From Streptomyces sp. NRRL F-5122 (lineage in GTDB: Bacteria; Actinomycetota; Actinomycetes; Streptomycetales; Streptomycetaceae): 64,000 nt of DNA. Both the position numbers and the translations under genes were made by a program. Under the pieces are notes generated by a model. That model ran no database searches. It saw nothing but the letters and a program-made list of their open reading frames with translations, and had not been told where the DNA came from. Below are positions 1-64,000 of the stretch, in pieces (within the stretch, counting starts at the first letter, position 1; every line of letters begins with the position of its first letter). Location: positions 62,001 through 126,000 of the forward strand of contig NZ_LMWH01000026.1 in NCBI RefSeq assembly GCF_001507435.1. The letters run 5' to 3'.

Positions 1-1895
1 GGCGGCACGTCGTCCACACGCACCAGCAGGAAGCGGCCTGCGTCCCGGTGGTCGTCGTTGACCTGGGGACGTTCCTCATGGTGCAGGTGCGCACCGGTAC
101 GGCCGTCGCGGACCACAACGGGTTGTTCCAGCGGGACGCTGGACTCGGGCAGGAAGATGCGTACGACGTCGGTACGCGCCCAGGAGCAGGTGTTGACGAC
201 GTGGTAGGAGGCGGGAACGCCGGCCGGGGAGGCGAGTCGCTGGCCCAGTCGCGCGGCGGCGCGGTTCAGCAGTGACTGCCCTTCGTCGTGGGCGCGCAGG
301 GCCTGCCCGTACTTCCAGTGCCACTGCTGTTCGCCGGAGTGCCCACCGTGGTCGCCGTGTGTCCAGGGGTCACCTGCACCCCAGGTGTGCTCGTCGAAGA
401 GGGACACCGACTCGTAGACGCCGGCCGCGTCGCGGCTGTCGTCCTCGGCCCCGGCGGCGCCGAGGACACCCGCGAAGGTGCCGAGGGTCTGGGCGTCGGC
501 GACGACGGACTGGGCTGTGCGGGCCAGGGACAGCGGGTGGGCGCCCGAGCCGACACCGTCGACCCACCAGTCGGTCCAGTCGCCCTCGAAGGTGCGGATC
601 TGGTCGCCCAGCCGGGACTCGGCGTCGGCGAAGAAGTCCTCGTTGCGCGACAGCCTCAGCTGCGGATAGGCCCAGGTCTCGTTCCAGCGGCGCACGGTGT
701 CGGCGATGATCCGGCGTGGCGGCGCGTTGTCGCCGAACTTGCCCTGCACGCGCAGGTGCAGCACGTCCCACGGGTACGGCTCGCGCTTGATCTCCTCCTG
801 GTCCATTGCCCAACCGAAGATGCCGCCGCGATAGGGGTACGGGTTGCTGGCGAGGGAGGTCAGATAGGACGGCAGGAGATCGTCGACGCTGCCGTAGTCG
901 GTGTCGAAGCCCAGCAGCGGGCCCTCCATGTAGGCCAGGCCGTGCGGCGTGTCGGTGACCCACACCAGCAGGCTGTTGCCGCTGGGTGCGCGCCAGCGGA
1001 ACAGACGCGGCAGCTTCTCCCCGCCGACGAGGTGCGGTACCGAGCGACCGGCCCAGTTGTGCGCCACCGACAGGTACTTCACGCCGGCGTCACTGAGCGC
1101 GTCGACCAAACCGACGACCGATCCGGGCACATCGGTCTGCATGGCCGAGGTGAAGTCGACGCCGTAGCGCTCCCTCACCTCATGGGCCATGCGCAGCAGT
1201 TCGTGCAGTTCGTCGGTGGAGCAGGTCTCGGTGTGCAGGTTGAAGGGCATGGCGGTGAGCTCGATCCTGCCCTCGCGCACCCGCCGTACGAACTCCTCGA
1301 CCTGTTCGGCCGGCCGCGCGTCGGCCCACTGCCGGAAGGACCACAGCGACTCGACACACCACCGGAACTGGGACTCGGGTGCCCAGTCGTCGGTGGCACG
1401 GGTCAGCTCGAGGCAGGAGTCGAGGAAGGACAGGTGCTCGGCCAGCACCCTGCCTTGCGGGTCGGTGTATCCGATGTCCAGGTGCGAGTGGTGGACGAGG
1501 TGGACGGTCCAGCGGCGTTGGGGGGTGAGAGTGACGTCGATTCCGCTGTCCGGGTCGCTTCCGTGCAGGCCCACCGTGACCCGCTGCGCGGTGTCGACGG
1601 CGGGCAGCAGCAGGCGGACCGAGCGGTTGGGCCCGGCGATGCGTTCGGCGGGGAGTGCGCTGCCGGACTCGGTGCGTACCGTGAGCTCGTCCGGGAGTCG
1701 GGATCCGTTCACCGCTTCCACCCGCAGTGACTGCAGCAGGCCGCCGTTCCCGGCGCGGCGCAGAAGTGGTTCGACGGTGAGACGCAGGGCGCTGCCGCCC
1801 AGACTGCCTTCGGCGCTCACGACTGAGCCGCGAAGGCTGTCGCGTATCCGGTCGTTGTCCCAGTCGGTCGTACGGACGAGTGCCCGTGTGGTCAT
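1..1895 (-). CDS. Glycoside hydrolase family 38 alpha-mannosidase, C-terminus beyond the window
   Basis: Partial gene that runs off the left edge; 631 residues are visible without a stop. After a beta-rich N-terminal region of about 125 residues comes a GH38-type catalytic barrel: HSHLDIGYT (H138 and D140 would bind zinc) and QTDVPG (D255 at the nucleophile position). This family hydrolyses alpha-mannosidic bonds of mannosides or trimmed glycans. The ATG is preceded by GGAGAG at good spacing. No signal peptide is visible, so the enzyme is probably cytosolic and acts on imported oligosaccharides. It is the last visible gene of a minus-strand operon, 33 bases after the second permease, so the importer most likely feeds it. 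Linkage specificity cannot be read from the sequence. The family call is firm. Confidence 0.88.
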   Translation of the reverse strand, partial: MTTRALVRTTDWDNDRIRDSLRGSVVSAEGSLGGSALRLTVEPLLRRAGNGGLLQSLRVEAVNGSRLPDELTVRTESGSALPAERIAGPNRSVRLLLPAVDTAQRVTVGLHGSDPDSGIDVTLTPQRRWTVHLVHHSHLDIGYTDPQGRVLAEHLSFLDSCLELTRATDDWAPESQFRWCVESLWSFRQWADARPAEQVEEFVRRVREGRIELTAMPFNLHTETCSTDELHELLRMAHEVRERYGVDFTSAMQTDVPGSVVGLVDALSDAGVKYLSVAHNWAGRSVPHLVGGEKLPRLFRWRAPSGNSLLVWVTDTPHGLAYMEGPLLGFDTDYGSVDDLLPSYLTSLASNPYPYRGGIFGWAMDQEEIKREPYPWDVLHLRVQGKFGDNAPPRRIIADTVRRWNETWAYPQLRLSRNEDFFADAESRLGDQIRTFEGDWTDWWVDGVGSGAHPLSLARTAQSVVADAQTLGTFAGVLGAAGAEDDSRDAAGVYESVSLFDEHTWGAGDPWTHGDHGGHSGEQQWHWKYGQALRAHDEGQSLLNRAAARLGQRLASPAGVPASYHVVNTCSWARTDVVRIFLPESSVPLEQPVVVRDGRTGAHLHHEERPQVNDDHRDAGRFLLVRVDDVP

Positions 1896-1928
1896 GCGGA
1901 TCTCTCCAGATCGTGCTGAGGGACGGGG

Positions 1929-2741
1929 CTAACGTGCGGTCGCGGTGATGCCGCGCAGGAACAGGCCGCGGAAAACCAGGAAGACGACCAGGGTGGGAAG
2001 GGAGACGATGAGCGCGCCGGCCAGGATGACGGGCGGTCCCGAGGATGCGTAGGCGTTGTTGAGGGTCGTCAGAGCGGCCATCACCGGCTGGATGTCGGGG
2101 CTGCGGCTGAGCGTGATGCCGAACAGCAGGTCGTTCCAGACGGCGGTGAACTGGAAGATGAACGCGGCCGCCAGGCTGGAACCCATCAGCGGCACATGAA
2201 TGCGCCAGAAGATGCGGCGGAAGGACGCCCCGTCGAGCATGGCCGCCTCCGTCACCTCGGGCGGCATCGTGGTCATCTGATTGCGGATCAGGAAGAACGC
2301 GAACGGGACCGCCCACGCCACATACACGAGCATGAGGCCGAGCCTGGTGTCGTACAGATTGCCGTCCGCGTACATGCCGAACAGCGGGGCGAGGAACATC
2401 TGCAGCGGGAAGAGCGTCCCCGAGTAGATGAGCCAGAACCAGAACACGGGCTTCGGTATGGGCAGCACCACCACGGCGAAGGCGGCCATGGCCGCCACGA
2501 CCACGGCGGCCGCGCCGCACACCATGGCGTACACCATCGAGCTGAGGAAGCTCTCACCGATGCCCGCGTCGCTCCACGCGGTCGAGAGGTTCTCCCACAC
2601 CGCGAAGCCCCGCGGGGCCCAGTCGGGCCGGCCCGTGTAGGCGGCGACAGGTGTGAGCGCGTTCACCACCAGCAGGTACAGCGGAATGAGCCAGAGCACC
2701 ACGCAGCCCGCGACGAAGAGGTTTCGGAAGATCCGTCCCAT
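1929..2741 (-). CDS. Carbohydrate ABC transporter permease, MalG type
   Basis: 270-residue inner-membrane permease with about six hydrophobic segments, starting at residues 8-28. The cytoplasmic EAA loop, EVTEAAMLDGASFRRIFWRI near residue 165, docks the ATPase subunit. The length and the FPLQMFLAPL segment fit the MalG/CUT1 class, which imports oligosaccharides or disaccharides. The ATG follows AAGGAG. It lies 29 bases downstream of the partner permease and 33 bases upstream of the mannosidase gene. No ATP-binding subunit is encoded here. In Streptomyces a shared MsiK ATPase often serves CUT1 importers; that is family knowledge, not something seen in the window. Confidence 0.93.
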   Translation of the reverse strand: MGRIFRNLFVAGCVVLWLIPLYLLVVNALTPVAAYTGRPDWAPRGFAVWENLSTAWSDAGIGESFLSSMVYAMVCGAAAVVVAAMAAFAVVVLPIPKPVFWFWLIYSGTLFPLQMFLAPLFGMYADGNLYDTRLGLMLVYVAWAVPFAFFLIRNQMTTMPPEVTEAAMLDGASFRRIFWRIHVPLMGSSLAAAFIFQFTAVWNDLLFGITLSRSPDIQPVMAALTTLNNAYASSGPPVILAGALIVSLPTLVVFLVFRGLFLRGITATAR

Positions 2742-2770
2742 GGGTCGTCACTCCTTTCGAACGCCTGGGG

Positions 2771-3775
2771 TCAGTTCTTCGCAGCGGACGTGTCGGGCAT
2801 CTGCCGGCGCAGGTACATCCATGAGGAGGCGACGACGATGATGGACAGGACGAGTGCGATGGCGGATCCGTAGCCGACGTGGAAGAGCCGGAAGGCCTCG
2901 CGGTACATGGTCAGCGCCAGCGTCTCGGAGGAGCGGGCGGGCCCGCCCTGGGTGAGCACCCAGATCAGGTCGAAGGCCTTGAGGCTGTTGACGATGGCCA
3001 TCCCGACCACCACCACGGTCACGGATCGCAGTTGCGGCAGGGTGATGTGCCGGAACATCCGCCAGCCGGTCGCCCCGTCGAGTTCGGCCGCCTCGACCGT
3101 CTCGCGCGGTATGGCGCGCAGTCCGATGGCGAACAGCACGACGTTGAGGCCGGTGGCCTGCCAGGTGCTGGCGACGATCATCGCGATCGTGTTCTGCGGC
3201 CACTCCAGCAGCCAGGCGCGCGCGAGTGAGTCCAGCCCGATGCCGTGCAGCACCTCATTGAGCGAACCCTCCGAGGTGAGGATGAACTTCCACAGTACGG
3301 CGGTCGCGGCGCCCGAGATCGCGTACGGCAGCACAATGAGCAGTTGCGCGAGCCATCCGAAGCGCATCCGGTGCGTCGCCACGGCGATGGCGAGGCCGAT
3401 GGCAACGGGCAGCAGCAGCGTGCCCGCCACCCACATGACGGTGTTGAGCAGCGATCGGCCGAAGATCGGGTCGTCGGCGAGCCGCGCGTAGTTGTCGAGG
3501 CCGGTGTAGTGGCTGGTGAAGCCGTTGTCCTCGAAGAAACTGCCGTAGACGCTGCGGAAGAACGGGTAGACGAGGAGTACTCCGACGAAGAGCAGCGCGG
3601 GCAGCGCCCATGGGATGCCGACCAGCGGGTGGCCCAGCCGGTGCCCGGCCCGTATGCCGTCCGCGGCCTGATGAGGGGTGCGGGTGGGGATCCGCCGGCG
3701 TATCCGCAGTGGCTTGCCCGCGGCGCCGGGTCCGTCCGTCGCAGCGGGGGTTGCCGCGCTCATGGCGTCCGTCAT
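2771..3775 (-). CDS. Carbohydrate ABC transporter permease, MalF type
   Basis: 334-residue permease. A charged N-terminal tail of about 45 residues (rich in Arg and Pro) precedes the first membrane segment, IPWALPALLFVGVLLVYPFF. The EAA loop reads EAAELDGATGWRMFRHITLP. It forms the membrane channel together with the MalG-type partner. The reading frame is open further upstream, but the start at 3775 is preferred because its ATG overlaps the TGA of the binding-protein gene as ATGA, the usual sign of translational coupling. Substrate is inferred only from the alpha-mannosidase in the same operon. Confidence 0.92.
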   Translation of the reverse strand: MTDAMSAATPAATDGPGAAGKPLRIRRRIPTRTPHQAADGIRAGHRLGHPLVGIPWALPALLFVGVLLVYPFFRSVYGSFFEDNGFTSHYTGLDNYARLADDPIFGRSLLNTVMWVAGTLLLPVAIGLAIAVATHRMRFGWLAQLLIVLPYAISGAATAVLWKFILTSEGSLNEVLHGIGLDSLARAWLLEWPQNTIAMIVASTWQATGLNVVLFAIGLRAIPRETVEAAELDGATGWRMFRHITLPQLRSVTVVVVGMAIVNSLKAFDLIWVLTQGGPARSSETLALTMYREAFRLFHVGYGSAIALVLSIIVVASSWMYLRRQMPDTSAAKN

Positions 3776-5112
3776 GACTTCTCCCCCTCCCTCCACACCC
3801 TCCACGCCTCGTCGGCCCGGCCCTGCATCGTCCGCAGCACCGAGCGGTACGACGACGGATCGAGCAGAAAGGCCGCCAGATCGTCGACGGTGGCCTCGAC
3901 CAGTTCCGGCGGTCCCAACTCCCAGAAGCGGTTGAGCATCCGCACCTTCTTCTCCCGCACGGTCGCGGTAATGCCCGCGATCATGACGTTGGCCGGTGCG
4001 ACGCCGGGGTTGGGGCACCCGTCCTGCAGGGTGTGCGAGAAGGCCTTCATGACCTTCGGGTGCATCCAGGCGCCGGCGGCGCGATGGGCCTCGTCACGAT
4101 CGGGGCCCTTGACGGTGCAGACGAGGGCGCTGGATTCGAAGATCATGCTGGGCCGCGCCCGGGTGTTCTGCATCGGCAGCACGAAGGCGTCCAGGCTCTT
4201 GCCTGGCTTGCCGCCCGCGCCGACGAGGGTGGAGCCGAGCCAGGTGCCGCAGGGCAGCATGCCGACCTTGCCGTGTACTACGGCCGCGGCGGCCATCGTG
4301 TGGTCCATGTCCATCGAGGTGAACCAGTCCTTGTCGAAGAAGGACGCGATGGTGCGCATGGCCTGTTCGGCGGGCGGGTCGGTATAGCGCGCCCGCCCGT
4401 TCATGAGGTCTTCGTAGAACTGCGGGTCCTGGCGGCTGAGGATCTCCTGGAACCAGATGAACGAGGGCCAGCGCCCGGCCGCGGTCCCGTGCAGCGGGGT
4501 GATGCCGGCGCTCTTCAGACGGGCCGCGACGGTGAGGAAGTCGTCCCAGGTCTCCGGTTTTCTCAGGCCGTTGGCCCGGAAGACCTCGGGGTTGTAGTAG
4601 AAGACCCAGTAAGCCAGGTTCATGGGCAGGGCGTAGACGCGGCCCTTGTATGTGAAGGCGGAGCGCAGCGAGGTGTCGACCCAGCCCTTGCCGGCGGCGC
4701 TCTCCCAATGTCCGGTCATGTCCACGATGCCGCCGGTACGGGCCAGGTCCTGGAGACGGTAGCCGGACCAGTACTTGAGCATGTCGGGCGTCTTGTCGGT
4801 GCGCAGTGAGGACTTGACGACCTGCTCGAACGACTCCAGCGACGGGATGACTTCGGGCACGATCTCGATGCCGTCGACCGAGTGCATCGCCTTGCCCGCG
4901 GCCTTCAGGGGTTCGGCCCAGGCCGGATTGTCCCCGTGTACGGCGACCTTGCCGGGGGGCTCCGCGGCGGCGCTTCCGCAAGCGTTGACCAGAGCGCCGG
5001 TAGCAGTGGCGAAGGCACCGGCCGCGACCGTTCGCAGGACGGTGCGGCGGGTGGGACCGGTGGCGCTCTGGGCGAAGTGCGCTGTGTTCATGGGCGGGTG
5101 ACGGCCTGGCAT
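3772..5112 (-). CDS. Extracellular solute-binding lipoprotein of a sugar ABC importer
   Basis: 446-residue family 1 (CUT1) binding protein. The N-terminus contains a twin-arginine signal, TRRTVLRTVAAGAFATA, ending in a lipobox-like ALVNAC, so the mature protein is probably exported by Tat and lipid-anchored at Cys 45. Typical binding-protein segments follow, such as LPMNLAYWVFYYNPEVF and TWDDFLTVAARLK. The first ATG is chosen because AGGGAG lies 7 bases upstream; an ATG 21 bases further in is possible. First gene of the importer/mannosidase operon, coupled to the MalF-type permease by a 4-base overlap. It captures the substrate outside the membrane; an alpha-mannoside is the likeliest ligand, by context only. 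Confidence 0.93.
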   Translation of the reverse strand: MPGRHPPMNTAHFAQSATGPTRRTVLRTVAAGAFATATGALVNACGSAAAEPPGKVAVHGDNPAWAEPLKAAGKAMHSVDGIEIVPEVIPSLESFEQVVKSSLRTDKTPDMLKYWSGYRLQDLARTGGIVDMTGHWESAAGKGWVDTSLRSAFTYKGRVYALPMNLAYWVFYYNPEVFRANGLRKPETWDDFLTVAARLKSAGITPLHGTAAGRWPSFIWFQEILSRQDPQFYEDLMNGRARYTDPPAEQAMRTIASFFDKDWFTSMDMDHTMAAAAVVHGKVGMLPCGTWLGSTLVGAGGKPGKSLDAFVLPMQNTRARPSMIFESSALVCTVKGPDRDEAHRAAGAWMHPKVMKAFSHTLQDGCPNPGVAPANVMIAGITATVREKKVRMLNRFWELGPPELVEATVDDLAAFLLDPSSYRSVLRTMQGRADEAWRVWREGEKS

Positions 5113-5144
5113 GGGGCGGCTCCCTCAGGCATGTTCCGTGGCGG

Positions 5145-5158
5145 TGTTATCGTTAACA
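5145..5158. promoter_or_regulatory. LacI-family type operator upstream of the sugar importer operon
   Basis: The 14-mer TGTTATCGTTAACA is a near-perfect palindrome (6 of 7 pairs) centred on CG, the layout of LacI/GalR-family operators. It sits 33 bases before the start of the binding-protein gene. A sugar-responsive LacI repressor of the operon is therefore likely, but no LacI gene lies in the window; it may lie beyond the left edge, past the mannosidase. Confidence 0.7.
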
Positions 5159-5562
5159 TGCACTGCGGGGAGCTTGGACGCCAGGGGCGGTGGATGTCAA
5201 TGGCCCCGACAGCCGGAGTTTTGGAACCGAACCGCGAACCGGCGGTGCGGCGCGGGTTCGACCTCACTTCGATCTGCGGCAGACCGGCACTTTCGTCGCC
5301 GGACCGGCTCGCGGATCTCGCGGTAGCCGACTCCCCGACAGCCGAGTTGAGGCATCGGACATCTCGAACAGCAGCCCAAGAACGAACCCTGGGGGCACTC
5401 CCCCGGACGACGGTCAACTGCGTCGTCCTGGTCGAAGCGAGCGGCAGACAGCTCTGCCCGCGCCCGGACCCAAGCAATCGGTGTGAAGACCTCGCCATGG
5501 GCCCCCCGCCCCGGCACACAGGGGGGAACTTCGGTGTCGATCGTTACATCGGGATCGACCAT

Positions 5563-5575
5563 GACCATCATGGTC
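5563..5575. promoter_or_regulatory. 13-bp inverted repeat upstream of the alpha/beta hydrolase
   Basis: GACCAT-C-ATGGTC is a perfect 6+1+6 palindrome about 88 bases upstream of the hydrolase start, with a further CGACCATGA half-site just before it. Probably a repressor operator. The regulator is unknown; no regulator gene is adjacent. Confidence 0.45.
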
Positions 5576-5662
5576 GTTGAAACCATGACACACATGGCAG
5601 AAGCGAATCGTTCTGCGTGCTCAGCAAATTCCGTCGCACACAGGCCCACGAGCGGAGCAATG

Positions 5663-6547
5663 ATGCCCGACATCACGCAATCTCGCGAGGAATGGATCGC
5701 CGGCGGCAGCCGCCGGAGCCTGCCGGGGTTTCCACATGTCGTGTTCGTGAGGCACGACGGGCCGTCGACCGGCGTCCCCGTGACCCTGCTGCACGGATTC
5801 CCCACCTCCTCGCACGACTGGGCGGCTGTCGTCCCGCAGCTCGTGGGCGCGGGTTTTCGGGTGACAACGGCGGACTTCGTCGGATTCGGCGAAAGCGACA
5901 AGCCCTACCCTCACGCCTATTCGATTCTCGAGCAGGCGGACCTCGTCGAGGCAGTCTGGGAAGTCGACGGACACGACACCACCGCAGTGGTGGCCCACGA
6001 CTACGCGGTCTCCGTCGCTCAGGAACTTCTGGCCCGCACCCCTGACAGGGTGACCTGCATGACCTGGCTCAACGGAGGCATCTGGCCGGACTTGCATCAC
6101 CCAAGCCCTGAGCAGAAACTCCTCGCCGGCCCTGCCGGAGCGGAACTGGCGGAGCAGCTGGACGAGGAGAAGTTCATCTCCTTCCTCGATCGCCTCATCG
6201 GTGAACGCCCCCTGCCAGGTGCAATGCTGCACGACATGTGGCTGGACGCACGGGCACGTGACGGATTGAGGGTTCTCCCCGCGCTCCTTCACTACATGGA
6301 GGAACGCAGGAAGAACGCCGCTCGCTGGACGGGCGCGGTACGTGACTACGAGGGTCCGCAACAGTTCATCTGGGGGCCCGAGGATCCCATCAGCGGGGCC
6401 CATGTGATTCCACGGATCCGCGAGGCCGTCCCGCGGGCGAGGCTTGCCGTCCTCGACCAGGAACCGGCCGTCGGGCACTTTCCCCAGGTCGAATCACCCG
6501 AACGCGTCGGCCCCCTGCTCACCGGATGGATCAGGGAGAATTCCTGA
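5663..6547 (+). CDS. Alpha/beta hydrolase with an aspartate nucleophile (haloalkane dehalogenase/epoxide hydrolase type)
   Basis: 294-residue alpha/beta hydrolase. The oxyanion strand reads LLHGFPTSSHDW. The nucleophile elbow reads VVAHDYAVS, with Asp where esterases have Ser. The acid lies in WGPEDPIS and the catalytic His in GHFPQVE. This Asp/Asp/His arrangement is that of haloalkane dehalogenases and epoxide hydrolases; the reaction of this protein is unknown. The open frame begins upstream at 5483, but the second of two adjacent ATGs at 5660/5663 has GGAG 5 bases upstream and is preferred. Transcribed alone, opposite to the importer operon. No signal peptide, so cytosolic. Confidence 0.85.
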   Translation: MPDITQSREEWIAGGSRRSLPGFPHVVFVRHDGPSTGVPVTLLHGFPTSSHDWAAVVPQLVGAGFRVTTADFVGFGESDKPYPHAYSILEQADLVEAVWEVDGHDTTAVVAHDYAVSVAQELLARTPDRVTCMTWLNGGIWPDLHHPSPEQKLLAGPAGAELAEQLDEEKFISFLDRLIGERPLPGAMLHDMWLDARARDGLRVLPALLHYMEERRKNAARWTGAVRDYEGPQQFIWGPEDPISGAHVIPRIREAVPRARLAVLDQEPAVGHFPQVESPERVGPLLTGWIRENS

Positions 6548-6884
6548 ACCGTACGAGCTGGATCGCCGACAGGGCCGAAGACCGTTTTCGAATTCACCGC
6601 GAGCAGAAGAGAGCACACTGCACGCAGTGAACTTCCGGAAGCACGGCAGCACTTGCCGGAGCTCCTCCGCAACTGCCGTGCGCAGTCGAGGATTCGCCCT
6701 GCCCGGTCCTTGATCGGTGCCGGCTCAGCTTGGACTTCAACCTTGAGGGGGAGCTTTGACCTTCAGCTCCGCAGGTTCGGTCCGGCAGCAACGGTTCAAG
6801 CCGCGCCCAGTACGCGTCAAGTCAACGGAACACATCAATCAACGTGCAGATGATCCGCTGGAGACGTTCCGGCACGGTCGAATG
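6548..6884. other. Intergenic stretch between convergent genes, no gene seen
   Basis: No supported gene. A short GGAGCT/AGCTCC stem (about 6750-6770) could act as a weak bidirectional terminator. Confidence 0.4.
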
Positions 6885-7349
6885 TCAGGCCGGTTCGAAG
6901 CCGTTCCGGATGACACCGTATTCCGTGGGCGTCTCCCAGCACGTGTAATGGCGGCCAAGAAGATCGGGCAGGTCAATCCCCAGTTGCTTCGCCAGGAGGT
7001 CGGCACCGGTCTTGGATGTCCGAGAGGGGTCATCGGCAGCTTGGCAGTGCGCAGTGGCGCCGCGCAGTCCGACAACTACGTACTCCACGCGCCTGCCCGC
7101 GCTGATCCCCGATTCCTCGTGGTTCTGCTCGTGCCGGGCATCCATGACCTGCCCACAGAGCCCACAGCGCAAGTCGTCCTTCGAGGCATCCATGGCAGCA
7201 TCGTACGGCTTCCTCGAACACGCGTTGCGAGCAGCCGTCGCCCCGAAGCACCCAGGCATCGGCTCGCCGGGGTCCCATCGCATCACCCATCCGAAAGAGA
7301 CGCCCCAGGTGCGCTGTTCGGAAAGGTCGGTGACGTGGACGACCTTCAC
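6885..7349 (-). CDS. Uncharacterised protein with a CxxC/HxxxH cluster
   Basis: 154 residues from the GTG at 7349. No family recognised. The N-terminal third is hydrophobic/aromatic (WGVSFGWVMRW). A CGLCGQVMDARHEQNH segment near residue 75 could bind a metal or be a redox pair. The C-terminus, DLPDLLGRHYTCWETPTEYG, is well ordered. The frame continues upstream to 7553, but that extension is low-complexity and overlaps the next gene; the GTG start leaves 58 bases between them, as expected for two genes in a row. The ribosome site is weak, so the start is uncertain. The same-strand upstream neighbour may be co-transcribed. Confidence 0.5.
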   Translation of the reverse strand: MKVVHVTDLSEQRTWGVSFGWVMRWDPGEPMPGCFGATAARNACSRKPYDAAMDASKDDLRCGLCGQVMDARHEQNHEESGISAGRRVEYVVVGLRGATAHCQAADDPSRTSKTGADLLAKQLGIDLPDLLGRHYTCWETPTEYGVIRNGFEPA

Positions 7350-7407
7350 CCCGGTCGACGTGCGTTCTCGGAACCCAAGCGAGCCGAACGCCGGCCCGTA
7401 TGCCGGA

Positions 7408-8298
7408 CTATATGCCGGTCGCGAACCACTGCTTCGCCGAGCCGCGTAGATACAGATGTCGCCCCCGCCCAACAGGGCGCGCGTACTGCTTGAGCGGTGC
7501 GCCGTCGGGACGGGTGAGCAGTGCTTCTTCGACGGGTATGACTTTGTGCCCATCCATGCGGCACCGGTGGAGCCGGTCGCTCTGCCGATTCCCGCCGAGC
7601 ATCACGATCTCCTCCCCGTGCACGGCCATTCCCCGGGGAGCGACCACGGACGACGCGCGGACGCAGGTCCGCCCGTTCGTACGGACCTCCAGCAGGGGAA
7701 AGGTCGGGTAGTAGCAGGCCCAGGCCACACCGTCGTCGACGTTCAGGGCATAGACCGTATCGATGTATTCGATGCCCTCGGGAGCCGAGTACCGCCATTC
7801 CTGACGGCCCCCGCTGTCCCAACGCACCAGGCCCGCGGCGCTGATGGGGTCGGCGTAAACACCTTCGTCGAAGTAGGCGCTCCAGACATGATGCTGCCGG
7901 TCCGCCATCGCGAACTCGAAGGCATCCCCCATCTGGAAGGCGTGTCGGCGTCGACCGTCTCTGCCGTGGATCCGGGCGGTGCGCTCATCTCGGGTTCCGC
8001 GTCCGTCCACCAGGATGAACCGCCCGTTGGGCAGCGAGTCCACGTGGCTGACCCACGCGCTGACGTCGTGCAGGGTCCGTTCCTGTATGGTGCCGCGGTC
8101 GTCGGTGACGAGAATCGCGTCATCAGAGTCGGTGCGGGGTCTGGAATACGGCCTTCCGTACGGTTGCGGTTTGAGTTCCGCATCAGGGCAGATCAGCCAG
8201 AGGGCCCTGCCCCAGGCATCCACCGTGGTCGCCACGACCTTCCGGTGGTCGTACCGTCGAGGCAACAGTGCGTGGGGACGCAGTGCCACCTTTCTCAA
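7408..8298 (-). CDS. Uncharacterised 296-residue protein, repeat-rich beta fold likely
   Basis: Starts with TTG, supported by GAGGTGATC, almost perfectly complementary to the 16S rRNA tail, at ideal spacing. No family recognised. The sequence holds several segments of about 45 residues of the type WGRALWLIC, HHVWSAYFDEGVYAD, VAWACYYPTFPLLEV and EEIVMLGGNRQ, ending in LHRCRMDG. Alternating strands and a repeated short W/Y motif suggest a beta-propeller-like fold, by inference. No signal peptide or membrane segment. The short gene downstream on the same strand may be co-transcribed. Confidence 0.72.
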   Translation of the reverse strand: MRKVALRPHALLPRRYDHRKVVATTVDAWGRALWLICPDAELKPQPYGRPYSRPRTDSDDAILVTDDRGTIQERTLHDVSAWVSHVDSLPNGRFILVDGRGTRDERTARIHGRDGRRRHAFQMGDAFEFAMADRQHHVWSAYFDEGVYADPISAAGLVRWDSGGRQEWRYSAPEGIEYIDTVYALNVDDGVAWACYYPTFPLLEVRTNGRTCVRASSVVAPRGMAVHGEEIVMLGGNRQSDRLHRCRMDGHKVIPVEEALLTRPDGAPLKQYARPVGRGRHLYLRGSAKQWFATGI

Positions 8299-8922
8299 AG
8301 GATCACCTCACGGGCGAACGAACATGGTGGCAACCATGTTCACCTGGTTCCACCACATGCCGCCACTGATTTCAGCGTCCGCGGTGGAGGTGACAACGCA
8401 CCTGATTCGAGGACCGTTCGGGCAGATGCGCGGCACCGTCAAACCGTCTCGGTGCCGACGGCAATGTCTCCGCCTTGGGCAGGTCAGGCGGTTCGACGGC
8501 TGAGGGGAGACAGGACCCGGTCCCATGGCTGAGCGACGGCTTTGCCGCACTACGACGTGGCGGTGCGTGTGGCCAGAGCCGGTTCGGGCCAGGATCCGGC
8601 TTGGGCCACCGCCCCTTTGCCCTGGTCATGACCAAACCCTACGCAGTGCCGCGGGACGGTCGGCCACAAGCTGCCAAGCGGACAGCCTTCGACAACGAGC
8701 GCGGTGGGAGTTCGAGAACTCTTTCCCTATTCGATGGCACTGTCCAGGCCGAAGACGCGAGTGACGCAGGAGTCGAGCAGCGCTCCGAACGCCTGGGCGG
8801 AACGGATCGGCGGAGCAGGGATCCAACGGGCACCGGGCCCTGTCTTCCCGATGACTTGAGGAAGTCAGGGAGCCGGCCGTCTCCACTGCTCGTCGGTCAG
8901 CAGGCGCAGGCGCCCGTCGTGG
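8299..8922. other. Intergenic stretch of about 620 bases, no gene seen
   Basis: Contains the strong ribosome site of the upstream minus-strand gene. Open frames on both strands lack recognisable domains and ribosome sites. No repeat or strong hairpin was recognised. Confidence 0.4.
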
Positions 8923-9774
8923 TCATCGAGGTTTGTATGCGGTGGCCAGGACAGAGACGGTCACCCGGTCGGGAAGGGGTCCGCCGTCGTCCAACTCTGC
9001 GCGGCTCACGTGACGTGCACTCGGCGTCATCCCCACCAGGTTCAGGGCCTCCAGCCCGCCCAGGGCGATGGAGTACTCCACCCGTTCGGTGACGACGACC
9101 TCGAAATAGGGGTCCAGTGCGCGATGCAGGCGTTGTTCCTTGGCTGGGTCGACGGTGACCATTGCAGGTACCCGACCGTGCAATTCGGCCAGATGCCGCC
9201 CGGTAGGTCGGACCACGATCAGTCGGCCGGCCGGGCGGAGCACTCGGTGGAACTCGGCTGGATTGCGCGGTGCGAACACGTCCAACACCACGTCGGCCAC
9301 CCCGTCGGCCAGTGGAAAGGGCCGGAAGACATCCCAGGTGGCGGCAGCGGCTCGTTCATGGGCTCGGGCTGCCGACCGCAGGGCTCGCACCGATGTGTCC
9401 AGGCCCAGGCCTCGGGCGCCGGGCAACTGGTCGAGGACGCCGGCCAAGTAGTAGCCCGTACCGCATCCGACGTCCACGACCGTGCCCCGCGCAGAGGATG
9501 AGTCGGCCGCCAGGCAGGCCACCGTTCGGCGGATGGACGCGTACCGGCCGGTGGCCAGGAAGCGGCCCCGAGCCTGGACCATGGCCGCGTCGTCGCCGCT
9601 GGTGGCGCGGGTGCCCGTCAGGAGGCCGGCATAGCCGTGGCGAGCGATGTCGAAGGTATGGCCCGCCCCACAGCGCAGTGCGCCGTGGTCGGCATGCAGG
9701 CGGCGCGTGCGGCACGTCGGGCAGCGCAGCAGGTCGAGGAATCGTTCGAGGGCAGGGGGAAGCAATACGGGCAC
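8923..9774 (-). CDS. 23S rRNA (guanine-N1) methyltransferase, RlmA/TlrB family
   Basis: 283 residues. An N-terminal zinc ribbon (LRCPTCRTRRL, then LRCGAGHTFDIARHGY) and the sequence GYAGLLTG are diagnostic of the RlmA family. The SAM site follows as VVDVGCGTGYY, with the acidic loop DTSVRALRSAA. RlmA(I) methylates G745. RlmA(II), typified by TlrB of the tylosin producer, methylates G748 and contributes to macrolide resistance; actinobacterial members are usually of type II, but position specificity cannot be read here. GTG at 9774 is chosen because AGGAG lies 5 bases upstream; an ATG at 9789 lacks a ribosome site. It stands alone, with no macrolide biosynthesis gene nearby. Confidence 0.85.
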   Translation of the reverse strand: MPVLLPPALERFLDLLRCPTCRTRRLHADHGALRCGAGHTFDIARHGYAGLLTGTRATSGDDAAMVQARGRFLATGRYASIRRTVACLAADSSSARGTVVDVGCGTGYYLAGVLDQLPGARGLGLDTSVRALRSAARAHERAAAATWDVFRPFPLADGVADVVLDVFAPRNPAEFHRVLRPAGRLIVVRPTGRHLAELHGRVPAMVTVDPAKEQRLHRALDPYFEVVVTERVEYSIALGGLEALNLVGMTPSARHVSRAELDDGGPLPDRVTVSVLATAYKPR

Positions 9775-10378
9775 GAGCACTCCTGGCATGGCTGAGGGGA
9801 GGGGACCGTGCCTGCGCGCACCGAAGGTGACTGCCTCAGGAAGGATCGGGCAGTGTCAGGAAGGTGGTTCGCACGGCAGGCACGCCGAAGAGGGCGACGT
9901 CGTCCGACATCGCCCTCAATGCCTTCCGATCACAGGAAGCAGCAGTGCGGGGTGCTCGTGAATGCCACCCCATGAGTTTACGAGCCTCGACAAGATCCTT
10001 CGTGCTGCCGAAACTGATGCCATGACCGTTGATCGCGCGGCACTTCAAGCCGGCTGGAACCTGACTCGCGCCCACCTTGCCGCAGCCAGGGTCCACCTGG
10101 CGGCCGCCCCGGAAACGCAATGACCCACCAACCCGGCCGACAACCCCCGTCCGGGCGGCATCCGGCAGGGTTCGAGTGTCCAGCACCGAATCCCCGTTGA
10201 GGTGCCGCGCGATCCGCCCGGTGGCCGTTCGATGATGGTTTCGCAGCGTGGGCCGAGCCGGTGCAAGCCCCGCAGCGTGGGCCGATCCGGTCGGGTGGCG
10301 ACCGACACAACCGACGAGCAACCGCAAGGCCCGGTCATCGGTGTGCCGGCACGAACCATGTGCGTGGTGGCCAGGGCG
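9775..10378. other. Intergenic stretch of about 600 bases with one doubtful small ORF
   Basis: No recognisable gene apart from a 53-codon plus-strand frame listed separately. Its third-position G+C is lower than in the neighbouring genes. Confidence 0.4.
9962..10123 (+). other. Possible small protein or gene fragment (53 codons)
   Basis: ATG directly after an in-frame TGA, with a GGGGTG stretch about 10 bases upstream. The product is Ala/His/Arg-rich and helical, with a segment TVDRAALQAGWNLTRAHLAA that vaguely resembles a winged-helix DNA-binding segment. Third-position G+C (about 60%) is lower than for true neighbours, which argues for a remnant or chance frame. Not recognised. Confidence 0.25.
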
Positions 10379-11338
10379 TCAGGAGGCCGGGCCTGCGGCC
10401 TCGACCATGTCGAGGGAGAGCTGCCACAGACGAGCCGCACTCTGGGGGTCGACGGCGTGGCCGGCCACTCCCCGGCGCACACCCGGCCGGTGCGGACCGG
10501 CCTCGTTGCAGTCCTCGAAGTACCGTCCGGTGACACCCTCGACCAGCGGCGAAGCCGCGAGCAGCACCGATGTCGCGGCGCCCTGCTCGATGTTCTTCCA
10601 GGACACGTCGGTGCTGGTGGGGTCGAAGGAGGACGGGCTGTTGCCGATGTCCCCGATGTGGCGACCGAGGCGGGTGGTGGTGATGCGGCCGGGGTTGAGG
10701 GCGTTCACGCTGATCAGGTCGTGCGCCCAGCGACGGCCGGCCTCGACGGCGAACAGGACATTGGCGGTCTTGGACTGGCTGTAGGCCGCCCAGGGGTCGT
10801 AGGGGTGCTCCTCGAAGTTGATGTCGTCGAAGAGCACGTCGCCGTTGACATGGCCGACCGAGCTGACGACGACCACGCGTGCACCGCGGGCCTCCGTCAG
10901 GGCGCTGTGCAGGCCGGTCGCGAGGGCGAAGTGGCCGAGGTGGTTCGTGGCGAACTGCAGCTCCCAGCCCTCCTTGGTCCGTTCCAGCGGACACGCCATC
11001 ACGCCGGCGTTGAGGACCAGGACGTCCAGTGGCCCTTGCCATGCCGCAACGAAGGCGCGCACTGACGCCTGGTCGGCGAGGTCGAGCATCGCGGCGCGCA
11101 CCGTGCCCGGACCGCTCCCCGGGGTGATCTCCTCGGCCGCCTGTGCACCCGCGTCCAGGTCACGGACGCCGACGATCACCTCGGCGCCGGCAGCGGCCAG
11201 CACCCGGGCGGTCTCACGCCCGATGCCGGAGGCTGCTCCGGTGACGAGGGCTCGGCGACCGCTGAGGTCGATTCCGGCCAGCACCTCCTCCGCGGTCGTC
11301 AGCGCGCCGAACGGGGTGGTGACAAGGCTGTCTGTCAT
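10379..11338 (-). CDS. Short-chain dehydrogenase/reductase, retinol-dehydrogenase-like
   Basis: 319 residues. The cofactor loop is TGAASGIG, followed by NAGVMA, the catalytic Ser in VVVVSSVGH and YSQSK with catalytic Tyr and Lys. The long insert with FDDINFEEHPYDPW after the Ser strand is typical of the large retinol-dehydrogenase/WW-oxidoreductase-like branch. It probably reduces or oxidises a hydrophobic alcohol/carbonyl with NADP(H). Start 11338 is chosen for GGAGAG 6 bases upstream; the open frame extends to 11521 through the operator region. Transcribed alone and probably controlled by the twin palindromes upstream. Confidence 0.9.
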   Translation of the reverse strand: MTDSLVTTPFGALTTAEEVLAGIDLSGRRALVTGAASGIGRETARVLAAAGAEVIVGVRDLDAGAQAAEEITPGSGPGTVRAAMLDLADQASVRAFVAAWQGPLDVLVLNAGVMACPLERTKEGWELQFATNHLGHFALATGLHSALTEARGARVVVVSSVGHVNGDVLFDDINFEEHPYDPWAAYSQSKTANVLFAVEAGRRWAHDLISVNALNPGRITTTRLGRHIGDIGNSPSSFDPTSTDVSWKNIEQGAATSVLLAASPLVEGVTGRYFEDCNEAGPHRPGVRRGVAGHAVDPQSAARLWQLSLDMVEAAGPAS

Positions 11339-11435
11339 GTGACTCTCCAGAACGAGGGAAGAGGGCGAAGGGGATGCCGAGATACCGAGCTGCGCGGCGG
11401 GTGGCGTGGGGCACGGATCGCCGTAGGCTGATATC

Positions 11436-11485
11436 CGGAACCGGTTCCGGTTCGTCTTCGACATTAAGCGGAACCGGTTCCGGTT
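11436..11485. promoter_or_regulatory. Twin operator: two identical 17-bp copies, each with a 12-bp palindrome
   Basis: CGGAACCGGTTCCGGTT occurs at 11436-11452 and again at 11469-11485. Each copy contains the perfect palindrome GGAACCGGTTCC (11437-11448 and 11470-11481). The copies are 33 bp apart, about three helical turns, so two dimers could bind on one face of the DNA. They lie about 100-145 bases upstream of the SDR start, in the expected promoter zone. A TetR-like repressor is a reasonable guess; none is adjacent. Confidence 0.75.
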
Positions 11486-11819
11486 GCAAGTGGCGGCCGG
11501 GAGAGAACCGACAGTGAGCATGCAGACACACGCCGTCGCACCGCGGACCCGTGGGCGTCGTCGACGGGCGCATCATCGACGAGTCCGCATCGGCACCTTC
11601 GACCCGCGACTTCAAGTGCCGCCACGCCCCACATCGGCGCCGGCATGTCGGTGACACAGGGCACAACCACGGTCACGACACCACGCAGGGTGACCTCCGG
11701 CTCGGGTCCGTACAGAGTTCGCGTCGGACCGCACAGACGCCGAATAATTGCTTATCACTCGAATACGGCAGATCTTCTCTCGCGCCAACCGGCTCTTCGC
11801 GCCGGAGGGAGTCGTCATC

Positions 11820-14069
11820 GTGACGAGCAGCAGCCCAGGAAAAGATCAGCATCTCAGCGGCGAACCCACGGACATCCACGACGCGGGTCTTGCGGAAGTC
11901 CTGCACCATGCCGTCCGTGAGGCCAAGAAGCGGTTGTCCGCCGTGGCGGCAGCGGTCTACCTGCTGGACGAGGGCCGGGGCGAACTCCGACTCGCACTGG
12001 CCGCCGGGAGCCAGCTGTCGCTCTACACGATGCCCGGACGCATGGGACTGGACGGGTACGGCGCATCAGCCCGAGCTCTGCGGTCGGGGAAAGCGGCCGT
12101 CCTGGTCGATCCGGATCCTGCCGACCCCGGTCAGAAGCATGTACTGCCGTATCCCTACGTGGCCCTCTCTGCCCCCGTCATCGCCGGGGACCAGCGCTTC
12201 GGCGCCCTCACCGTTCTGTGTCTGGAGGACCGTGGCTCCTGCCGGCCCGCCGACGGACTGGCTCTCGTGGAGATCGGCGACAAGCTGGCCAACGCTCTCA
12301 CCATGCTCGTCAAGGACGGCATCACCGTGGCGGCCGATCCGATGCCGATGTTGATCCCACCGGAGTCCACCACCGACGTGTGCGGGTGCACAGCGGGCTG
12401 GGGAGTGCAGGGCGTTCCCGGGTCCGCGGGCACCAGCATGATGTACCCGCTGCGGCGGCTGTCCGTGCTGCTCAACCGCGCGACGACCGTGGACGAGGTC
12501 GTCGGGGCCGCCCAGTACTGCATGATGGACCCGCTGCGGGCGCAAGCCCTGGTCCTGGCCACGGCCAGCGAGGGACGCCTCTGGGTGCTGGGACACAGCG
12601 GAGCCTCCTCCGGCATGGTCCGCAGCATCCACGGCGCCCGAGTCGAGGACCGGATACCGGCAGCAGAGGCCTTTCGCGGACGCCCGCTGTACATGTCCGC
12701 GGACTCCTCGCCGAGCGCCGATCCCCTGTCGGTCGACGAGCCTCGAACCGAGGTGTATCTCCCGCTCATCGGCAACGGACAGCTGCTCGATCTGCCTGTC
12801 GTCGAAAGCGGCCGGGTCGTAGGCGTCTGCTGCCTGACGTTCTCCGGGCCCCACAGTTTTCCGCCTGAGGAAAGAGCCCTCCTCGGCATGATGGCGGGCA
12901 TGCTCGGAGCGGCGGTCGAACGGGTCGAGCTGAACCAACAGCAGCGTGCGGTCGCCGAATGCCTGCAGAGGTTTCTGCTGCCGTCCCGGTTGTCCCACCT
13001 GCCGCAGCTGGCCACCACGGCGCGCTACCGCCCCGCCACCGTCACCTCCAAGGTGGGTGGCGACTGGTACGACGTGATCAAACTGGCTGACGACCGTGCG
13101 GTGCTGGTCGTGGGCGATGTCGAGGGACACGCCATGGAGAGCTCCGCGGTCATGGGACAGGTACGCACCGCCGTCGCCTCCTATGCCACCGAAGGGCACC
13201 GCCCCGCCGCGGTGATAGACCGGACGGGCCGGCTCCTCATAGGGCTGGACACCGGTCTGACCGCGACCTGTTGCGTCGTTGCGCTCGATACGTCCGACCA
13301 CACCCTAGAGGTCGCCCTGGCCGGCCATCCGGCTCCTCTGGTACGGCGGCCCGACGGAAGCGTCTACGCCTTGGAGGCCCCGGCCAACGTGCCTCTGGGT
13401 GTCTGCGCGCCCGGCCCCTACCAAGGATGCGAGCACACCTTCGAGGCCGGTTCCGTCCTGATGCTCTACACCGATGGTCTCGTCGGATGGGACGCAGCCG
13501 ATCCCGAGGCCCGTGCGCAAGCGCTGCTCGGCTCCGAAAGCCCCGGATCCACACCCGACCTCGAGCAGCTTGCCGACGAGGTGATCGCGGAGGTCTCCGC
13601 ACCACAGCAGCGGCGGGACGACGCGGTTCTGCTGCTGGCACTGTACGAAGGCACGCAGGGCACTGACAGGCCCCATGTGGGAAGCCTGCACATTCAACGC
13701 CGCGATCTGCGCGGGGTCAGGACGGCACGCGCCTTCGTACACGACCAGCTGGACTCCTGGGGGCTGGACGACTTGTCGGAAGCCCTCGAGCTGGCCGCAT
13801 CGGAAATGGTGACCAACGCACTCATCCACGCCGGCAGCGACGTGGACGTCCGTCTGCGGGCCTTCCCCGATCACGTCCGGCTGGAGGTGCGGGACTCCGA
13901 CAGCAACCCACCCGTCCCCTCGCCGCTGTCCCTCAGCGAGGAGGACAACGCCGAGGCGGAGCACGGTCGCGGCATGCTGATCGTGGAGTCCTTGGCCGAG
14001 ATGTGGAACAGCTCCCCCAACGGTCAGGGCAAGACGGTCTCGTTGAACCTGCCCATCTCCCCGCACTGA
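11820..14069 (+). CDS. GAF-GAF-PP2C phosphatase-HATPase regulator (RsbU/SpoIIE type)
   Basis: 749 residues: first GAF domain (about 15-190), second GAF domain (about 220-400), PP2C/SpoIIE phosphatase (about 405-610) and HATPase_c anti-sigma-like kinase (about 630-745). Metal-binding motifs are intact: GGDWYD (D415), GDVEGH (D433), YTDGL (D552) and RRDDAVLLLA (D600/D601). The ATPase N-box reads SEMVTNALIH. Such proteins dephosphorylate anti-anti-sigma factors and may also phosphorylate or bind partners, acting in partner switching; GAF domains sense ligands. GTG at 11820 has GGAGGGA 9 bases upstream; the frame is open to 11748. Cytosolic; no partner genes adjacent. Confidence 0.9.
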   Translation: MTSSSPGKDQHLSGEPTDIHDAGLAEVLHHAVREAKKRLSAVAAAVYLLDEGRGELRLALAAGSQLSLYTMPGRMGLDGYGASARALRSGKAAVLVDPDPADPGQKHVLPYPYVALSAPVIAGDQRFGALTVLCLEDRGSCRPADGLALVEIGDKLANALTMLVKDGITVAADPMPMLIPPESTTDVCGCTAGWGVQGVPGSAGTSMMYPLRRLSVLLNRATTVDEVVGAAQYCMMDPLRAQALVLATASEGRLWVLGHSGASSGMVRSIHGARVEDRIPAAEAFRGRPLYMSADSSPSADPLSVDEPRTEVYLPLIGNGQLLDLPVVESGRVVGVCCLTFSGPHSFPPEERALLGMMAGMLGAAVERVELNQQQRAVAECLQRFLLPSRLSHLPQLATTARYRPATVTSKVGGDWYDVIKLADDRAVLVVGDVEGHAMESSAVMGQVRTAVASYATEGHRPAAVIDRTGRLLIGLDTGLTATCCVVALDTSDHTLEVALAGHPAPLVRRPDGSVYALEAPANVPLGVCAPGPYQGCEHTFEAGSVLMLYTDGLVGWDAADPEARAQALLGSESPGSTPDLEQLADEVIAEVSAPQQRRDDAVLLLALYEGTQGTDRPHVGSLHIQRRDLRGVRTARAFVHDQLDSWGLDDLSEALELAASEMVTNALIHAGSDVDVRLRAFPDHVRLEVRDSDSNPPVPSPLSLSEEDNAEAEHGRGMLIVESLAEMWNSSPNGQGKTVSLNLPISPH

Positions 14070-14214
14070 CCGCGCGATCGGCGAACCTCCGAGTGTGCAA
14101 GTCGTGGCCGGGAGTCACAACACCCCGCCGCGCGGCGCCACGACAGGCCCGGCCACGCTCCTCCGTTGCGCGTACAAGCAACTACCTTCCACCGCCCGGC
14201 CGTTGGCGGGGCGT

Positions 14215-15066
14215 TCACCCCTCCACGAGGCCCGACCAGAATCCGATCAGCGCCCTCGCCGTCTCCGTGGGACGCTGGAGGTTGGGTGAATGTCCCACGC
14301 CCTGCAGGACCGTCCGGTGCGCGTTCAGGCGGGTGGCCATGTCCTCCAGCTCCACCGTCGTCCAGGTGTCGTCCTTATCGCCGTACAGGACGTGCCTCGG
14401 CAGCGAGGTCACGGCCGCGAGTTCCGTTGTCCGGTCCGGTTCGGCCAGGAGCCGCCGTCCCACCACGCGCAGGTGCGACGGATGTGTACGCAGCCATCTC
14501 GCGCGAAGCCGTTCCGCGTCAGCGAGGGACGCGGGTGCGGGCCGGGACGCCTGCATCGCCTCCCACACTCGTGCCATCGTCATCGTTTCAAGCGCACCCA
14601 GGAGCAGCTTCAGCTGCAACTGCCGTTCCTCACCCACTTGCGCAGGCCCGGACGACAGCAGCGTGAGGGACAGAAAGGGCCGGGGGTCCGTCAACACCGC
14701 CGCCCTGGCCACCTGCCCGCCCATCGAGTGGCCCAGCAGATGCACCGGTCCACCGAGGGCCTCCACCTGCGCCAGCACGTCCAGGGCCAGAGCTTCCTGC
14801 CGATACGCTTCCTCGTCGTCCGGACCGGCAGTCTCGTTCTGCCCACGGGCATCGATCGCGACCGCTCGATAGCCGGCGTCGAACATGTCCGGGAGAAGGG
14901 GGACGAACTCCTCCTTGCTGCCCGTGTAACCGGGAAGCAGCAGGACGGTGCCGCGATGCTCCCCGCCGGTCGGCGTGGACTGCAGCGCGGCGAAGTCACC
15001 ACGCCGGGTTTTCAGCGGCAGCGAACGCACATGGTGCGGCAGAGTGGAAGAAAAGTGCTCAGACAT
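14215..15066 (-). CDS. Alpha/beta hydrolase, serine type
   Basis: 283 residues with the full serine hydrolase triad: GHSMGG (nucleophile Ser), Asp in LYGDKDDTW and His in GVGHSPNLQ. The oxyanion region reads LLLPGYTGSKEEF. Possibly an esterase or lactonase; substrate unknown. Two in-frame ATGs (15066 and 15117) both lack a clear ribosome site. 15066 is chosen because the protein then begins close to the fold and the longer N-terminus is not family-like. Monocistronic. No signal peptide. Confidence 0.83.
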   Translation of the reverse strand: MSEHFSSTLPHHVRSLPLKTRRGDFAALQSTPTGGEHRGTVLLLPGYTGSKEEFVPLLPDMFDAGYRAVAIDARGQNETAGPDDEEAYRQEALALDVLAQVEALGGPVHLLGHSMGGQVARAAVLTDPRPFLSLTLLSSGPAQVGEERQLQLKLLLGALETMTMARVWEAMQASRPAPASLADAERLRARWLRTHPSHLRVVGRRLLAEPDRTTELAAVTSLPRHVLYGDKDDTWTTVELEDMATRLNAHRTVLQGVGHSPNLQRPTETARALIGFWSGLVEG

Positions 15067-15281
15067 GGGCGGATCATATTCTTTGCCCGTCGCCCGGTCG
15101 GACAGCAGGCTGCGCATACGTACGGGACAGACACCTCAGCCCGCTCGCGGATCCGTGGGCGAGTACCCGCATCCCGGCCGAGACTCCGAGCGGAGCTTCA
15201 CTCACATAACGTGCGGACGTAGATCAAAAGTTCTGCCCGCACATCGCCGAGGACGTCCGCCACGACCGTCGGAGCCACGGT

Positions 15282-16142
15282 CTATCCGGCCGTCGGAGTG
15301 GCGGACGGCGGGGCGTAACTCGGGTGCAGTGAGGCGGGCAGCGGGGCGAGCGACGCGCACAACGAGGTGGGGAAGGCGGGCTCGTTGCGTTGCACGTCCC
15401 GGCAGCCTCCGGCCGAGGTCCGCAGCATCGGCTCCCAGCCCGACTTCTTCGCCCGGAAGAACCAGCGATCGCCCAGCCGGGAGGAGCAGGCAGGGTCGGT
15501 GGAGTCGCCGCAGGCCGGCCCCGTGCGCCAGGAGAAGTCCAGCACGAGCCACTCCCCGTCGCACTTCTCCGAGTCCCGGTACGTGTGAGCGGGGGCGTCG
15601 ACCGCCATCAACGCCTGCTCGTAGGAAGCGGCGGTGCAGCCGGTGGTCGGCGGTGTGCAGCCGAGTTCCCCGCACAACCGCAGCGCGGGCGGTTCGGCAC
15701 CGTGGGCGGTGAAGACCGTGTTGTAGTCGACGACCACCTCCCGGTCGCCCAGCGGTTGGGGCAGCCTGACCTTCGCCGTGGCCGTGCTCTCCTTGGTGCA
15801 CCCGGAGGCCCTGTCCGCGGACGGCGAGGTGAAGGTGACCTGCACCCGCACGAGGTCCGTCATCGGCTCGGTGAGCACTGCCTTGAGTTCGCGGACACAC
15901 GCGTGTGCGCCACTGGGCACCTGCGTATCGAGGAACAGCGTGCGGCGGTCGTCGCCGAGATGGGCTCCGGTGACCGCGGAAGGCGCCATAGTGGTCCATG
16001 GGATCGGCCCGGTCGTCGTCGACAAGGGTGACCTCCCGTCGCCCTGACCCACCACCTGTGTTCCGCACGCGCCGAGGAACAGTGCGGCAACGCCGCTGAG
16101 CAGGGCGACCACCGCAGCTCGACACGTTCTGCCTGCTCGCAA
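15282..16142 (-). CDS. Secreted lipoprotein of unknown function
   Basis: 286 residues from a TTG start, 11 bases after a run of six G and just after an in-frame TGA. A lipoprotein signal peptide, RTCRAAVVALLSGVAALFLG followed by AC, marks Cys 26 as the lipid-anchored residue. The mature part has about nine further cysteines (for example LRLCGELGCTPPTTGC and GPACGDSTDPAC), suggesting disulfides outside the membrane. The C-terminal 25 residues are Pro/Ser/Ala-rich. No domain recognised. Confidence 0.75.
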   Translation of the reverse strand: MRAGRTCRAAVVALLSGVAALFLGACGTQVVGQGDGRSPLSTTTGPIPWTTMAPSAVTGAHLGDDRRTLFLDTQVPSGAHACVRELKAVLTEPMTDLVRVQVTFTSPSADRASGCTKESTATAKVRLPQPLGDREVVVDYNTVFTAHGAEPPALRLCGELGCTPPTTGCTAASYEQALMAVDAPAHTYRDSEKCDGEWLVLDFSWRTGPACGDSTDPACSSRLGDRWFFRAKKSGWEPMLRTSAGGCRDVQRNEPAFPTSLCASLAPLPASLHPSYAPPSATPTAG

Positions 16143-16407
16143 GAGCGCTCAATCCCCCCGGCACGCAACGACGTTTCCCCCAGTCAATATAAGGCGGCGG
16201 CCGCGTCACCTGTTCGGTGGGTCGGCCACCGGGCCGACGCTGCGATGTGAGCCCGCCGGCCCCTACGCAACAGCGCCGCCGCCCACCACAACGGCGACCG
16301 GAACCTGCCCACAGCACGACGAGCAAGGCCGCCGCGCCCATTGAACACGGCGGCGCCGACACATGCCCGGCAGTCGCCCTGCCTGTACGACATATGAGAC
16401 ACATTTG

Positions 16408-16419
16408 CTTGACCGGTCA
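16408..16419. promoter_or_regulatory. GACCGGTC-core palindrome (TTGACCGGTCAA)
   Basis: Perfect 12-bp palindrome. ACACAT lies to its left and ATGTGT to its right, giving partial outer symmetry. The same GACCGGTC core occurs twice upstream of the WrbA gene near 23850-23882, so one regulator may bind all three. Confidence 0.6.
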
Positions 16420-16578
16420 AATATGTGTTGCATGGCCTCGCTGTGCAACCACGTACCGACGGAAGCTTCCTGGGTGCCGCTGCCGGGCCGCCCCCACCTG
16501 ACCGCAGTGGGCCCGTGCTCCTCCTCCGGCCGACCGGACCTGCCCCCGGACCCAAGAAGCAAGAGATGGCAACGGGGA

Positions 16579-16590
16579 TTGACGCGTCAA
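16579..16590. promoter_or_regulatory. MarR-type operator (TTGACGCGTCAA) before the small HTH gene
   Basis: Perfect 12-bp palindrome starting 36 bases upstream of the small HTH gene; its left half TTGACG could also serve as a -35 element. It matches the two sites in front of the nearby MarR gene (TTGGCGCGTCAA and TTGACACGTCAA), so the MarR protein probably controls this gene too. Confidence 0.65.
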
Positions 16591-16614
16591 CCCCCCGTTG
16601 TCATGCTGGGGTCC

Positions 16615-16830
16615 ATGGCAGACACCAAGGACCTCTCTGTGCATCAGCCCACCTTGAGCCGTATCAAGGAGGCCCGCGAGCAAGCGATCCACCACGCCCG
16701 CCTGGCGCAGCAGTTCGCAGCCGAGCGGCGTGGCTTGATGCAGAGCCTCATCGCCCAAGGCGTGTCGCAGGCCGACATCGCGCGGGAGCTCGGTGTGTCA
16801 CGTCAGGCCGTTCAAAAGATGCTGGCCTGA
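16615..16830 (+). CDS. Small helix-turn-helix protein (71 residues)
   Basis: 71-residue DNA-binding protein: an amphipathic N-terminal helix (SRIKEAREQAIHHARLAQQF) followed by GVSQADIARELGVSRQAVQK, a clear helix-turn-helix similar to sigma region 4 or transposase resolvase folds. Its role is unknown; it may be a small regulator that works with another factor. Start chosen at the ATG close after the palindrome; an in-frame ATG 12 bases upstream is possible. Little room for a 5-prime leader and no clear ribosome site. Probably under the control of the MarR gene about 0.9 kb away, judging from the shared operator. Confidence 0.7.
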   Translation: MADTKDLSVHQPTLSRIKEAREQAIHHARLAQQFAAERRGLMQSLIAQGVSQADIARELGVSRQAVQKMLA

Positions 16831-17222
16831 CCGGCCGCGCTCCCCGCCGTTCGCACGATGGGGTCATGGCCGGCCTCCGATGAGCCGGCGAGGGGGAAGG
16901 GCGATGTCCGGCCCGGGTTTCTCGTCGAATCGTGAACCAGCCCCGGCCTCTCGCCCGTATCTCCAGTAGCAGGACCCCACCGACGCGGTGTTCATCAACG
17001 GGCCCCGACGGTGGGACGGCGCCCTCACACCCTTCCCCCCTGGCGTGAGGGCGCCCTACTGCGTGCGCCGCTGCACCGCGTGCCCGAACACACTGTCAGT
17101 GCGGCAGACCTCGCCGCACGCGCGAACGCTTCGGGCCGATCGGGTGGGGCTTCGCCTCCCGATCCATGGGTCGGTCAGCGGCGTCATGCGTGCGCGAAGC
17201 TCGGGACGGCTCGTCTCCCGGC
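16831..17222. other. Convergent intergenic region with a terminator and a partial gene-end duplication
   Basis: Between the small HTH gene and the convergent MarR gene. Holds a strong hairpin (17018-17055) and a copy of the last part of the MarR gene (17171-17200), both listed separately. No gene. Confidence 0.5.
17018..17055. terminator. Bidirectional terminator hairpin
   Basis: GGCGCCCTCAC at 17018-17028 pairs perfectly with GTGAGGGCGCC at 17045-17055 (11-bp stem, 16-base loop). It lies between converging genes, with no U-run, as is common in high-G+C genomes. Confidence 0.75.
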
Positions 17223-17259
17223 TCACGTGTCGGTCAGCGACGCCATGCGCGCGCGAAGC
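17171..17259. repeat. Imperfect 30-bp direct repeat of the MarR gene 3-prime end
   Basis: 17171-17200 and 17230-17259 match at 27 of 30 positions. The second copy is inside the MarR gene and encodes its final RARMASLTD; the first lies just beyond the stop. This suggests a small tandem duplication of the gene end. Confidence 0.65.
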
Positions 17260-17696
17260 GTCGCCATGATGTCGCCGACGGCCGCGATCTGCTCGGGGGT
17301 GAGGGGCTCCACGAACAACTCCCGGATGGCACGCAGATGAGGCAGGGAGGCCTTTCGAAATGCCTGGGCACCCTGATCGGTGAGCGCCACCTCGGCACCG
17401 CGGTTGTCCGTGGCGCACTCGTCGCGCCGGATCAGCCCGCGGCGCTCCATGCGCCCGAGCTGATGCGACAGGCGGCTGCGTTCCCAGTGGATGGCTGCGG
17501 CCAACTCGGAGGAGCGCATCCGGAAATCGTCCGCTTCGCTCAGCGCCAGAAGTACCGCGTAGTCCCCCGGCGACAGCGCGAATTCCTTCTGCAGTCGTGA
17601 CGCGAGTTCGGACCTCAGCGCCTCGGCGGTCTCGATGAAGTCCCGCCAGTCTCGCAGCTCTTCGACAGTGGGATACGTCCTGCGCCGCTGCCCCAT
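17223..17696 (-). CDS. MarR-family transcriptional regulator
   Basis: 157 residues. The winged helix covers about residues 45-115: DYAVLLALSEADDFRMRSSE, AAAIHWERSRLSHQLGRMER (recognition helix) and GLIRRDECATDNRGAEVALT (wing). Such dimers repress and respond to phenols, oxidants or antibiotics. ATG at 17696 follows GAGG 8 bases upstream. The upstream frame to 17726 would start in its own operator and is not used. Two operator-like palindromes lie immediately upstream, so autoregulation is likely; the divergent glyoxalase gene shares the region. There is no redox cysteine in the helices, so ligand control is more likely than thiol oxidation. Confidence 0.9.
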   Translation of the reverse strand: MGQRRRTYPTVEELRDWRDFIETAEALRSELASRLQKEFALSPGDYAVLLALSEADDFRMRSSELAAAIHWERSRLSHQLGRMERRGLIRRDECATDNRGAEVALTDQGAQAFRKASLPHLRAIRELFVEPLTPEQIAAVGDIMATLRARMASLTDT

Positions 17697-17713
17697 GACA
17701 GCCACCTCTTCTA

Positions 17714-17754
17714 ATTGGCGCGTCAATCATATCTCTACATACTTGACACGTCAA
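17714..17754. promoter_or_regulatory. Pair of MarR-type operators upstream of the marR-like gene
   Basis: ATTGGCGCGTCAAT (17714-17727) and TTGACACGTCAA (17743-17754), 28 bp centre to centre. Both are near-palindromes of the same consensus, TTGACRCGTCAA. The first lies 18 bases before the MarR start, ideal for autorepression. Confidence 0.7.
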
Positions 17755-17838
17755 TCAAATGAACCCCCCCGAACGCCCGGCCACCGGGGAATCACGAGCA
17801 GGGGGATCCCGGCGGCCGCCGTCTCCGGAAAAGATCGC

Positions 17839-17897
17839 GTCACCTGTTTGACAGGTGACACTGCCGCTTGCCAGGATCTCACCGGTTGAACCGGTGA
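17839..17897. promoter_or_regulatory. Two matching 19-21-bp inverted repeats upstream of the glyoxalase gene
   Basis: GTCACCTGT-TTG-ACAGGTGAC (17839-17859, 9-bp arms) and TCACCGGT-TGA-ACCGGTGA (17879-17897, 8-bp arms) share the pattern TCACCKGT-N3-ACMGGTGA. Their centres are 39 bp apart. They differ from the TTGAC-type MarR sites, so a second regulator, not identified here, probably controls the glyoxalase/reductase genes. Confidence 0.7.
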
Positions 17898-17941
17898 CGC
17901 ACAGTGGTGCGGAACCTCCGTCCGTGAGAGCGAAGGCGAAG

Positions 17942-18385
17942 ATGGATCTGAAACTCGAAGTTGTGGTGCTGCCCGTTTCCGACGTCGACCGGGCCAAGGC
18001 CTTCTACGAGAAGGCCGGCTTCCGACTGGACGTCGACCATGCAGCCGACGACAGCTACCGAGTGGTGCACCTGACGCCCCCCGGCTCGCAGTGCTCGATA
18101 CTCTTCGGCACCGGCGTCACCACAGCCGCACCCGGTTCCGTGCGGGGGCTGCACCTCATCGTCTCGGACATCGAGACGGCTCACGCCGAGTTCGTCGAGC
18201 GCGGCATCGAAATGGGCGAGATCTTCCATGACGCGGGCGGGGTCTTCCACCGCGGTACGGAAGAAGGACGGGTCAGTGGCCCGCATCCGCAGCGCGCCAG
18301 CTACGGCTCGTTCACCGCCTTCAGCGACCCGGACGGCAACGAGTGGGTGCTTCAGGAAGTGACGACCCGGCTCCCCGGCCGGTGA
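17942..18385 (+). CDS. Glyoxalase/VOC-superfamily protein
   Basis: 147 residues, vicinal-oxygen-chelate fold: MDLKLEVVVLPVSDVDRAKA at the start and AFSDPDGNEWVLQEV at the end are typical. Metal-ligand positions are His 41 region (VVHL) and Glu 134 region (NEW). The family includes glyoxalase I, dioxygenases and antibiotic-binding proteins; the substrate is unknown. ATG at 17942 is chosen; an in-frame GTG at 17924 is possible, and the ribosome site (GAAGG) is modest. Divergent from the MarR gene, followed 95 bases later by a flavin reductase, so probably one transcript controlled by the inverted repeats upstream. Confidence 0.82.
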   Translation: MDLKLEVVVLPVSDVDRAKAFYEKAGFRLDVDHAADDSYRVVHLTPPGSQCSILFGTGVTTAAPGSVRGLHLIVSDIETAHAEFVERGIEMGEIFHDAGGVFHRGTEEGRVSGPHPQRASYGSFTAFSDPDGNEWVLQEVTTRLPGR

Positions 18386-18480
18386 CGAAGGCCTCCCACC
18401 GAACAAGGATCAGGCGCACACGTTCCGGCAGGACCGCGCGTGCGGAGGCCGGAGCATCCGACGGAGTGACAGGAGCAGTG

Positions 18481-19929
18481 ATGGACGAGGCCTTCCGCAC
18501 CTACGACGTGGTCGTCATAGGTGCGGGCCCGGTCGGCGAGAACGTGGCGGACCGGGCCCGCGCGGCCGGACTGAGCACCGTGATCGTCGAACGCGAACTA
18601 CTGGGCGGTGAGTGCTCGTTCTGGGCCTGCGAACCCAGTAAGGCGCTGGTGCGGCCGGTGATGCTGCGCGCGGACGCACGCCGTGTACCCGGGCTGGGCG
18701 ACGGCGTGAAGGGCCCGCTGGACGTGGACGCAGTGCTCGCGCACCGCGACAGGATGGCCGCGTACTGGAAGGACGACGACCAGGTCGACTGGCTCGATTC
18801 CGTCTCCGTGGACCTCATACGCGGCCATGGGCGACTCACCGGTCCACGGCAGGTGACCGTCGAGACCGATGACCAGGGCACTGTCCGGCTGACCGCGCGG
18901 CATGCCGTCGCGATCTGCACCGGCTCGGGTACCGCCCTGCCAGAGATCCCCGGGCTCGACACCGCACGGCCGTGGACCAACCGTGAGGCCACGGGCGCCG
19001 ACCGAGTGCCCGGTCGGCTCGCCGTTGTGGGCGGCGGCGTGGTGGCCGTCGAAATGGCCACTGCATGGCAGGCGCTGGGTTCCCAGGTGACCCTGCTCGT
19101 CCGTGGCGGCGGCGTGCTGGCGAACATGGAACCGTTCGCCGGTGAGCTGGTGGCGGAGGAACTGCGCGACTCCGGGGTCGGCCTACGGCTTTGGACCTCC
19201 GTCACGTCGGTGATCCGCGAAAGCGGCACGGACGACGGCCTGCGGATCACCCTGGCGGACGGCGAGGAACTGACCGCGGACGAGATCCTGTTCGCCACCG
19301 GCCGCTCACCGAACACCGCGGACGTCGGCCTGGAGACGGTCGGACTTCGTCCCGGGGACTGGCTCACCGTGGACGACACCTGCCGCGTCACCGAGGTCGC
19401 CGAAGGCTGGCTCTACGCGGTCGGAGACGTCAATCACCGTGCTCTGATGACCCACCAGGGCAAGTACCAGGCCCGGATCGCGGGAGCCGCCATCGCCGCA
19501 CGCGCCACCGGCAAGCCGGTCGATGACACCCGCTGGGGCGCGCATGCGGCGAGCGCCGACCACACAGCCGTACCCCAGGTCGTCTTCACCGTCCCGGAGA
19601 CAGTCTCCGTCGGTCTCACCACGCACGAGGCCGCACGCACCGGGCGTCGGGTGGATGTGGTCGACTACGACCTGGCGCGCCTTGCGGGGGCACAGCAGTA
19701 CACCCCGGGCTACAAGGGCCGGGCCCGTATGCTGATCGACCCCGATCTCGGCACCGTCGTGGGAGTCACCTTCGTGGGCCCGGGTGTCGCGGAACTCCTC
19801 CACTCGGCCACGATCGCCGTCACGGGCGAGGTGCCGATCGAGCGGCTCTGGCATGCCGTGCCGGCCTTCCCCACCATCAGTGAGGTCTGGCTGAGGCTGC
19901 TCGAGACCTACCGGGACATGAACCGGTAG
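18481..19929 (+). CDS. Flavoprotein disulfide reductase (mercuric/dihydrolipoyl reductase family)
   Basis: 482 residues. FAD site VVIGAGPVGE at the N-terminus and NAD(P)H site VVGGGVVAVE in the middle. The CX4C redox pair is present as GGECSFWACEPSK, the variant common in actinobacterial members instead of GGTCLNVGCIPSK. The C-terminal dimer segment reads HAVPAFPTISEVW. It probably transfers electrons from NAD(P)H to a disulfide or quinone-like substrate; the exact substrate is unknown. AGGAG lies 5 bases before the ATG at 18481; the open frame extends upstream to 18343. Probably co-transcribed with the glyoxalase-like gene. Confidence 0.9.
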   Translation: MDEAFRTYDVVVIGAGPVGENVADRARAAGLSTVIVERELLGGECSFWACEPSKALVRPVMLRADARRVPGLGDGVKGPLDVDAVLAHRDRMAAYWKDDDQVDWLDSVSVDLIRGHGRLTGPRQVTVETDDQGTVRLTARHAVAICTGSGTALPEIPGLDTARPWTNREATGADRVPGRLAVVGGGVVAVEMATAWQALGSQVTLLVRGGGVLANMEPFAGELVAEELRDSGVGLRLWTSVTSVIRESGTDDGLRITLADGEELTADEILFATGRSPNTADVGLETVGLRPGDWLTVDDTCRVTEVAEGWLYAVGDVNHRALMTHQGKYQARIAGAAIAARATGKPVDDTRWGAHAASADHTAVPQVVFTVPETVSVGLTTHEAARTGRRVDVVDYDLARLAGAQQYTPGYKGRARMLIDPDLGTVVGVTFVGPGVAELLHSATIAVTGEVPIERLWHAVPAFPTISEVWLRLLETYRDMNR

Positions 19930-19939
19930 GTCTCCGCAA

Positions 19940-19993
19940 GCGGTGGTGCGCCCGCCGGTAGCCCTCCGTACGGCCGCCCGCTCGCACCACCGC
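19940..19993 (+). terminator. Terminator after the disulfide reductase gene
   Basis: GCGGTGGTGCG (19940-19950) pairs perfectly with CGCACCACCGC (19983-19993), an 11-bp stem beginning 11 bases after the stop codon. Confidence 0.7.
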
Positions 19994-20080
19994 CCACTTG
20001 CACCGCCGGCGAATCGTCAACCGTTGCACAGCGGCGGCACGGGGGCTGCGTCCATCGAGGAGACGTGCAGGCCGCTCACG

Positions 20081-20236
20081 TCACTCGGCGTCGGCCGCGG
20101 TCGTGTCCGCCTCGGAGTCGTCCTGATCCGTCTCCTCCGGCGGCAGGGGAGCCTTGGGGGGAAGCGACAGGACCGTCCCGGGTATGCGGACGCGGCGCAG
20201 ACGAGAAGGGGCGTTACTGATCTCCGATCGCTTCAT
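20081..20236 (-). CDS. Possible small basic/acidic protein (51 residues)
   Basis: Three in-frame ATGs (20248, 20242, 20236); the last has GGGA 6 bases upstream. The N-terminal half is basic (MKRSEISNAPSRLRRVRIPG), followed by TVLSLPPKAPLPPEE and a strongly acidic tail (QDDSEADTTAADAE). Codon use (about three quarters G/C in third positions) fits real genes. No family recognised. The charge-split layout could suit a protein-binding or nucleic-acid-associated peptide; that is speculation. Convergent with the disulfide reductase gene, 180 bases downstream of the prephenate dehydratase gene in the same direction. Confidence 0.42.
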   Translation of the reverse strand: MKRSEISNAPSRLRRVRIPGTVLSLPPKAPLPPEETDQDDSEADTTAADAE

Positions 20237-20416
20237 GGCCATTCCCATCTGTGTGTCAACGCGCGGTATCCGCGCCGCAGTCGGCTCGGGGCGAGGGGGT
20301 GTCAGGGAAACCACGGACGGGGACGGCGCATTCCGCACTCTTTCAGAGGAAAAGTGTGAGGGGCCTCACGATGCAATGATGAGGTGAGATTGCTCCGACG
20401 GCACGGCGAGCGCCCT

Positions 20417-21262
20417 TCAGCCCGTTCGTTCCCGCAGCCGGTGCTCATGCGCGGGATAGACCCCGAGGATGCGCACCTCCGAGGAGAAGAAGCGCAGCTC
20501 CTGCAGCGCGAGGTCCACACGGGGCTCGTCGGGGTGCCCCTCGATCTCGACGTAGAAGCGGCTGGGATTCAGCCCGGCGCCCATCTGATAGCTCTCGATC
20601 TTGGTGAGGTTCACGGAACTGCTGGCGAATCCGCCGAGCGCCTTGTACAGCGCGCTGGGGATGTTCCGTACGCAGAAGAACAGGCTCGTCATCGTCGGCT
20701 CGCCCGTGGCCGGCGCAAAGGAGGTCTCCCGTGAGAGGACGACGAACCGCGTGGTGTTGTCGGGGTCGTCCTCGACTTCGGACCGCAGGACGTCGAGGCC
20801 GAAAAGCCGTGCCGCGGCAGGCGGGGCGAGAGCCGCGTGCCGGGCATCGCCGAGCTCGGCCACCTCTCGGGCCGCTCCGGCCGTGTCGTCACTCACGAGC
20901 GTGCGCCAGCCGCCCTCACGCAGCACCTTCCGGCACTGCCCCAGGGCATGCACGTGACTGCGCACGCACTCCACCTGATCGAGCGATGTGCCGGGCACAC
21001 CCATGAGGTCGAAACGGATGGCCAGGAAGTACTCGGCGACGATGAACAGCCCCGACTCGGGCAGCAGGTGGTGCACGTCGGCGACGCGTCCGGCAGCGGA
21101 GTTGTCCACCGGGATCACCGCGACGTCGGCGGCGCCCAGTGTCACCGCATCCAAGGCCTGTTCGAAGCTCGTGCAGGCCAGCTCGTTGCCCGTGGGAAAG
21201 AGCGCTCGGGCGACCGTCGACGAGTTGGACCCGGGTTCACCCTGATATGCGACGGTCGTCAC
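20417..21262 (-). CDS. Prephenate dehydratase paralogue with C-terminal ACT domain
   Basis: 281 residues. The catalytic lobe starts TVAYQGEPGSNSSTVARALF and contains the NTTRFVVL segment with the key TRF triad. The ACT domain covers about 185-265 (PSALYKALGGFASSSVNLTK). The family converts prephenate to phenylpyruvate in phenylalanine synthesis. The regulatory ESRP motif of Phe-inhibited enzymes is replaced by ESYQMGAG, so feedback inhibition may be altered. GTG at 21262 with GGAAGG 9 bases upstream is preferred; the longer frame begins with unrelated sequence. It could serve a special pathway rather than being the housekeeping PheA. Confidence 0.85.
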   Translation of the reverse strand: MTTVAYQGEPGSNSSTVARALFPTGNELACTSFEQALDAVTLGAADVAVIPVDNSAAGRVADVHHLLPESGLFIVAEYFLAIRFDLMGVPGTSLDQVECVRSHVHALGQCRKVLREGGWRTLVSDDTAGAAREVAELGDARHAALAPPAAARLFGLDVLRSEVEDDPDNTTRFVVLSRETSFAPATGEPTMTSLFFCVRNIPSALYKALGGFASSSVNLTKIESYQMGAGLNPSRFYVEIEGHPDEPRVDLALQELRFFSSEVRILGVYPAHEHRLRERTG

Positions 21263-21546
21263 TGTGTTAAGCCTTCCACATAGGGATCTTGCTGTGCGGC
21301 GGCAGAAGCTCCACAACGAACCGCATACATTGCAGTATCGGTGAAGCGCCCTCGATCAGGCACATCAAGCGGTGACGATCGACGCTCGCGAGCCATCGGG
21401 CCGCATGTTCGTAAGCGGCCGCAACCGCCTGACCGACCGTGCGGCAGGCCCGGAGCAGAGGTGGCGCCCAAGGCTGTGGAAGGTGCCACGGGCCGCGACG
21501 ATCGGGCGTGGCGCGTGGCGTGCACAGCTGCCACGAGGACCGCTCG

Positions 21547-22180
21547 CTAGTCGTGCAGTACGTCGGCGGGTCCGGCCGACGATGCGGCGGGTGGCATGGT
21601 CACGGCAGCCGCCACACGCACCGCGTCGGTGGTGAGCCCGCTCAGGGCATCGGTGAAGCCGGGCCGCGCCCAGGGCCATGGCCGTGACAGCGGTGCGCAG
21701 AAAGATCCCATCACCTGTCCGAAGGGGCGCACCCGCGGACCGTGTGGAGAGGCCGGCGGGCATGTACGCGTCTCGAAGTTCGACAGCCGATGTGGCACCC
21801 TCCCACGGGCCCCCACTCATGGCCGGCGACAGCAGGCCCGCCTTGATCACGAAGAGGTCCGGACCGCCCTCCGCCGTGTCCCCTCGGCCCTCTGCCGCTC
21901 GGCGGCACACGACACCGTCACCCATCCGGGCCGTTCACCGGATGGCAGACGCCACTGTCCGGACAGTGAGAATCCCCCCGGAGGACGTGCGACGGGATCG
22001 ATGTCGGCTCCTGTGACGGGAAGCGCGCACAGGTGCGGCGCGGCCCAGTTCCAGGCGATGGTGAAACCCTGCCAGGCCGCCGAGGGATCCTCATGGGCGT
22101 CTGCCTCGAAGTGTTCAAGCACGCGCGGTAGCACCGATGCCGGCCCGATCCTCCCCGGAGATCCGTTGTGCGCGGGCGAC
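21547..22180 (-). pseudogene. Decayed acyl-CoA dehydrogenase-family gene with two frameshifts
   Basis: Reading down the minus strand, three coherent pieces of one protein appear. Frame A (about 22131-21880) gives VLEHFEADAHEDPSAAWQGF and PGGFSLSGQWRLPSGERPGW, the acyl-CoA dehydrogenase beta-domain signature. Frame B (about 21870-21660) gives GPDLFVIKAGLL, AYMPAGLSTRSAG and FLRTAVTAMALGAAR. Frame A resumes (21657-21547) with FTDALSGLTTDAVRVAAAVT and a TAG stop. The joins need one missing base near the GAGGGGACA stretch (about 21885) and one extra base near CGGCTTCACC (about 21657). The N-terminal domain is also missing. Non-functional unless the shifts are sequencing errors. Confidence 0.72.
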
Positions 22181-22327
22181 GGCCGAACGGCCTCGCCCGA
22201 CGTCCGTCCCGTGTCGCGGACAAAACCGCGCGCACCGCAGGGAGGCACGACGCCCTGCGTCGAACGAGTGCGCGCTCCTCCCGTTCCGTCGATGGCGGCG
22301 GCAGGAGCGACACACCCGCTGAGCGCG

Positions 22328-22699
22328 TCAGTCGAGCTTGGACACCTGATAGTGACCGATGTACCACTCACCGTCGATGCGCCGGAGCACGATGCTGAGG
22401 CTCACATGAAGGGTCGGCCGGTCGGTGAAGGAGAAGTCGACACTCAGGTAGCCGAGCAGGACATCCTCGGCAAGCGTCCGCGTCTCGAGCACCTCGTATT
22501 CCGCCGCCAACCCGAGGGGCTGCGAATCGTAGTACTCCGCGACCCCTTCGCGACCGACGCTGTAGGGGTGGAGCCCTTGGAAAATCGCGTCCTCGGTGAA
22601 ATACGAGGCCACCTTGTGCGGTTCGCGGGCACCGACCGCGGTCTTCCACCGGTCCATGACGCCGCTCAGCACGGCCCGCTGTGCCTCTGTACTTGTCAT
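22328..22699 (-). CDS. SnoaL/DUF4440-like (SgcJ/EcaC type) protein
   Basis: 123 residues, NTF2-like cone fold: N-terminal helix MTSTEAQRAVLSGVMDRWKT, the strand pair YFTEDAIFQGLHPYSVGREG and the C-terminal IDGEWYIGHYQVSKLD. The group includes polyketide cyclases, SgcJ/EcaC-like proteins and hydrolases; no reaction can be assigned. AGGA lies 9 bases before the ATG. It lies between the muconolactone-isomerase-like gene and the acyl-CoA dehydrogenase remnant on the same strand, so it belongs to the same redox row. Confidence 0.8.
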   Translation of the reverse strand: MTSTEAQRAVLSGVMDRWKTAVGAREPHKVASYFTEDAIFQGLHPYSVGREGVAEYYDSQPLGLAAEYEVLETRTLAEDVLLGYLSVDFSFTDRPTLHVSLSIVLRRIDGEWYIGHYQVSKLD

Positions 22700-22775
22700 C
22701 AGGAGTTCCTCATCTCTTGTGGTGCTGCGCCGAACGGCGGCCCGGGGTGGGTGTCGCCGTCTCTGCCGAGCGGGG

Positions 22776-23069
22776 TCAGCTGGTCCGGCCGGGATCGTTG
22801 GGGTGCGACTGCAGGGCGGTGATCACCGCGGTCATCCAGGGCCACAGGGGCAGGCTTCCGAGGACCTTCTCACGCAGTTCCGCCTCGTCGTCGGCACGCC
22901 ACACACCGATGCTGCGAAGCTCGCCGACCGGACGCCAAAGCCGGAACAAGTGCCCTTGGGCGGTCAGCTCCTTGGCCCGCTCTGCTTCGGCAGCACGGCG
23001 CCGGTCGACCTCGGCCGGCTCTGCGCCTTCGGGCACGGTGGTGGTCAGTTCGACCAGGAACTCCTTCAT
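22776..23069 (-). CDS. Muconolactone Delta-isomerase-family protein
   Basis: 97 residues. MKEFLVELTTTVPEGAEPAE, a central AKELTAQGHLFRLWRPVGEL and SIGVWRADDEAELREKVLGS match the small ferredoxin-like muconolactone isomerase fold. True CatC isomerises muconolactone in catechol degradation; many actinobacterial relatives lie outside that pathway, and no other catechol gene is here. ATG at 23069 follows a GAGGAAAG site; the upstream frame is non-coding. 124 bases downstream of WrbA with a hairpin in the gap, 76 bases upstream of the SnoaL-like gene. Confidence 0.83.
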   Translation of the reverse strand: MKEFLVELTTTVPEGAEPAEVDRRRAAEAERAKELTAQGHLFRLWRPVGELRSIGVWRADDEAELREKVLGSLPLWPWMTAVITALQSHPNDPGRTS

Positions 23070-23138
23070 GAATTCTTTCCTCTTCTCGGATGGAACCGGG
23101 CGGGGACCACGGGGCTTCGGGTCCGGAGGGGGCCCTCC

Positions 23139-23176
23139 AGGTGCCGCACAAGCCGGGAACCGCTCGTGCGGCACCT
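23139..23176 (-). terminator. Hairpin between the WrbA and muconolactone-isomerase-like genes
   Basis: AGGTGCCGCAC (23139-23149) pairs perfectly with GTGCGGCACCT (23166-23176), 16-base loop. It lies 18 bases past the WrbA stop and could end or attenuate the transcript before the next gene. Confidence 0.65.
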
Positions 23177-23193
23177 ACAGGACGTGCGTGTCG

Positions 23194-23805
23194 TCAGGCG
23201 GCAGCCTTCAGGGCGCCTGCCATCTTGATGACGCGCTGGACCTGGATGCGGGCCGCGATGCGGGTGACGTCGCCCACGGGGTTGGTGCCCTGCGCGTCGA
23301 CGTGCGAGGTGCCGTAGGGGTTTCCGTCGACGAACTTGTTCGGCTCGGTGAAACCGGGGGTGACGGTGAGCCCACCGAAGTGGTGAATCGAGTTGTAGAG
23401 GGCAAGGAGAGTCGACTCCTGGCCGGCGTGGGCCGTCGCGCTGGAGACGAAGCCGCTGTACACCTTGTCGGCCAGCTTGCCCTCGGCCCAGAGGCCTCCA
23501 AGCGTGTCGATGAACTGCTTCAGCTGCGATGAGACGTTGCCGAAACGGGTCGGCGTGCCGAAGATGACGGCGTCGGCCCACTCGACGTCCTCCGGGGTGG
23601 CCTCGGGAACCAGGGCGGTGGCCGCGTGGTTGGCCGCCCAGGCGGGATTGGAATCGACGGCGGCCCGCGGAGCGAGCTCGGCGGCCTTCACAAGCCGGAC
23701 CTCGGCGCCGGCCTTGACGCCTTCGTCGTGGAGCTCCCTGGCGATCTCCGTGATCGTGCCGGTGGACGAGTAGTAGACGATGGCGAGCTTGACGGGGGTG
23801 GCCAC
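23194..23805 (-). CDS. wrbA: NAD(P)H:quinone oxidoreductase, WrbA type
   Basis: 203 residues, flavodoxin-like FMN protein. The phosphate loop reads YYSSTGTITEIAREL, followed by the WrbA hallmarks GTPTRFGNVSSQLKQFID, SGFVSSATAHAGQESTL and HHFGGLTVTPGF. WrbA reduces quinones by two electrons, avoiding semiquinone radicals. GTG start with AGGAG 8 bases upstream. First gene of the minus-strand redox row; two GACCGGTC palindromes lie upstream, so it is probably induced when a repressor leaves them. Confidence 0.92.
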   Translation of the reverse strand: MATPVKLAIVYYSSTGTITEIARELHDEGVKAGAEVRLVKAAELAPRAAVDSNPAWAANHAATALVPEATPEDVEWADAVIFGTPTRFGNVSSQLKQFIDTLGGLWAEGKLADKVYSGFVSSATAHAGQESTLLALYNSIHHFGGLTVTPGFTEPNKFVDGNPYGTSHVDAQGTNPVGDVTRIAARIQVQRVIKMAGALKAAA

Positions 23806-23847
23806 GAAGGTGCTCCTTCATCAAGGGATCGAAAAGATCGGTCGAAG

Positions 23848-23884
23848 TAGTCGACCGGTCAACTAAACTAGACGACCGGTCGAC
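23848..23884. promoter_or_regulatory. Twin GACCGGTC operators upstream of wrbA
   Basis: TAGTCGACCGGTCAACTA (23848-23865) is an 18-bp palindrome with one mismatch. CGACCGGTCG (23873-23882) is a perfect 10-bp palindrome. Centres are 21 bp apart, two helical turns, and 50-75 bases upstream of the wrbA start. The same core occurs at 16408. Confidence 0.75.
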
Positions 23885-24943
23885 AACCGTCAAACACTCC
23901 CCGGCACACGAGGGGCATGCACCGGACCGGGGACGCGCCGACCTCGGGACACCACTGGGCCCCGCACACCGCACGAGTCGCCCGACGACGCGTGGCCGGC
24001 GATCCTGGGGTTGCCGCCCGCCTAGGACCTCCAGGGCCCATCTCCGCGCCTGCGATCGCGTATGTCCCCCGGCAACGCCCACGGGCGGGCCGAGGGCGGC
24101 GACCCCGCACAGGCCGGCCGCCCAGGGCTTCGTCGAAGCCCTTCGTCTCTGGCGCGGTCCCACATCGTCGCCGACGGTACGTCGGTCACTGGGCATCCGG
24201 CATTCACCTCGGTCGGCCATGAATTCGTCGCGACGATCAAAGAGGCCGCCGACGAAGTTCTCGCGGCTGCTCCGTCCCTGTCTGAGGACGTGCTGACGGC
24301 CCTGCGCCGAGCCGTGGATCACCACCCCGACAACGAGCCCACTCACGGATCATCACCGCCATGGCCGTCACGGGGCGTCAGGCGGAGGCCCTGAACCAGT
24401 CGAGGCCCCCGCCGCAATCCGGCCGACGAACTCGGTGCCGTACCTGGCCCTCAGCTGCGCGCGGCCCAGCAGCACCTTCTGAACCCCAAACCCTCCCGGG
24501 ACGCCAACCGTCACGGACGGCAAGCCGAAGCCATGGGCGGTGCCCCTCATCTTCCGGCCGACTCCCTGCCGTTCGCCGGCCGCGAGGAGGTACTGCGGCA
24601 CTGCTGCCGGTCCCCGAATTCGGGTCGCGGTAGGTCGCGCCGACAACTTCCTTGCGTGCGTGGGGTTTGCGTACCCGGTCGACGACGAGGTGAGGCTGTC
24701 GCATTCCGCGGTGCCGACATATCTGACGCAGCCTGCTCCCGTGATTGCTGGACTCCAGGTAGGTGCGGGTTTCTTGGTGAGCACCGGGCCCAACGACATC
24801 AAGGCACCCACATTCACCTACCCGCGATGCGTTTGCGGGTAGGAGGAACATGCAGAACATCTGTTTCTCGTGTGTGCCAGCCGACGCAGGAAAGGCCCTG
24901 CGCACGTCCGCGTCCAACTTGATCGGGCACCTACACTGTGCGT
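23885..24943. other. Intergenic region of about 1.06 kb, possibly holding gene remnants
   Basis: No intact gene. A plus-strand stretch (about 24155-24345) reads like coding sequence (FVATIKEAADEVLAAAPSLS, then EDVLTALRRAVDHHPDNEP) but has no start signal or continuing domain. Between 24400 and 24900 several frames are open on both strands, with mixed G+C and no recognisable family. Probably eroded sequence. Confidence 0.4.
24932..24937 (+). promoter_or_regulatory. -10 element of a leaderless MarR transcript
   Basis: TACACT lies 6 bases before the ATG at 24944, and no ribosome site is present, so transcription probably begins at or next to the start codon. No convincing -35 is visible. Confidence 0.45.
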
Positions 24944-25399
24944 ATGACAGACGCGACGACGATCGAACCTCTGAATAGGGACGAGGAGGCCTTCCTACGG
25001 GCTCTTGGCAGGGTCATGGCGCTCCTGCCCCGAACCGTCGACGCGGACATGCTCGAGGAACATCCGATTTCCGGTACCGAGTACAGAGTCTTGATGCACC
25101 TCTCCGAAGCGCCGGACAACCACATGCGCATGAGCGAGTTGGCCAACATGTGCGGGCTGTCCCTCAGCGGGATGACAAGAGTGGTGAACCGACTTCAATC
25201 ACAGTCATTCGTCGTTCGTGAGAAGTGCTCCGACGACGGAAGGGCCTGGTTCGCCGTGCTCACGGCTGCCGGATTGGCGCAGCTCAAGGAGGCGTGGCCC
25301 ACCAACCTCGCGAGTGTGCGACGCCATGTCTTCTCCCGGCTGGAGGGCTGCGACATCGCCGCGGCCGCCGAGGTGTTGGAGCGTATCGCTCCCGAGTAG
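24944..25399 (+). CDS. MarR-family transcriptional regulator
   Basis: 151 residues. Winged helix: TEYRVLMHLSEAPDNHMRMS, ELANMCGLSLSGMTRVVNRL (recognition helix) and SFVVREKCSDDGRAWFAVLT (wing). A single Cys in the helix (NMCG) and one at the wing (EKCS) could allow oxidation sensing, by analogy with OhrR-like proteins, but the usual N-terminal Cys is absent. Likely leaderless, starting at ATG 24944 (a GTG lies 6 bases upstream). Convergent with the SDR/DJ-1 genes and 1.1 kb from wrbA, so its targets are not obvious. Confidence 0.87.
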   Translation: MTDATTIEPLNRDEEAFLRALGRVMALLPRTVDADMLEEHPISGTEYRVLMHLSEAPDNHMRMSELANMCGLSLSGMTRVVNRLQSQSFVVREKCSDDGRAWFAVLTAAGLAQLKEAWPTNLASVRRHVFSRLEGCDIAAAAEVLERIAPE

Positions 25400-25607
25400 T
25401 TGCAGCGTGTCCGAGCCCATCTCTTCCAAGGGGCGCTACGACTACTGCGTGCACTGAGCCTTTTCCAACCTCGGCTTGCTGTGTCGAGGTGCGGGACGAG
25501 GACGGCTTGGACGAGTGCGGTGAGGCGAGTCGTGCTCCACCGCCGGCACGCTGCCGTACTCAGGGGCTTACCGCGGCGCCGGTGGCGCCGCCATCCCCGC
25601 GCCCGAC

Positions 25608-26324
25608 CTACCGCCCGGCACTCATGCCGCCGTCCACGTGCAGGATCTCGCCGGTGACGAACGGGGCGTTCTCCAGGTAGAGCACGGCGTCCACGATGTC
25701 GCTCTGCTCCCCCAACCTGCCGACCGGATGCATGGCGGCGAGTGCTTCATGGTCTTCCACGGCATGCATCGGGGTGTTGACGTTTCCCGGCGATACAGCA
25801 TTGACCCGAATCCCGCGTGTGGCGTACTCGATGGCAAGTGATTTCGTGGCCGACTGAAGCCCTCCCTTGGTGAGCGAAGCCAGCACCGAGGGAACCCGCG
25901 AATCCGCGTTGTCGACCAGGCTCGTGGTGATGTTCACGATGTGCCCGCCCCCCTGGGACAGCATCTTCTCGACGACGAGCTGGGTGATGCGGAAGAAGCC
26001 TGTGAGGTTGACACGGGTCACCGCTTCGTAGTCGCCCTGGGTGTACTCCGTGAAGGGCTTGGATATGAAGATTCCGGCATTGTTGATGAGCGTGTCGACA
26101 CGGCCGAACTTCTCCATCGCCGCAGCGACGACACGTTCGGCTGTCGCGGCCTCGGCGATGTCGCCCTGGACCGTCAGGGTGCCCTCGTCGTCGGAGGGGG
26201 AAATGTTGCGGGAGGTCCCGACGACGCCGTAACCGCTCTTGCGAAACGCTTCCACGATGCCCGCACCGATGCCCTGCGAGGCACCGGTCACGACGGCGAC
26301 CTTCTTGACGTGATGAGAGGTCAT
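25608..26324 (-). CDS. SDR-family protein lacking the catalytic tyrosine
   Basis: 238 residues. The cofactor loop TGASQGIG, the NNAGIF motif and the C-terminal DGGMSAGR are typical of classical SDRs. At the active site, the usual YxxxK is replaced by a segment reading VPSVLASLTKGGLQ: the Lys stays but Ala occupies the Tyr position. A Ser precedes it in NITTSLVDNAD. A PSVLASLTKGG variant occurs in a known SDR subgroup, so it may be a real variant rather than an error. Activity may be altered or lost. ATG 26324 has only weak ribosome-site support. Followed upstream by a DJ-1-like gene in the same direction. Confidence 0.85.
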   Translation of the reverse strand: MTSHHVKKVAVVTGASQGIGAGIVEAFRKSGYGVVGTSRNISPSDDEGTLTVQGDIAEAATAERVVAAAMEKFGRVDTLINNAGIFISKPFTEYTQGDYEAVTRVNLTGFFRITQLVVEKMLSQGGGHIVNITTSLVDNADSRVPSVLASLTKGGLQSATKSLAIEYATRGIRVNAVSPGNVNTPMHAVEDHEALAAMHPVGRLGEQSDIVDAVLYLENAPFVTGEILHVDGGMSAGR

Positions 26325-26381
26325 TCTCAACGAACCCCCTTCGCTGCAGGGCTGGGGAAGCGGGAAGTTTCCGCGCCACCC

Positions 26382-27074
26382 CTAGACCAGTGCCTTGAGC
26401 AGTCGCTCTGCCAGGACCGCGGCCGATGCCGGGTTCTGCCCCGTGTAGAGGGTTCGGTCCACCACCGTGTACGGCTTCCACTTCTCGCCGCGCATGAATT
26501 CGACGCCGAGTCCCCTCAGTTCGTCCTCCAGCAACCACCGTGCCCTGGGCGCCAGGCCGACGGCCTCCTCTTCTTCGTTGGTGAAGGCCGTCACCTTGTA
26601 ACCAGCGAAGGGGGACATACCATGCATCCTGGTGGCCAGCATCGCAGCGGGCGCATGGCACACAACGGCGAGGGGCTTGCCCGAGGCCAGTGCCGCCGTC
26701 AGCAGTCGGCCCGCATCGGCGTCGACGCACAAGTCCTCCATGGGCCCGTGGCCACCGGGGAAGTAGACGGCGTCGTAATCCTCCAGTCGCGCGTCCGCCA
26801 ACTGTATGGGGCGCCGCATCTCCTCCGCGGAACGGATGATGGCCTCGAGGTCGAGGGCGATCTCGGCGCTACCCGCCATCTCCGGGCGCAGGCTCATCAT
26901 GTCGACAGTGGGAACAACACCCCTGGGCGTGGCCACCACAACCTCGTGCCCGGCAGCCTTCAGCGCCTTGTAGGGCACCGCGAACTCCTCGGCCCAGTAG
27001 CCGGTCGCATATCTGGTGCCGTCCTTGAGCGTCCAGTACGCGGTTCCAGTCATCACGAAGAGTAGTTTCGCCAT
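26382..27074 (-). CDS. DJ-1/PfpI (Hsp31-like) protein, type 1 glutamine amidotransferase fold
   Basis: 230 residues. The nucleophile elbow is AVVCHAPAAM with Cys. Glu in YWAEEFAVPY and PGGHGPMEDL match the Hsp31/glyoxalase III branch, which converts methylglyoxal to lactate without cofactor and repairs glycated proteins. The ATG follows an AGGAGG box at somewhat long spacing. 57 bases upstream of the SDR, in the same direction, so probably a two-gene operon handling reactive carbonyls. Confidence 0.88.
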   Translation of the reverse strand: MAKLLFVMTGTAYWTLKDGTRYATGYWAEEFAVPYKALKAAGHEVVVATPRGVVPTVDMMSLRPEMAGSAEIALDLEAIIRSAEEMRRPIQLADARLEDYDAVYFPGGHGPMEDLCVDADAGRLLTAALASGKPLAVVCHAPAAMLATRMHGMSPFAGYKVTAFTNEEEEAVGLAPRARWLLEDELRGLGVEFMRGEKWKPYTVVDRTLYTGQNPASAAVLAERLLKALV

Positions 27075-27561
27075 GCGGGAAGCGCCTCCTCATTTTCACC
27101 CCGGCGACTGAGGCATTCTTCGCCGCTTATCAGCGTAAGTCGCCCCCTCGTCGGCCGCATGCGGGGCCACGATCCCGTCCACGTGCGCGTAGGGCGATCC
27201 TTCGCGCTGTCTCCGCGGCGGCGTCCGAGGCGACTGCACAGGCCCGGCACGCCATGGTCAGCGTTTACGTCGCGTAACGATGACGTCCTCAACGTCACTT
27301 CTCGAAACGGTGACGAGTCGCATGGCATCGGTGAGGCCCATCACATGCGATGGGGTCCGGCACCCGTGCCGGACCCGATCTGCACGGCCGCGTTCAACAA
27401 GGTGTGACGCGAGGCTCGACGACCGGCCTGCCGATTGAACGGAGTGTCCTCCGTGGAGGGCGGTCGACCGACTCCCAAGTGCTGACTCGGCAGGGCCGTA
27501 CGCAGGAGGTCCATGGACACTCGAGGTACGCCGATGAAGCATGCGCCTCGCCGGCTCCGCC
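27075..27561. other. Divergent-to-convergent intergenic stretch of about 490 bases
   Basis: No gene recognised. A region around 27250-27320 is richer in AT and contains repeated AACG/CGTCA motifs that could be promoter sequence for the DJ-1 gene; nothing definite. Confidence 0.35.
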
Positions 27562-28095
27562 CTACAGCCGGATCACGAAGCAGCCCGTCGCTTCGCCGAT
27601 CGTCACAGTGATCCGCAACTTTGTGCCGCCCGAGGTGGGCACGAAGATCGTGCCGTTGTAGATGCGCTCTGGACCGGCCGTCGGCGGCGGGACCACCGTC
27701 TTGATGTCCTTCGCCGTCCGCACATACAGCGCCGGATCGGATGGGCGCTCGTCGTCGACAACCTCCACACGGATGACGGCGTCATCGGTTCGGCTCGGTC
27801 GATTCGAGGCTGCCACCCAGAACTTGGCGAGTCCGGACTCGTGACCGGCCCCCCGCATACCCGCGAAGGGACCGGCGATGACCCCGCCGGATGTGGCGGA
27901 GTCCTCCTCATCCCCCACGGTGGTACATCGAGTTGCGGCACCCGGAGTGGTCGGAGCCCTCACTGGACGAGCCGAGTCCTGCGCAGACGGGTGGTCGTCG
28001 TCGGTGGCCGACCCCTGGTCATCGCAGGCCGCCAGAGCTCCCATGGATCCGAGCAACAGCAACGCCGCCGCCACACGCATCCGGGTCATCTGCAT
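27562..28095 (-). CDS. Lipoprotein of unknown function
   Basis: 177 residues. Signal peptide MRVAAALLLLGSMGALAAC with lipobox ending at Cys about residue 24, then an acidic Ser/Thr/Pro linker. The C-terminal domain includes FVPTSGGTKLRITVTIGEAT and CFVIRL, probably beta-rich. No family recognised. GGTGG lies 6 bases before the ATG at 28095; another in-frame ATG exists at 28080. The frame is open far upstream but without lipobox-like order. Gene stands alone, upstream of the regulator gene on the same strand but not visibly linked to it. Confidence 0.7.
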   Translation of the reverse strand: MQMTRMRVAAALLLLGSMGALAACDDQGSATDDDHPSAQDSARPVRAPTTPGAATRCTTVGDEEDSATSGGVIAGPFAGMRGAGHESGLAKFWVAASNRPSRTDDAVIRVEVVDDERPSDPALYVRTAKDIKTVVPPPTAGPERIYNGTIFVPTSGGTKLRITVTIGEATGCFVIRL

Positions 28096-28327
28096 CAGCA
28101 ACCACCGACCCTCTCGCCGTGTGACCCTACTTGCGGCATTCGTCCAAGGGAAGGACCTGGCGCGCCGGAGGCAGCCGCCCGGCCACTGTCCGGGAAACCA
28201 GAAGCGGTGTCCGGGCGGCAGGACCAACACCACGACGCGTCTCAGCCCTTGAAGAGGGGATCGTAGGGCCTCCAAGTAGCCGACTGCGCCCGCCTGTCGG
28301 CGAACCTGACGGGGCAACGGGTCACGT

Positions 28328-30448
28328 TCAGGTGCCGTGGGGGTGGGCGTCCTGCTCCGCCCAGATGGTCTTGCCGCAGTCGTGGTAGCGGGTGCCCCAG
28401 TGCTGGGAGCACTGGGCGACGAGGAAGAGTCCGCGTCCGCCCTCGTCCATGGTGGCCGCCCGCCGGATATGGGGCGAGGTGCTGCTGGCGTCGCTGACCT
28501 CGCAGATCAGCATTTGGTCGTGGATGAGCCGGAGCCGGATCGGCGGAACGCCGTACCGGATGGCGTTGGTGACCAGTTCGCTGACGACGAGTTCAGTGGT
28601 GAACGCCAGGTCCTCCAGGCCCCACCGCTCCAACTGGTGCAAGGCGAGCGAGCGGGTGTCCGCGACGGCACCGGGTTCGGCAGGCACGTCCCATGTGGCG
28701 ACCTGAGCAGCAGGAAGACGACGGGTACGGGCGAGGAGCAGAGCCAGGTCCTCCTGCGGTCCGATGCGGGAGCCCGCCACGTTGGCGAGAGCCTGGCAGA
28801 TGTCCTCCGGCGGCATGCCGTCCTGGGCGATGATCGCGCAGAGTTGCTCGTCCAGAGCCCGCCCGGCGTCACGGGAATCCGCCATGCTTCGGGTGTGGAA
28901 CAGGAGGGCGCTGCCCGCGGGCAGTTCGACCTCCAGCGGCTCGAAGACCGGATCGCCCAGGCCGAGGGGCTCGTTGGGCGGCAATTCGAGGAATCGTACC
29001 GGACGGTCCGGTTCGGCGACGGCAGGCGGCGCATGGCCCGCGCTGGCCATGACACAGTGGCACGAGACCGGGTCGTAGATCGCGTAGAGGCAGGTCGCTC
29101 CGACGAGCCCGTCCATGATCGGTGCGGATCCCGAGGTACGGGCGCGTTCGACCAGGCGCGGCACCATGTTGTCCAGTCGGGCGAGGACCTCTTCGGGGGC
29201 AAGATCCAGTTGCGCGAGGGTGCGAACGGCGGAACAGATCTGACCGGTGCAGGCAGCGGCCTCGATGCCCGTCCCGGGTATGTCGCCGATGGCGAGGGCG
29301 ACGCGAGCGCCGGACAGCGGAATCACATCGAACCAGCAGCCGCCCACCCCTGTGTGCGTACGGGCGGGCCGGTAGCAGTAAGCAAGGTGGACCGCGCTCT
29401 GCTCGGGCACATTGCGCGGGAGCAAACTCCGCTGAAGGGTGACGGCCGCGACACGCTCGCCTGTGTAGCGTCGGGCGTTGTCCACGCAGACAGCCGCCCT
29501 GGCCACCAGATCCTGTGCCAGCACCAGGTCGTCAGGCTCGAAGGCGTCCGGGCGAGCCGACGTGCGGTACATGTGTGCCACACCCAGAACGGTGTCCCTG
29601 GCCCGCAGGGGCACCACCATGAGGGAGTGCGTCCCCCGCTCCACGAGCGCTTGCGCCCTGGGATCGAGGGAGCCACCGACCCAACCGGCGTCCGGGGCGA
29701 TCACCGGCACCAGCACGGGTTGCCCGCTGACGAGGCTGCGTGCGTGCGGGGTGTCTGCGGCGAACTCCTGAATGTCACCCATCTCTCGCAGTCCTTCGAG
29801 GATGGACGGCCGAGCGGCCTTGCGCGCCGTCAGACGCAGCTCGATCCCGCCCGTGCCGGGGGTGAGAGGCTCCTCGCCTGCCTCCACCCCGTCCAGGAGA
29901 TCGATCGTGGCCAGGTCTGCAAGGGCCGGAACCAGGACATCGGCCAGCTCGGCGGCGGTGCGTGTGACGTCGAGCGTCGTGCCGATACGGGCCGCAGCAT
30001 GATCGAGCAGGGCCAGACGTTTCCGGACACGGTGACGTTCGGTGATATCCATCACCATATCGGTGACACCCAGTGTTCGCCCATCCTGTCCGGTCAGCGC
30101 GAACGAGGACGCCACCCACACACGATCCCTGTCGGGGTCGGCGGGGGTGCGCCCGTGCACCTCGGTGCCGGCGACGGGCTGACCTGTCTCCAGGACCCTG
30201 ACGAGTCGGCTTTCGATGGCGGCGGTGTCGAGGTCGGGCAGGACCTCGCCGAGCCGGTGACCGAGCAATCGCGCATTGGGAACCCCGTGGATGCGTTCCA
30301 GCGCGGAATTGGCCCGTACGACCCGCAGTCCGCTGTCGTAGACGGCGACGCCGATCGGTGACTGGTTGAACAGCGCGTCGAGAATCGCGAGGTCTTCCTC
30401 GCGCGGAGACAGGCGATGCTCCCTTTGTCGGGAGTCGTCCTCGGGCAC
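28328..30448 (-). CDS. PAS-GAF-PP2C-HATPase protein with a degenerate phosphatase site
   Basis: 706 residues: PAS (about 20-130), GAF (about 150-320), PP2C/SpoIIE-like domain (about 340-560) and HATPase (about 580-700). In the PP2C part the usual GGDWYD is GGCWFD (C371), GDVMGHG is GDIPGTG and YTDG is HTRS (R520). Two acidic metal ligands are thus lost, so phosphatase activity is unlikely. The ATPase is intact (SELVTNAIRYG, DEGGRGL). It may be a partner-binding regulator. GTG at 30448 is a guess (upstream GTG at 30493 also open); ribosome site weak. Monocistronic. Confidence 0.83.
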   Translation of the reverse strand: MPEDDSRQREHRLSPREEDLAILDALFNQSPIGVAVYDSGLRVVRANSALERIHGVPNARLLGHRLGEVLPDLDTAAIESRLVRVLETGQPVAGTEVHGRTPADPDRDRVWVASSFALTGQDGRTLGVTDMVMDITERHRVRKRLALLDHAAARIGTTLDVTRTAAELADVLVPALADLATIDLLDGVEAGEEPLTPGTGGIELRLTARKAARPSILEGLREMGDIQEFAADTPHARSLVSGQPVLVPVIAPDAGWVGGSLDPRAQALVERGTHSLMVVPLRARDTVLGVAHMYRTSARPDAFEPDDLVLAQDLVARAAVCVDNARRYTGERVAAVTLQRSLLPRNVPEQSAVHLAYCYRPARTHTGVGGCWFDVIPLSGARVALAIGDIPGTGIEAAACTGQICSAVRTLAQLDLAPEEVLARLDNMVPRLVERARTSGSAPIMDGLVGATCLYAIYDPVSCHCVMASAGHAPPAVAEPDRPVRFLELPPNEPLGLGDPVFEPLEVELPAGSALLFHTRSMADSRDAGRALDEQLCAIIAQDGMPPEDICQALANVAGSRIGPQEDLALLLARTRRLPAAQVATWDVPAEPGAVADTRSLALHQLERWGLEDLAFTTELVVSELVTNAIRYGVPPIRLRLIHDQMLICEVSDASSTSPHIRRAATMDEGGRGLFLVAQCSQHWGTRYHDCGKTIWAEQDAHPHGT

Positions 30449-30835
30449 GCCTTCAGCGTAAGCACCCCCGAGCGGCTTTCGCGCGGTGACCACCGGCGGT
30501 ACCCACAGCCCTCGGATCTCCTGTCTCCGACGCCGACTCGCCTTGCCCTGACGGCCAGGGCGGTGCTCGCCGCCCCATGCGAGTCACTGGTCCATGTGGT
30601 CGGGATGTGTGCCCGCAGCGCCGCGGGATCGCAGCGGCCAGGTCCGGGGCCTCACGTTCGCCCCGCTCACGGCCGAGACGGAACATCAAAGCGCGAACCA
30701 GCCGTTCGACGGCGAGTCGGCAGGCGCCCTGGGAACTGTGCGAGACGCCTCCCGGCTGACCCGCGGTCGAGGGCCGACACCCCAGTACGCCGACCGGAAT
30801 TCCCTCGGAAGAATGGGCTTTGCAGGTCACACCGC
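30449..30835. other. Intergenic stretch of about 390 bases, no gene seen
   Basis: Upstream of the PAS-GAF-PP2C gene and downstream of the DUF6959-like gene on the same strand. No recognisable feature. Confidence 0.35.
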
Positions 30836-31102
30836 TCAATAGGGCCGCGGGATCCCGTGCTTGTGCAACGCATCCTCATAGCGCGTCAGCAGAGCGTCGA
30901 GGGCGGCCAGGAGCAAGTCACCGGAGTCCCGGGCCTCGGCCGGATCGCTGCGCTCGCACGCCTCCACCACCTGGGCCAAGTCGTTCCTGAGGATGCGCAG
31001 GGAGTCGCCCTGAATCAGCACCCCGGGAAACCTACGACCGGGCAGGCGGACAACGGCGTTGTTGCCGCCATCAGTGAAGAGTTCTGCCTCGACGCGTTCC
31101 AT
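30836..31102 (-). CDS. DUF6959-like protein
   Basis: 88 residues: MERVEAELFTDGGNNAVVRL, followed by PGRRFPGVLIQGDSLRILRN and a helical C-terminus. The sequence recalls a Streptomyces family of unknown function (DUF6959) with a beta N-terminal half and a helical C-terminal half. Start at ATG 31102 is chosen because the upstream extension (to 31174) lacks family-like sequence. Function unknown. 75 bases beyond the end of the XRE regulator gene on the same strand. Confidence 0.75.
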   Translation of the reverse strand: MERVEAELFTDGGNNAVVRLPGRRFPGVLIQGDSLRILRNDLAQVVEACERSDPAEARDSGDLLLAALDALLTRYEDALHKHGIPRPY

Positions 31103-31177
31103 CACGCCATCCAAGCCGACATCACCCGACGACGGCAACGACGGCGTACGCGGGGACAGTGGAGCGAGCGCCATACC

Positions 31178-32077
31178 TCACTGATCGTGTGCCGGCAGTT
31201 CGGCGTGACCGGCGGCTCCGGAGGCGTGCTGAGTGCCCAGCATGTCGAGTAGAACCATGGCGTCGTGGTCGGGGCTTGCCACGTCGGCGTAGTAGGCGAC
31301 GAGACGGTGACCAGAGGTGCCTTCGAGCAGCATGGACTGGTAGCCGAGGGTGAGGTCGCCGACCCGGGGATGATGGAAGCGTTTGGTGCCTGGGCGATGG
31401 GGGCGCACATCGTAGCGCTCCCACAGGCGGGCGAAGTCCTCACTCTTCAAAAGGAGTTCACCTACGAGCTGGGCGAGGTCGGGGGCGTCCGGATCGGTGC
31501 CGGCCAGAGCGCGTAGGCGTGCGACACAGCCGCGGATACGGGTGTCCCACTCGGGGAACAGGTCGCGCGCCGCGGGATGGAGGAAGTAGTAGCGGGCCAG
31601 ATTTCGCTGTTTGACCGGCCAGCTCTCCATGCCCGCGTACAGGTGCAGGCCGCCGGGGTTGGCCGCGAGTATGTCCAGGGTGCGGCTCAGGACGTAGGCC
31701 GGGCCAGGTCGCAGGTTCTCCAGCAGAAGCTGGACGCCAGGCCGCACCGCGCGGCTGGGCGCGGTGGGTGGCTCGGGAGCGGTTCGAGCGGCCCGGGCCG
31801 CCAGTCGGCGCAGATGCCTGTGTTCGTCCGTCTCCAGGCGCAGCGCCCGGGCGAGGGAGTCGACCACGGCTGGGCTGGGGCGGGTCTCCTTGCCGCGTTC
31901 GAGGCGGGTGTAGTAGTCGATGCTGACCCCGGCAAGAGTGGCGAGTTCCTCGCGGCGCAGTCCCGGAGTGCGGCGGAGCCCCGGGCCCATGGGAAGACCC
32001 ACCTGCTCAGGCGTCACCTGGATGCGTCGGGCGCGCAGGAAGCGCGCCAGCTCGTTGCTGTGCTGGTCAGAGCTCAT
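31178..32077 (-). CDS. XRE regulator with MmyB-like ligand-binding domain
   Basis: 299 residues. HTH at about 30-75 (LRREELATLAGVSIDYYTRL ERG), preceded by GLPMGPGLRRTPG, the standard entrance of this family. The C-terminal half (about 100-280) matches the MmyB-like ligand-binding domain, with LLLENLRPGPAYVLSRTLDI and WPVKQRNLARYYFLHPAARD. Such proteins usually control a neighbouring oxidoreductase in response to fatty-acid or aromatic ligands (fatty-acid ligand known for a few members). No ribosome site before ATG 32077, so the transcript may be leaderless. Divergent from the aldo/keto reductase. Confidence 0.9.
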   Translation of the reverse strand: MSSDQHSNELARFLRARRIQVTPEQVGLPMGPGLRRTPGLRREELATLAGVSIDYYTRLERGKETRPSPAVVDSLARALRLETDEHRHLRRLAARAARTAPEPPTAPSRAVRPGVQLLLENLRPGPAYVLSRTLDILAANPGGLHLYAGMESWPVKQRNLARYYFLHPAARDLFPEWDTRIRGCVARLRALAGTDPDAPDLAQLVGELLLKSEDFARLWERYDVRPHRPGTKRFHHPRVGDLTLGYQSMLLEGTSGHRLVAYYADVASPDHDAMVLLDMLGTQHASGAAGHAELPAHDQ

Positions 32078-32230
32078 ATGGACAGTGTCGCAAGTCGCTG
32101 ACGCGATCGAGGGGGCTGTGGGGGGCCGTATCACTCCCTGGAACGCCACTCCCCAGCACCGTTCGGCCTGCCACGGGATGCGCGGGGGCGCGACGGTGGA
32201 AGGGCCGCGAGTGACCGTACGTCCAGCGGC

Positions 32231-32244
32231 CCCCTTTCAAGGGG
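32231..32244. promoter_or_regulatory. Palindrome CCCCTT-TC-AAGGGG in the XRE/reductase divergent region
   Basis: Perfect 6+2+6 palindrome, with outer AGC/GCT pairing, 36 bases before the aldo/keto reductase start. A likely operator for the XRE regulator, or an RNA hairpin in the reductase leader. Confidence 0.45.
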
Positions 32245-32279
32245 CTGAGAACCGGCAGCCACGAAAGCAGGACACCAGC

Positions 32280-33254
32280 ATGCGCACCACCACCCTGGGC
32301 ACCCACGGACCGCAGGTCGGCGTCATCGGCCTGGGCGCCATGGGGATGAGCTTCGCCTACGACATGGCCACACCGCGTGACGAAGCCACCTCGGTCTCCG
32401 TCATCCGCCAGGCCCTCGACCTGGGCATGACCTTGATCGACACGGCTGACGTCTACGGCCCCTACACCAACGAGGAACTCGTCGGCCGGGCCCTGGCCGA
32501 CCGCCGGGAGCACGCGGTGATCGCCACCAAGGTGGGCATGGAGGCCATCGACCCCACAGGCGGCCCCGGCGGGTCCCCGCTCGTCAAGCCCAACGGCCGA
32601 CCCGAGCACGTGCGTGCCGCCATCGACGCGAGTCTGCGCCGTCTGGGCACCGACTACGTCGATCTCTATCAGCTCCACCGAGTCGACCCGGAGGTCCCGA
32701 TCGAGGAGACCTGGGGTGCCCTGGCCGAGGCCGTCACGGCCGGCAAGGCCCGGCACCTGGGTCTGTCCGAAGTCGGCGTCGAGCAGATCCAGCGGGCCCA
32801 GGCCGTGCATCCGGTGACCACCGTGCAGTCCGAGTTCTCCCTGTGGACCCGTGACGTCCGGGCCGAGGTCCTGCCCTACTGCCGGCAACACGGCATCGCC
32901 CTCCTGCCGTACTCGCCGCTGGGCCGCGGCTTCCTCGCCGGCCGCTTCGCCTCCTTCGACGAACTTCCGGAGAAGGACCAGCGGCGCCGTCTGCCGCGGT
33001 TCCAGCAGGACAACCTGCAGGCCAACCTCGACATCGCGAACGAGGTCCGTGCAGCCGCCGACCGCATCGGTGCCACGCCTGCCCAGGTCGCCCTCGCCTG
33101 GCTCATGGCTCAGGGCCCGCATGTTGTTCCCATCCCCGGTACCAAGACCCCGAAGTACCTGACCGACAACGCGGGCGCCGCCGACGTCCCGCTGTCTCCG
33201 GCCGACCTTGCCGAACTCGACGCCGTACCGGCCCCCGTCGGCGGCCGGTACTGA
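32280..33254 (+). CDS. Aldo/keto reductase
   Basis: 324 residues, TIM-barrel NADPH reductase: DTADVYGPYTNEELVG contains the catalytic Tyr, IATKVGME the Lys and YQLHRVDP the His. The C-terminal LAWLMAQG and PIPGTKTPKYL bind cofactor. Likely reduces aldehydes or ketones to alcohols. AGGA lies 8 bases before ATG 32280; the frame is open through the intergenic region and was trimmed. Controlled probably by the divergent XRE regulator; followed by a very strong terminator. Confidence 0.92.
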   Translation: MRTTTLGTHGPQVGVIGLGAMGMSFAYDMATPRDEATSVSVIRQALDLGMTLIDTADVYGPYTNEELVGRALADRREHAVIATKVGMEAIDPTGGPGGSPLVKPNGRPEHVRAAIDASLRRLGTDYVDLYQLHRVDPEVPIEETWGALAEAVTAGKARHLGLSEVGVEQIQRAQAVHPVTTVQSEFSLWTRDVRAEVLPYCRQHGIALLPYSPLGRGFLAGRFASFDELPEKDQRRRLPRFQQDNLQANLDIANEVRAAADRIGATPAQVALAWLMAQGPHVVPIPGTKTPKYLTDNAGAADVPLSPADLAELDAVPAPVGGRY

Positions 33255-33290
33255 CCGTCCCACCTCGGCCGCCTGCCGAGGGCCGACCCC

Positions 33291-33328
33291 GACAACGAGG
33301 ACGCGGACAATGCCGCGTCCTCGTTGTC
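33291..33328 (+). terminator. Terminator after the aldo/keto reductase
   Basis: GACAACGAGGACGCGG (33291-33306) pairs perfectly with CCGCGTCCTCGTTGTC (33313-33328), a 16-bp stem with a 6-base loop, 36 bases after the stop. Confidence 0.85.
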
Positions 33329-33370
33329 ACGTGCCCTGTTCCGGCAGACGGCCCGGGCGCCCACCGACGC

Positions 33371-33544
33371 CGCGCTCTCGTGCGGCGGCGGCCCCGGCAG
33401 TGGCGGCCCGTCGGCGGCCCGCATGCCGTCGAAGACCAGGTGGAGATAGCGACGCCACAGGTGCGGTTGTGTGGCCTGCAGCGGGGATGCCGTCTGGTAG
33501 ATCCCGCTCATCAGCAGCGTGATGTCCTGCCCGGTGACGGAGAT
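33371..33544 (-). pseudogene. TetR-family repressor, C-terminal fragment only
   Basis: About 58 residues in one frame: SVTGQDITLLMSGIYQTASP, then LQATQPHLWRRYLHLVFDGM. This matches the last helices of TetR-type repressors. The DNA-binding part is absent: at about 33540 the sequence changes abruptly into an SDR gene on the other strand. No start codon signals. The original stop is not obvious; the frame reads on into the reductase gene. A deletion remnant. Confidence 0.68.
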
Positions 33545-34157
33545 CGCCCGCGGGCACGGGAAGGCACTGTTCGTCCCCACGGATGTGACGGTCGAGGAGG
33601 AGGTCGCCCATCTGGTCGAGGTCGCCGTCCAGGAGTTCGGCGGCCTGCACGGCGCTTTCAACAACGCGGGCGGCGGGACCAGCCAGGGAGCGATCGGGGA
33701 CATCAACGCGTCTTTCTGGGACAGTGTGATCGCCCTCAACCTGACCAGCGTCTTCTACAGCCTCAAGTACGAGATCCCCGCGATCGTGGCCAGTGGCGGC
33801 GGCTCCATCGTCAACAACGCCTCCGTTGTCGGCGTGGTCGGCGATCCGTCCGCTGCGGCCTACTCGGCTGCCAAACACGGAGTTGTGGGCCTCACCCGTT
33901 CGACGGCGCTCGACGCCGCCAGAGAGGGTGTGCGGGTCAACGCCCTCGTGACAGGCCTGGTGAACACTCCACTGTGGCGCGGCGTCGTCGAGAGCAGTCC
34001 GGAAGCCGCCGGCCTCATCCTCGACAAGCAGCCGACCGGCCGAGCCGCCGACGAGGCGGAGATCGCGGCATTCGCCGCCTTCCTGCTCAGTGACGAAAGC
34101 CCGTTCATCAACGGAGCCGCTCTCGCCATCGACGGCGCACTGACTGCCGGCTACTGA
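33540..34157 (+). pseudogene. SDR gene lacking its cofactor-binding N-terminus
   Basis: About 205 residues: GHGKALFVPTDVTVEEEVAH, FNNAGGG, catalytic Ser in NNASVVG, YSAAKHG and NTPLWRG, all typical of classical SDRs. The first 50-60 residues with the TGxxxGIG nucleotide loop are missing. The open frame could start at a GTG at 33519, but that adds residues of another gene in antisense. Without the loop, NAD(P) binding is not expected. The join with the TetR fragment at 33540 suggests one deletion removed the 5-prime ends of both, originally divergent, genes. Confidence 0.75.
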
Positions 34158-34424
34158 GCCTTCTCCCGTGCAACCGACCGAGGCATCTGCCGGTTGATCG
34201 AACTCCCGCAGCGGGCACCACGCATTCGAAAGGCGGTCCAGGCACGGGCGCACAGGCTCGGGGCGAGGAAGGTGCCCGCTGCGCGCCCCTGCATGGGCAC
34301 GCGCCGCGGCCACCGTTGGTGTTCGGAGGCCCGAAACTTCGTGGCCGCCGTGCCAACCCTGTCGCTACGCTCAGGGCTCACCTTCGGCCGCAACCACGGT
34401 TGCCGCGCACAGAGAGCGATCCCC

Positions 34425-34775
34425 GTGACCAGCCAGCGAACGACGACCCTGTGGCGTCCTACCGGCCTCAAGGAACTGGACCTCGTGCGGGAGTCGGACT
34501 GGCGTGCGTGGCCGCCCCGGCTTCCCGAGCAGCCGATCTTCTACCCGGTGCTCAACGAGGACTACGCCGTCAGGATCGCGCGGGACTGGAACGTCAAGCA
34601 CGACGGTGCCGGATTTGTCACCCGGTTCGAGGTCGAGTCGGAGTTCCTGCGCAGATACCCGGTCCAGCAGGTCGGCGGACAGACCATCCTCGAACTGTGG
34701 GTGCCGGCTGAGGAGCTCGAAGAGTTCAACGCCCACATCGTCGGCAGAATCCGGGTGGTTCACGAGTTCCGCTGA
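34425..34775 (+). CDS. Uncharacterised conserved-looking protein (116 residues)
   Basis: Starts at GTG 34425 (AGAGAG about 8 bases upstream): TSQRTTTLWRPTGLKELDLV, then SDWRAWPPRLPEQPIFYPVL, NEDYAVRIARDWNVKH and ELWVPAEELEEFNAHIVG. Proteins of this type are common in Streptomyces and are often named only by loose similarity; no function is known. Rich in aromatic residues; no signal peptide or membrane segment. The upstream extension to 34194 is not protein-like. Probably monocistronic. Confidence 0.75.
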   Translation: MTSQRTTTLWRPTGLKELDLVRESDWRAWPPRLPEQPIFYPVLNEDYAVRIARDWNVKHDGAGFVTRFEVESEFLRRYPVQQVGGQTILELWVPAEELEEFNAHIVGRIRVVHEFR

Positions 34776-34882
34776 GTCGAGGAGTCCCGGGCGGTGCGAC
34801 GATTCCGCCCTCCCGACGCACGGCCGCCGTCGAGGTGGGCCCCCGCACCCGCGCACGCACGGTGCCGGACCCACCCGACGGC

Positions 34883-35446
34883 TCACCCCTTGGCACAGCC
34901 GGCTTCGAAGGCAGCCTCGCTGCTGCGATGCATCACGAACTCGGGCGGGTCGGGCCGCTGTTGATCCGAATGCCATGCGCCGTCGCTGTCGATGATCGCT
35001 GCTCTCGCTCGCATCCGGAGTTCGTCGCCCTTCCAAGTGCCGTCGATATGCTCGATGTTCACGTCGCCCTTGCTGCGCGGAAGGCAGGGACTCACTGAGA
35101 ATCGGGTGCCTCGCCAGTTGCGCACGTCCCCCGATACGTCGCCCCTCGCGTCCTTGCCTGCTCCGCAGACCTTCATCCCGCCTGTCATACCGCAGGCAGA
35201 TTCGCAGTTCTCGTTGTAGTTCAGCCGCAGGAGGACCCGCCTGGTGTCGGTCTTCGAATACGAGATCTCACCCTGCCAGTAGCCTGTCAGCCTGGGCTGC
35301 CCGGGCAGCGGAAAGGCCCAGGGCGCAAACACCGTTCGCATAGCCAGCACCACGGCGATCAGAGCCGCCAAGAGGGCCAGGACCACGGTGCCTCTCTGCC
35401 AAGGGCCGGCCGTTCTCCACCACAGTCGTGCACGCTCGGTCTCCAT
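34883..35446 (-). CDS. Membrane-anchored protein of unknown function
   Basis: 187 residues. One membrane segment near the N-terminus (GTVVLALLAALIAVVLAM), then an outside domain with about seven cysteines (NCESACGM, VCGAGKD, CLPRSKG). Beta-rich middle (TGYWQGEISYSKTDTRRVLL). The ATG at 35446 sits just after a G-rich GGGGGGAG site. No family recognised. The cysteine pattern suggests disulfides and an extracytoplasmic location. Confidence 0.68.
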   Translation of the reverse strand: METERARLWWRTAGPWQRGTVVLALLAALIAVVLAMRTVFAPWAFPLPGQPRLTGYWQGEISYSKTDTRRVLLRLNYNENCESACGMTGGMKVCGAGKDARGDVSGDVRNWRGTRFSVSPCLPRSKGDVNIEHIDGTWKGDELRMRARAAIIDSDGAWHSDQQRPDPPEFVMHRSSEAAFEAGCAKG

Positions 35447-35917
35447 CGTCTCCCCCCAATGACCATGATGGGCCTGCCAACGCAGACGTAGGACAAAGCG
35501 CTACCGTTCCGGCCCCCGGGAATGCACTCCCCTACGACAGGACGCGACCCGAGCCCAGCCGCAGGCTCGACAGCTCGAGCCGACTCCCGTGGCGCGTCCC
35601 CACGTCACAAGTGAGGTCGTTCCCGCGCACTGCATCGTCCTGGCACACTGCATCCGAACGGAAGGCGACGGGTGCCATGCCGTCGGACTGCGAACCCAGC
35701 CTCCCGGGACCCGTCTCGTCGCCTGCCCCCAAGGTCAACACCTCGTCTGCGGGCAACCGACCCCTGGACAGGGCAACTTTGACCCGACCCTGAAGGACCG
35801 GGCTCGGAGGTATTGTCCAACTGGCTGTTGTGTCGGCTCGTCCATCCAGCACCCGCCTATTGAGTGGCAGGCACGGGTCGATCGCCCGCATGCTGCCGCT
35901 CAACACCTGTGCCGAGC
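35447..35917. other. Intergenic stretch of about 470 bases, no gene seen
   Basis: Between two minus-strand genes. Open frames present but without recognisable domains; no strong hairpin noted. Confidence 0.35.
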
Positions 35918-36449
35918 TCAGTAGCCGAAACCGCCGTCGCCGCCGTCCTGGGTGGCGGAGGCGGCCGGGGCGGCCTTCCTGACCGCGGCACCCTTCGCAT
36001 CCAGCGCGAACCAGACACCGCCGATGCCCTGGCCCTTGACGTCGCCTGCCGCCCGGTCGGCGGCGTAGTAGTACAGCGGGTGCCCGGCGTATGTCACCTG
36101 CGCCCGGCCCGCGTCGTCCGTCGTGCCGATCGGGCCCGCGTCGACACCGCCGCCGGCCTTCGGCTTGCCCTCCATGGGCGGCCACAGCTTGAGGCACGCC
36201 GCGTCGCAGTCCATGGAGTTCGTGTTCTTCCCGTCCGCGGTGAACAGGTACAGGGTCCGGCCACTGCCGTCCACGAGGACCGTACCCAAGGGCGAGTCGT
36301 TCGTCCGGACAGCGGAGGGGTTCATGGCTGCTGCCGGCCCCTGGCTCTTGGCCCCCGTCTTCATTGCCGGTACTGCCTCCGCCGCAGCCCGCCGGCCCGA
36401 GGGCGGCCACGAGAGCCAGCCCGGACACGGCGATCCTTCCACGATGCAT
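35918..36449 (-). pseudogene. Secreted-repeat (COG4315-type) lipoprotein gene with a frameshift
   Basis: An ATG at 36449 begins a lipoprotein signal, MHRGRIAVSGLALVAALGPA followed by GC. The mature domain continues in a different frame (about 36375-35918): SPLGTVLVDGSGRTLYLFTA, CDAACLKLWPPMEGKP, AGHPLYYYAADRAAGD, GGVWFALD, i.e. the pfam03640 repeat found twice. One extra base between about 36390 and 36360, near a five-G run, breaks the gene. The mature part also has an in-frame ATG, but without a signal peptide it would stay inside the cell. Family members are often made under ECF sigma control, and such a sigma gene is divergent here. Confidence 0.72.
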
Positions 36450-36599
36450 GGTGCCTCCGGTTCCATTCCGCTCGCCCGTACGACCGAGTCGCATGGGTTG
36501 TACGGGCGAGTCCGGCCACGGGATTGCGCCACATTCCCGAAAAGAATCCCGACCGCTTCGCCAATCTCTTCGCCGGGTTCGTACGTACACAGGGACGTG

Positions 36600-37190
36600 G
36601 TGCTGTTCTCGCGTGCGAACCAGGTCGACGACGTCACGCTCGTCGCCGCCTTCGCGCTGGGCGACGAGCAGGCGTCCGTCGCCTTCGTCAGACGTTTCCA
36701 GGACCCCGTGTACGGCCTCGCGCTGTCGGTGACCCGGGAGCCGGCCCTCGCCGAGGATGTGAGCCAGGAGGTGTTCGTGCGTGCGTGGCGCGCGGCAGGC
36801 AGCTACGACCCCCAGCGCGCCTCGGTCCTCACCTGGACGCTGACGATCACACGCAACGCGGCCATCGATGCCGTACGCGCCCGCCGGGCGAGGCCCGCCA
36901 CGGACGCCACCCTGGAACGCCTCATCGACGTGGCGCTTCGCAGCGACCCCGGGCCCGACGATCCCGAGCAACGGGCCCTCACCACGCTGGAGAGCGAGCG
37001 CGCCCTGCGCCGGTTGCGCGCCCTCCCACCGGAACAGGCCCGCGCCGTCTTCGGCGGTTGTACCGCCGCCGAGATCGGCCGTCAGGAGAACATTCCACTC
37101 GGGACCGCCAAGACCCGCATCCGCAGCGGTCTTCGAAGGCTGCGCGACTCGCTGAAGGAGGAACGCCGTGATGGATCGCCACCCCGATGA
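36600..37190 (+). CDS. ECF sigma factor
   Basis: 196 residues. Region 2 is clear: FVRRFQDPVYGLALSVTREP, ALAEDVSQEVFVRAWRAAGS, then TLTITRNAAIDAVRARRAR. Region 4 reads LPPEQARAVFGGCTAAEIGR and NIPLGTAKTRIRSGLRRLRD; compared with family members it looks about four residues short between AR and GGCTAAEI, in its first helix. Start GTG 36600 has AGGGA upstream; a GTG three bases earlier is possible. It directs RNA polymerase to promoters of its own small regulon, probably including the divergent lipoprotein. It overlaps the anti-sigma gene by 20 bases. Confidence 0.87.
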   Translation: MLFSRANQVDDVTLVAAFALGDEQASVAFVRRFQDPVYGLALSVTREPALAEDVSQEVFVRAWRAAGSYDPQRASVLTWTLTITRNAAIDAVRARRARPATDATLERLIDVALRSDPGPDDPEQRALTTLESERALRRLRALPPEQARAVFGGCTAAEIGRQENIPLGTAKTRIRSGLRRLRDSLKEERRDGSPPR

Positions 37191-37939
37191 GGACGAGTTG
37201 GTCGCCCTGGCGCTCGGCGCCCTCCCCGGCCCGGAGGACGAGGTGCTGCGGCACCTCACCGACTGCCCCGCCTGCCACCCGGCCTACGACGATGTCGCCA
37301 CCGGCGTCGATGCGGTGCTGCCTGCATCACCGTCCGTCGCGGCTCCTGGTTTCGAGACACAGGTCCTCGACCGCCTGAGACTCGAACGCCCTTCCGACCC
37401 CGACCGATCCAGGTATCGGATCCCACCCGCGAGGGCTCTGCCCTCCATCGCTCACGTTCGGCCCCGGGCGACGTACACCTCTCCCCCGGCTGTCCGAAAC
37501 CCGCGTCGCCCGGCCGCATCCGCGGCCAGCGCCGCCCTCGTCGGACGCTGCTGCTCGCGGCGGCCGCGGCCGCGGGGGTCTGCCTGGGCGGTGCAGCCGT
37601 GACCGTGCTCCATCACGACCACGCCCCGGTTCACGTGGCCCTCGGCGACCGCGGAGCATCCCTGGTCACCGCCTCGGGGACTGCGGTCGGAACCGTCGAA
37701 CCGAGTCTGGCCGGCAAGGACCGCGTCGTGGTCATGCAGATCACCTCGGGCGCCCCCGGCACGCACTACACCTGCCGGCTCATGCTCAAGGACGGCTCCA
37801 GCCGCGACGCCGGCTCCTGGTGGATGCCGGCCTCCGGGCAAGCGACCTGGATCGCCTACGCCACCGCGGCCACCTCGAGCGGGTCGAACTGACCATGGAC
37901 GACGGTCGCATCTGGTCGTCAGCCGTTCTCCGGCACTGA
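37171..37939 (+). pseudogene. Zinc anti-sigma factor gene with two frameshifts
   Basis: The N-terminus from ATG 37171 (GGAGG upstream) has the anti-sigma zinc motif HLTDCPACHPAYDD. The membrane segment TLLLAAAAAAGVCLGG and outer domain (VALGDRGASLVTASG, MQITSGAPGTHYTCRLMLKD) follow in a second frame. The tail LERVELTMDDGRIWSSAVLR with a TGA at 37937 lies in a third. One base is missing somewhere in 37405-37510 and one at about 37870. As it stands, the cytosolic domain would not be joined to the membrane anchor, so sigma control may be lost. If these are sequencing errors, the gene is a normal RskA-like anti-sigma. Confidence 0.75.
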
Positions 37940-38409
37940 CCCGGCATTCCCGGGCCGAGCACCGCTCCGTGCCGGAGCCGACGTACCAGCCGACCCGCAA
38001 CAGCCCCTTCCCGGCTCACGCTCCGCCCTGTACAGCGGCGTACGCAGCCGCGCCCGCAACAAAGGACGCCGTTCCTTCCGTTTCCGCATGGCTCTGCTCG
38101 TCGAGCGCGCCCTGGAGCGAGCAGGCCGGAAAGGCGCTGCACCGCCGGCCACCCCCTAGGCAATTCACAACGTCCACACACAATGGTGGTTGCTCGTTAT
38201 GCGTTCAACGAATAACAATCGCACGCGAAAGGATCTACCCGGCGAGTCGATGACGCCCCCACGTGCGGTCATCCCATGGGCCCCGGAACGGATCCGACCA
38301 CGTCTCAAGTGAGGGTGACAACGTTGTCAGAGCGCGTACCGACGCGACTTTCGCCCTTCACGCGCCCACTGCGCCGTTCGTACTCGGCCAGAGAGTTCAG
38401 GAACGCTTC
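37940..38409. other. Intergenic region of about 470 bases upstream of the amidase
   Basis: A locally AT-rich stretch around 38165-38225 (GTTATGCG, ACGAATAACAATC) is the likely promoter zone. No further gene recognised. Confidence 0.4.
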
Positions 38410-40350
38410 ATGACAAGATCCACAGATTCCCGCCGGCGCAAGTCGCGACACCGTGTGCCTTTGTTGGCGGCGGCAGGCATGGTCGCCCTCGCGGGCGCGG
38501 CCGTCCTGCCGCTGACCGCCATGGCCAGCGGCGACGCCACGCCGTCGAAGACCGCACGGCAGGATGACTTCGCCGCGGCCTCGAAGGAGTTCCACGTCCC
38601 GCAGCAGGTGCTGCTCGGCGTCGCGTACCAGGAGTCGGCGTGGGAGGACCACGCCGGCCGGTACAGCACCAACGGCGGCTACGGTCCGATGCACTTGACG
38701 GACGTCACACCCGAGATGCTGGCCGGAGGCGACGCCGGGGCCGTCGGCCGCGCCGACCTCAAGACGCTCGCCGCGGACCCCGCCCTGCACACCCTCGAGG
38801 CGGCGGCACGACTGACCGGCCTGTCCGCCGAGGAACTGCGCAAGGACCCGGCGGCCAACATCCGCGGCGGTGCCGCCCTGCTCGCGTCGTACCAGAAGGC
38901 GACGGTCGGCGCCGCGTCGTCGGACCCGGGCAAGTGGTACGCGGCGGTGGCCCGTTACAGCGGTTCCGCGCATCAGCAGGGTGCCGCCGCGTTCGCCGAC
39001 CGGGTGTTCTCCACCGTCAAGCACGGCGCCCGGCGCACCACGCAGGACGGGCAGCGCGTGAACATGACCGCAGCCCCGGACGTCTCCCCGGCCACCGCGC
39101 AGCTGGGCACCCTCCACCTCAAGGCGGCGGCCACCGCGGAGACCGAGTGTCCCTCCACGGTGGAATGCACCTTCGTCCCGGCCGCCCCGTCGAACGGCCA
39201 GGTCTCCAACCGCCCCGCCAACGGCATCCGGATCGACTCCATCGTCATCCACGACACCGAGTCGTCCTACGAGTCCGCCATCGCGACCTTCCAGAATCCC
39301 GGCGGCAGCGCGTCACACTATGTGATGCGGTCGTCGGACGGCGCGGTGACGCAGATGGTGCCCACCAAGGACCTGGGCTTCCACGCGGGCAACTACTCGA
39401 CCAACATGCACTCCATCGGCATCGAGCACGAGGGCTACGCCGCGCACGGCGGCAGTTGGTACACCGAGGCCCAGTACGAGGCCACGGCGGATCTGGTGAA
39501 GTACCTCGCCGCCCGCTTCGACATACCGCTGGACCGGCAGCACATCATCGGGCACGACAATGTCGCCGGGCCCTCGTCGGCCCTGGTCTCCGGCATGCAC
39601 TGGGACCCGGGCACGTCCTGGGACTGGGAACACTTCATGAAGCTCCTGGGCGCGCCGATCAAGGGCGTCCACGGCGTGGGCCGCGTCGGCTCGGTGGTGA
39701 CCATCGCCCCCGGCTTCTCCTCAAACCGGCAGACCGTGCAGATCTGCCCGGCGGACGACCCGACCGGTGACACCACCGCCTGCACCGACAAGCAGCAGCC
39801 GTCGAACTTCGTCTTCCTGCACACCGAACCCAGCCAGACCGCCCCCCTCTTCGGGGACCAGGCGGTCCACCCGGGTGGCGCCGGCACCGACCGGATCAAC
39901 GACTGGGGCAGCACGGCTCAGGCAGGCCAGCAGTTCGTGGTGGCCGATCGTTCCGGTGCCTGGACCGCGATCTGGTACAGCGGCGCCAAGGTGTGGTTCT
40001 ACAACCCGCTCGGCCGCAACACCGTACCGGCGCACGGTGTGAAGGTGATCAAGTCCGCCGGCGCCGACCCTGTCGCGGTCTACGGCTCCAGCTACCCGGA
40101 CGCCGCTGAGTACCCCGCCGGGCTGTCCCCGTCGACGCAGGCCCCGCTGAGCATGTACTCCGTCCCTGCCGGCCAGGCCTATGTCGCCACCCAGCCGCCG
40201 GCCGCCACGGACGACTTCTTCCCCTCGAGCGGAGCGGTGGTCACCGGCGGCAAGAAGATGTACACGATCCAGTACAACCACCGGGTCGGGCTGGTGTACG
40301 AGTCGGACGTGACCGCAACCGACCTTCCGGCCCTCGGCCACAACAGCTGA
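38410..40350 (+). CDS. Secreted N-acetylmuramoyl-L-alanine amidase with an extra lysozyme-like N-terminal domain
   Basis: 646 residues. Signal peptide about 1-40 (basic start, then [20 protein letters not shown]). Residues 50-205 resemble the lytic-transglycosylase fold: [20 protein letters not shown] (catalytic-type Glu 75), [16 protein letters not shown]. Amidase_2 domain about 255-410: H281 in IVIHDTES, H340/E341 in IEHEGYA and H397 in MHWDPGTSW would bind zinc and cleave the peptide from MurNAc. The C-terminal 230 residues look SH3-like. ATG 38410 has AGGA 7 bases upstream. Exported; probably remodels or attacks peptidoglycan. Monocistronic, followed by a strong terminator. Confidence 0.9.
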
Positions 40351-40656
40351 CGCACTGATCGGGGGTGTCCGGTATCCGCACGACGGACCGGGCACCCCCT
40401 ACCGCTCTGTACGGACGACAGTCGCACCCGCCCCGGGGAACAGGCTGAAGGCCGCGACTGCAGCATCGACGCCATAGGACTGAGTACTGATCGTGCGATC
40501 CGGACTCCCGCGAGTGCTCGCAGGCGCCCCCGCGCGCCACACCGCTGCCCGCCTCCCACCGCACAGGCGGCACCAGGTGCTTGGGATGTGACCCTCCGGC
40601 GACGAAGCTCGTCACGCCCCCGCCCTGGTCGGCGCGTCGCGTGGTAGTCATGACCC
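40351..40656. other. Intergenic stretch of 306 bases with a terminator
   Basis: Between the amidase and nucleotidyltransferase-like genes. Holds the terminator at 40361-40399; no gene recognised in the rest. Confidence 0.4.
40361..40399 (+). terminator. Terminator after the amidase
   Basis: GGGGGTG at 40361-40367 pairs with CACCCCC at 40393-40399, with CCGGT/ACCGG pairing inside; the stem begins 10 bases after the stop. Confidence 0.8.
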
Positions 40657-41283
40657 GTGATCGGTCGCCTTCCGCTGGATGAACAACTCGCCACTCTCAC
40701 GTCGGTCCTCTCCCGCAACGAGGTACTGCTCGAGGTGCTGGAACGGTCCGCGTCCCTGGCCCTGCCCGGCTGGTACGTGACGGCGGGCTGCCTCTTCCAG
40801 ACCGTGTGGAACGTCGTCACTGACAGGCCACCCACGAGCGGGATCAAGGACTACGACGTCTTCTACTTCGACGGCAGCGATCTGTCGTGGGAGGCGGAGG
40901 ACGCGGTGATCGCAGCGGGTGCGGAGGCCTTTGCCGGGCTGCCGGCCGAGGTCGAGATCCGCAACGAGGCCCGGGTCCACCTCTGGTACGAGCAGAAGTT
41001 CGGCGTCGCACGCGCTCCCTATGCGTCCACGGAGGCGGCCATCGACAGCTTCGCGGCCACCACCTGTTGTCTGGGGGTACGGCTGGAGCCCGGCGGCCGG
41101 TGGCGCGTCTACGCGCCGCACGGCCTCTCCGATGTGTTCAACCTGGTCGTACGGCCCAATCCGGTGCTTGCCCCGCGGGAGGTCTACGAGAGCAAGACGG
41201 CCCGCTGGCGGCTGCACTGGCCCGAGCTGACGGTGCTTGAGTGGCCGGCCGGAACCGCGGCACGAGGTCGCTCCTCGTACTGA
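40657..41283 (+). CDS. Nucleotidyltransferase-family protein (DUF925/NTP_transf_6)
   Basis: 208 residues. GWYVTAGCLFQTVWNVVTDR and IKDYDVFYFDGSDLSWEAED match the family of nucleotidyltransferase-like proteins (pfam06042) with the DYDVFYFD acidic pair for metal. The C-terminal DVFNLVVRPNPVLAPREVYE and KTARWRLHWPELTVL are family hallmarks. Function unknown. GTG start at 40657, weak ribosome site. Cytosolic. Convergent with the LLM oxidoreductase gene. Confidence 0.85.
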   Translation: MIGRLPLDEQLATLTSVLSRNEVLLEVLERSASLALPGWYVTAGCLFQTVWNVVTDRPPTSGIKDYDVFYFDGSDLSWEAEDAVIAAGAEAFAGLPAEVEIRNEARVHLWYEQKFGVARAPYASTEAAIDSFAATTCCLGVRLEPGGRWRVYAPHGLSDVFNLVVRPNPVLAPREVYESKTARWRLHWPELTVLEWPAGTAARGRSSY

Positions 41284-41333
41284 CCCGCGCGGGGGGCGCA
41301 GGCAATTCGGAAGCCGGGCGAGACGCCGTCACA

Positions 41334-42251
41334 TCAACCCGCTCGTACCCCTTCGATGAATCGACCCGCGAGGTCTACCCGTTCGTCGAGTGTGGCCGAC
41401 ATCTGGCCGAAGTCCACGAACAGTTCGTGCACACCGGCCTCCTCGGCGGCCCTGGAATAGTCGATGTACTGGTCCAGGGTGCCCGCTCGGGGGAAACGCT
41501 CCGGGCCGGTCGGTGTGGCGGTCAGCAAGGGATTCACCCGCAGGGCCATACGGAGTGCGGACGGATCCCGATCCGCCTCCTCGGCCTCTTTGACGATGGT
41601 CGCCCACATTCCCAGCAAGGCGGTCATCGGCATGGCGCCGGGCAGCCAGCCGTCGAGGCGTCGGCCGATGCGGCGAAGTCCCCTGGGTGTGAAGGCCGCC
41701 AGCAGGAGTGGCGGACGCGGGCGCTGGTGAGGCTTGAGCCCGACCACCGTGTCCGGAACGGTGAACAGGGGGCCGTCGTGGGCGAGGGCGTCCTTGGCCC
41801 AATACTGCTCCAGGACGTCGAGCGTCTCGTCGAGTCGCGCGCCTCTGCCGTCCCAGGGGACGTCGACGGCCGTGTACTCCTCGGGCATCCAGCCGAAACC
41901 GACGCCGACGTCGAGGCGCCCGTGACTCACGAGGTCGAGGGTCGTCAGCGATCGTGCCAGCATCAACGGTGGCTGCCACAGGGCGTTCAGCGTGCTGGTG
42001 CCCAAGCGGACCCGGCTCGTGTGAGCGGCGGCGAAGGTCAGGCCGAGCAGCGGGTCCAGGTGGTTCTCATAGACCCGGGGCATCACGCCGTCGACTCCCG
42101 GGTACGGGACGCTCGGTGCGACCGGTGCCAGCAGACGGTCGCCCGTCCACAGGGAGTCGAACCCCAACTCCTCGGCCGTGCGGCTGATTCTGATGATGCC
42201 TTCCGGCCGTGCGTCCGGACCGAAGGTCGGAAGGGCCAGACCAAGTCGCAT
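41334..42251 (-). CDS. LLM-class (F420-dependent) oxidoreductase
   Basis: 305 residues, luciferase-like TIM barrel: MRLGLALPTFG at the N-terminus, TAEELGFDSLWTGDRLLAPV, RVRLGTSTLN, DVGVGFGWMPEEY and LDETLDVLEQYW. This branch uses F420 or FMN; substrates include sugars, cell-wall lipids and antibiotics, so the reaction cannot be given. ATG at 42251 follows AGGGA. The open frame upstream to 42596 is not coding. Divergent from the MDR oxidoreductase gene, with a 427-base gap. Confidence 0.9.
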   Translation of the reverse strand: MRLGLALPTFGPDARPEGIIRISRTAEELGFDSLWTGDRLLAPVAPSVPYPGVDGVMPRVYENHLDPLLGLTFAAAHTSRVRLGTSTLNALWQPPLMLARSLTTLDLVSHGRLDVGVGFGWMPEEYTAVDVPWDGRGARLDETLDVLEQYWAKDALAHDGPLFTVPDTVVGLKPHQRPRPPLLLAAFTPRGLRRIGRRLDGWLPGAMPMTALLGMWATIVKEAEEADRDPSALRMALRVNPLLTATPTGPERFPRAGTLDQYIDYSRAAEEAGVHELFVDFGQMSATLDERVDLAGRFIEGVRAG

Positions 42252-42678
42252 GTCAATTCCCTGGTGGCGTAAGGGGGTACGGGGCGGCTCGGCGGGCCGC
42301 GGACCGACGGTCGTTTCCCGCCGTTTCGGCGCAGCGTACTCGAGGACGGCAGAGGGGTCCGCGGGCGGATCGATCGTCGGCTCGCTCGCGATCGGTCCCG
42401 CCTTCCGCCGGTGTGCCGCCCTCCGCACCCACAGTGCTCCGTGCCCAGTCTCCCGTATTTCACGAGGGCGTAGGCCTTGACGGGGAGGTTTCCTCGGAGC
42501 CGCGCCAGGTGCCTCGCCTGCGTCGTGACTCCTGCGGACAGGACCGGCACCCGGCGCACAGCTGATCGGATGTCGCAGGGCCCGAACCGGGCGCATGCGA
42601 GTCGGACCAGCCCGATCGCGAGCGGTGTCCGGCTGGGTTAGTGTGAATGGTGGGGTCGATTATGACCGGAGCCATATC
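42252..42678. other. Divergent intergenic region of 427 bases
   Basis: Between the LLM oxidoreductase and the MDR oxidoreductase. No regulator gene or clear operator repeat; CGATCG-rich stretches near 42370-42395 show weak symmetry only. Confidence 0.4.
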
Positions 42679-43653
42679 GTGCGTGCCATCGTCATCGAGA
42701 AGTTCGGTGGTCCTGACAGCCTCGTCTACACGGAACTCCCGGACCCTGAACCCCGAACAGGTGATGTAGTCATCAACATCAAGGCGTTCGGGCTCAACCA
42801 TGCCGAGATGCATATGCGCAGGGGTGAGTGGGCCGAGGCCGCCAAGGTCAGCGGTATCGAATGCGTCGGTCTGGTCACGTCCTGCCCCGGCGGTGAGTTC
42901 CCCGTGGGCGCGAAGGTCGCCGCGCTGATGGGTGGCCTCGGGCGCACGATCAACGGCAGCTACGCCGAATACACCCGGGCGCCGGCATCGAATGTCGCGA
43001 TCATCGAGTCGGACCTGCCCTGGGCCGAGCTGGCCGTCATCCCGGAGACGTACGCAACGGCGTGGACCTGTCTGTTCCGTAGTCTGGAGATCGCCCCGGG
43101 TGAGACCTTGGTGGTCCGAGGAGCGACCTCCGCCTTCGGTCAGGCCGCCGTGAACCTGGCCGTGAACGCCGGTGTGCGGGTCATCGGTACGTCCCGCGAT
43201 CGTCGGCGATTCGACCTGCTGGAGGAACTCGGCGTGGACCGAGCCGAGTTGGAGGGCCCGGAGCTCTCCGAGCGGATCGCCGAGGCCAAACAACTCGACG
43301 CGGTACTCGATCTGGTGGGCAACAGCACCATCCTCGACTCCCTTGCCATGCTGCGCCGGGGCGGACGCGCCTGCTTGGCGGGCTGGCTCGGCGGGCTCGA
43401 GCCGATCAGCGACTTCAACCCATTGCTGCAGATGGCAAGCGGCGTCTATCTGACCTTTTTCGGCAGCTTTGTATTCGGAAAGCCCGGATTCCCGCTCTCG
43501 GATGTACCGCTCCAGGAAATCGCGGAGCAGGTGGCGGCAGGGCGTCTCAAGGCAAAGCCCTCGCGCGTGTTCCGCTTCGACGACGTACGTGAAGCCCATC
43601 GTGTCATGGAAGTGGGCGAAGCCAAGGGGAAGATGGTCGTCGTCCTCGATTGA
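42679..43653 (+). CDS. Zinc-free MDR alcohol dehydrogenase/quinone oxidoreductase family protein
   Basis: 324 residues. GroES-like first domain (RAIVIEKFGGPDSLVYTELP, DVVINIKAFGLNHAEMHMRR) and Rossmann domain (TLVVRGATSAFGQAAVNLAV, LDAVLDLVGNSTILDSLAML). No catalytic zinc cysteines, as in the quinone-oxidoreductase branch that reduces enones or quinones with NADPH. GTG at 42679 has GGAG 7 bases upstream; the longer frame is not family-like. Followed by hairpins. Divergent from the LLM gene. Confidence 0.9.
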   Translation: MRAIVIEKFGGPDSLVYTELPDPEPRTGDVVINIKAFGLNHAEMHMRRGEWAEAAKVSGIECVGLVTSCPGGEFPVGAKVAALMGGLGRTINGSYAEYTRAPASNVAIIESDLPWAELAVIPETYATAWTCLFRSLEIAPGETLVVRGATSAFGQAAVNLAVNAGVRVIGTSRDRRRFDLLEELGVDRAELEGPELSERIAEAKQLDAVLDLVGNSTILDSLAMLRRGGRACLAGWLGGLEPISDFNPLLQMASGVYLTFFGSFVFGKPGFPLSDVPLQEIAEQVAAGRLKAKPSRVFRFDDVREAHRVMEVGEAKGKMVVVLD

Positions 43654-43705
43654 CCGCCCACCAGATTCCGGACAACGGCGGTCGACGAGGTTCGGCGGGC
43701 GGTCA
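43651..43705 (+). terminator. Terminator overlapping the stop codon of the MDR gene
   Basis: TGACCGCCC (43651-43659, starting with the stop codon) pairs with GGGCGGTCA (43697-43705). Confidence 0.55.
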
Positions 43706-43799
43706 GGGGTTGCGGCATCACCTCGGTACCGCTCCCGTGCGTGCCGCGCCGGTTCCGGCCGTCCGCGCCCCCACCATGGTCCCGGTGATGAACGTGCCT

Positions 43800-43841
43800 G
43801 TGCCGTAGCCGCCGCCCCGTCACCGGCGGCGGCTACGGCAC
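43800..43841. terminator. Very strong bidirectional terminator
   Basis: GTGCCGTAGCCGCCGCC (43800-43816) pairs perfectly with GGCGGCGGCTACGGCAC (43825-43841): 17-bp stem, 8-base loop, between converging genes. Confidence 0.88.
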
Positions 43842-43897
43842 CCACGCCCCGTCGCGTGGCAGGTTGACGTGTCGCCCGTGCTCGGCTCACCTGCTCG

Positions 43898-43936
43898 GCC
43901 CGGCGGGACCTGTGGAGTGCGAAGGTCCCGCCGGGC
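43898..43936 (-). terminator. Terminator after the PHP metallohydrolase gene
   Basis: GCCCGGCGGGACC (43898-43910) pairs perfectly with GGTCCCGCCGGGC (43924-43936), 13-bp stem, 13-base loop, just past the stop of the minus-strand gene. Confidence 0.8.
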
Positions 43937-43954
43937 GCAGGATGCGGGCGGACG

Positions 43955-45595
43955 TCAGCTTCGCGGCGTCGACGTCGCTTCCAGGAAGACCGGGTTGGTC
44001 AGAGCGGCCATGGGACCGAACAGCAGCGCGTCGCCCATGGTGTTGCCCTGCCCCGGGGAACCGTCGGCCATCGGGTGGCGCACCTCGGCACGCACGTACG
44101 CAGCGAGAGAGGCGGTCGTCCGCCACACCACCGTGCCGGAGCCGGAGGCGTCCACCGACTCCTGGTGCATCTGACCCTCGTCGGTGATGAACCGCACCGT
44201 GCCGTGGGGCACACCCTCGACGTCGAGGCGGACGTCGACGGGAGCCTCGGCGGGCACCCTCAGCTTTTCGCCGATGCCCGCGTGCTTGCCGTTCCCGGTC
44301 GCGGAGAACGTCAGCTTGACGGCGGACGACTCGGCGATCCAGCTACGGCCGGCGCGGATGCCGTCCGTGATCGAGTCGGTGGCGAGGTCGTCCGCGTAGA
44401 CGACGTTGTGCGGCAGGCCGATCACCTGGGGGTCGCTGTGGGCGTCGCTGTTGCCCATCGCGGGCAGCCAGCGCTCGCCGGTACGGACCGCCTCACCGAG
44501 CTTCTGGTCCCAGGTGCTGACCGCGTGCTCGTCGTCGTAGGTCCACGGGCCGGTCCACACCTCCGTGGCATCGGCGTCCTCGAAGCCGAACTTCCACTGG
44601 CAGGCCACATACGCGCAGTACATGTGCGCGGGGACCACGAGACCCCCGCTGCGGCGCACCTGACGCGAGAACCGGGCGAACGCGTCGTCCCGGGAGCGGT
44701 AGCGCCAGTCGATCCATTCACCGGCCGGAAGACCGAGCGCGAGCCAGTGCCCGTTACGGGTGGTGACCTCCTCACCCGTCATGATCAGCAGATCCTGCCC
44801 GGCGTACTCGCCCCACACCGCGTGCGACGCCGAGGTGTTGTGGTCGGTGGAGACCATGAAGTCCAGGCCCGCGGCACGCGCCCCGGCCGCCACCTCCGCC
44901 GGCAGGCGCTTGCCGTCGGAGTAGACGGTGTGCAGGTGGCAGTCACCGCGGTACCAGTCGCGGCCGCGGCCCTTGGCCCGCTGCGGCGGGTACTTCTTCA
45001 CGAAGGCGGGCCCGGGCTCGCCGTAGGTGAGGGTGATCTGGACCTGGTAGTGCATGCCCTGCGGAGCCACCTGGTAGGGGCCGAGGACGATGTTCCAGGT
45101 TCCGGCGTTGACCGGACCGGGCAGATAGCCCGGGGTGGCCTCGCTGTTGCTGATCTCGAACGAGGTGCGGAAGCCACCGGACCAGCCACGGAAGCCACGA
45201 CCGCCGAGAGCGATGCCCCGCTCGTCGAACACACCGATGTCGCAGGAGTTGCCCGGGGTGCCCGAGGGGACGGCCGGCTTGTCGTAGGAGTACGAGACAG
45301 CGATCTTCTGGACCCCGTGCGGGATCTGCACCGGAAGGTAGACGAAGTCCGCTACGCCGGTCTCGAGGAACCCGCTGATGACACGGGTCTCGTCGCTGCC
45401 CGCCGCAGGCTTGCCACCGGTGGAGCCGTCGGCCGCTTGCGCGAAGGAGACCGGGGTCAGGGTCAGGGCTGCCGCGCCGGCCACGCCCACCGTCATGAAT
45501 CGCCGACGTCCCAGCCCGCTGCTCGCCTCGTCGACGGTCAGCGCCTCGGGGTCGAGGACATCCACATCGTGTTCGCAGTGTCCGTCAAGACACAT
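43955..45595 (-). CDS. CehA/McbA-type metallohydrolase with PHP domain, Tat-exported
   Basis: 546 residues. A cysteine/aspartate-rich leader (MCLDGHCEHDVDVLDPEAL) precedes a Tat signal (GRRRFMTVGVAGAAALTLTP), so it is exported folded. Beta domain about 75-230, then the PHP catalytic part: YRGDCHLHTVYSDG, VSTDHNTSASH, PAHMYCAY and GNSDAHSD give the His/Asp metal ligands of CehA/McbA enzymes, which cleave phosphate or carbamate esters. ATG at 45595 with AAGGA 5 bases upstream; the longer frame is not needed. Natural substrate unknown; phosphodiester or phytate-like compounds are possible. Confidence 0.88.
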   Translation of the reverse strand: MCLDGHCEHDVDVLDPEALTVDEASSGLGRRRFMTVGVAGAAALTLTPVSFAQAADGSTGGKPAAGSDETRVISGFLETGVADFVYLPVQIPHGVQKIAVSYSYDKPAVPSGTPGNSCDIGVFDERGIALGGRGFRGWSGGFRTSFEISNSEATPGYLPGPVNAGTWNIVLGPYQVAPQGMHYQVQITLTYGEPGPAFVKKYPPQRAKGRGRDWYRGDCHLHTVYSDGKRLPAEVAAGARAAGLDFMVSTDHNTSASHAVWGEYAGQDLLIMTGEEVTTRNGHWLALGLPAGEWIDWRYRSRDDAFARFSRQVRRSGGLVVPAHMYCAYVACQWKFGFEDADATEVWTGPWTYDDEHAVSTWDQKLGEAVRTGERWLPAMGNSDAHSDPQVIGLPHNVVYADDLATDSITDGIRAGRSWIAESSAVKLTFSATGNGKHAGIGEKLRVPAEAPVDVRLDVEGVPHGTVRFITDEGQMHQESVDASGSGTVVWRTTASLAAYVRAEVRHPMADGSPGQGNTMGDALLFGPMAALTNPVFLEATSTPRS

Positions 45596-46717
45596 GTTCG
45601 TCCTTAGCAATGTCGGTGATATGTGCACGCTGAATGCACCTGAAGCCTTCAGACCTTGATCCTGCTCTGTGGACGGCGGATGAGCTCAACGTGAAGGCGC
45701 TGCGGCAGACGGGCAACGACCTCCCGCGATGCCGCGACGCGTACTGGCCTGGATCCCCGTGGGTGATGCCGCTGAAGTACCACCACGGCGGGTCCGGGTC
45801 CAGTCCCGGGACCGCTCGGTCCGGATGGGCCGCAGCCGTTCGACGAAAGGAACCAGCCAGGCAATTGGGGCAGCGGCATGTCCCGAAAAGATGGCGTCGC
45901 TGCGGGACGGGCGCTCGCGGACGCGTTTACTGCTAGCTTGCTCAGTGTCTGCAGGGGGGCTCCCCCGTACCCCCTGCAGACCCATGGGTCGTGGTCAGCT
46001 GCCTGCGTGCAGCGTGCAAGCCGGAGCACAGACGGTCGGCGGACCCCGTCCTGTGTAGAGACTCGCGGGCTACGGGATCAAGGCCCGGCGATTCCCGAAG
46101 CGACGGCCCCGACTACCTTTTCGTATCTGCCTGCGGGACGAACTGCACCGGACCGCGCCGCATCCCCGCGAGCCCTCTCTCGTTCAACTCGCCTTTCCCT
46201 GGGCGGGATTGCGACAAATTCCAGGCTTTCGGCGCCGCCGAAAAGGCGCAACAACGCGGGCGGACGACGCGTCCTGGCCACCGCGGAACTCCCAACCGCC
46301 GCAACATGTTCGCATGCGGCGGCGGTCCGACCACCGATACGACGTGGCGCCGCGCCCGCTCGAGGTCACCGGAAGTGCACCACCCGGCTGCCTCCTCCAC
46401 CGGAGCCCACCCTCGCCGCAGCAGTGCCCTGCTCGCCATCGGCCAACGGCCTGGAGACGCGGAAGAGTTCGACGGGGTCGTGGCAGGCAGCGGGGTTCCG
46501 GGGCGGTGGCCGACCGGGATCGCAGGCCTGTTCCCGAGGACCGCACACCCGTTCCAAGCGGGATATGCTGTACATGCCGCCGATCCATTTACGGTTCAAC
46601 AACATGTCGGACGCATCGCTGCTTCCGTCGGGTAAGTCCCGTCCGGCACGGACACGCGTCGATGAGTCCGGTGGCCCGCAGTGATATCGATGTCATCATC
46701 TTCCGGAAGGAACTGCC
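45596..46717. other. 1.1-kb region without a recognised gene
   Basis: Between the PHP hydrolase (minus) and the FHA-FAD gene (plus). Many open frames overlap on both strands but none has a recognisable domain or a good ribosome site. Contains a strong hairpin at 45947-45981, listed separately. Could hold a small RNA or be eroded sequence. Confidence 0.4.
45947..45981. ncRNA. Perfect 12-bp hairpin in a long intergenic region (possible small RNA or terminator)
   Basis: GTCTGCAGGGGG (45947-45958) pairs with CCCCCTGCAGAC (45970-45981), 11-base loop. A TAGCTT element at 45934 resembles a -10 box, which would start transcription just before the stem. It is not next to any gene end, so an RNA regulator or an isolated terminator are both possible. 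Confidence 0.35.
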
Positions 46718-48622
46718 GTGGCTCCGGTGCTCGTCGGACACCAAGGTCTGCTGGCGGGAGAGCGCATCCCGATTCTGGACACCCGCGTCACCTTCGGTCG
46801 CAACTCCGACAACACCGTCGTCATCTCGAGTCTGAGCGTCTCCCGCTTTCACGCGGAGATCGTCTTCGACGAGAACGAGGGATACGTGCTGCACGACTGC
46901 GGCAGCAGCAACGGCACGCAGGTCAACGGCGAGGACGTGGAGTCCCGGCTCCTCCAGTCCGGCGACGAAATCACCATGGGTGACCAGGAGTTCCGCTTCG
47001 AGGTCGCGGACGCCATGGAGACCCTCATGGCGCTCTCCCTGCCGCGATCCGTGACCCACGGCGCCGAGGAGAGCGAAAGCGGTCCGGTTCTGCGCGTCAC
47101 CGTCGCCGGCGGTGGTCCCGTCGGTCTCTCCTTCGCCCTGCTGCTGGAGCACTTCCTCGGCCCTCAGGCGCAGATCACCGTCTACGACGGCAGGTGGCGC
47201 AAGCAGGGCCGCACCATCGTCTGGAAGGGCCAGGACGAAGGCAACGTACGGCGCCAGCAGGTGGTCACCGTGCAGAGCCGCCAGTACCTGGCCTGGCCGG
47301 AGGAGGTTCGGGCACGCCTCTTCGATCCGGAGCACTACAGCGAGATGTGGCCCTCCGGTCCGGACTCGATCGGCGACCACCACCCGCGCAACATGCGGAT
47401 CGCGTACATCGAGGACCGACTGCTGGAGCTGGCGAACGAGAAGCGGGAACGGATCCGCCTCATACCCACCCGGTTCGACCCGGCGGAGCAGCAGGACGCC
47501 CTCGCCACACAGCACGTTCTCGCCATCTGCGACGGCGGGCGATCGCACACCCGAGAACACTTCGCCGCCCGGTTCGGCAAGGCCGACGAGTCCATCTACT
47601 CCCTGGACGGCCGCCACCTCCAGGACGTCGTCCTCGGCCTGCGCGTGAAGTCGACCCTTTCCGATCCCATGGCGGTCCTGCTGACCGTCGCTCAGAACCG
47701 CTTCCTGCTGAACTCGCTGCGCGGCGAGGGCTTCCTCAACATGCGCCTGACCGACGCCGAGCTGTCGGAGGTCATCGGCATCGACCCGGTCCGCCGCGTC
47801 TTCGAGGAGTGCATCGCGTCCCGGCCGTGCCTGATGGACCGCGACGAACACGGCGACTTCCAGTGCTCCACCCACGGCACGCTGTTCCTGCCCGCCCTGA
47901 TCAAGGGTTCGTCCCTGTGGAAGCGTGTGCATGAGGGACTGCGACTCTTCGGTGTCGAGTCCGAGGATCTGACCGCGGTCACGAGTTTCCGCCTGGACAT
48001 GGTCCAGCGCCCGCGCTTCTCGGCCGAGTTGATGCCCGCCACCGCCGGCTCTCCCGGCACCTACGGGTTCCTTCTGGGAGACGCCGCCAACGCCATTCAC
48101 TTCTGGCCCGGTCGCGGACTCAACAGCGGTCTCGCCTCGGCCATTTCCCTGGCCCGTTCCCTCAACGGGGCCTGGAGCGGGAAGGCTTTCCGCGACGCGG
48201 ACTTCCTGCGGCACGAGGCCGCGATGTCGATGCTCCAGTACCGGCACAAGAGCCGCGCATGGAAGGCGATGGTCACCAGCGACGACAAGGGCGCCACGTG
48301 GGCCATCAAGGACATCATCGCCCACGGGATCGACGCCGCCGACGACCTGGACCGCGACGCGGACACCAAGGCCCTTCTGGAACGCATGCGCACCCTCCGC
48401 GAGAGGCTGGCGCCCCGCCTGCCCGGAATGCCTGACGACGAGGCGATCCTGGAGCGTCTGCAGACGCTGGAGCCCGCCACACTGCGCATGCTCGTCCTCA
48501 GCGGCGCCTGGGACACTCTCACGATGGGCGGCGAAGAGGTCGACATCGACATCTTCTACGGCCAGGACTCCTCCGCGGCGGCCGCCGCGGTGGAAGCGCT
48601 GGAGCCCGCCGTCCAGTCATGA
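46718..48622 (+). CDS. FHA domain fused to a FAD-dependent monooxygenase-like protein
   Basis: 634 residues. FHA domain about 1-100: FGRNSDNTVV, SVSRFHAEIVF and CGSSNGTQVNG hold the residues that bind phosphothreonine. FAD part about 124-490: VTVAGGGPVGLSFALLLEHF (dinucleotide loop) and GFLLGDAANAIHFWPGRGLN (the GD motif of aromatic hydroxylases and MICAL-like oxidases). The C-terminal 140 residues are helical and charged. It probably hydroxylates or oxidises a target and is brought to a Ser/Thr-phosphorylated partner by the FHA domain; substrate unknown. GTG start, AAGGA 7 bases upstream. No kinase gene nearby. Followed by a strong terminator. Confidence 0.85.
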   Translation: MAPVLVGHQGLLAGERIPILDTRVTFGRNSDNTVVISSLSVSRFHAEIVFDENEGYVLHDCGSSNGTQVNGEDVESRLLQSGDEITMGDQEFRFEVADAMETLMALSLPRSVTHGAEESESGPVLRVTVAGGGPVGLSFALLLEHFLGPQAQITVYDGRWRKQGRTIVWKGQDEGNVRRQQVVTVQSRQYLAWPEEVRARLFDPEHYSEMWPSGPDSIGDHHPRNMRIAYIEDRLLELANEKRERIRLIPTRFDPAEQQDALATQHVLAICDGGRSHTREHFAARFGKADESIYSLDGRHLQDVVLGLRVKSTLSDPMAVLLTVAQNRFLLNSLRGEGFLNMRLTDAELSEVIGIDPVRRVFEECIASRPCLMDRDEHGDFQCSTHGTLFLPALIKGSSLWKRVHEGLRLFGVESEDLTAVTSFRLDMVQRPRFSAELMPATAGSPGTYGFLLGDAANAIHFWPGRGLNSGLASAISLARSLNGAWSGKAFRDADFLRHEAAMSMLQYRHKSRAWKAMVTSDDKGATWAIKDIIAHGIDAADDLDRDADTKALLERMRTLRERLAPRLPGMPDDEAILERLQTLEPATLRMLVLSGAWDTLTMGGEEVDIDIFYGQDSSAAAAAVEALEPAVQS

Positions 48623-48640
48623 TCCCTTCAGGCAGTTGAC

Positions 48641-48670
48641 AGGCGCGGAGAGGGGGCCCTCTCCGCGCCT
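48641..48670. terminator. Very strong terminator after the FHA-FAD gene
   Basis: AGGCGCGGAGAGGG (48641-48654) pairs perfectly with CCCTCTCCGCGCCT (48657-48670), followed by TT. It also serves the convergent hydrolase gene. Confidence 0.88.
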
Positions 48671-48779
48671 TTCCAGCAGTACGCCGATCGCGCACACCCG
48701 TAGCTCAGCCTTCCACCCAGCGGGACCATTCGACGACGCCGACGCACGCGACCTGGCCCGCTCGAAGGCGCGCGGCGGG

Positions 48780-49514
48780 TCAGGCCGCCGAGTGGGCACT
48801 CCAGTGCGCTTCGAGGGCCGCAGCGACCTCGGCCGGCCTCTCGAGCACCGTCCAGTGGTTGCAGTCGAGCTCCAAGACGCGGGACGCCCGCAGCGCTACG
48901 CCGAGCTCCCGCCCGAACCGGACCGGACAGGCCGGGTCGAGTGCCCCCCAGAAGACCAGGCACGGCGCTGACACGTTCGCCAGTGCCGGTTCCCATTCGG
49001 CGCCCATGGTCAGGGCGGAACGGTAGAGCCTGAGGATGCTGTCCTTCATCGTCCCGTCGACGTGGCGGACCATCTCCTCGGCCGGCTCGGCGGGGACGTC
49101 GAAGCCCGCCACCAGATCCCTGGCGAAGGACGTCGCCTCCAGTTCGTTCATGAACCGGTCGCCCTCGTCCCGGTCCTGCCACACCTTGGCCAGCGGGTGC
49201 CAGCCGTACCTCGCGCTGATCGGGCCGTTGCCGCCGGCCCACGTACGGACCAGATCGGGCCGCAGGGACGCGACGCGTGCGGTGATGATGCACCCCCAGT
49301 CGTGGCCCACCAGGTCCACCGGTTCACCGACTCGCTCCAGGCGATCGATGAGCCGATCGACGTACTCCTCTTTGGTGGAGCCGAAGCCCCGCGGCCGCGG
49401 AGCGCCGAAGCCGGGCAGGTCCCAGGCCTCCACATCGGTTCGGGTCAGGTGCCGGCGTACGCCGTCCCATACGCGGTGGGTGTCGGGGACTCCGTGGATC
49501 AAGACTGCAGGCAT
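48780..49514 (-). CDS. Alpha/beta hydrolase with aspartate nucleophile
   Basis: 244 residues. MPAVLIHGVPDTHRVWDGVR, nucleophile elbow LVGHDWGCIIT with Asp, acid in FWGALDPACPV and His in LDCNHWTVLERP. As in epoxide hydrolases/dehalogenases, but the second substrate is unknown. ATG at 49514 has AAGGA 8 bases upstream; the long upstream frame is not coding. Divergent from the XRE regulator gene, which probably controls it. Cytosolic. Confidence 0.85.
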   Translation of the reverse strand: MPAVLIHGVPDTHRVWDGVRRHLTRTDVEAWDLPGFGAPRPRGFGSTKEEYVDRLIDRLERVGEPVDLVGHDWGCIITARVASLRPDLVRTWAGGNGPISARYGWHPLAKVWQDRDEGDRFMNELEATSFARDLVAGFDVPAEPAEEMVRHVDGTMKDSILRLYRSALTMGAEWEPALANVSAPCLVFWGALDPACPVRFGRELGVALRASRVLELDCNHWTVLERPAEVAAALEAHWSAHSAA

Positions 49515-49631
49515 GGTCGAGGTCCTTGTCCGAGCGATGCTGGTGAGGGGCAGCACGGTCACCGCGGATCGAGGCGCGCACAGCGACCGTATCTCTGGGA
49601 ATACACATTGTGTCACACGGTGTTGAGTGGG

Positions 49632-49649
49632 GTGATCGGAGCCGATCAC
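49632..49649. promoter_or_regulatory. 18-bp perfect inverted repeat between the hydrolase and XRE genes
   Basis: GTGATCGG-AG-CCGATCAC, 8+2+8. It lies 118 bases upstream of the hydrolase ATG on the minus strand and 153 bases upstream of the chosen XRE start, in the divergent promoter region. Probable binding site of the XRE regulator. Confidence 0.65.
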
Positions 49650-49801
49650 ACTGTCTGCACGGCGGATCGCGCACAGTATTGCGGTCAGGCCCTTGATCCA
49701 TGACTGAGGACGAACACAAGCCCCGAACGTCGATGGGCGGAGCGTTTGAGGCAACCTGTGTTCTCAGGACGAACGGTCGCGAACGAACAGGACGGGAAGC
49801 A

Positions 49802-50623
49802 GTGGACAGAGCCGGACTGGCGGCCTTCCTCAGGGCGCGACGCGAGGCCCTGCAGCCGGAGGACGTAGGCCTGCCGCGTGGGCGACGGCGGCGCACAAGA
49901 GGGCTGCGCCGAGAGGAAGTGGCCGCGCTGTGCGACATGTCGGTCGACTACTACACCCGGCTCGAGCAGCCTCGGGGCCCGATCCCCTCGGAGCAGATGC
50001 TCGCCGCGATCGCACGCGGTCTGCATCTCTCGCTCGAGGAGCGCGATCACCTGTTCCGACTCGCCGGCCACGCCGCCCCCCGAAGAGTGCGGCGCGGCGA
50101 CCACATCGCCCCTGGCATGATGCGCATCCTCGACCGCCTGGAGGACACTCCCGCGCAGGTGGTCAATCACCTGGGTGAGACGTTGAAGCAGACCAGGCCC
50201 GCGATAGCGCTGCTGGGTGACGAGACGGCTTTCACGGGACCGGCCCGCAGCCTGCACTATCGGTGGTTCACCGATCCCACCTCACGACTGATCCATCCGA
50301 TCGGCGACCACCCGGTGCACAGCCGGCTCCTGGTTGCGGATCTCCATGCCGCCCATGCACGGGACGGCCGTGACTCGCGAACCGCCGAGCTCGTCGACGC
50401 GCTGCGGGCGGCCAGCCCCGAGTTCGCCGCACTCTGGCGCGAGCATCCGGTACTCGGGTCCTACTGCGCAGCCAAGCGCTTCCAGCACCCGCAGCTGGGG
50501 ACCCTTGAACTCCACTGCCAGACGCTCGTCGACCCCGACCGGTCGCAGCGCCTGCTGGTCTTCACCGCCGCACCGGGCACGGAGAGCCACACCGGTCTCC
50601 AACTTCTCGCCGCCGTCGGGTAG
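49802..50623 (+). CDS. XRE regulator with MmyB-like ligand-binding domain
   Basis: 273 residues. HTH at about 30-75: GLPRGRRRRTRGLRREEVAA and LCDMSVDYYTRLEQPRG; the ligand domain (about 95-265) contains MMRILDRLEDTPAQVVNHLG and HYRWFTDPTSRLIHPIGDHP. GTG 49802 is chosen because family members begin at this point (VDRAGLAAFLRARREAL); the frame is open to an ATG at 49700 without a ribosome site. Likely represses or activates the divergent alpha/beta hydrolase gene, like the other XRE regulator in the window does for the aldo/keto reductase. Confidence 0.9.
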   Translation: MDRAGLAAFLRARREALQPEDVGLPRGRRRRTRGLRREEVAALCDMSVDYYTRLEQPRGPIPSEQMLAAIARGLHLSLEERDHLFRLAGHAAPRRVRRGDHIAPGMMRILDRLEDTPAQVVNHLGETLKQTRPAIALLGDETAFTGPARSLHYRWFTDPTSRLIHPIGDHPVHSRLLVADLHAAHARDGRDSRTAELVDALRAASPEFAALWREHPVLGSYCAAKRFQHPQLGTLELHCQTLVDPDRSQRLLVFTAAPGTESHTGLQLLAAVG

Positions 50624-50923
50624 CCCGCACGACTTCCGCACCCCAAGGACGCCGGCACCTCCCGGGGCAGTGCCTGGGCCGGGACACCGCATCACCGACC
50701 GGGCCGCCGCGTTGTGACCACCGCGCCCCATCACCGGGCGGCCCCTGGCCGGTGACGGCCGCCCGCCCCCACGGGCATGGACCCCGTCCCGCAGACCCGC
50801 CGGACGGTCCCGGCAGGCATCGGCGACACACGTCGAGAGACGTACGTCACATTTCACGTCGTCACACTTTTCCGAGGTGTCCGGTCACTAGGGATGTATC
50901 CGCAACACGGCGAGAGGATCACC
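50624..50923. other. Intergenic stretch of 300 bases with a hairpin
   Basis: GGGCGGCC (50736-50743) pairs with GGCCGCCC (50757-50764), a possible terminator for the XRE gene. The ribosome site AGAGGATCACC of the next gene lies at the end. No gene. Confidence 0.45.
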
Positions 50924-51397
50924 ATGGAACCGCGTGTCAACTACTTCGGAAACTCCCTCGCAGGCAAGGTCCTGAAGCACATCAACTCGGCCAGCAAGGT
51001 GCTGTCCGAGTCGACGCTGCCGCACGCGACGCAGGAGCTGGTGAAGATCCGCGCGAGCCAGATCAACGGCTGCGGTTTCTGCACCGACATGCACACCAAG
51101 GACGCCGCTGCCGCCGGTGAGACCGCGCAGCGCCTCCACCTGGTCGCGGCCTGGCGCGAGGCCACCGTCTTCACCGACGCCGAGCGTGCCGCACTCGAAG
51201 TGGCCGAGCAGGGCACCCGTCTCGCCGACGCTGCCGGTGGTGTCACGGACGAGGCCTGGGCGAACGCTGCCAAGCACTACGACGAGGACCAGCTCGTCGC
51301 CCTTATGTCGCTGATCGCGGTCATCAACGCCTACAACCGCGTCAACGTGATCAACCAGCAGCCCGCCGGTGACTACAAGCCCGGCATGTTCGGCTGA
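50924..51397 (+). CDS. Carboxymuconolactone decarboxylase/AhpD-family protein
   Basis: 157 residues. The AhpD-type active site reads NGCGFCTDMHTKDA: CxxC with a following His, the redox pair that reduces peroxides together with a partner. Flanking helices: PHATQELVKIRASQI and YDEDQLVALMSLIAVINAYN. ATG follows AGAGGATCACC. Probably an alkyl-hydroperoxidase-like antioxidant. Upstream region has a short TACGTCACATTTCACGTCGT stretch with partial symmetry. Followed by a terminator and then an SDR, so likely separate. Confidence 0.88.
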   Translation: MEPRVNYFGNSLAGKVLKHINSASKVLSESTLPHATQELVKIRASQINGCGFCTDMHTKDAAAAGETAQRLHLVAAWREATVFTDAERAALEVAEQGTRLADAAGGVTDEAWANAAKHYDEDQLVALMSLIAVINAYNRVNVINQQPAGDYKPGMFG

Positions 51398-51425
51398 CAG
51401 GCACTGCTGTCCGGTGAAACACAGC

Positions 51426-51467
51426 GTCCGTCTCCGCGCCCCCCGACCTCAAGGTGTGGAGACGGAC
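51426..51467 (+). terminator. Terminator after the AhpD-like gene
   Basis: GTCCGTCTCC (51426-51435) pairs perfectly with GGAGACGGAC (51458-51467), 29 bases past the stop. Confidence 0.75.
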
Positions 51468-51607
51468 TGCCGGCGCAAACAGGCCGCACCCGATGCGCGG
51501 ACCGTCCTTTCCGCGGCCTGACAAATCCTCGGGGTATTTCGCCCCGCGTCCGCCCTCACAGCGAAACTCACCCGACGAGAAAGACGCACTGCGAACAGAG
51601 GCAAGTC

Positions 51608-52372
51608 ATGTCCAATTCCACAGCCCGGAACTTCATGGACCGTGTGGTAATCGTCACCGGGGCCGGATCGGGAATCGGCCGCGCCACGGCCATCGCCTTC
51701 GCGGAGTCGGGGGCCCACGTCCTCGGCGTGGGACGCCGAAAGGATGCTCTGGAGGAGACGGCCGGTGCGCACTCCGGCATCGCCGTCCTGCCGCTCGACA
51801 TCCGCGAGGAGGGGGCCGCGGAAAGGGCCGTCGCCACGGCCGTGGAGAAGTGGCGCCGGCTCGACGTACTCGTCAACAACGCCGGTACGACCGCCATGAT
51901 GCCCCTGTCGGAGACCGACCGGTCGGTCATTACCGACCTGTTCGATCTCAATGTGACGGCCCCCAGCGTGCTCGCCCACGCGGCCCTGCCCCACCTGAGC
52001 GACTCCGCGGGTTCCATCGTCAACGTCTCGAGCACCTACGGCCACCGCCCCCTGCCCGGTGGAGCCCACTACGCCGCCACCAAGAGCGCTCTGGAGCAAC
52101 TGACGCGAAGCTGGGCTCTCGAACTCGCGTCGACGGGGGTACGCGTGAACGCGATCGCCCCGGGCCCCACCGAGACGGACGTTCTGGCCGCGGCCGGCCT
52201 CCCCCAGGACACGATCAACGAGATACGCAGCGCGGAGCGCGAACGCATCCCGGTGGGCCGTCTCGGTGACCCCAAGGACGTCGCCGACTGGATCCTGCGT
52301 CTGGCCGACCCCCGGGACACGCACCTCACCGGCCAGATCCTCACGATCGACGGCGGACTCGAACTCGTCTGA
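51608..52372 (+). CDS. Short-chain dehydrogenase/reductase
   Basis: 254 residues, classical SDR: TGAGSGIG, NNAGTT, catalytic Ser in NVSSTYG, YAATK, and ILTIDGGLELV at the C-terminus. Likely NAD(P)-dependent, substrate unknown. AGAGG upstream of the ATG supports the start at 51608. Followed by a hairpin at 52400 and, 353 bases later, an NmrA-like gene. Confidence 0.9.
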   Translation: MSNSTARNFMDRVVIVTGAGSGIGRATAIAFAESGAHVLGVGRRKDALEETAGAHSGIAVLPLDIREEGAAERAVATAVEKWRRLDVLVNNAGTTAMMPLSETDRSVITDLFDLNVTAPSVLAHAALPHLSDSAGSIVNVSSTYGHRPLPGGAHYAATKSALEQLTRSWALELASTGVRVNAIAPGPTETDVLAAAGLPQDTINEIRSAERERIPVGRLGDPKDVADWILRLADPRDTHLTGQILTIDGGLELV

Positions 52373-52399
52373 TCCGGCAAGGCACCGCAGTGCAGTCGG

Positions 52400-52420
52400 C
52401 CGGTGCGACGGGCGCACCGG
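52400..52420 (+). terminator. Terminator hairpin after the SDR gene
   Basis: Perfect 8-bp stem, 5-base loop, 28 bases after the stop codon. Confidence 0.6.
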
Positions 52421-52671
52421 ATCGCGCCTTCGAGGCTGGGAATCTCCTCTCGGATGCCCAGGGGAACAAGAGCTCGTGACAACGCGAGCGATTTTCCACC
52501 ACCCGAGCGCCCGGCGATGCATATTCCTCTGAGCGGGCAATGTCGGCCGACGTCAGCCCACTGCCTCGCCGGACCCCTCAGGGAAAAATTCATCACGTCG
52601 CTGCGGGCACGTTGTCACAAATGAAGTCGCCGCCTTGTCTTTCATGGTGAAGACACCATTGACCGGTATCG

Positions 52672-52684
52672 GTGAGCGGCTCAC
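52672..52684. promoter_or_regulatory. 13-bp inverted repeat before the NmrA-like gene
   Basis: GTGAGC-G-GCTCAC, perfect 6+1+6, 42 bases before the start codon. Possible operator near the transcription start. Confidence 0.5.
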
Positions 52685-52725
52685 GGCGAGTGCACATCTC
52701 CCGTGAGCGCCGAAGGGATTACATT

Positions 52726-53472
52726 ATGAAGGTCGTAGTGATCGGCGGAACCGGGCTCATCGGTTCGAAGCTGGTCGGCAAGCTCAACGAGCACGGGCAC
52801 GAAGCGGTCGTGGCCGCGCCCAGCACCGGCGTGAACACCCTCACCGGCGAAGGTCTGGCCGAGGTCATGAAGGATGCCTCCGTCGTGGTCGACGTGTCCA
52901 ACTCTCCCTCGTTCGAGGACGAGGCGGTCATGACCTTCTTCCGTACCTCCACCACCAACGTTCTGAACGCGGAGACCGAGGCCGGTGTGCAGCACCACGT
53001 GGCGCTGTCCGTCGTGGGCACCGAACGGCTCCAGGAGAGCGGGTACTTCCGTGCCAAGCAGGCTCAGGAAGAGCTGATCAAGGCGTCGGGGATCCCCTAC
53101 TCCATCGTTCACGCCACCCAGTTCTTCGAGTTCATGAAGGGGATCGCGGACTCGGCGACCGAGGGCGACACCGTGCACCTCGCCCCGGTGAAGATCCAGC
53201 CGATCCACTCCGACGACGTGGCCACGGCGGTCGGCCGCACCGCGGTCGGCACCCCCGTCAACGGCGTGGTGGAGGTCGCGGGTCCCGATGCCTTCCAGCT
53301 CGACGAGCTCATCCGTGACGGGCTCGCCGCCAAGGGCGACCCCCGCACCGTGGTCTCGGACCCGCAGGCCCGGTACTTCGGAGCGGAACTGAAGGAGACC
53401 ACCCTTCTCCCGGGTCCTGACGCCCACCTGGCCGAGACCCGGTTCGCCGACTGGGCCGCGCAGCAGAAGTAG
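52726..53472 (+). CDS. NAD(P)H-binding NmrA-like (atypical SDR) protein
   Basis: 248 residues. The N-terminus MKVVVIGGTGLIGSKLVGKL is an extended GGxGxxG nucleotide loop; SVVVDVSNSPSFEDEAVMTF, HHVALSVVGTERLQESGYFR and YSIVHATQFFEFMKGIAD follow the atypical SDR (a5) family, which includes quinone reductases and redox sensors. AAGGG upstream of ATG 52726. Preceded by a 13-bp palindrome, followed by a hairpin, so monocistronic. Confidence 0.88.
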   Translation: MKVVVIGGTGLIGSKLVGKLNEHGHEAVVAAPSTGVNTLTGEGLAEVMKDASVVVDVSNSPSFEDEAVMTFFRTSTTNVLNAETEAGVQHHVALSVVGTERLQESGYFRAKQAQEELIKASGIPYSIVHATQFFEFMKGIADSATEGDTVHLAPVKIQPIHSDDVATAVGRTAVGTPVNGVVEVAGPDAFQLDELIRDGLAAKGDPRTVVSDPQARYFGAELKETTLLPGPDAHLAETRFADWAAQQK

Positions 53473-53478
53473 GCGGAT

Positions 53479-53510
53479 GGGTGGCCCCTGCGTGCCCGCG
53501 GTGGCCACCC
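53479..53510 (+). terminator. Terminator after the NmrA-like gene
   Basis: GGGTGGCC (53479-53486) pairs with GGCCACCC (53503-53510), 7 bases after the stop. Confidence 0.6.
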
Positions 53511-53716
53511 TCCCCCTCGCCAACCACGCCTTTCGTCGCACCGTCAGCGCCGCACTCCGCCATGACGTGATCACCCGTGTCGCGCAGGGAAGTTGACGCG
53601 CACGCCACGCCCTCCCGCCTGTTCCCGGCCCGGAGAGCCCCGTATCCCAGGGCGGATCAGCCCTGACTTCGAGAAGCGCCCAGAGTCTGCCAGCATTCGC
53701 CGAAGGAGGGCTCACG

Positions 53717-53923
53717 ATGACCCGAGCGGCAGAGGACCGCGTCGCCTTCATGGCAACCTTCGAGTCATTGGCCGCGAAGGCAACCGAACTGGAAACCCGT
53801 GCCAACGACCTCCGCCGGGAGCTGGCGGACCTCGATCAGCGAATGACGGCGATCGCCAACGCCCTGCACGGGGCTACCCGTTCGGCGGGCCTCCCCGGCG
53901 AACCCATCGGCGAGGGGGACTGA
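53717..53923 (+). CDS. Small coiled-coil protein (68 residues)
   Basis: The ATG is preceded by a perfect GGAGGGCTCACG ribosome site, which decides the call. The product has one long amphipathic helix (FESLAAKATELETRANDLRR then ELADLDQRMTAIANALHGAT) with heptad-like leucines, and a short Gly/Pro tail. No family recognised. It could be a dimerising scaffold or regulator; no partner is adjacent. Convergent with the zinc-ribbon gene. Confidence 0.65.
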   Translation: MTRAAEDRVAFMATFESLAAKATELETRANDLRRELADLDQRMTAIANALHGATRSAGLPGEPIGEGD

Positions 53924-53964
53924 CCCGGCACCACGAGGTCTGCTGACCAGGCAGCGACCAGGGT

Positions 53965-54537
53965 TCAAGTTCGAGTGCCGTTCGGAGGCTGGTCAGCACG
54001 TCGGGTGGCGACCAGTGCGGCGTGGATCCGACCGACGGCGCGCAGGATCTCGTCGCGGTTCTTCGCTCGCTTGATCCATGCCGGTAGACGGGCCACCAAA
54101 GTCATCCTCTGTCCGGTGTCGTACCAGGGCGCTCGTTCCCGCAGCGACGCTTGAACGAAACGACGGATCAAATCGAGGTGTTCGAGGTTGTACGCCCACA
54201 ACCACCCGTGCCGGGTCTCGTGCTGGAGCCACAGCGGCATTCCGAAGCAGGGATCGGTCGCTGACTGACGTGTGCCACAGGAGAGCGCGACAAGACGGCC
54301 GCTCCACACCCGTGACAGTCCGCAGCCACGACACACCAGACGTCGCGGCCTGAACAGAATCCGGCCTCCGGGATCGGAGTCCCCTGGCGCTGGAACCACA
54401 CGGGCGGCCTTCCCGCAACCGGGGCACCGTACAATGATCAGGCTGATGAAGTCGTATTCGGTGCTGCGCGGATCCCGGAACCGACCGGAGAACAAGGCCA
54501 CACGGCGAGTATGCGACTGTTCCGCAGAACAGCGCAT
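53965..54537 (-). CDS. TFIIB-type zinc-ribbon protein
   Basis: 190 residues from ATG 54537 (start uncertain; no clear ribosome site, and GTG/TTG alternatives exist at 54501 and 54495). Zinc ribbon IVRCPGCGKAARVVP with the second half RRLVCRGCGLSRVW; then CFGMPLWLQHETRHGWLWAY, LEHLDLIRRFVQASLRERAP and RLPAWIKRAKNRDEILRAVG. Similar proteins occur in Streptomyces; function unknown. C-terminus is basic and could bind nucleic acid. Confidence 0.7.
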   Translation of the reverse strand: MRCSAEQSHTRRVALFSGRFRDPRSTEYDFISLIIVRCPGCGKAARVVPAPGDSDPGGRILFRPRRLVCRGCGLSRVWSGRLVALSCGTRQSATDPCFGMPLWLQHETRHGWLWAYNLEHLDLIRRFVQASLRERAPWYDTGQRMTLVARLPAWIKRAKNRDEILRAVGRIHAALVATRRADQPPNGTRT

Positions 54538-54951
54538 CCCGATTCGACCGCTCGCGCTCGGGCCCGCCGGCCACACTGTCAGAGGCGGACGGAAGTCAAG
54601 ATCACGCCGAAAAGCGCCTTCGAGATCGTGGGTACAGGCGTAGTACCCGACCCCGTGCAGTCCCGCCCCTCCCCTCCGCCGGTCGGCCCCTGGCACGCAC
54701 AAGGTCCTGGGCTCAGGCGGGTCGCGGAAATGCGCCACGTCGGTCGGACGGTCGGCTCGACCGTTCAGCGGGCTCTCATCTTCCCGTCGCACACTGTCGT
54801 CCTATGCACGAATGAGTCGGACGGCGCGCTCCGCTTCCCGCGGGCCTCTGGAAAGTCTCGGCGGTCAGCCGACCGGTGGGCTGCGATGATGCGACGTGCC
54901 TGCTGGGGAGTGGCGGGTGCCACGAAGTGAGTACTCGGGGGATCGACCGAC
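54538..54951. other. Intergenic stretch of about 410 bases, no gene seen
   Basis: Between the zinc-ribbon gene and the histidine kinase gene. No response-regulator sequence precedes the kinase, in contrast to the usual gene order. Confidence 0.45.
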
Positions 54952-56397
54952 ATGAAGAGCCCGTTCCGGCGCCTGACCCTGCGGCTGCGGCTTGGGCTGT
55001 CCGCCGCTGTAGCCGTGGCCCTGGCCGTCAGCGCCGTCGCGACAGCGTCATGGCTCGTCACTCGGCAGCAGTTGACCGCCCAGCTGGACTCGAACCTGCA
55101 GAGCGTGCAGGCGCAGCCCGGCTATGTCCAGGATCTGCTGAGTCTGTGCGGTATGCAGCTGCCGGATGTCTCCCAGCGCAACCAAACGCCCACGCCCTAC
55201 GTGGTGCAGGTCATCACCGCGGACGGAACGGTATGTGTCGCCCCGGGCAACAAGAAGGTCGCCGTCGACGAGACCGACCTCGCCGTGGCACGTGGTGTCC
55301 TCGGGTCGGCACTGCACAACGCCACGTCCGAGGACGGACGAAGAATGCGTGTCTCGACGACACGTCCCGACCTGCCCCCGCGGCTTTCCGGAGAGTTCGC
55401 CGTTTCCATCGCGCAACCGCTCACTGCCGTGGACAACCCGCTGAACAGCCTCGCCCTCTTCCTGCTGGGCTTTGCAGGCGTGGGCGTCGTCGGCGCGGCC
55501 ACGGCAGGAATCGGCATCAGCCGCGCCGGCCTGCGACCGGTGGAACATCTCACGGACGCCGCCGAACACATCGCCCACACCCAGGACCTCACGGTTCGGA
55601 TACCGGCCGACGGCGATGACGAGATCGCCCGACTGTCCAAGAGTTTCAACGACATGACCGAGGCCCTCGCGACCTCACGGGAGCGGCAACAGCAACTCAT
55701 CGCCGACGCCGGCCACGAGTTGCGCACCCCACTGACATCGCTCCGCGCGAACATCCAGTTGTTGATAAGGAGCCACACGTCAGGTCGAAAGCTTCCCGAG
55801 AACGCGATGAACGACCTTCTTCACTCCGTGGAGTCTCAGGTGGGAGAACTCGCCTCACTCATAGCCGACTTGCAGGAGCTGTCCCGGCCGGACACCAAGC
55901 CGGACGAGACATCCCTTCACGTTGTCGCGTTGCACGAAGTGGCAGGTCGGGCGATGGAGCGGGTGAGGCTCCGTGGGAGTGATCTCGAGTTCATCAGTGA
56001 CCTGGACGAGTGGTACGTGCTGTCCGAACCCTCCGCTCTCGAAAGGGCGGTGGTGAACCTGCTGGACAATGCGGTCAAGTTCTCGCCCCCCGGCGGCACT
56101 GTCAGCCTACGACTCGGCGACGGCCGACTGGTGGTGCGTGACCAGGGGCCGGGCATCCCCGCCGACGAGTTGCCGCATGTCTTCGACCGCTTCTGGCGCT
56201 CACCCACGGCCCGCAGCCTGCCGGGCAGCGGCCTCGGCCTCGCCATCGTGGCAAAGACCGTTCAGCAGGCCGGTGGCACGGTGACGCTGCGGCCCGCCGC
56301 CAGCCAGGGGACCGAAGCCGTCATACGCATCCCCGGTACCCGCAACCCTCCGCCGACGGTGGAGTCCCGGGACACGCGATCCGAGGCCACGGCGTAG
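54952..56397 (+). CDS. Orphan sensor histidine kinase with two cysteines in its outer domain
   Basis: 481 residues. TM1 about 14-36, extracytoplasmic sensor about 37-160, TM2 about 165-190, HAMP about 190-240, HisKA with H255 (DAGHELRTPL) and HATPase with N373 (NLLDNAVKFSP), DQGPGIP, FDRFW and GSGLGLAIV. The sensor domain has exactly two cysteines, C66 (SLCGMQ) and C95 (TVCVAPG), so it could form a disulfide. Complete kinase, but no response regulator next to it. Two Dsb-like lipoprotein genes follow, so it may sense outer thiol state; this is inference. Plausible ATG after a GGGGGATCG stretch. Confidence 0.88.
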   Translation: MKSPFRRLTLRLRLGLSAAVAVALAVSAVATASWLVTRQQLTAQLDSNLQSVQAQPGYVQDLLSLCGMQLPDVSQRNQTPTPYVVQVITADGTVCVAPGNKKVAVDETDLAVARGVLGSALHNATSEDGRRMRVSTTRPDLPPRLSGEFAVSIAQPLTAVDNPLNSLALFLLGFAGVGVVGAATAGIGISRAGLRPVEHLTDAAEHIAHTQDLTVRIPADGDDEIARLSKSFNDMTEALATSRERQQQLIADAGHELRTPLTSLRANIQLLIRSHTSGRKLPENAMNDLLHSVESQVGELASLIADLQELSRPDTKPDETSLHVVALHEVAGRAMERVRLRGSDLEFISDLDEWYVLSEPSALERAVVNLLDNAVKFSPPGGTVSLRLGDGRLVVRDQGPGIPADELPHVFDRFWRSPTARSLPGSGLGLAIVAKTVQQAGGTVTLRPAASQGTEAVIRIPGTRNPPPTVESRDTRSEATA

Positions 56398-56631
56398 GCG
56401 TCAGCCGGCTCCGAGCGACACCGGACAACAGGGCCGGTTCGGGGGGAGCGGTCCTCAGGCGTGAAGACCATGACCGGCAGCAGCGGAGGGCGCCCGCGGT
56501 GTGCGAAACTGCGGGGCACCGCCGTTCGTCACCCGGCTCTCTCCAATGGCCGCGCGACCGCATGCGGATCCCGAAACGGCCTGATGCCGGCAACGGAACC
56601 GTTTCACATGAAAACGACGACGAGGAGTCAC

Positions 56632-57192
56632 GTGAGGCGTCGCCCGTTCCCCGCCGCAGTCGGCCTGGCCGGCATCGCCCTACTGGCGCTGACCGGTTGT
56701 GAGGGTACGCCCGCCACGTCCCACTCGGCCCCTGCCTCCGCCGCTCCCGCCGCCGAGTCTGCGGCGCCCGCCGCATCCCCGACATCCTCCGCGTCCGAGA
56801 AGCCCGCGCTGGGCTACGACCCGGCCGCGAACGCCAAGGCGGACATCACGGCAGCGCTCAAGGCCGCGAAGAAGGACGGCCGCCCCGTGCTTGTGGACTT
56901 CGGCGCCGGCTGGTGCCCGGACTGCCGTGTCCTGGACGCACGGTTCGAGGAGCCCGGGCCGGCCACGATGCTGGCGAAGTACCACGTGGTGACCGTCGAT
57001 GTCGGCGAGTTCGACCGCAATCTGGATGTCGCCGAGCGTTATGTGAACCTGCAGACCAGCGGAATTCCGGCACTGGTCGTCCTCGACCCTGCGTCCGGCC
57101 GGATCAAGGTGGCGACGAACCGTGGCGAGTTCGCCAATGCACGGACCATGTCGCCCGGCCAGGTCGAGGAGTTCTTGAAGCGATGGGCATAG
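56632..57192 (+). CDS. Thioredoxin-like lipoprotein, DsbD-gamma type
   Basis: 186 residues from GTG 56632 (AGGAG 4 bases upstream; an ATG at 56608 is a second option). Lipoprotein signal with RRRPFPAAVGLAGIALLALT then GC. A Ser/Ala/Pro linker (about 27-60) is followed by a thioredoxin fold: VLVDFGAGWCPDCRVLDAR (CxxC), LAKYHVVTVDVGEFDRNL and SGIPALVVLDPASGRI. The WCPDC site and preceding GAG resemble the C-terminal (gamma) domain of DsbD. It would reduce or exchange disulfides outside the membrane. It overlaps the next gene by 10 bases. Confidence 0.85.
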   Translation: MRRRPFPAAVGLAGIALLALTGCEGTPATSHSAPASAAPAAESAAPAASPTSSASEKPALGYDPAANAKADITAALKAAKKDGRPVLVDFGAGWCPDCRVLDARFEEPGPATMLAKYHVVTVDVGEFDRNLDVAERYVNLQTSGIPALVVLDPASGRIKVATNRGEFANARTMSPGQVEEFLKRWA

Positions 57193-57731
57193 CCGCCCGG
57201 CTCCCCGTCTTCGGAGCGAACCCGTGCGGGGCGCTCACCCTCGCGATCTCCGCCCTCCTGCTCACCGGCTGCGGACATGAGCAGAACACGGATCCCGCAG
57301 CCGTGGGTGCACCGTTCTCGGACGGCGGCGTGGCCGTCTCGGTCAGGGTGGAGTCCCACGACGGGGGCTTGCGGGTACTCGCCGACCTGCGACCCGAGCG
57401 GGACGGCTTTCACGTGTACAGCCTCACCCTTCCCGACGGTGGCATCGACGGGATCGGCATTCCGACCCGCATCCGTACCGAGGGCGCCCTGCGGCCGGCG
57501 GGCCCTGCGACCACCGATGCCCGGGAGCGCGTGGTGCGCCCCGATGGCCTCGACGTCCGGCTGCCGGTCTACGAGGACGGGCGGGTCACCCTCCGGCTCC
57601 CCGTGCGCCGGGTCGGCGGTACCGATCGGGCCAAGGTGCTTCTCAGCTACGGCGCTTGCAGTGAGCGGGACGGGTGTCTGGCGCCGGTGCGCGACCGTGC
57701 CGTGGCCCTGACGCTCCGGCCGACGGACTGA
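57183..57731 (+). CDS. DsbD-alpha-like secreted lipoprotein
   Basis: 182 residues, starting inside the last codons of the thioredoxin-like gene. Signal GALTLAISALLLTGC. The mature part, RVESHDGGLRVLADLRPERD, FHVYSLTLPDGGIDGIGIPT and LSYGACSERDGCLAPVRDRA, resembles the N-terminal alpha domain of DsbD (immunoglobulin fold), including the paired cysteines spaced CX5C at the C-terminal end (C157 and C163 approximately). In DsbD the alpha domain passes electrons from the membrane part to DsbC-type proteins. The beta membrane domain is not in the window. Confidence 0.72.
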   Translation: MGIAARLPVFGANPCGALTLAISALLLTGCGHEQNTDPAAVGAPFSDGGVAVSVRVESHDGGLRVLADLRPERDGFHVYSLTLPDGGIDGIGIPTRIRTEGALRPAGPATTDARERVVRPDGLDVRLPVYEDGRVTLRLPVRRVGGTDRAKVLLSYGACSERDGCLAPVRDRAVALTLRPTD

Positions 57732-57820
57732 GCACGCTCCGAAGAAGGGCAGAGTGAGCGGCGGTACGTCGGGGAGATGGACGTGCCGCCGATCCGGACG
57801 GACTGTGGTGCTCCGTCCGT

Positions 57821-58222
57821 TCACCAGCGGGGTGACCCCTCCGAGAGTTGCAGTTCGCCCCGGCCGAAGGAGAAGTTCTCGTTCGGGACCGGGATCAGCG
57901 CGATGAAGATGTCGTCGGGCGAGACGCCGAGCGCCTCGACCACGAGCCTGTTGATGGCCGCCGACACCGCCCGCTTGTCCTCCAGAGGGCGGTGAGCTCC
58001 GAGCAGAACTGTGATGATCATGGCGTCACTGCTGCGCTCCATACCCATGAAGGTCGGATCCAGGGACAGTTCGCTGTCACCGTGCTCACTGATGACGATG
58101 AAGCGGTCGCCCTCGGGAATGCCGAGACCCTGCACCAGTGACTGGTTGAGTGCGTCGGCGAGCGCACGCTTCTGTTCCGACGAGAAGCGGTTGGCCGGGA
58201 TATGGGCGTTGAAGACGGGCAT
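57821..58222 (-). CDS. Tautomerase-family protein
   Basis: 133 residues. Begins MPVFNAHIP, so Pro-1 is the catalytic base after Met removal. Tandem 4-oxalocrotonate tautomerase-like beta-alpha units: SSEQKRALADALNQSLVQGL and RAVSAAINRLVVEALGVSPD. Such proteins tautomerise or dehalogenate small unsaturated acids; the substrate here is unknown. ATG follows AGGAG 7 bases upstream; upstream frame discarded. Next to a flavin reductase gene on the same strand. Confidence 0.9.
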   Translation of the reverse strand: MPVFNAHIPANRFSSEQKRALADALNQSLVQGLGIPEGDRFIVISEHGDSELSLDPTFMGMERSSDAMIITVLLGAHRPLEDKRAVSAAINRLVVEALGVSPDDIFIALIPVPNENFSFGRGELQLSEGSPRW

Positions 58223-58365
58223 GATGTGCTCCTTCGGGGGTGTAGTTGTACGTTCGGTTTGGATTTCCTCTGGGGCCGGAGTGCTGTCCACCGGGCCCAC
58301 CGTGAGAGGCCGTCCGTCCGCGCTCCGCGGGGAAAGGCCCCGTCCGAGCCGGAGTTGTGGGGACG

Positions 58366-59079
58366 TCACGCCTGGGTGGCCCCGGAGGGCGACCAGCCCG
58401 CCGTGTCCACCGGCGACCATCCGTCAGGACGCTCGTCGAGGCGACGCATGCGACTGCTCGCGCGTGCGCGCAGCACGTCGTCCGTCAGCGGGGTGACAAA
58501 GGCGTTGTCCGCCAGGGTGTACTCCGCGGCGAGACGGCCGACGGTCGGAATGGCTCCCGTGTCGATCCGTCCGGTTTCTGTGTACAGGTCGTCTCTGATG
58601 TGGAACCGTACGACCTTGCCCCAGACGACATGGTCCTGCACCTCACCGACCGGGATGACCCGGTCGACTTGGCATTCCATGGCGATCGGGGCGTCCTCCA
58701 CACGCGGCGCCTTCACCACTTCGCACGCGCCTTTGGTCAGGCCCACCTCGGTGAACTCGTCCTGATCGCTGTCGAATTCGCCGGCGCTGCGATGCATGTG
58801 ATGGGCGTGGGGAAGGGTGACCAGGTTGGTGACGAACTCACCGGTCTCCCGCATGTTGACGAGGGTGTCCTTGAGGGTTCTCCCGTCGGACCTGGGCTGT
58901 ATGGTCAGGGACACCATCGGCGGCTTCCGGCTCACCACCGTGAAGAACGAGATGGGTGCCAGGTTGGCGACACCGGACGACGACAGGGTGCTGACCCAGC
59001 CGATCGCGCGCGGCGTGATCGACCCGATGAGGAGCTTGTACGCCGACCGCGCGTCCAGTTCGTCGGAATTGATGATCAC
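58366..59079 (-). CDS. Flavin reductase-family protein
   Basis: 237 residues, split-barrel FMN-binding fold: RSAYKLLIGSITPRAIGWVS at the N-terminus, NLAPISFFTVVSRKPPMVSL and RTLKDTLVNMRETGEFVTNL. Family members reduce flavin with NAD(P)H for two-component monooxygenases or act as oxygenase partners. GTG at 59079 with GAGAGG 8 bases upstream is preferred over upstream alternatives. Lies between hydrolase and tautomerase genes on the same strand, so likely a catabolic set. Confidence 0.88.
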   Translation of the reverse strand: MIINSDELDARSAYKLLIGSITPRAIGWVSTLSSSGVANLAPISFFTVVSRKPPMVSLTIQPRSDGRTLKDTLVNMRETGEFVTNLVTLPHAHHMHRSAGEFDSDQDEFTEVGLTKGACEVVKAPRVEDAPIAMECQVDRVIPVGEVQDHVVWGKVVRFHIRDDLYTETGRIDTGAIPTVGRLAAEYTLADNAFVTPLTDDVLRARASSRMRRLDERPDGWSPVDTAGWSPSGATQA

Positions 59080-59224
59080 ATCGACCGCCTCTCGAACGTG
59101 TGCGGTGGTGTCCCGCCGCACGTGATGTGAGATGTGAACTCCGCTCGTGAGAGCGGGTGCGCCACCACGTGGCCGGCCCGGCGTACGGCCGATTCCCACC
59201 GATCTCCCCGACAGCGGCTGCCGC

Positions 59225-60010
59225 TCATCCGTCGCTCGCCTTCTCGGTCCCGCCCAGGAAGTGGTCCGCGATCAGCGCGACGCTGCGGGCCGGGGTCTCC
59301 ATGGGGGCCAGGTGAGCGGCGCCCTCGAGGACTAGGCTCCGCACGTCGGTGTACTGCGGAACGATCTGATCCGCGGCCACCTCGGTGGTGAGAACGGTGT
59401 CGTACTGTCCGGTGAGCACAAGAACGGGTCGCTCGTATCCATGGACCTGGTCGGACACGTCGTCCTGGGTCCAGGTCCGCAGGTAGGAGCGCATGGCGGC
59501 GGGATCGGCGGTTCTGCGGGACAGTTCGTTCACGTGGCGGACGAAGCCCGCCCCCAGTCGTCCGCCGGTCACGGCGGCTATGACCGAGGCCCGTGCGTCC
59601 AGGTCGGCGACGGCCGCTTGGAAGAGCCTCGTGCCCTCCTCGTCGAGCGGGAAGGCGCGGCTGGGAACGGCGCACAACAACACGAGACTGCTCAGCCGGT
59701 CCCGGGCTCCGGGTTGCCCCGAGACCCACTGTGCGGCCTGACCCCCCATGGAGTGCCCGACCAGATGGAACTCATGCCATCCCAGAGCGTCGGCGAGGTC
59801 GACGATATCGCTCCCCATTTCCGTGATCGAGCAATCACCCGTCAGCTCGGAGGACCGACCGTAACCGCGGAAGTCCGGAAACACCCACGTGAATCGCTCG
59901 GTATCGAGAAAGGGAATCATGCAGTCATAGGCTTTATGGCCGGCGAGCCACGAGTGTGCCCACATGACCTTCGTCGCCCCACTGCCTGATGTTCGGTATC
60001 CCAGAGTCAT
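59225..60010 (-). CDS. Alpha/beta hydrolase, serine type
   Basis: 261 residues. MWAHSWLAGHKAYDCMIPFL, nucleophile elbow LVGHSMGGQAAQW (Ser), Asp in LTGQYDTVLTTE and His in EGAAHLAPMETP. Similar to C-C bond hydrolases and esterases that work on aromatic ring-cleavage products; substrate unknown. ATG 60010 with an AAGAA site. Transcribed towards the flavin reductase gene, with 145 bases between. Confidence 0.86.
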   Translation of the reverse strand: MTLGYRTSGSGATKVMWAHSWLAGHKAYDCMIPFLDTERFTWVFPDFRGYGRSSELTGDCSITEMGSDIVDLADALGWHEFHLVGHSMGGQAAQWVSGQPGARDRLSSLVLLCAVPSRAFPLDEEGTRLFQAAVADLDARASVIAAVTGGRLGAGFVRHVNELSRRTADPAAMRSYLRTWTQDDVSDQVHGYERPVLVLTGQYDTVLTTEVAADQIVPQYTDVRSLVLEGAAHLAPMETPARSVALIADHFLGGTEKASDG

Positions 60011-60126
60011 GCGACGATTCTTTCCGATTGATCAAGGGCGCAGGTTCACCGAATACGGCGGGGTCCGCCCCCGAAAGGACTTCCAGAGGTGGACGGCGCG
60101 ATGTCCCGGGCTCTCTTCGGGTTGTT

Positions 60127-60557
60127 TCAGGACGCGGCGGCCGCCGAGGGGAAGACTTCGAGGCCGTCGATCACATCGCGTCCCTTGGCGGTGTCGGCGT
60201 ACAGTCGCGCCTCCACGATGAGTCCGTCGACCACCCTGAACAGCAGGCAGTGGTCGTTCTCCATGGTGCGGCCGTTCTTCGCCCTCGCCCTGGCCGTGAC
60301 GGGGACCACCACTTGCGATCCGGCATCGAGCACCTGTGCGCGTCGTAGTCGAAGTACTCGTAGTAGTGATCGAACAGATCCCGATAGAAGGCCTGGAAGC
60401 CCTCCCGGCCGTGGAATGTCCCGCCGTACGGCAGCGAGGTCGGGAAGTGGAAAATCACATCGGGTGACATCAGGGCCACCAGGTCGGACGAATCGTTCTT
60501 CTCGAACCCGGAATAGGCGCGACGACATGCGTTCACGATGTCCTCGTTGCGCGACAT
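60127..60557 (-). pseudogene. SnoaL-like gene with one frameshift
   Basis: The ATG at 60557 has a GGAGG box. The first 77 residues read well (MSRNEDIVNACRRAYSGFEK, VIFHFPTSLPYGGTFHGREG, YRDLFDHYYEYFDYDAHR). The matching second half lies in the next frame: VLDAGSQVVVPVTARARAKN, RTMENDHCLLFRVVDGLIVE and ARLYADTAKGRDVIDGLEVF, ending near 60127. One base is missing at about 60330 (in the CACAGGTG stretch). Intact, it would be a typical 140-residue NTF2-like protein. As it stands, the protein would be wrong after residue 77. Confidence 0.78.
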
Positions 60558-60744
60558 GCTTCCTCCATGGTGAGACCTGAAAGCGGCGTTGTGCAGAAAT
60601 CCGGTTCGGTCTGCACCGCCCTGACTCGTCTCCCGTACAAGACCGATCCCTGAGCAGATCGGGCCTCTGCATTACGCCGGGCGCGTTCTCGAGTCGGGGT
60701 CATCCCCACCTGAGTGTCCAACTGGAACCCAGGAGGCGTCAAGG

Positions 60745-60782
60745 CTGAGTTCCGGATGGCAACTCTGCGATACTCTGAGTTC
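60745..60782. promoter_or_regulatory. GAGTT/AACTC repeats before the HxlR gene
   Basis: CTGAGTTC occurs at 60745-60752 and 60775-60782, exactly 30 bases apart, with an inverted AACTC at 60761 between them. They overlap the start-codon region, so they may be the HxlR autoregulatory site. Confidence 0.5.
60771..60776 (+). promoter_or_regulatory. -10 element of a probably leaderless HxlR transcript
   Basis: TACTCT ends 6 bases before the ATG at 60783. No ribosome site lies between, so the message is probably leaderless. Confidence 0.45.
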
Positions 60783-61268
60783 ATGGAGTGGCGAGAACTT
60801 GATCTGGGCAACTGCAGCGTCGCCGCGACCTTGAGCCTGGTCGGTGAGCGCTGGACTCTGTTGATCATGCGTGAGGTCTTCGCCGGACTTCACCGCTTCG
60901 ACGAGATCGCCGACCACCTCGGGGTCTCCCGACGGGTACTGAGCGAGCGCCTACGGCAACTGGTCGAGGTCGGCCTGCTGGAGCGCCGGAGCTATCAGGA
61001 AGCCGGGCAGCGCTCGCGACCGGAATACCACCTGACTCCGCACGCGCACGACTTGCAGTGGGTGCTCGCCGCGCTGCTCCAGTACGGCGACACCCATCTC
61101 GGCGACCCGGCGGGCGCGCCGGTGCTGCTCCACCACTCCGGCTGCGGCGGCCAGGTCCACGTCGAGCTGCGGTGTTCCTGCGGGCACGACGTCCCCGGCT
61201 CCGAGGTGGAACCGGGCCTCGGCCCGGGTGCCGTCCGCGTCCCCTCCGAAGAGGCGACGCTCTCCTAG
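60783..61268 (+). CDS. HxlR-family transcriptional regulator
   Basis: 161 residues. HxlR winged helix with MEWRELDLGNCSVAATLSLV, GERWTLLIMREVFAGLHRFD, EIADHLGVSRRVLSERLRQL and PHAHDLQWVLAALLQYGDTH. The Cys in GNCSVA at the N-terminus is the conserved redox or effector position of this family. Many HxlR proteins sense aldehydes, quinones or peroxides. A second cluster (GCGGQVHVELRCSCGHD) at the C-terminus gives a further four cysteines or so, unusual for the family and perhaps a metal site. Divergent from the SnoaL-like gene. Confidence 0.9.
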   Translation: MEWRELDLGNCSVAATLSLVGERWTLLIMREVFAGLHRFDEIADHLGVSRRVLSERLRQLVEVGLLERRSYQEAGQRSRPEYHLTPHAHDLQWVLAALLQYGDTHLGDPAGAPVLLHHSGCGGQVHVELRCSCGHDVPGSEVEPGLGPGAVRVPSEEATLS

Positions 61269-61327
61269 GACAGCCGCGGGCGCCCTCCCGCGCGCATCAA
61301 CCCTGCCCGGACCCGCTTGCGACCAGG

Positions 61328-61825
61328 TCAGCGCCGGTGACGACGAGGCGTCTCGATGGGGACGGCGCTCTCGATGGGGTCCGCCGCCCGCGACTGGACG
61401 ATGAGCATGTCGTCGGGGGTCAGCTCCCTGCCGTCCTCGGCGGTGAGCGTCATCGGCCGGGGCGGTTGTCCCGTGCGGGCGTCGATGACGCGGTTCATCG
61501 GCTCGTCCTCGTCGAAGAGGTGCTTCTGCCCCCACTGGCGCAGTGCAGCGAGGACGGTGTGGAAGTCGCGCCCCTTCTCGGTCAGCACGTACTCGTGGGA
61601 GTTGCCGAGATCCGACTCGCGGATCTCGAAGATCCCCACGGCCACCAGCTTCTGCAGTCGTGCGGACAGGACGTTGGTGGCGAGGCCGATGTGCTTGCTG
61701 AAGTCCGTGAACCGCGTGATGCCGTGCATGGCGTCCCGGAGGATCTGGAGCGTCCAGGTGTCACCGACCTCGGACAGGGAGCGGTCGATCGGGCAGGTCG
61801 AATTGACCAGTTCTCCACGCTTCAT
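61328..61825 (-). CDS. HxlR-family transcriptional regulator
   Basis: 165 residues. VNSTCPIDRSLSEVGDTWTL, QILRDAMHGITRFTDFSKHI, GLATNVLSARLQKLVAVGIF and YVLTEKGRDFHTVLAALRQW are typical. The conserved N-terminal Cys is present. The C-terminal 45 residues (TGQPPRPMTLTAEDGRELTP) extend beyond the minimal fold. ATG 61825 has GGGGG 5 bases upstream. A CTTGC-N9-GCAAG repeat upstream and similar CTTGC/GCAAG repeats at 62896-62953 suggest it regulates itself and the divergent hydrolase/enoyl-CoA hydratase pair. Convergent with the other HxlR gene. Confidence 0.9.
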   Translation of the reverse strand: MKRGELVNSTCPIDRSLSEVGDTWTLQILRDAMHGITRFTDFSKHIGLATNVLSARLQKLVAVGIFEIRESDLGNSHEYVLTEKGRDFHTVLAALRQWGQKHLFDEDEPMNRVIDARTGQPPRPMTLTAEDGRELTPDDMLIVQSRAADPIESAVPIETPRRHRR

Positions 61826-61847
61826 CGGTGCCCCCAATCACAGGTTG

Positions 61848-61866
61848 CTTGCAATTGTAGAGCAAG
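61848..61866. promoter_or_regulatory. HxlR-type inverted repeat upstream of the hxlR gene
   Basis: CTTGC (61848-61852) and GCAAG (61862-61866) form an inverted repeat with a 9-base spacer; TTGCTTGCAA overlaps its left half. It shares the CTTGC/GCAAG arms with the twin repeats at 62896-62953. Confidence 0.6.
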
Positions 61867-61943
61867 GTGGCACTCCCCCGACAGACGCCCTGGGTGCCCG
61901 GCCCGGGGACCAGCCCCGGCCAGGCACCCCGCCGTCCGCACGC

Positions 61944-62837
61944 CTACAGGTGCGTGCGGAAGAAGCGGACGGCAGCGTCCGTACTCACGTCGAAGCCGGC
62001 CAGGTACGGATCGAAGTGACCGCCCGGTATGACGACGAGCTCCTTCGGCTCGAGAGCGCGTTCATAGGCCCGGAAGGCCAGGTCGGTCGGGGCGACGGTG
62101 TCATGGGTGGCGACCAGCATCATGAGCGGCGTCGGGGAGATCTGGTCGATCCAGGCGCCGGGGTCGTAGGCCCGGGAACGGCGGTTCGACTGCACGGTCA
62201 CGCTGTTCTCCCAGAGGCCCTCGGGAGCGTCGTGCTCCAGATAGAACTCGATCGCGTCGGCGGCACGGTAGGACGCCGGCGTCGCGGGGTCTGCGTTCAC
62301 GAATGCCTGCGTCGCGGGCGCCTTCCCCTGAGCCTGCGCCAGCTCGTCGGCGGCGAACGACTCCTCCAGCTCGCGTGTCAGGTGCGGCGGAACACGCCGC
62401 CGCCCGCTCTCGGAGCCACTGATGGTGGGGACCTGTGAGTAGACGGCCTTGATCCGCCGATCCGTCGCACCGAGCACGAGGGCGTGTCCGCCGGAAAAGC
62501 TCGTGCCCCACACGCCGATCCGGTCCGCGTCCACCGCGTCGAGGGTCTGCAGATGGGAGATGACCCGCCGCCAGTCCTCCAGCTGCCGATAGGGGTCGAT
62601 GTCATGGCGGGGCTCACCGTTGCTGTCGCCGAATCCGCGGTGGTCGTGGAGCGACACCGCGAACCCCGCCTCCGCCAGCTTGCGCGCGATCGGCTCGATC
62701 CGGTGGTACTTGGTTCCCCCGAACCCGTGAGACATCGTGATCGTCGCGTGTGGGCCCGTGCCCTCCGGCAGGAACAGCCATCCACTGAGCACGGTCCCGT
62801 CGGGAAGGTGAATGCGCTCCTCGGTGCGCTCGACCAT
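61944..62837 (-). CDS. Alpha/beta hydrolase, dienelactone-hydrolase/BAAT-like
   Basis: 297 residues. VLSGWLFLPEGTGPHATITM, SHGFGGTKYHRIEPIARKLA, the nucleophile elbow GVWGTSFSGGHALVLG (Ser), Asp in MLVATHDTVAPTD and His in VIPGGHFDPYL. AAGGAG upstream of ATG 62837. Divergent from the enoyl-CoA hydratase gene across an intergenic region with two HxlR-type operators, so both are probably induced together. Substrate unknown; esterase or lactonase are options. Confidence 0.88.
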   Translation of the reverse strand: MVERTEERIHLPDGTVLSGWLFLPEGTGPHATITMSHGFGGTKYHRIEPIARKLAEAGFAVSLHDHRGFGDSNGEPRHDIDPYRQLEDWRRVISHLQTLDAVDADRIGVWGTSFSGGHALVLGATDRRIKAVYSQVPTISGSESGRRRVPPHLTRELEESFAADELAQAQGKAPATQAFVNADPATPASYRAADAIEFYLEHDAPEGLWENSVTVQSNRRSRAYDPGAWIDQISPTPLMMLVATHDTVAPTDLAFRAYERALEPKELVVIPGGHFDPYLAGFDVSTDAAVRFFRTHL

Positions 62838-62895
62838 GTGAACTCCTTACGCCGTTTCTGCGCCGCGGTGGCGGCCACCGGGGCGTTCAATCGGG

Positions 62896-62958
62896 GCTTG
62901 CAAATCGCAAGCGACACTGCCAAGGTAAATCGGACAGCTTGCAAATCGCAAGTGACAC
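62896..62958. promoter_or_regulatory. Twin HxlR-type operators in the divergent hydrolase/hydratase region
   Basis: GCTTGC-AAATC-GCAAGC (62896-62912) and GCTTGC-AAATC-GCAAGT (62937-62953), each followed by GACAC. The two copies match at 21 of 22 positions and are 41 bp apart, about four helical turns. Probable sites of the HxlR regulator encoded at 61328-61825. Confidence 0.8.
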
Positions 62959-62974
62959 GTGAGGGAGTGAACCG

Positions 62975-63802
62975 ATGCCCTGGGACTACTCGACGATCCG
63001 AACCGAACTACGCAACGGGGTCCTGTGGGCCACGCTCGACAACCCCCCGCTCAATCTCATCGACGAGAAGTTCGTCGCGGACCTGATCGCGTTGCTCGAC
63101 GAGACCGAGGCGGACAACAGCACCCGTGTCGTCGTCTTCCGCAGCGCCGATCCGGACTTCTTCGTCCCGCACGTGGACATACGGCGGATCCCCCAGTACA
63201 CGGCGAAGGCCGCGACGTCCGGCGGGCCGGACGACATCAGCCTCGGTGCGCTCTACCGACGGCTCAGCGAGGCGCGTCCCGTCACGATCACAGCCCTCGA
63301 AGGCCGTGCGCGCGGCGCAGGCGCGGAGTTCCTCTACGCGTGCGACATGCGGTTCGCCTCGCTGGAGCGCGCGGTGATCGGGCAGCCCGAGGTGGGCTTG
63401 GGCACCTTCCCGGGCGCGGGCGCGGTCCAGCACCTCGTACGGCTCGCCGGCCGCGGCCAGGCGATGCAGATCATCCTGAGCTCGGAGGACCTCGGCGCTT
63501 CCGAGGCCGAACGCGTCGGCGTAGTCAACAAGGCGCTTCCGGACGGCGAGTTGATCCCCTACGTGGAGCGACTCGCCGAGCGCATCGCGCTCTTCCCGGA
63601 GGCCGGCGTGCGGCTCGCCAAACGGCGGATCAACGCGGCAGGGCTCGCGGCCAAGGAGGACGTCCACGTCGACGCCGGCTTCTTCCAGATACTGGCCCGG
63701 GACGAGGCCGCCGCCGCCCGGTTCGGCGCCATCACCGAACGCGGATTCCAGGAACGCTCCCTCGCCGAACTCGAGTTGGGCGCGGCCATCGGCGAACTCT
63801 GA
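62975..63802 (+). CDS. Enoyl-CoA hydratase/isomerase-family protein
   Basis: 275 residues, crotonase fold: TLDNPPLNLIDEKFVADLIA, VVVFRSADPDFFVPHVDIRR, the oxyanion-hole segment EGRARGAGAEFLYACDMRFA and IGQPEVGLGTFPGAGAVQHL with the catalytic-type Glu. It may hydrate or isomerise enoyl-CoA compounds, or act on related esters. ATG 62975 follows GAGGGAG. Divergent from the alpha/beta hydrolase gene and likely co-regulated by the HxlR operators between them. Confidence 0.9.
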   Translation: MPWDYSTIRTELRNGVLWATLDNPPLNLIDEKFVADLIALLDETEADNSTRVVVFRSADPDFFVPHVDIRRIPQYTAKAATSGGPDDISLGALYRRLSEARPVTITALEGRARGAGAEFLYACDMRFASLERAVIGQPEVGLGTFPGAGAVQHLVRLAGRGQAMQIILSSEDLGASEAERVGVVNKALPDGELIPYVERLAERIALFPEAGVRLAKRRINAAGLAAKEDVHVDAGFFQILARDEAAAARFGAITERGFQERSLAELELGAAIGEL

Positions 63803-64000
63803 GCGCGACGGGTCGCCGTCCACCTCCGCTCCCCGTCGGGGGCATGCGGTGGCATCGGTCCTGCGACCCCCACTTGCGCCTGTCCAAGGGGCGAGTCGTC
63901 GCTGCACGTGAGTACCCGAGCCGGTGGACAGTTGCCCGCCCGCTCGGGAGTGATCACGGATGACCGGTCACCGCGCTACGAGACCGCGTCGGGAGTCCTT

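Follow-up and report, generated by a model that had tools for sequence, protein, structure and literature searches.

What is the role of a protein that joins an FHA domain to a flavin hydroxylase-like enzyme? The question is raised by a gene of Streptomyces sp. NRRL F-5122, found in the 64,000-nucleotide stretch of DNA that was analysed here as a whole and that we call the window. A first-pass annotation, made from the sequence alone, had noticed this fusion and proposed that it aims an oxidation at a phosphorylated partner. The gene, its parts and its borders are the following:

45629..46717, no strand: 1089-bp gap to the divergent upstream gene (gene calls of this analysis)
46718..48622, + strand: FHA-flavin monooxygenase fusion gene, 634 aa, GTG start, frame open from end to end
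46787..46981, + strand: FHA domain, aa 24-88, with R28, S42, H45, N65, G66 and T67 invariant
46982..47089, + strand: inter-domain linker, about aa 89-124, variable in the alignment, pLDDT <50 at aa 98-120
47090..48262, + strand: group A flavoprotein-monooxygenase core, about aa 125-515, borders set by eye
47108..47125, + strand: GxGxxG dinucleotide motif GGGPVG, aa 131-136, with G131, G133 and G136 in 119/119 proteins
47528..47554, + strand: DG motif CDGGRSHTR, aa 271-279, with G273, S276 and R279 in 119/119 proteins
48077..48124, + strand: GD motif GDAANAIHFWPGRGLN, aa 454-469, with G454, D455, H461-G467 and N469 in 119/119 proteins
48509..48556, + strand: conserved C-terminal tail WDTLTMGGEEVDIDIF, aa 598-613, predicted to be disordered
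48641..48670, + strand: hairpin past the stop codon, possible terminator, 13-bp stem

The fusion is real, since the reading frame is open and both domains exceed their Pfam gathering scores, FHA (PF00498) spanning aa 24-88 with 72.7 bits where 20.7 are required (E 3.5e-20) and FAD_binding_3 (PF01494) spanning aa 451-490 with 25.5 bits where 22 are required. At E<=1, Pfam reports for the window protein only FHA, Yop-YscD_cpl and FAD_binding_3. Among the proteins of alignment A2, at E<=0.001, PF00498 is matched by 43/43 and FAD_binding_3 by 37/43. All motifs cited by the first-pass annotation could be located, namely GR (G27-R28), S42xxH45, SSNGT (63-67), GGGPVG (131-136) and GD...HFWPGRGLN (454-469). 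No NCBIfam cut-off was reached by the window protein among the 25 families listed of 27 matched, the front part coming closest to OdhI/FhaB and the rear part to UbiH-type hydroxylases; the protein thus scores far below membership of OdhI/GarA (NF041660, 53.1 against a cut-off of 200) and of UbiH/UbiF/COQ6 (TIGR01988, 26.1 bits against 224.65).

The six FHA residues listed above are each present in all 119 distinct proteins of the family, and the Arg, Ser, His and Asn of FHA domains are the residues that contact phosphothreonine. The same invariance holds for the positions counted in the GxGxxG and GD motifs, the mean column identity of the flavin part is 70%, and the DG motif has, at position 272, Asp in 29 proteins, including that of the window, and Glu in 90. 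Judged from this conservation, the FHA residues and the flavin motifs look functional. The C-terminal tail is almost invariant around WDTxxxGGEEVDID, with W598, T600, G605, E606, E607, D609 and D611 found in 119/119. FHA domains have a preference linked to the residue at +3 of the phosphothreonine, and the residue at +3 from T600 is Val in 87 proteins and Met in 32; T600, invariant in a tail predicted to be disordered, could be a candidate phosphosite readable by an FHA domain.

The full-length predicted structure (pLDDT 75, pTM 0.50, 43 sequences) is uninformative on how the FHA and flavin domains meet, and a model of the flavin part alone was better (pLDDT 79.5, pTM 0.81, 66 sequences); aa 600-634 have mostly low pLDDT in both. 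The FHA part of the full-length model superposes on GarA and OdhI chains at 1.0-1.4 A. The flavin-only model has a PHBH-like fold and, among the 50 matches shown, fits UbiH, PqsL, HspB, StyA, KMO and OxyS within one Z unit (Z 21.8 to 21.5, 315-333 residues, 3.5-4.2 A). By its predicted fold, the flavin part is a group A monooxygenase, with no single subfamily singled out. It shares fold and sequence motifs with UbiH, KMO, PqsL, PHBH and StyA, but is only 10-20% identical in the flavin matches shown and reaches no subfamily cut-off; we know of no added FHA domain in any of these five.

The first-pass annotation had named a frameshift or assembly artefact at the join, close homologues without the FHA part and a published function as findings that would speak against it, and had suggested checking whether the fusion recurs. 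We assembled 138 loci, made of the window, the best 80 of 162 loci found in named genomes with two DNA patterns drawn from the flavin part, and 57 loci from a draw of genomes of the window's genus, some genomes being in both sets. The full-length fusion recurs in 138/138 loci, window included, which excludes an artefact at the join; as the loci contain repeats, they represent 119 distinct proteins. At E<=0.001 a protein search yielded 1115 hits, and the best 120 of them all carry PF00498 and bear the automatic names FHA domain-containing protein or hydroxylase-like oxidoreductase, so that no close FHA-free homologue was seen in the 138 loci or among these best 120 of 1115 hits. Similarly, a search with the flavin-part alignment retrieved, at E<=1e-12, 4/296 genomes of the phylum, all from the window's genus and all known fusion carriers, and no FHA-free flavin relative among the 296. 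The open-licence full-text literature searched yielded neither a description of an FHA-flavin monooxygenase fusion nor a published function.

The distribution of the fusion is patchy and partly on large plasmids. It was found in 16/394 genomes and 4/137 genera of a class-wide draw and in 59/392 genomes of the genus draw, and the best 80 of the 162 loci include Streptomyces, Kitasatospora, Streptacidiphilus, Streptantibioticus and Actinacidiphila, as well as Streptosporangiaceae genera, Nocardiopsis and Micromonosporaceae. Phages gave no match to the fusion, and neither did the PADLOC models of anti-phage defence; the kinase of the window genome discussed below matched 35 PADLOC models, mostly PD-T4-6 (a kinase) among the 25 listed, which says little. 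A fusion family that is real, recurrent and uncharacterised as far as the literature searched reaches is thus confirmed.

The first-pass annotation had further described a single-gene module, with its own terminator and a 1.1-kb non-coding neighbour. The latter corresponds to the 1089-bp gap between divergent genes as called here, for which neither blastn against the other 137 loci nor Rfam gave a match. Past the stop codon, a strong hairpin is indeed present (fold of -35.7 kcal/mol, z -3.6), but it is devoid of a proper T run and a terminator scan found none at this place, so that the hairpin stands and the terminator is only possible. The window genome holds a single copy of the fusion, its other five matches covering the FHA part of the query only. 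Downstream, at 48780-52372, an alpha/beta hydrolase gene is divergent from an MmyB-type regulator gene and is followed by a gene of the carboxymuconolactone-decarboxylase family and an SDR gene, which looks like an ordinary MmyB-regulated cluster. Elsewhere in the window (38263-40350), one protein combines an N-acetylmuramoyl-L-alanine amidase (Amidase_2) match with an SLT transglycosylase match.

The neighbourhoods of the family were compared on a quick maximum-likelihood tree of 119 rows with SH-aLRT support, the 19 of the 138 loci with repeated proteins being left out. One clade of 43 rows (support 100), called the linked clade hereafter, is sister to the clade of the window, and 41 of its 43 rows carry a Ser/Thr kinase gene directly upstream of the fusion, an arrangement of the PknF-Rv1747 type; members of one clade are not independent, and the tree is compatible with either gain or loss. 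The kinase gene is on the same strand in 32 rows and divergent in 9, these 9 forming one subclade (support 99), and the two rows devoid of it, L099 and L173, group together as sisters (support 92). Kinases were identified by motif in called ORFs and, for 12 linked-clade kinases missed by this rule, by tblastn; one of these 12, in locus L133 at a contig end, was scored as linked by hand before the tree was made. Within 4.2 kb of the fusion in the 41 linked loci, ORF calling alone finds the kinase in 30 and the next most shared family in 3, making the kinase the sole widely recurrent neighbour. The search for a co-occurring Ser/Thr kinase advised by the first-pass annotation thus succeeded next door in one clade, and its single-gene module fits the clade of the window, whereas the sister clade has a two-gene module.

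The same association is seen in other samples. Within the genus draw, 35/37 linked-clade members have the kinase, and an adjacent kinase accompanies the fusion in 7/7 Streptomyces plasmid records (6 on the same strand, 1 divergent), two of which, from S. chartreusis, encode identical proteins; the eighth record, a Nonomuraea replicon of 11.85 Mb, is unannotated at the fusion locus. The linked kinase has a Pkinase domain (Pfam) followed, as read from the sequence, by a hydrophobic stretch and a C-terminal domain some 110 aa long, which suggests a membrane protein whose sensor-like C-terminal part lies outside the cell. This last domain is present in 230/392 genomes of the genus draw at E<=1e-8, most of which must therefore have an unlinked copy. 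At least two copies occur in 33/392 genomes, all 33 in the linked clade according to a count by eye, and the extra kinase copy thus seems dedicated to the fusion gene. Two linked-clade genomes, G572 and G711, have no such domain at E<=1e-8 and keep the fusion enzyme.

Outside the linked clade, an adjacent kinase occurs in 2/76 distinct rows (L073 and L081), both from Streptosporangiaceae, a frequency that could be near chance level. In Sphaerimonospora mesophila (L073, 7291-15438), the fusion gene lies between kinase genes, one upstream and two downstream, all on the same strand. In Streptosporangium carneum (L081, 7381-9585), a different kinase of 734 aa (E 9.9e-46) is encoded 415 bp upstream on the same strand; it was found by a profile check of called ORFs after the tree, in which its label is still 'none'. 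Regarding the window itself, no kinase was found within 6 kb of the gene, nor any kinase match at E<=1e-10 on its contig C25, and the arrangement of the PknF-Rv1747 type is thus absent there. A kinase lost from the 1.1-kb gap was also considered and rejected, as blastx against the linked kinases detected no remnant (best E 0.20).

The only clear homologue of the linked kinase in the window genome is unlinked, at G000:C1:390538-392175, and is 68% identical over residues 17-522; the five kinases that come next reach 46-57% over shorter stretches. Another region of this genome, outside the window (G000:C58:101751-111290), presents a tandem cluster of five Ser/Thr kinase matches in about 10 kb. 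Co-occurrence was considered as proof for the clade of the window, where 11/11 genomes have the kinase C-terminal domain, and was rejected given its presence in 230/392 genomes at large. Indeed, outside the linked clade, where G420, a fragment left out of the flanked loci, was counted too, the domain is found in 14/22 genomes with the fusion against 181/333 without it, and since carriers and non-carriers hardly differ, co-occurrence is mute on the clade of the window.

Other recurrent neighbours were seen among close relatives only. An arylamine N-acetyltransferase gene follows the fusion by 17-55 bp on the same strand in 10/138 loci (8 distinct rows), all in one subclade of the window's clade; PF00797 is shown for one of them. 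The acetyltransferase gene (L026:11920-12774 and its counterparts in nine other loci) could be co-transcribed with the hydroxylase gene. Most of these loci have further neighbours in common, so that the linkage is weak proof of a shared role. In seven Microbispora loci (L050:12057-13852, L051-L053, L057, L059 and L070), a gene that reads as sigma-factor-like begins 51-150 bp after the fusion and is followed in six by a further common gene.

Pairs of a kinase and an FHA effector have been described in Mycobacterium. PknF and Rv1747 form a two-gene module with the Ser/Thr kinase upstream, in which both FHA domains of Rv1747 are required for interaction in two-hybrid assays and phosphorylated threonines modulate function (PMC3908365). 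Rv1747 differs from the fusion in being an FHA-ABC transporter with two FHA domains rather than a flavoenzyme, and the window's own gene differs from this pair in having no kinase neighbour. Similarly, embR adjoins pknH, and EmbR is phosphorylated by PknH via its FHA domain (PMC7785237), although EmbR is a transcription regulator with its FHA domain at the C-terminal end (chain 2fez). The nearest FHA domain by sequence and fold is that of GarA/OdhI, a phosphorylation-controlled FHA protein of actinobacteria in which a phosphorylated ETTS motif adjoins the FHA domain (PMC12321487); it is free-standing, with the ETTS motif at the N-terminus, and has no catalytic domain. In the two Mycobacterium pairs, the FHA domain mediates phosphorylation of the effector by its own kinase (PMC3908365, PMC7785237), and the proposal of the first-pass annotation, an oxidation aimed at the phosphorylated partner, is in this light unsupported as stated; it is possible, and less likely.

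By analogy with PknF-Rv1747, PknH-EmbR and GarA, the most likely reading, which we hold at slightly better than an even chance, is that the protein is a flavin monooxygenase which uses its FHA domain to dock on a kinase and is controlled by phosphorylation, in a PknF-Rv1747-like system with a new output. The enzyme would be a group A flavin monooxygenase dependent on NAD(P)H and FAD, and its N-terminal FHA domain would bind a phosphothreonine of a membrane Ser/Thr kinase. In the sister clade this kinase would be the product of the adjacent gene; for the window genome, we propose the unlinked homologue mentioned above, or another kinase, as candidate. Docking would place the enzyme at the membrane, where the kinase may phosphorylate it, perhaps in the invariant tail around T600, and thereby turn small-molecule hydroxylation on or off. 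Several observations weigh against this reading: the window gene lacks a kinase neighbour, carriage of the fusion outside the linked clade does not predict the kinase, G572 and G711 keep the enzyme without the C-terminal domain of the kinase, and the DG Asp is replaced by Glu in 90/119 proteins.

The substrate could also be a protein. It is unlikely, in our view, that a Thr-phosphorylated protein, marked by the kinase, recruits the flavoenzyme through the FHA domain and is then oxidised in the manner of MICAL, even if the invariant FHA residues and flavin motifs and the kinase kept in 41/43 rows of one clade would suit such a scheme. MICAL proteins are actin-oxidising enzymes in which CH and LIM domains accompany the flavin domain, and MICAL structures rank 20 and 38 in the Foldseek search with the full-length model; the FWP-containing motif of the window protein is, we presume, reminiscent of them. 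However, among the 50 matches shown for the flavin-only model, which is the better one, small-molecule hydroxylases come first and MICAL is absent; at E<=1, Pfam reports no CH or LIM and no domain besides FHA and flavin; and the linked clade encodes no conserved nearby protein except the kinase. Kinship with MICAL was set aside and survives as a rival only, literature support for it not having been found and the flavin-only fold matches not favouring it. The evidence does not favour a protein over a small molecule as substrate, and the version in which a membrane kinase puts its mark on a protein or on itself, the FHA domain guides the enzyme there and the flavin domain oxidises the marked protein appears very improbable.

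A stand-alone hydroxylase acting on a natural product or a xenobiotic, with the FHA domain holding it in a complex with other enzymes and phosphorylation being secondary, is also unlikely. The closest folds among the matches shown are indeed small-molecule hydroxylases (UbiH, PqsL, HspB and KMO), and a patchy, partly plasmid-borne distribution and the downstream acetyltransferase gene point in the same direction; yet the kinase is the one neighbour kept in the linked clade while others change, the acetyltransferase loci mostly share further neighbours, and the FHA contact residues are invariant. We doubt still more that the flavin domain has ceased to oxygenate and has become a redox or ligand sensor that sets partner binding by the FHA domain, as might be suggested by Glu at DG position 272 in most proteins, by the proximity of the FHA part to the enzyme regulators GarA and OdhI and by the high conservation throughout. 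All 119 proteins keep the positions of the GxGxxG and GD motifs intact, the window protein retains Asp at 272, and the results contain no sign of lost catalysis.

To our knowledge, the FHA proteins that serve bacterial kinases as effectors are transporters or regulators of transcription or of central metabolism, and by analogy the family would add a new type of output to a known regulatory layout, that of a kinase with an FHA effector. If a protein were the substrate, phosphorylation would be converted into an oxidative modification. If instead the docked, phosphorylation-controlled enzyme is the correct reading, a membrane Ser/Thr kinase would have a flavin monooxygenase as its output, which would wire signals from outside the cell directly to oxygenation chemistry. 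Within the genus the family is common, and it is also borne by large plasmids; its compact two-gene versions allow co-expression tests, and the linked kinase subfamily gains a specific candidate target.
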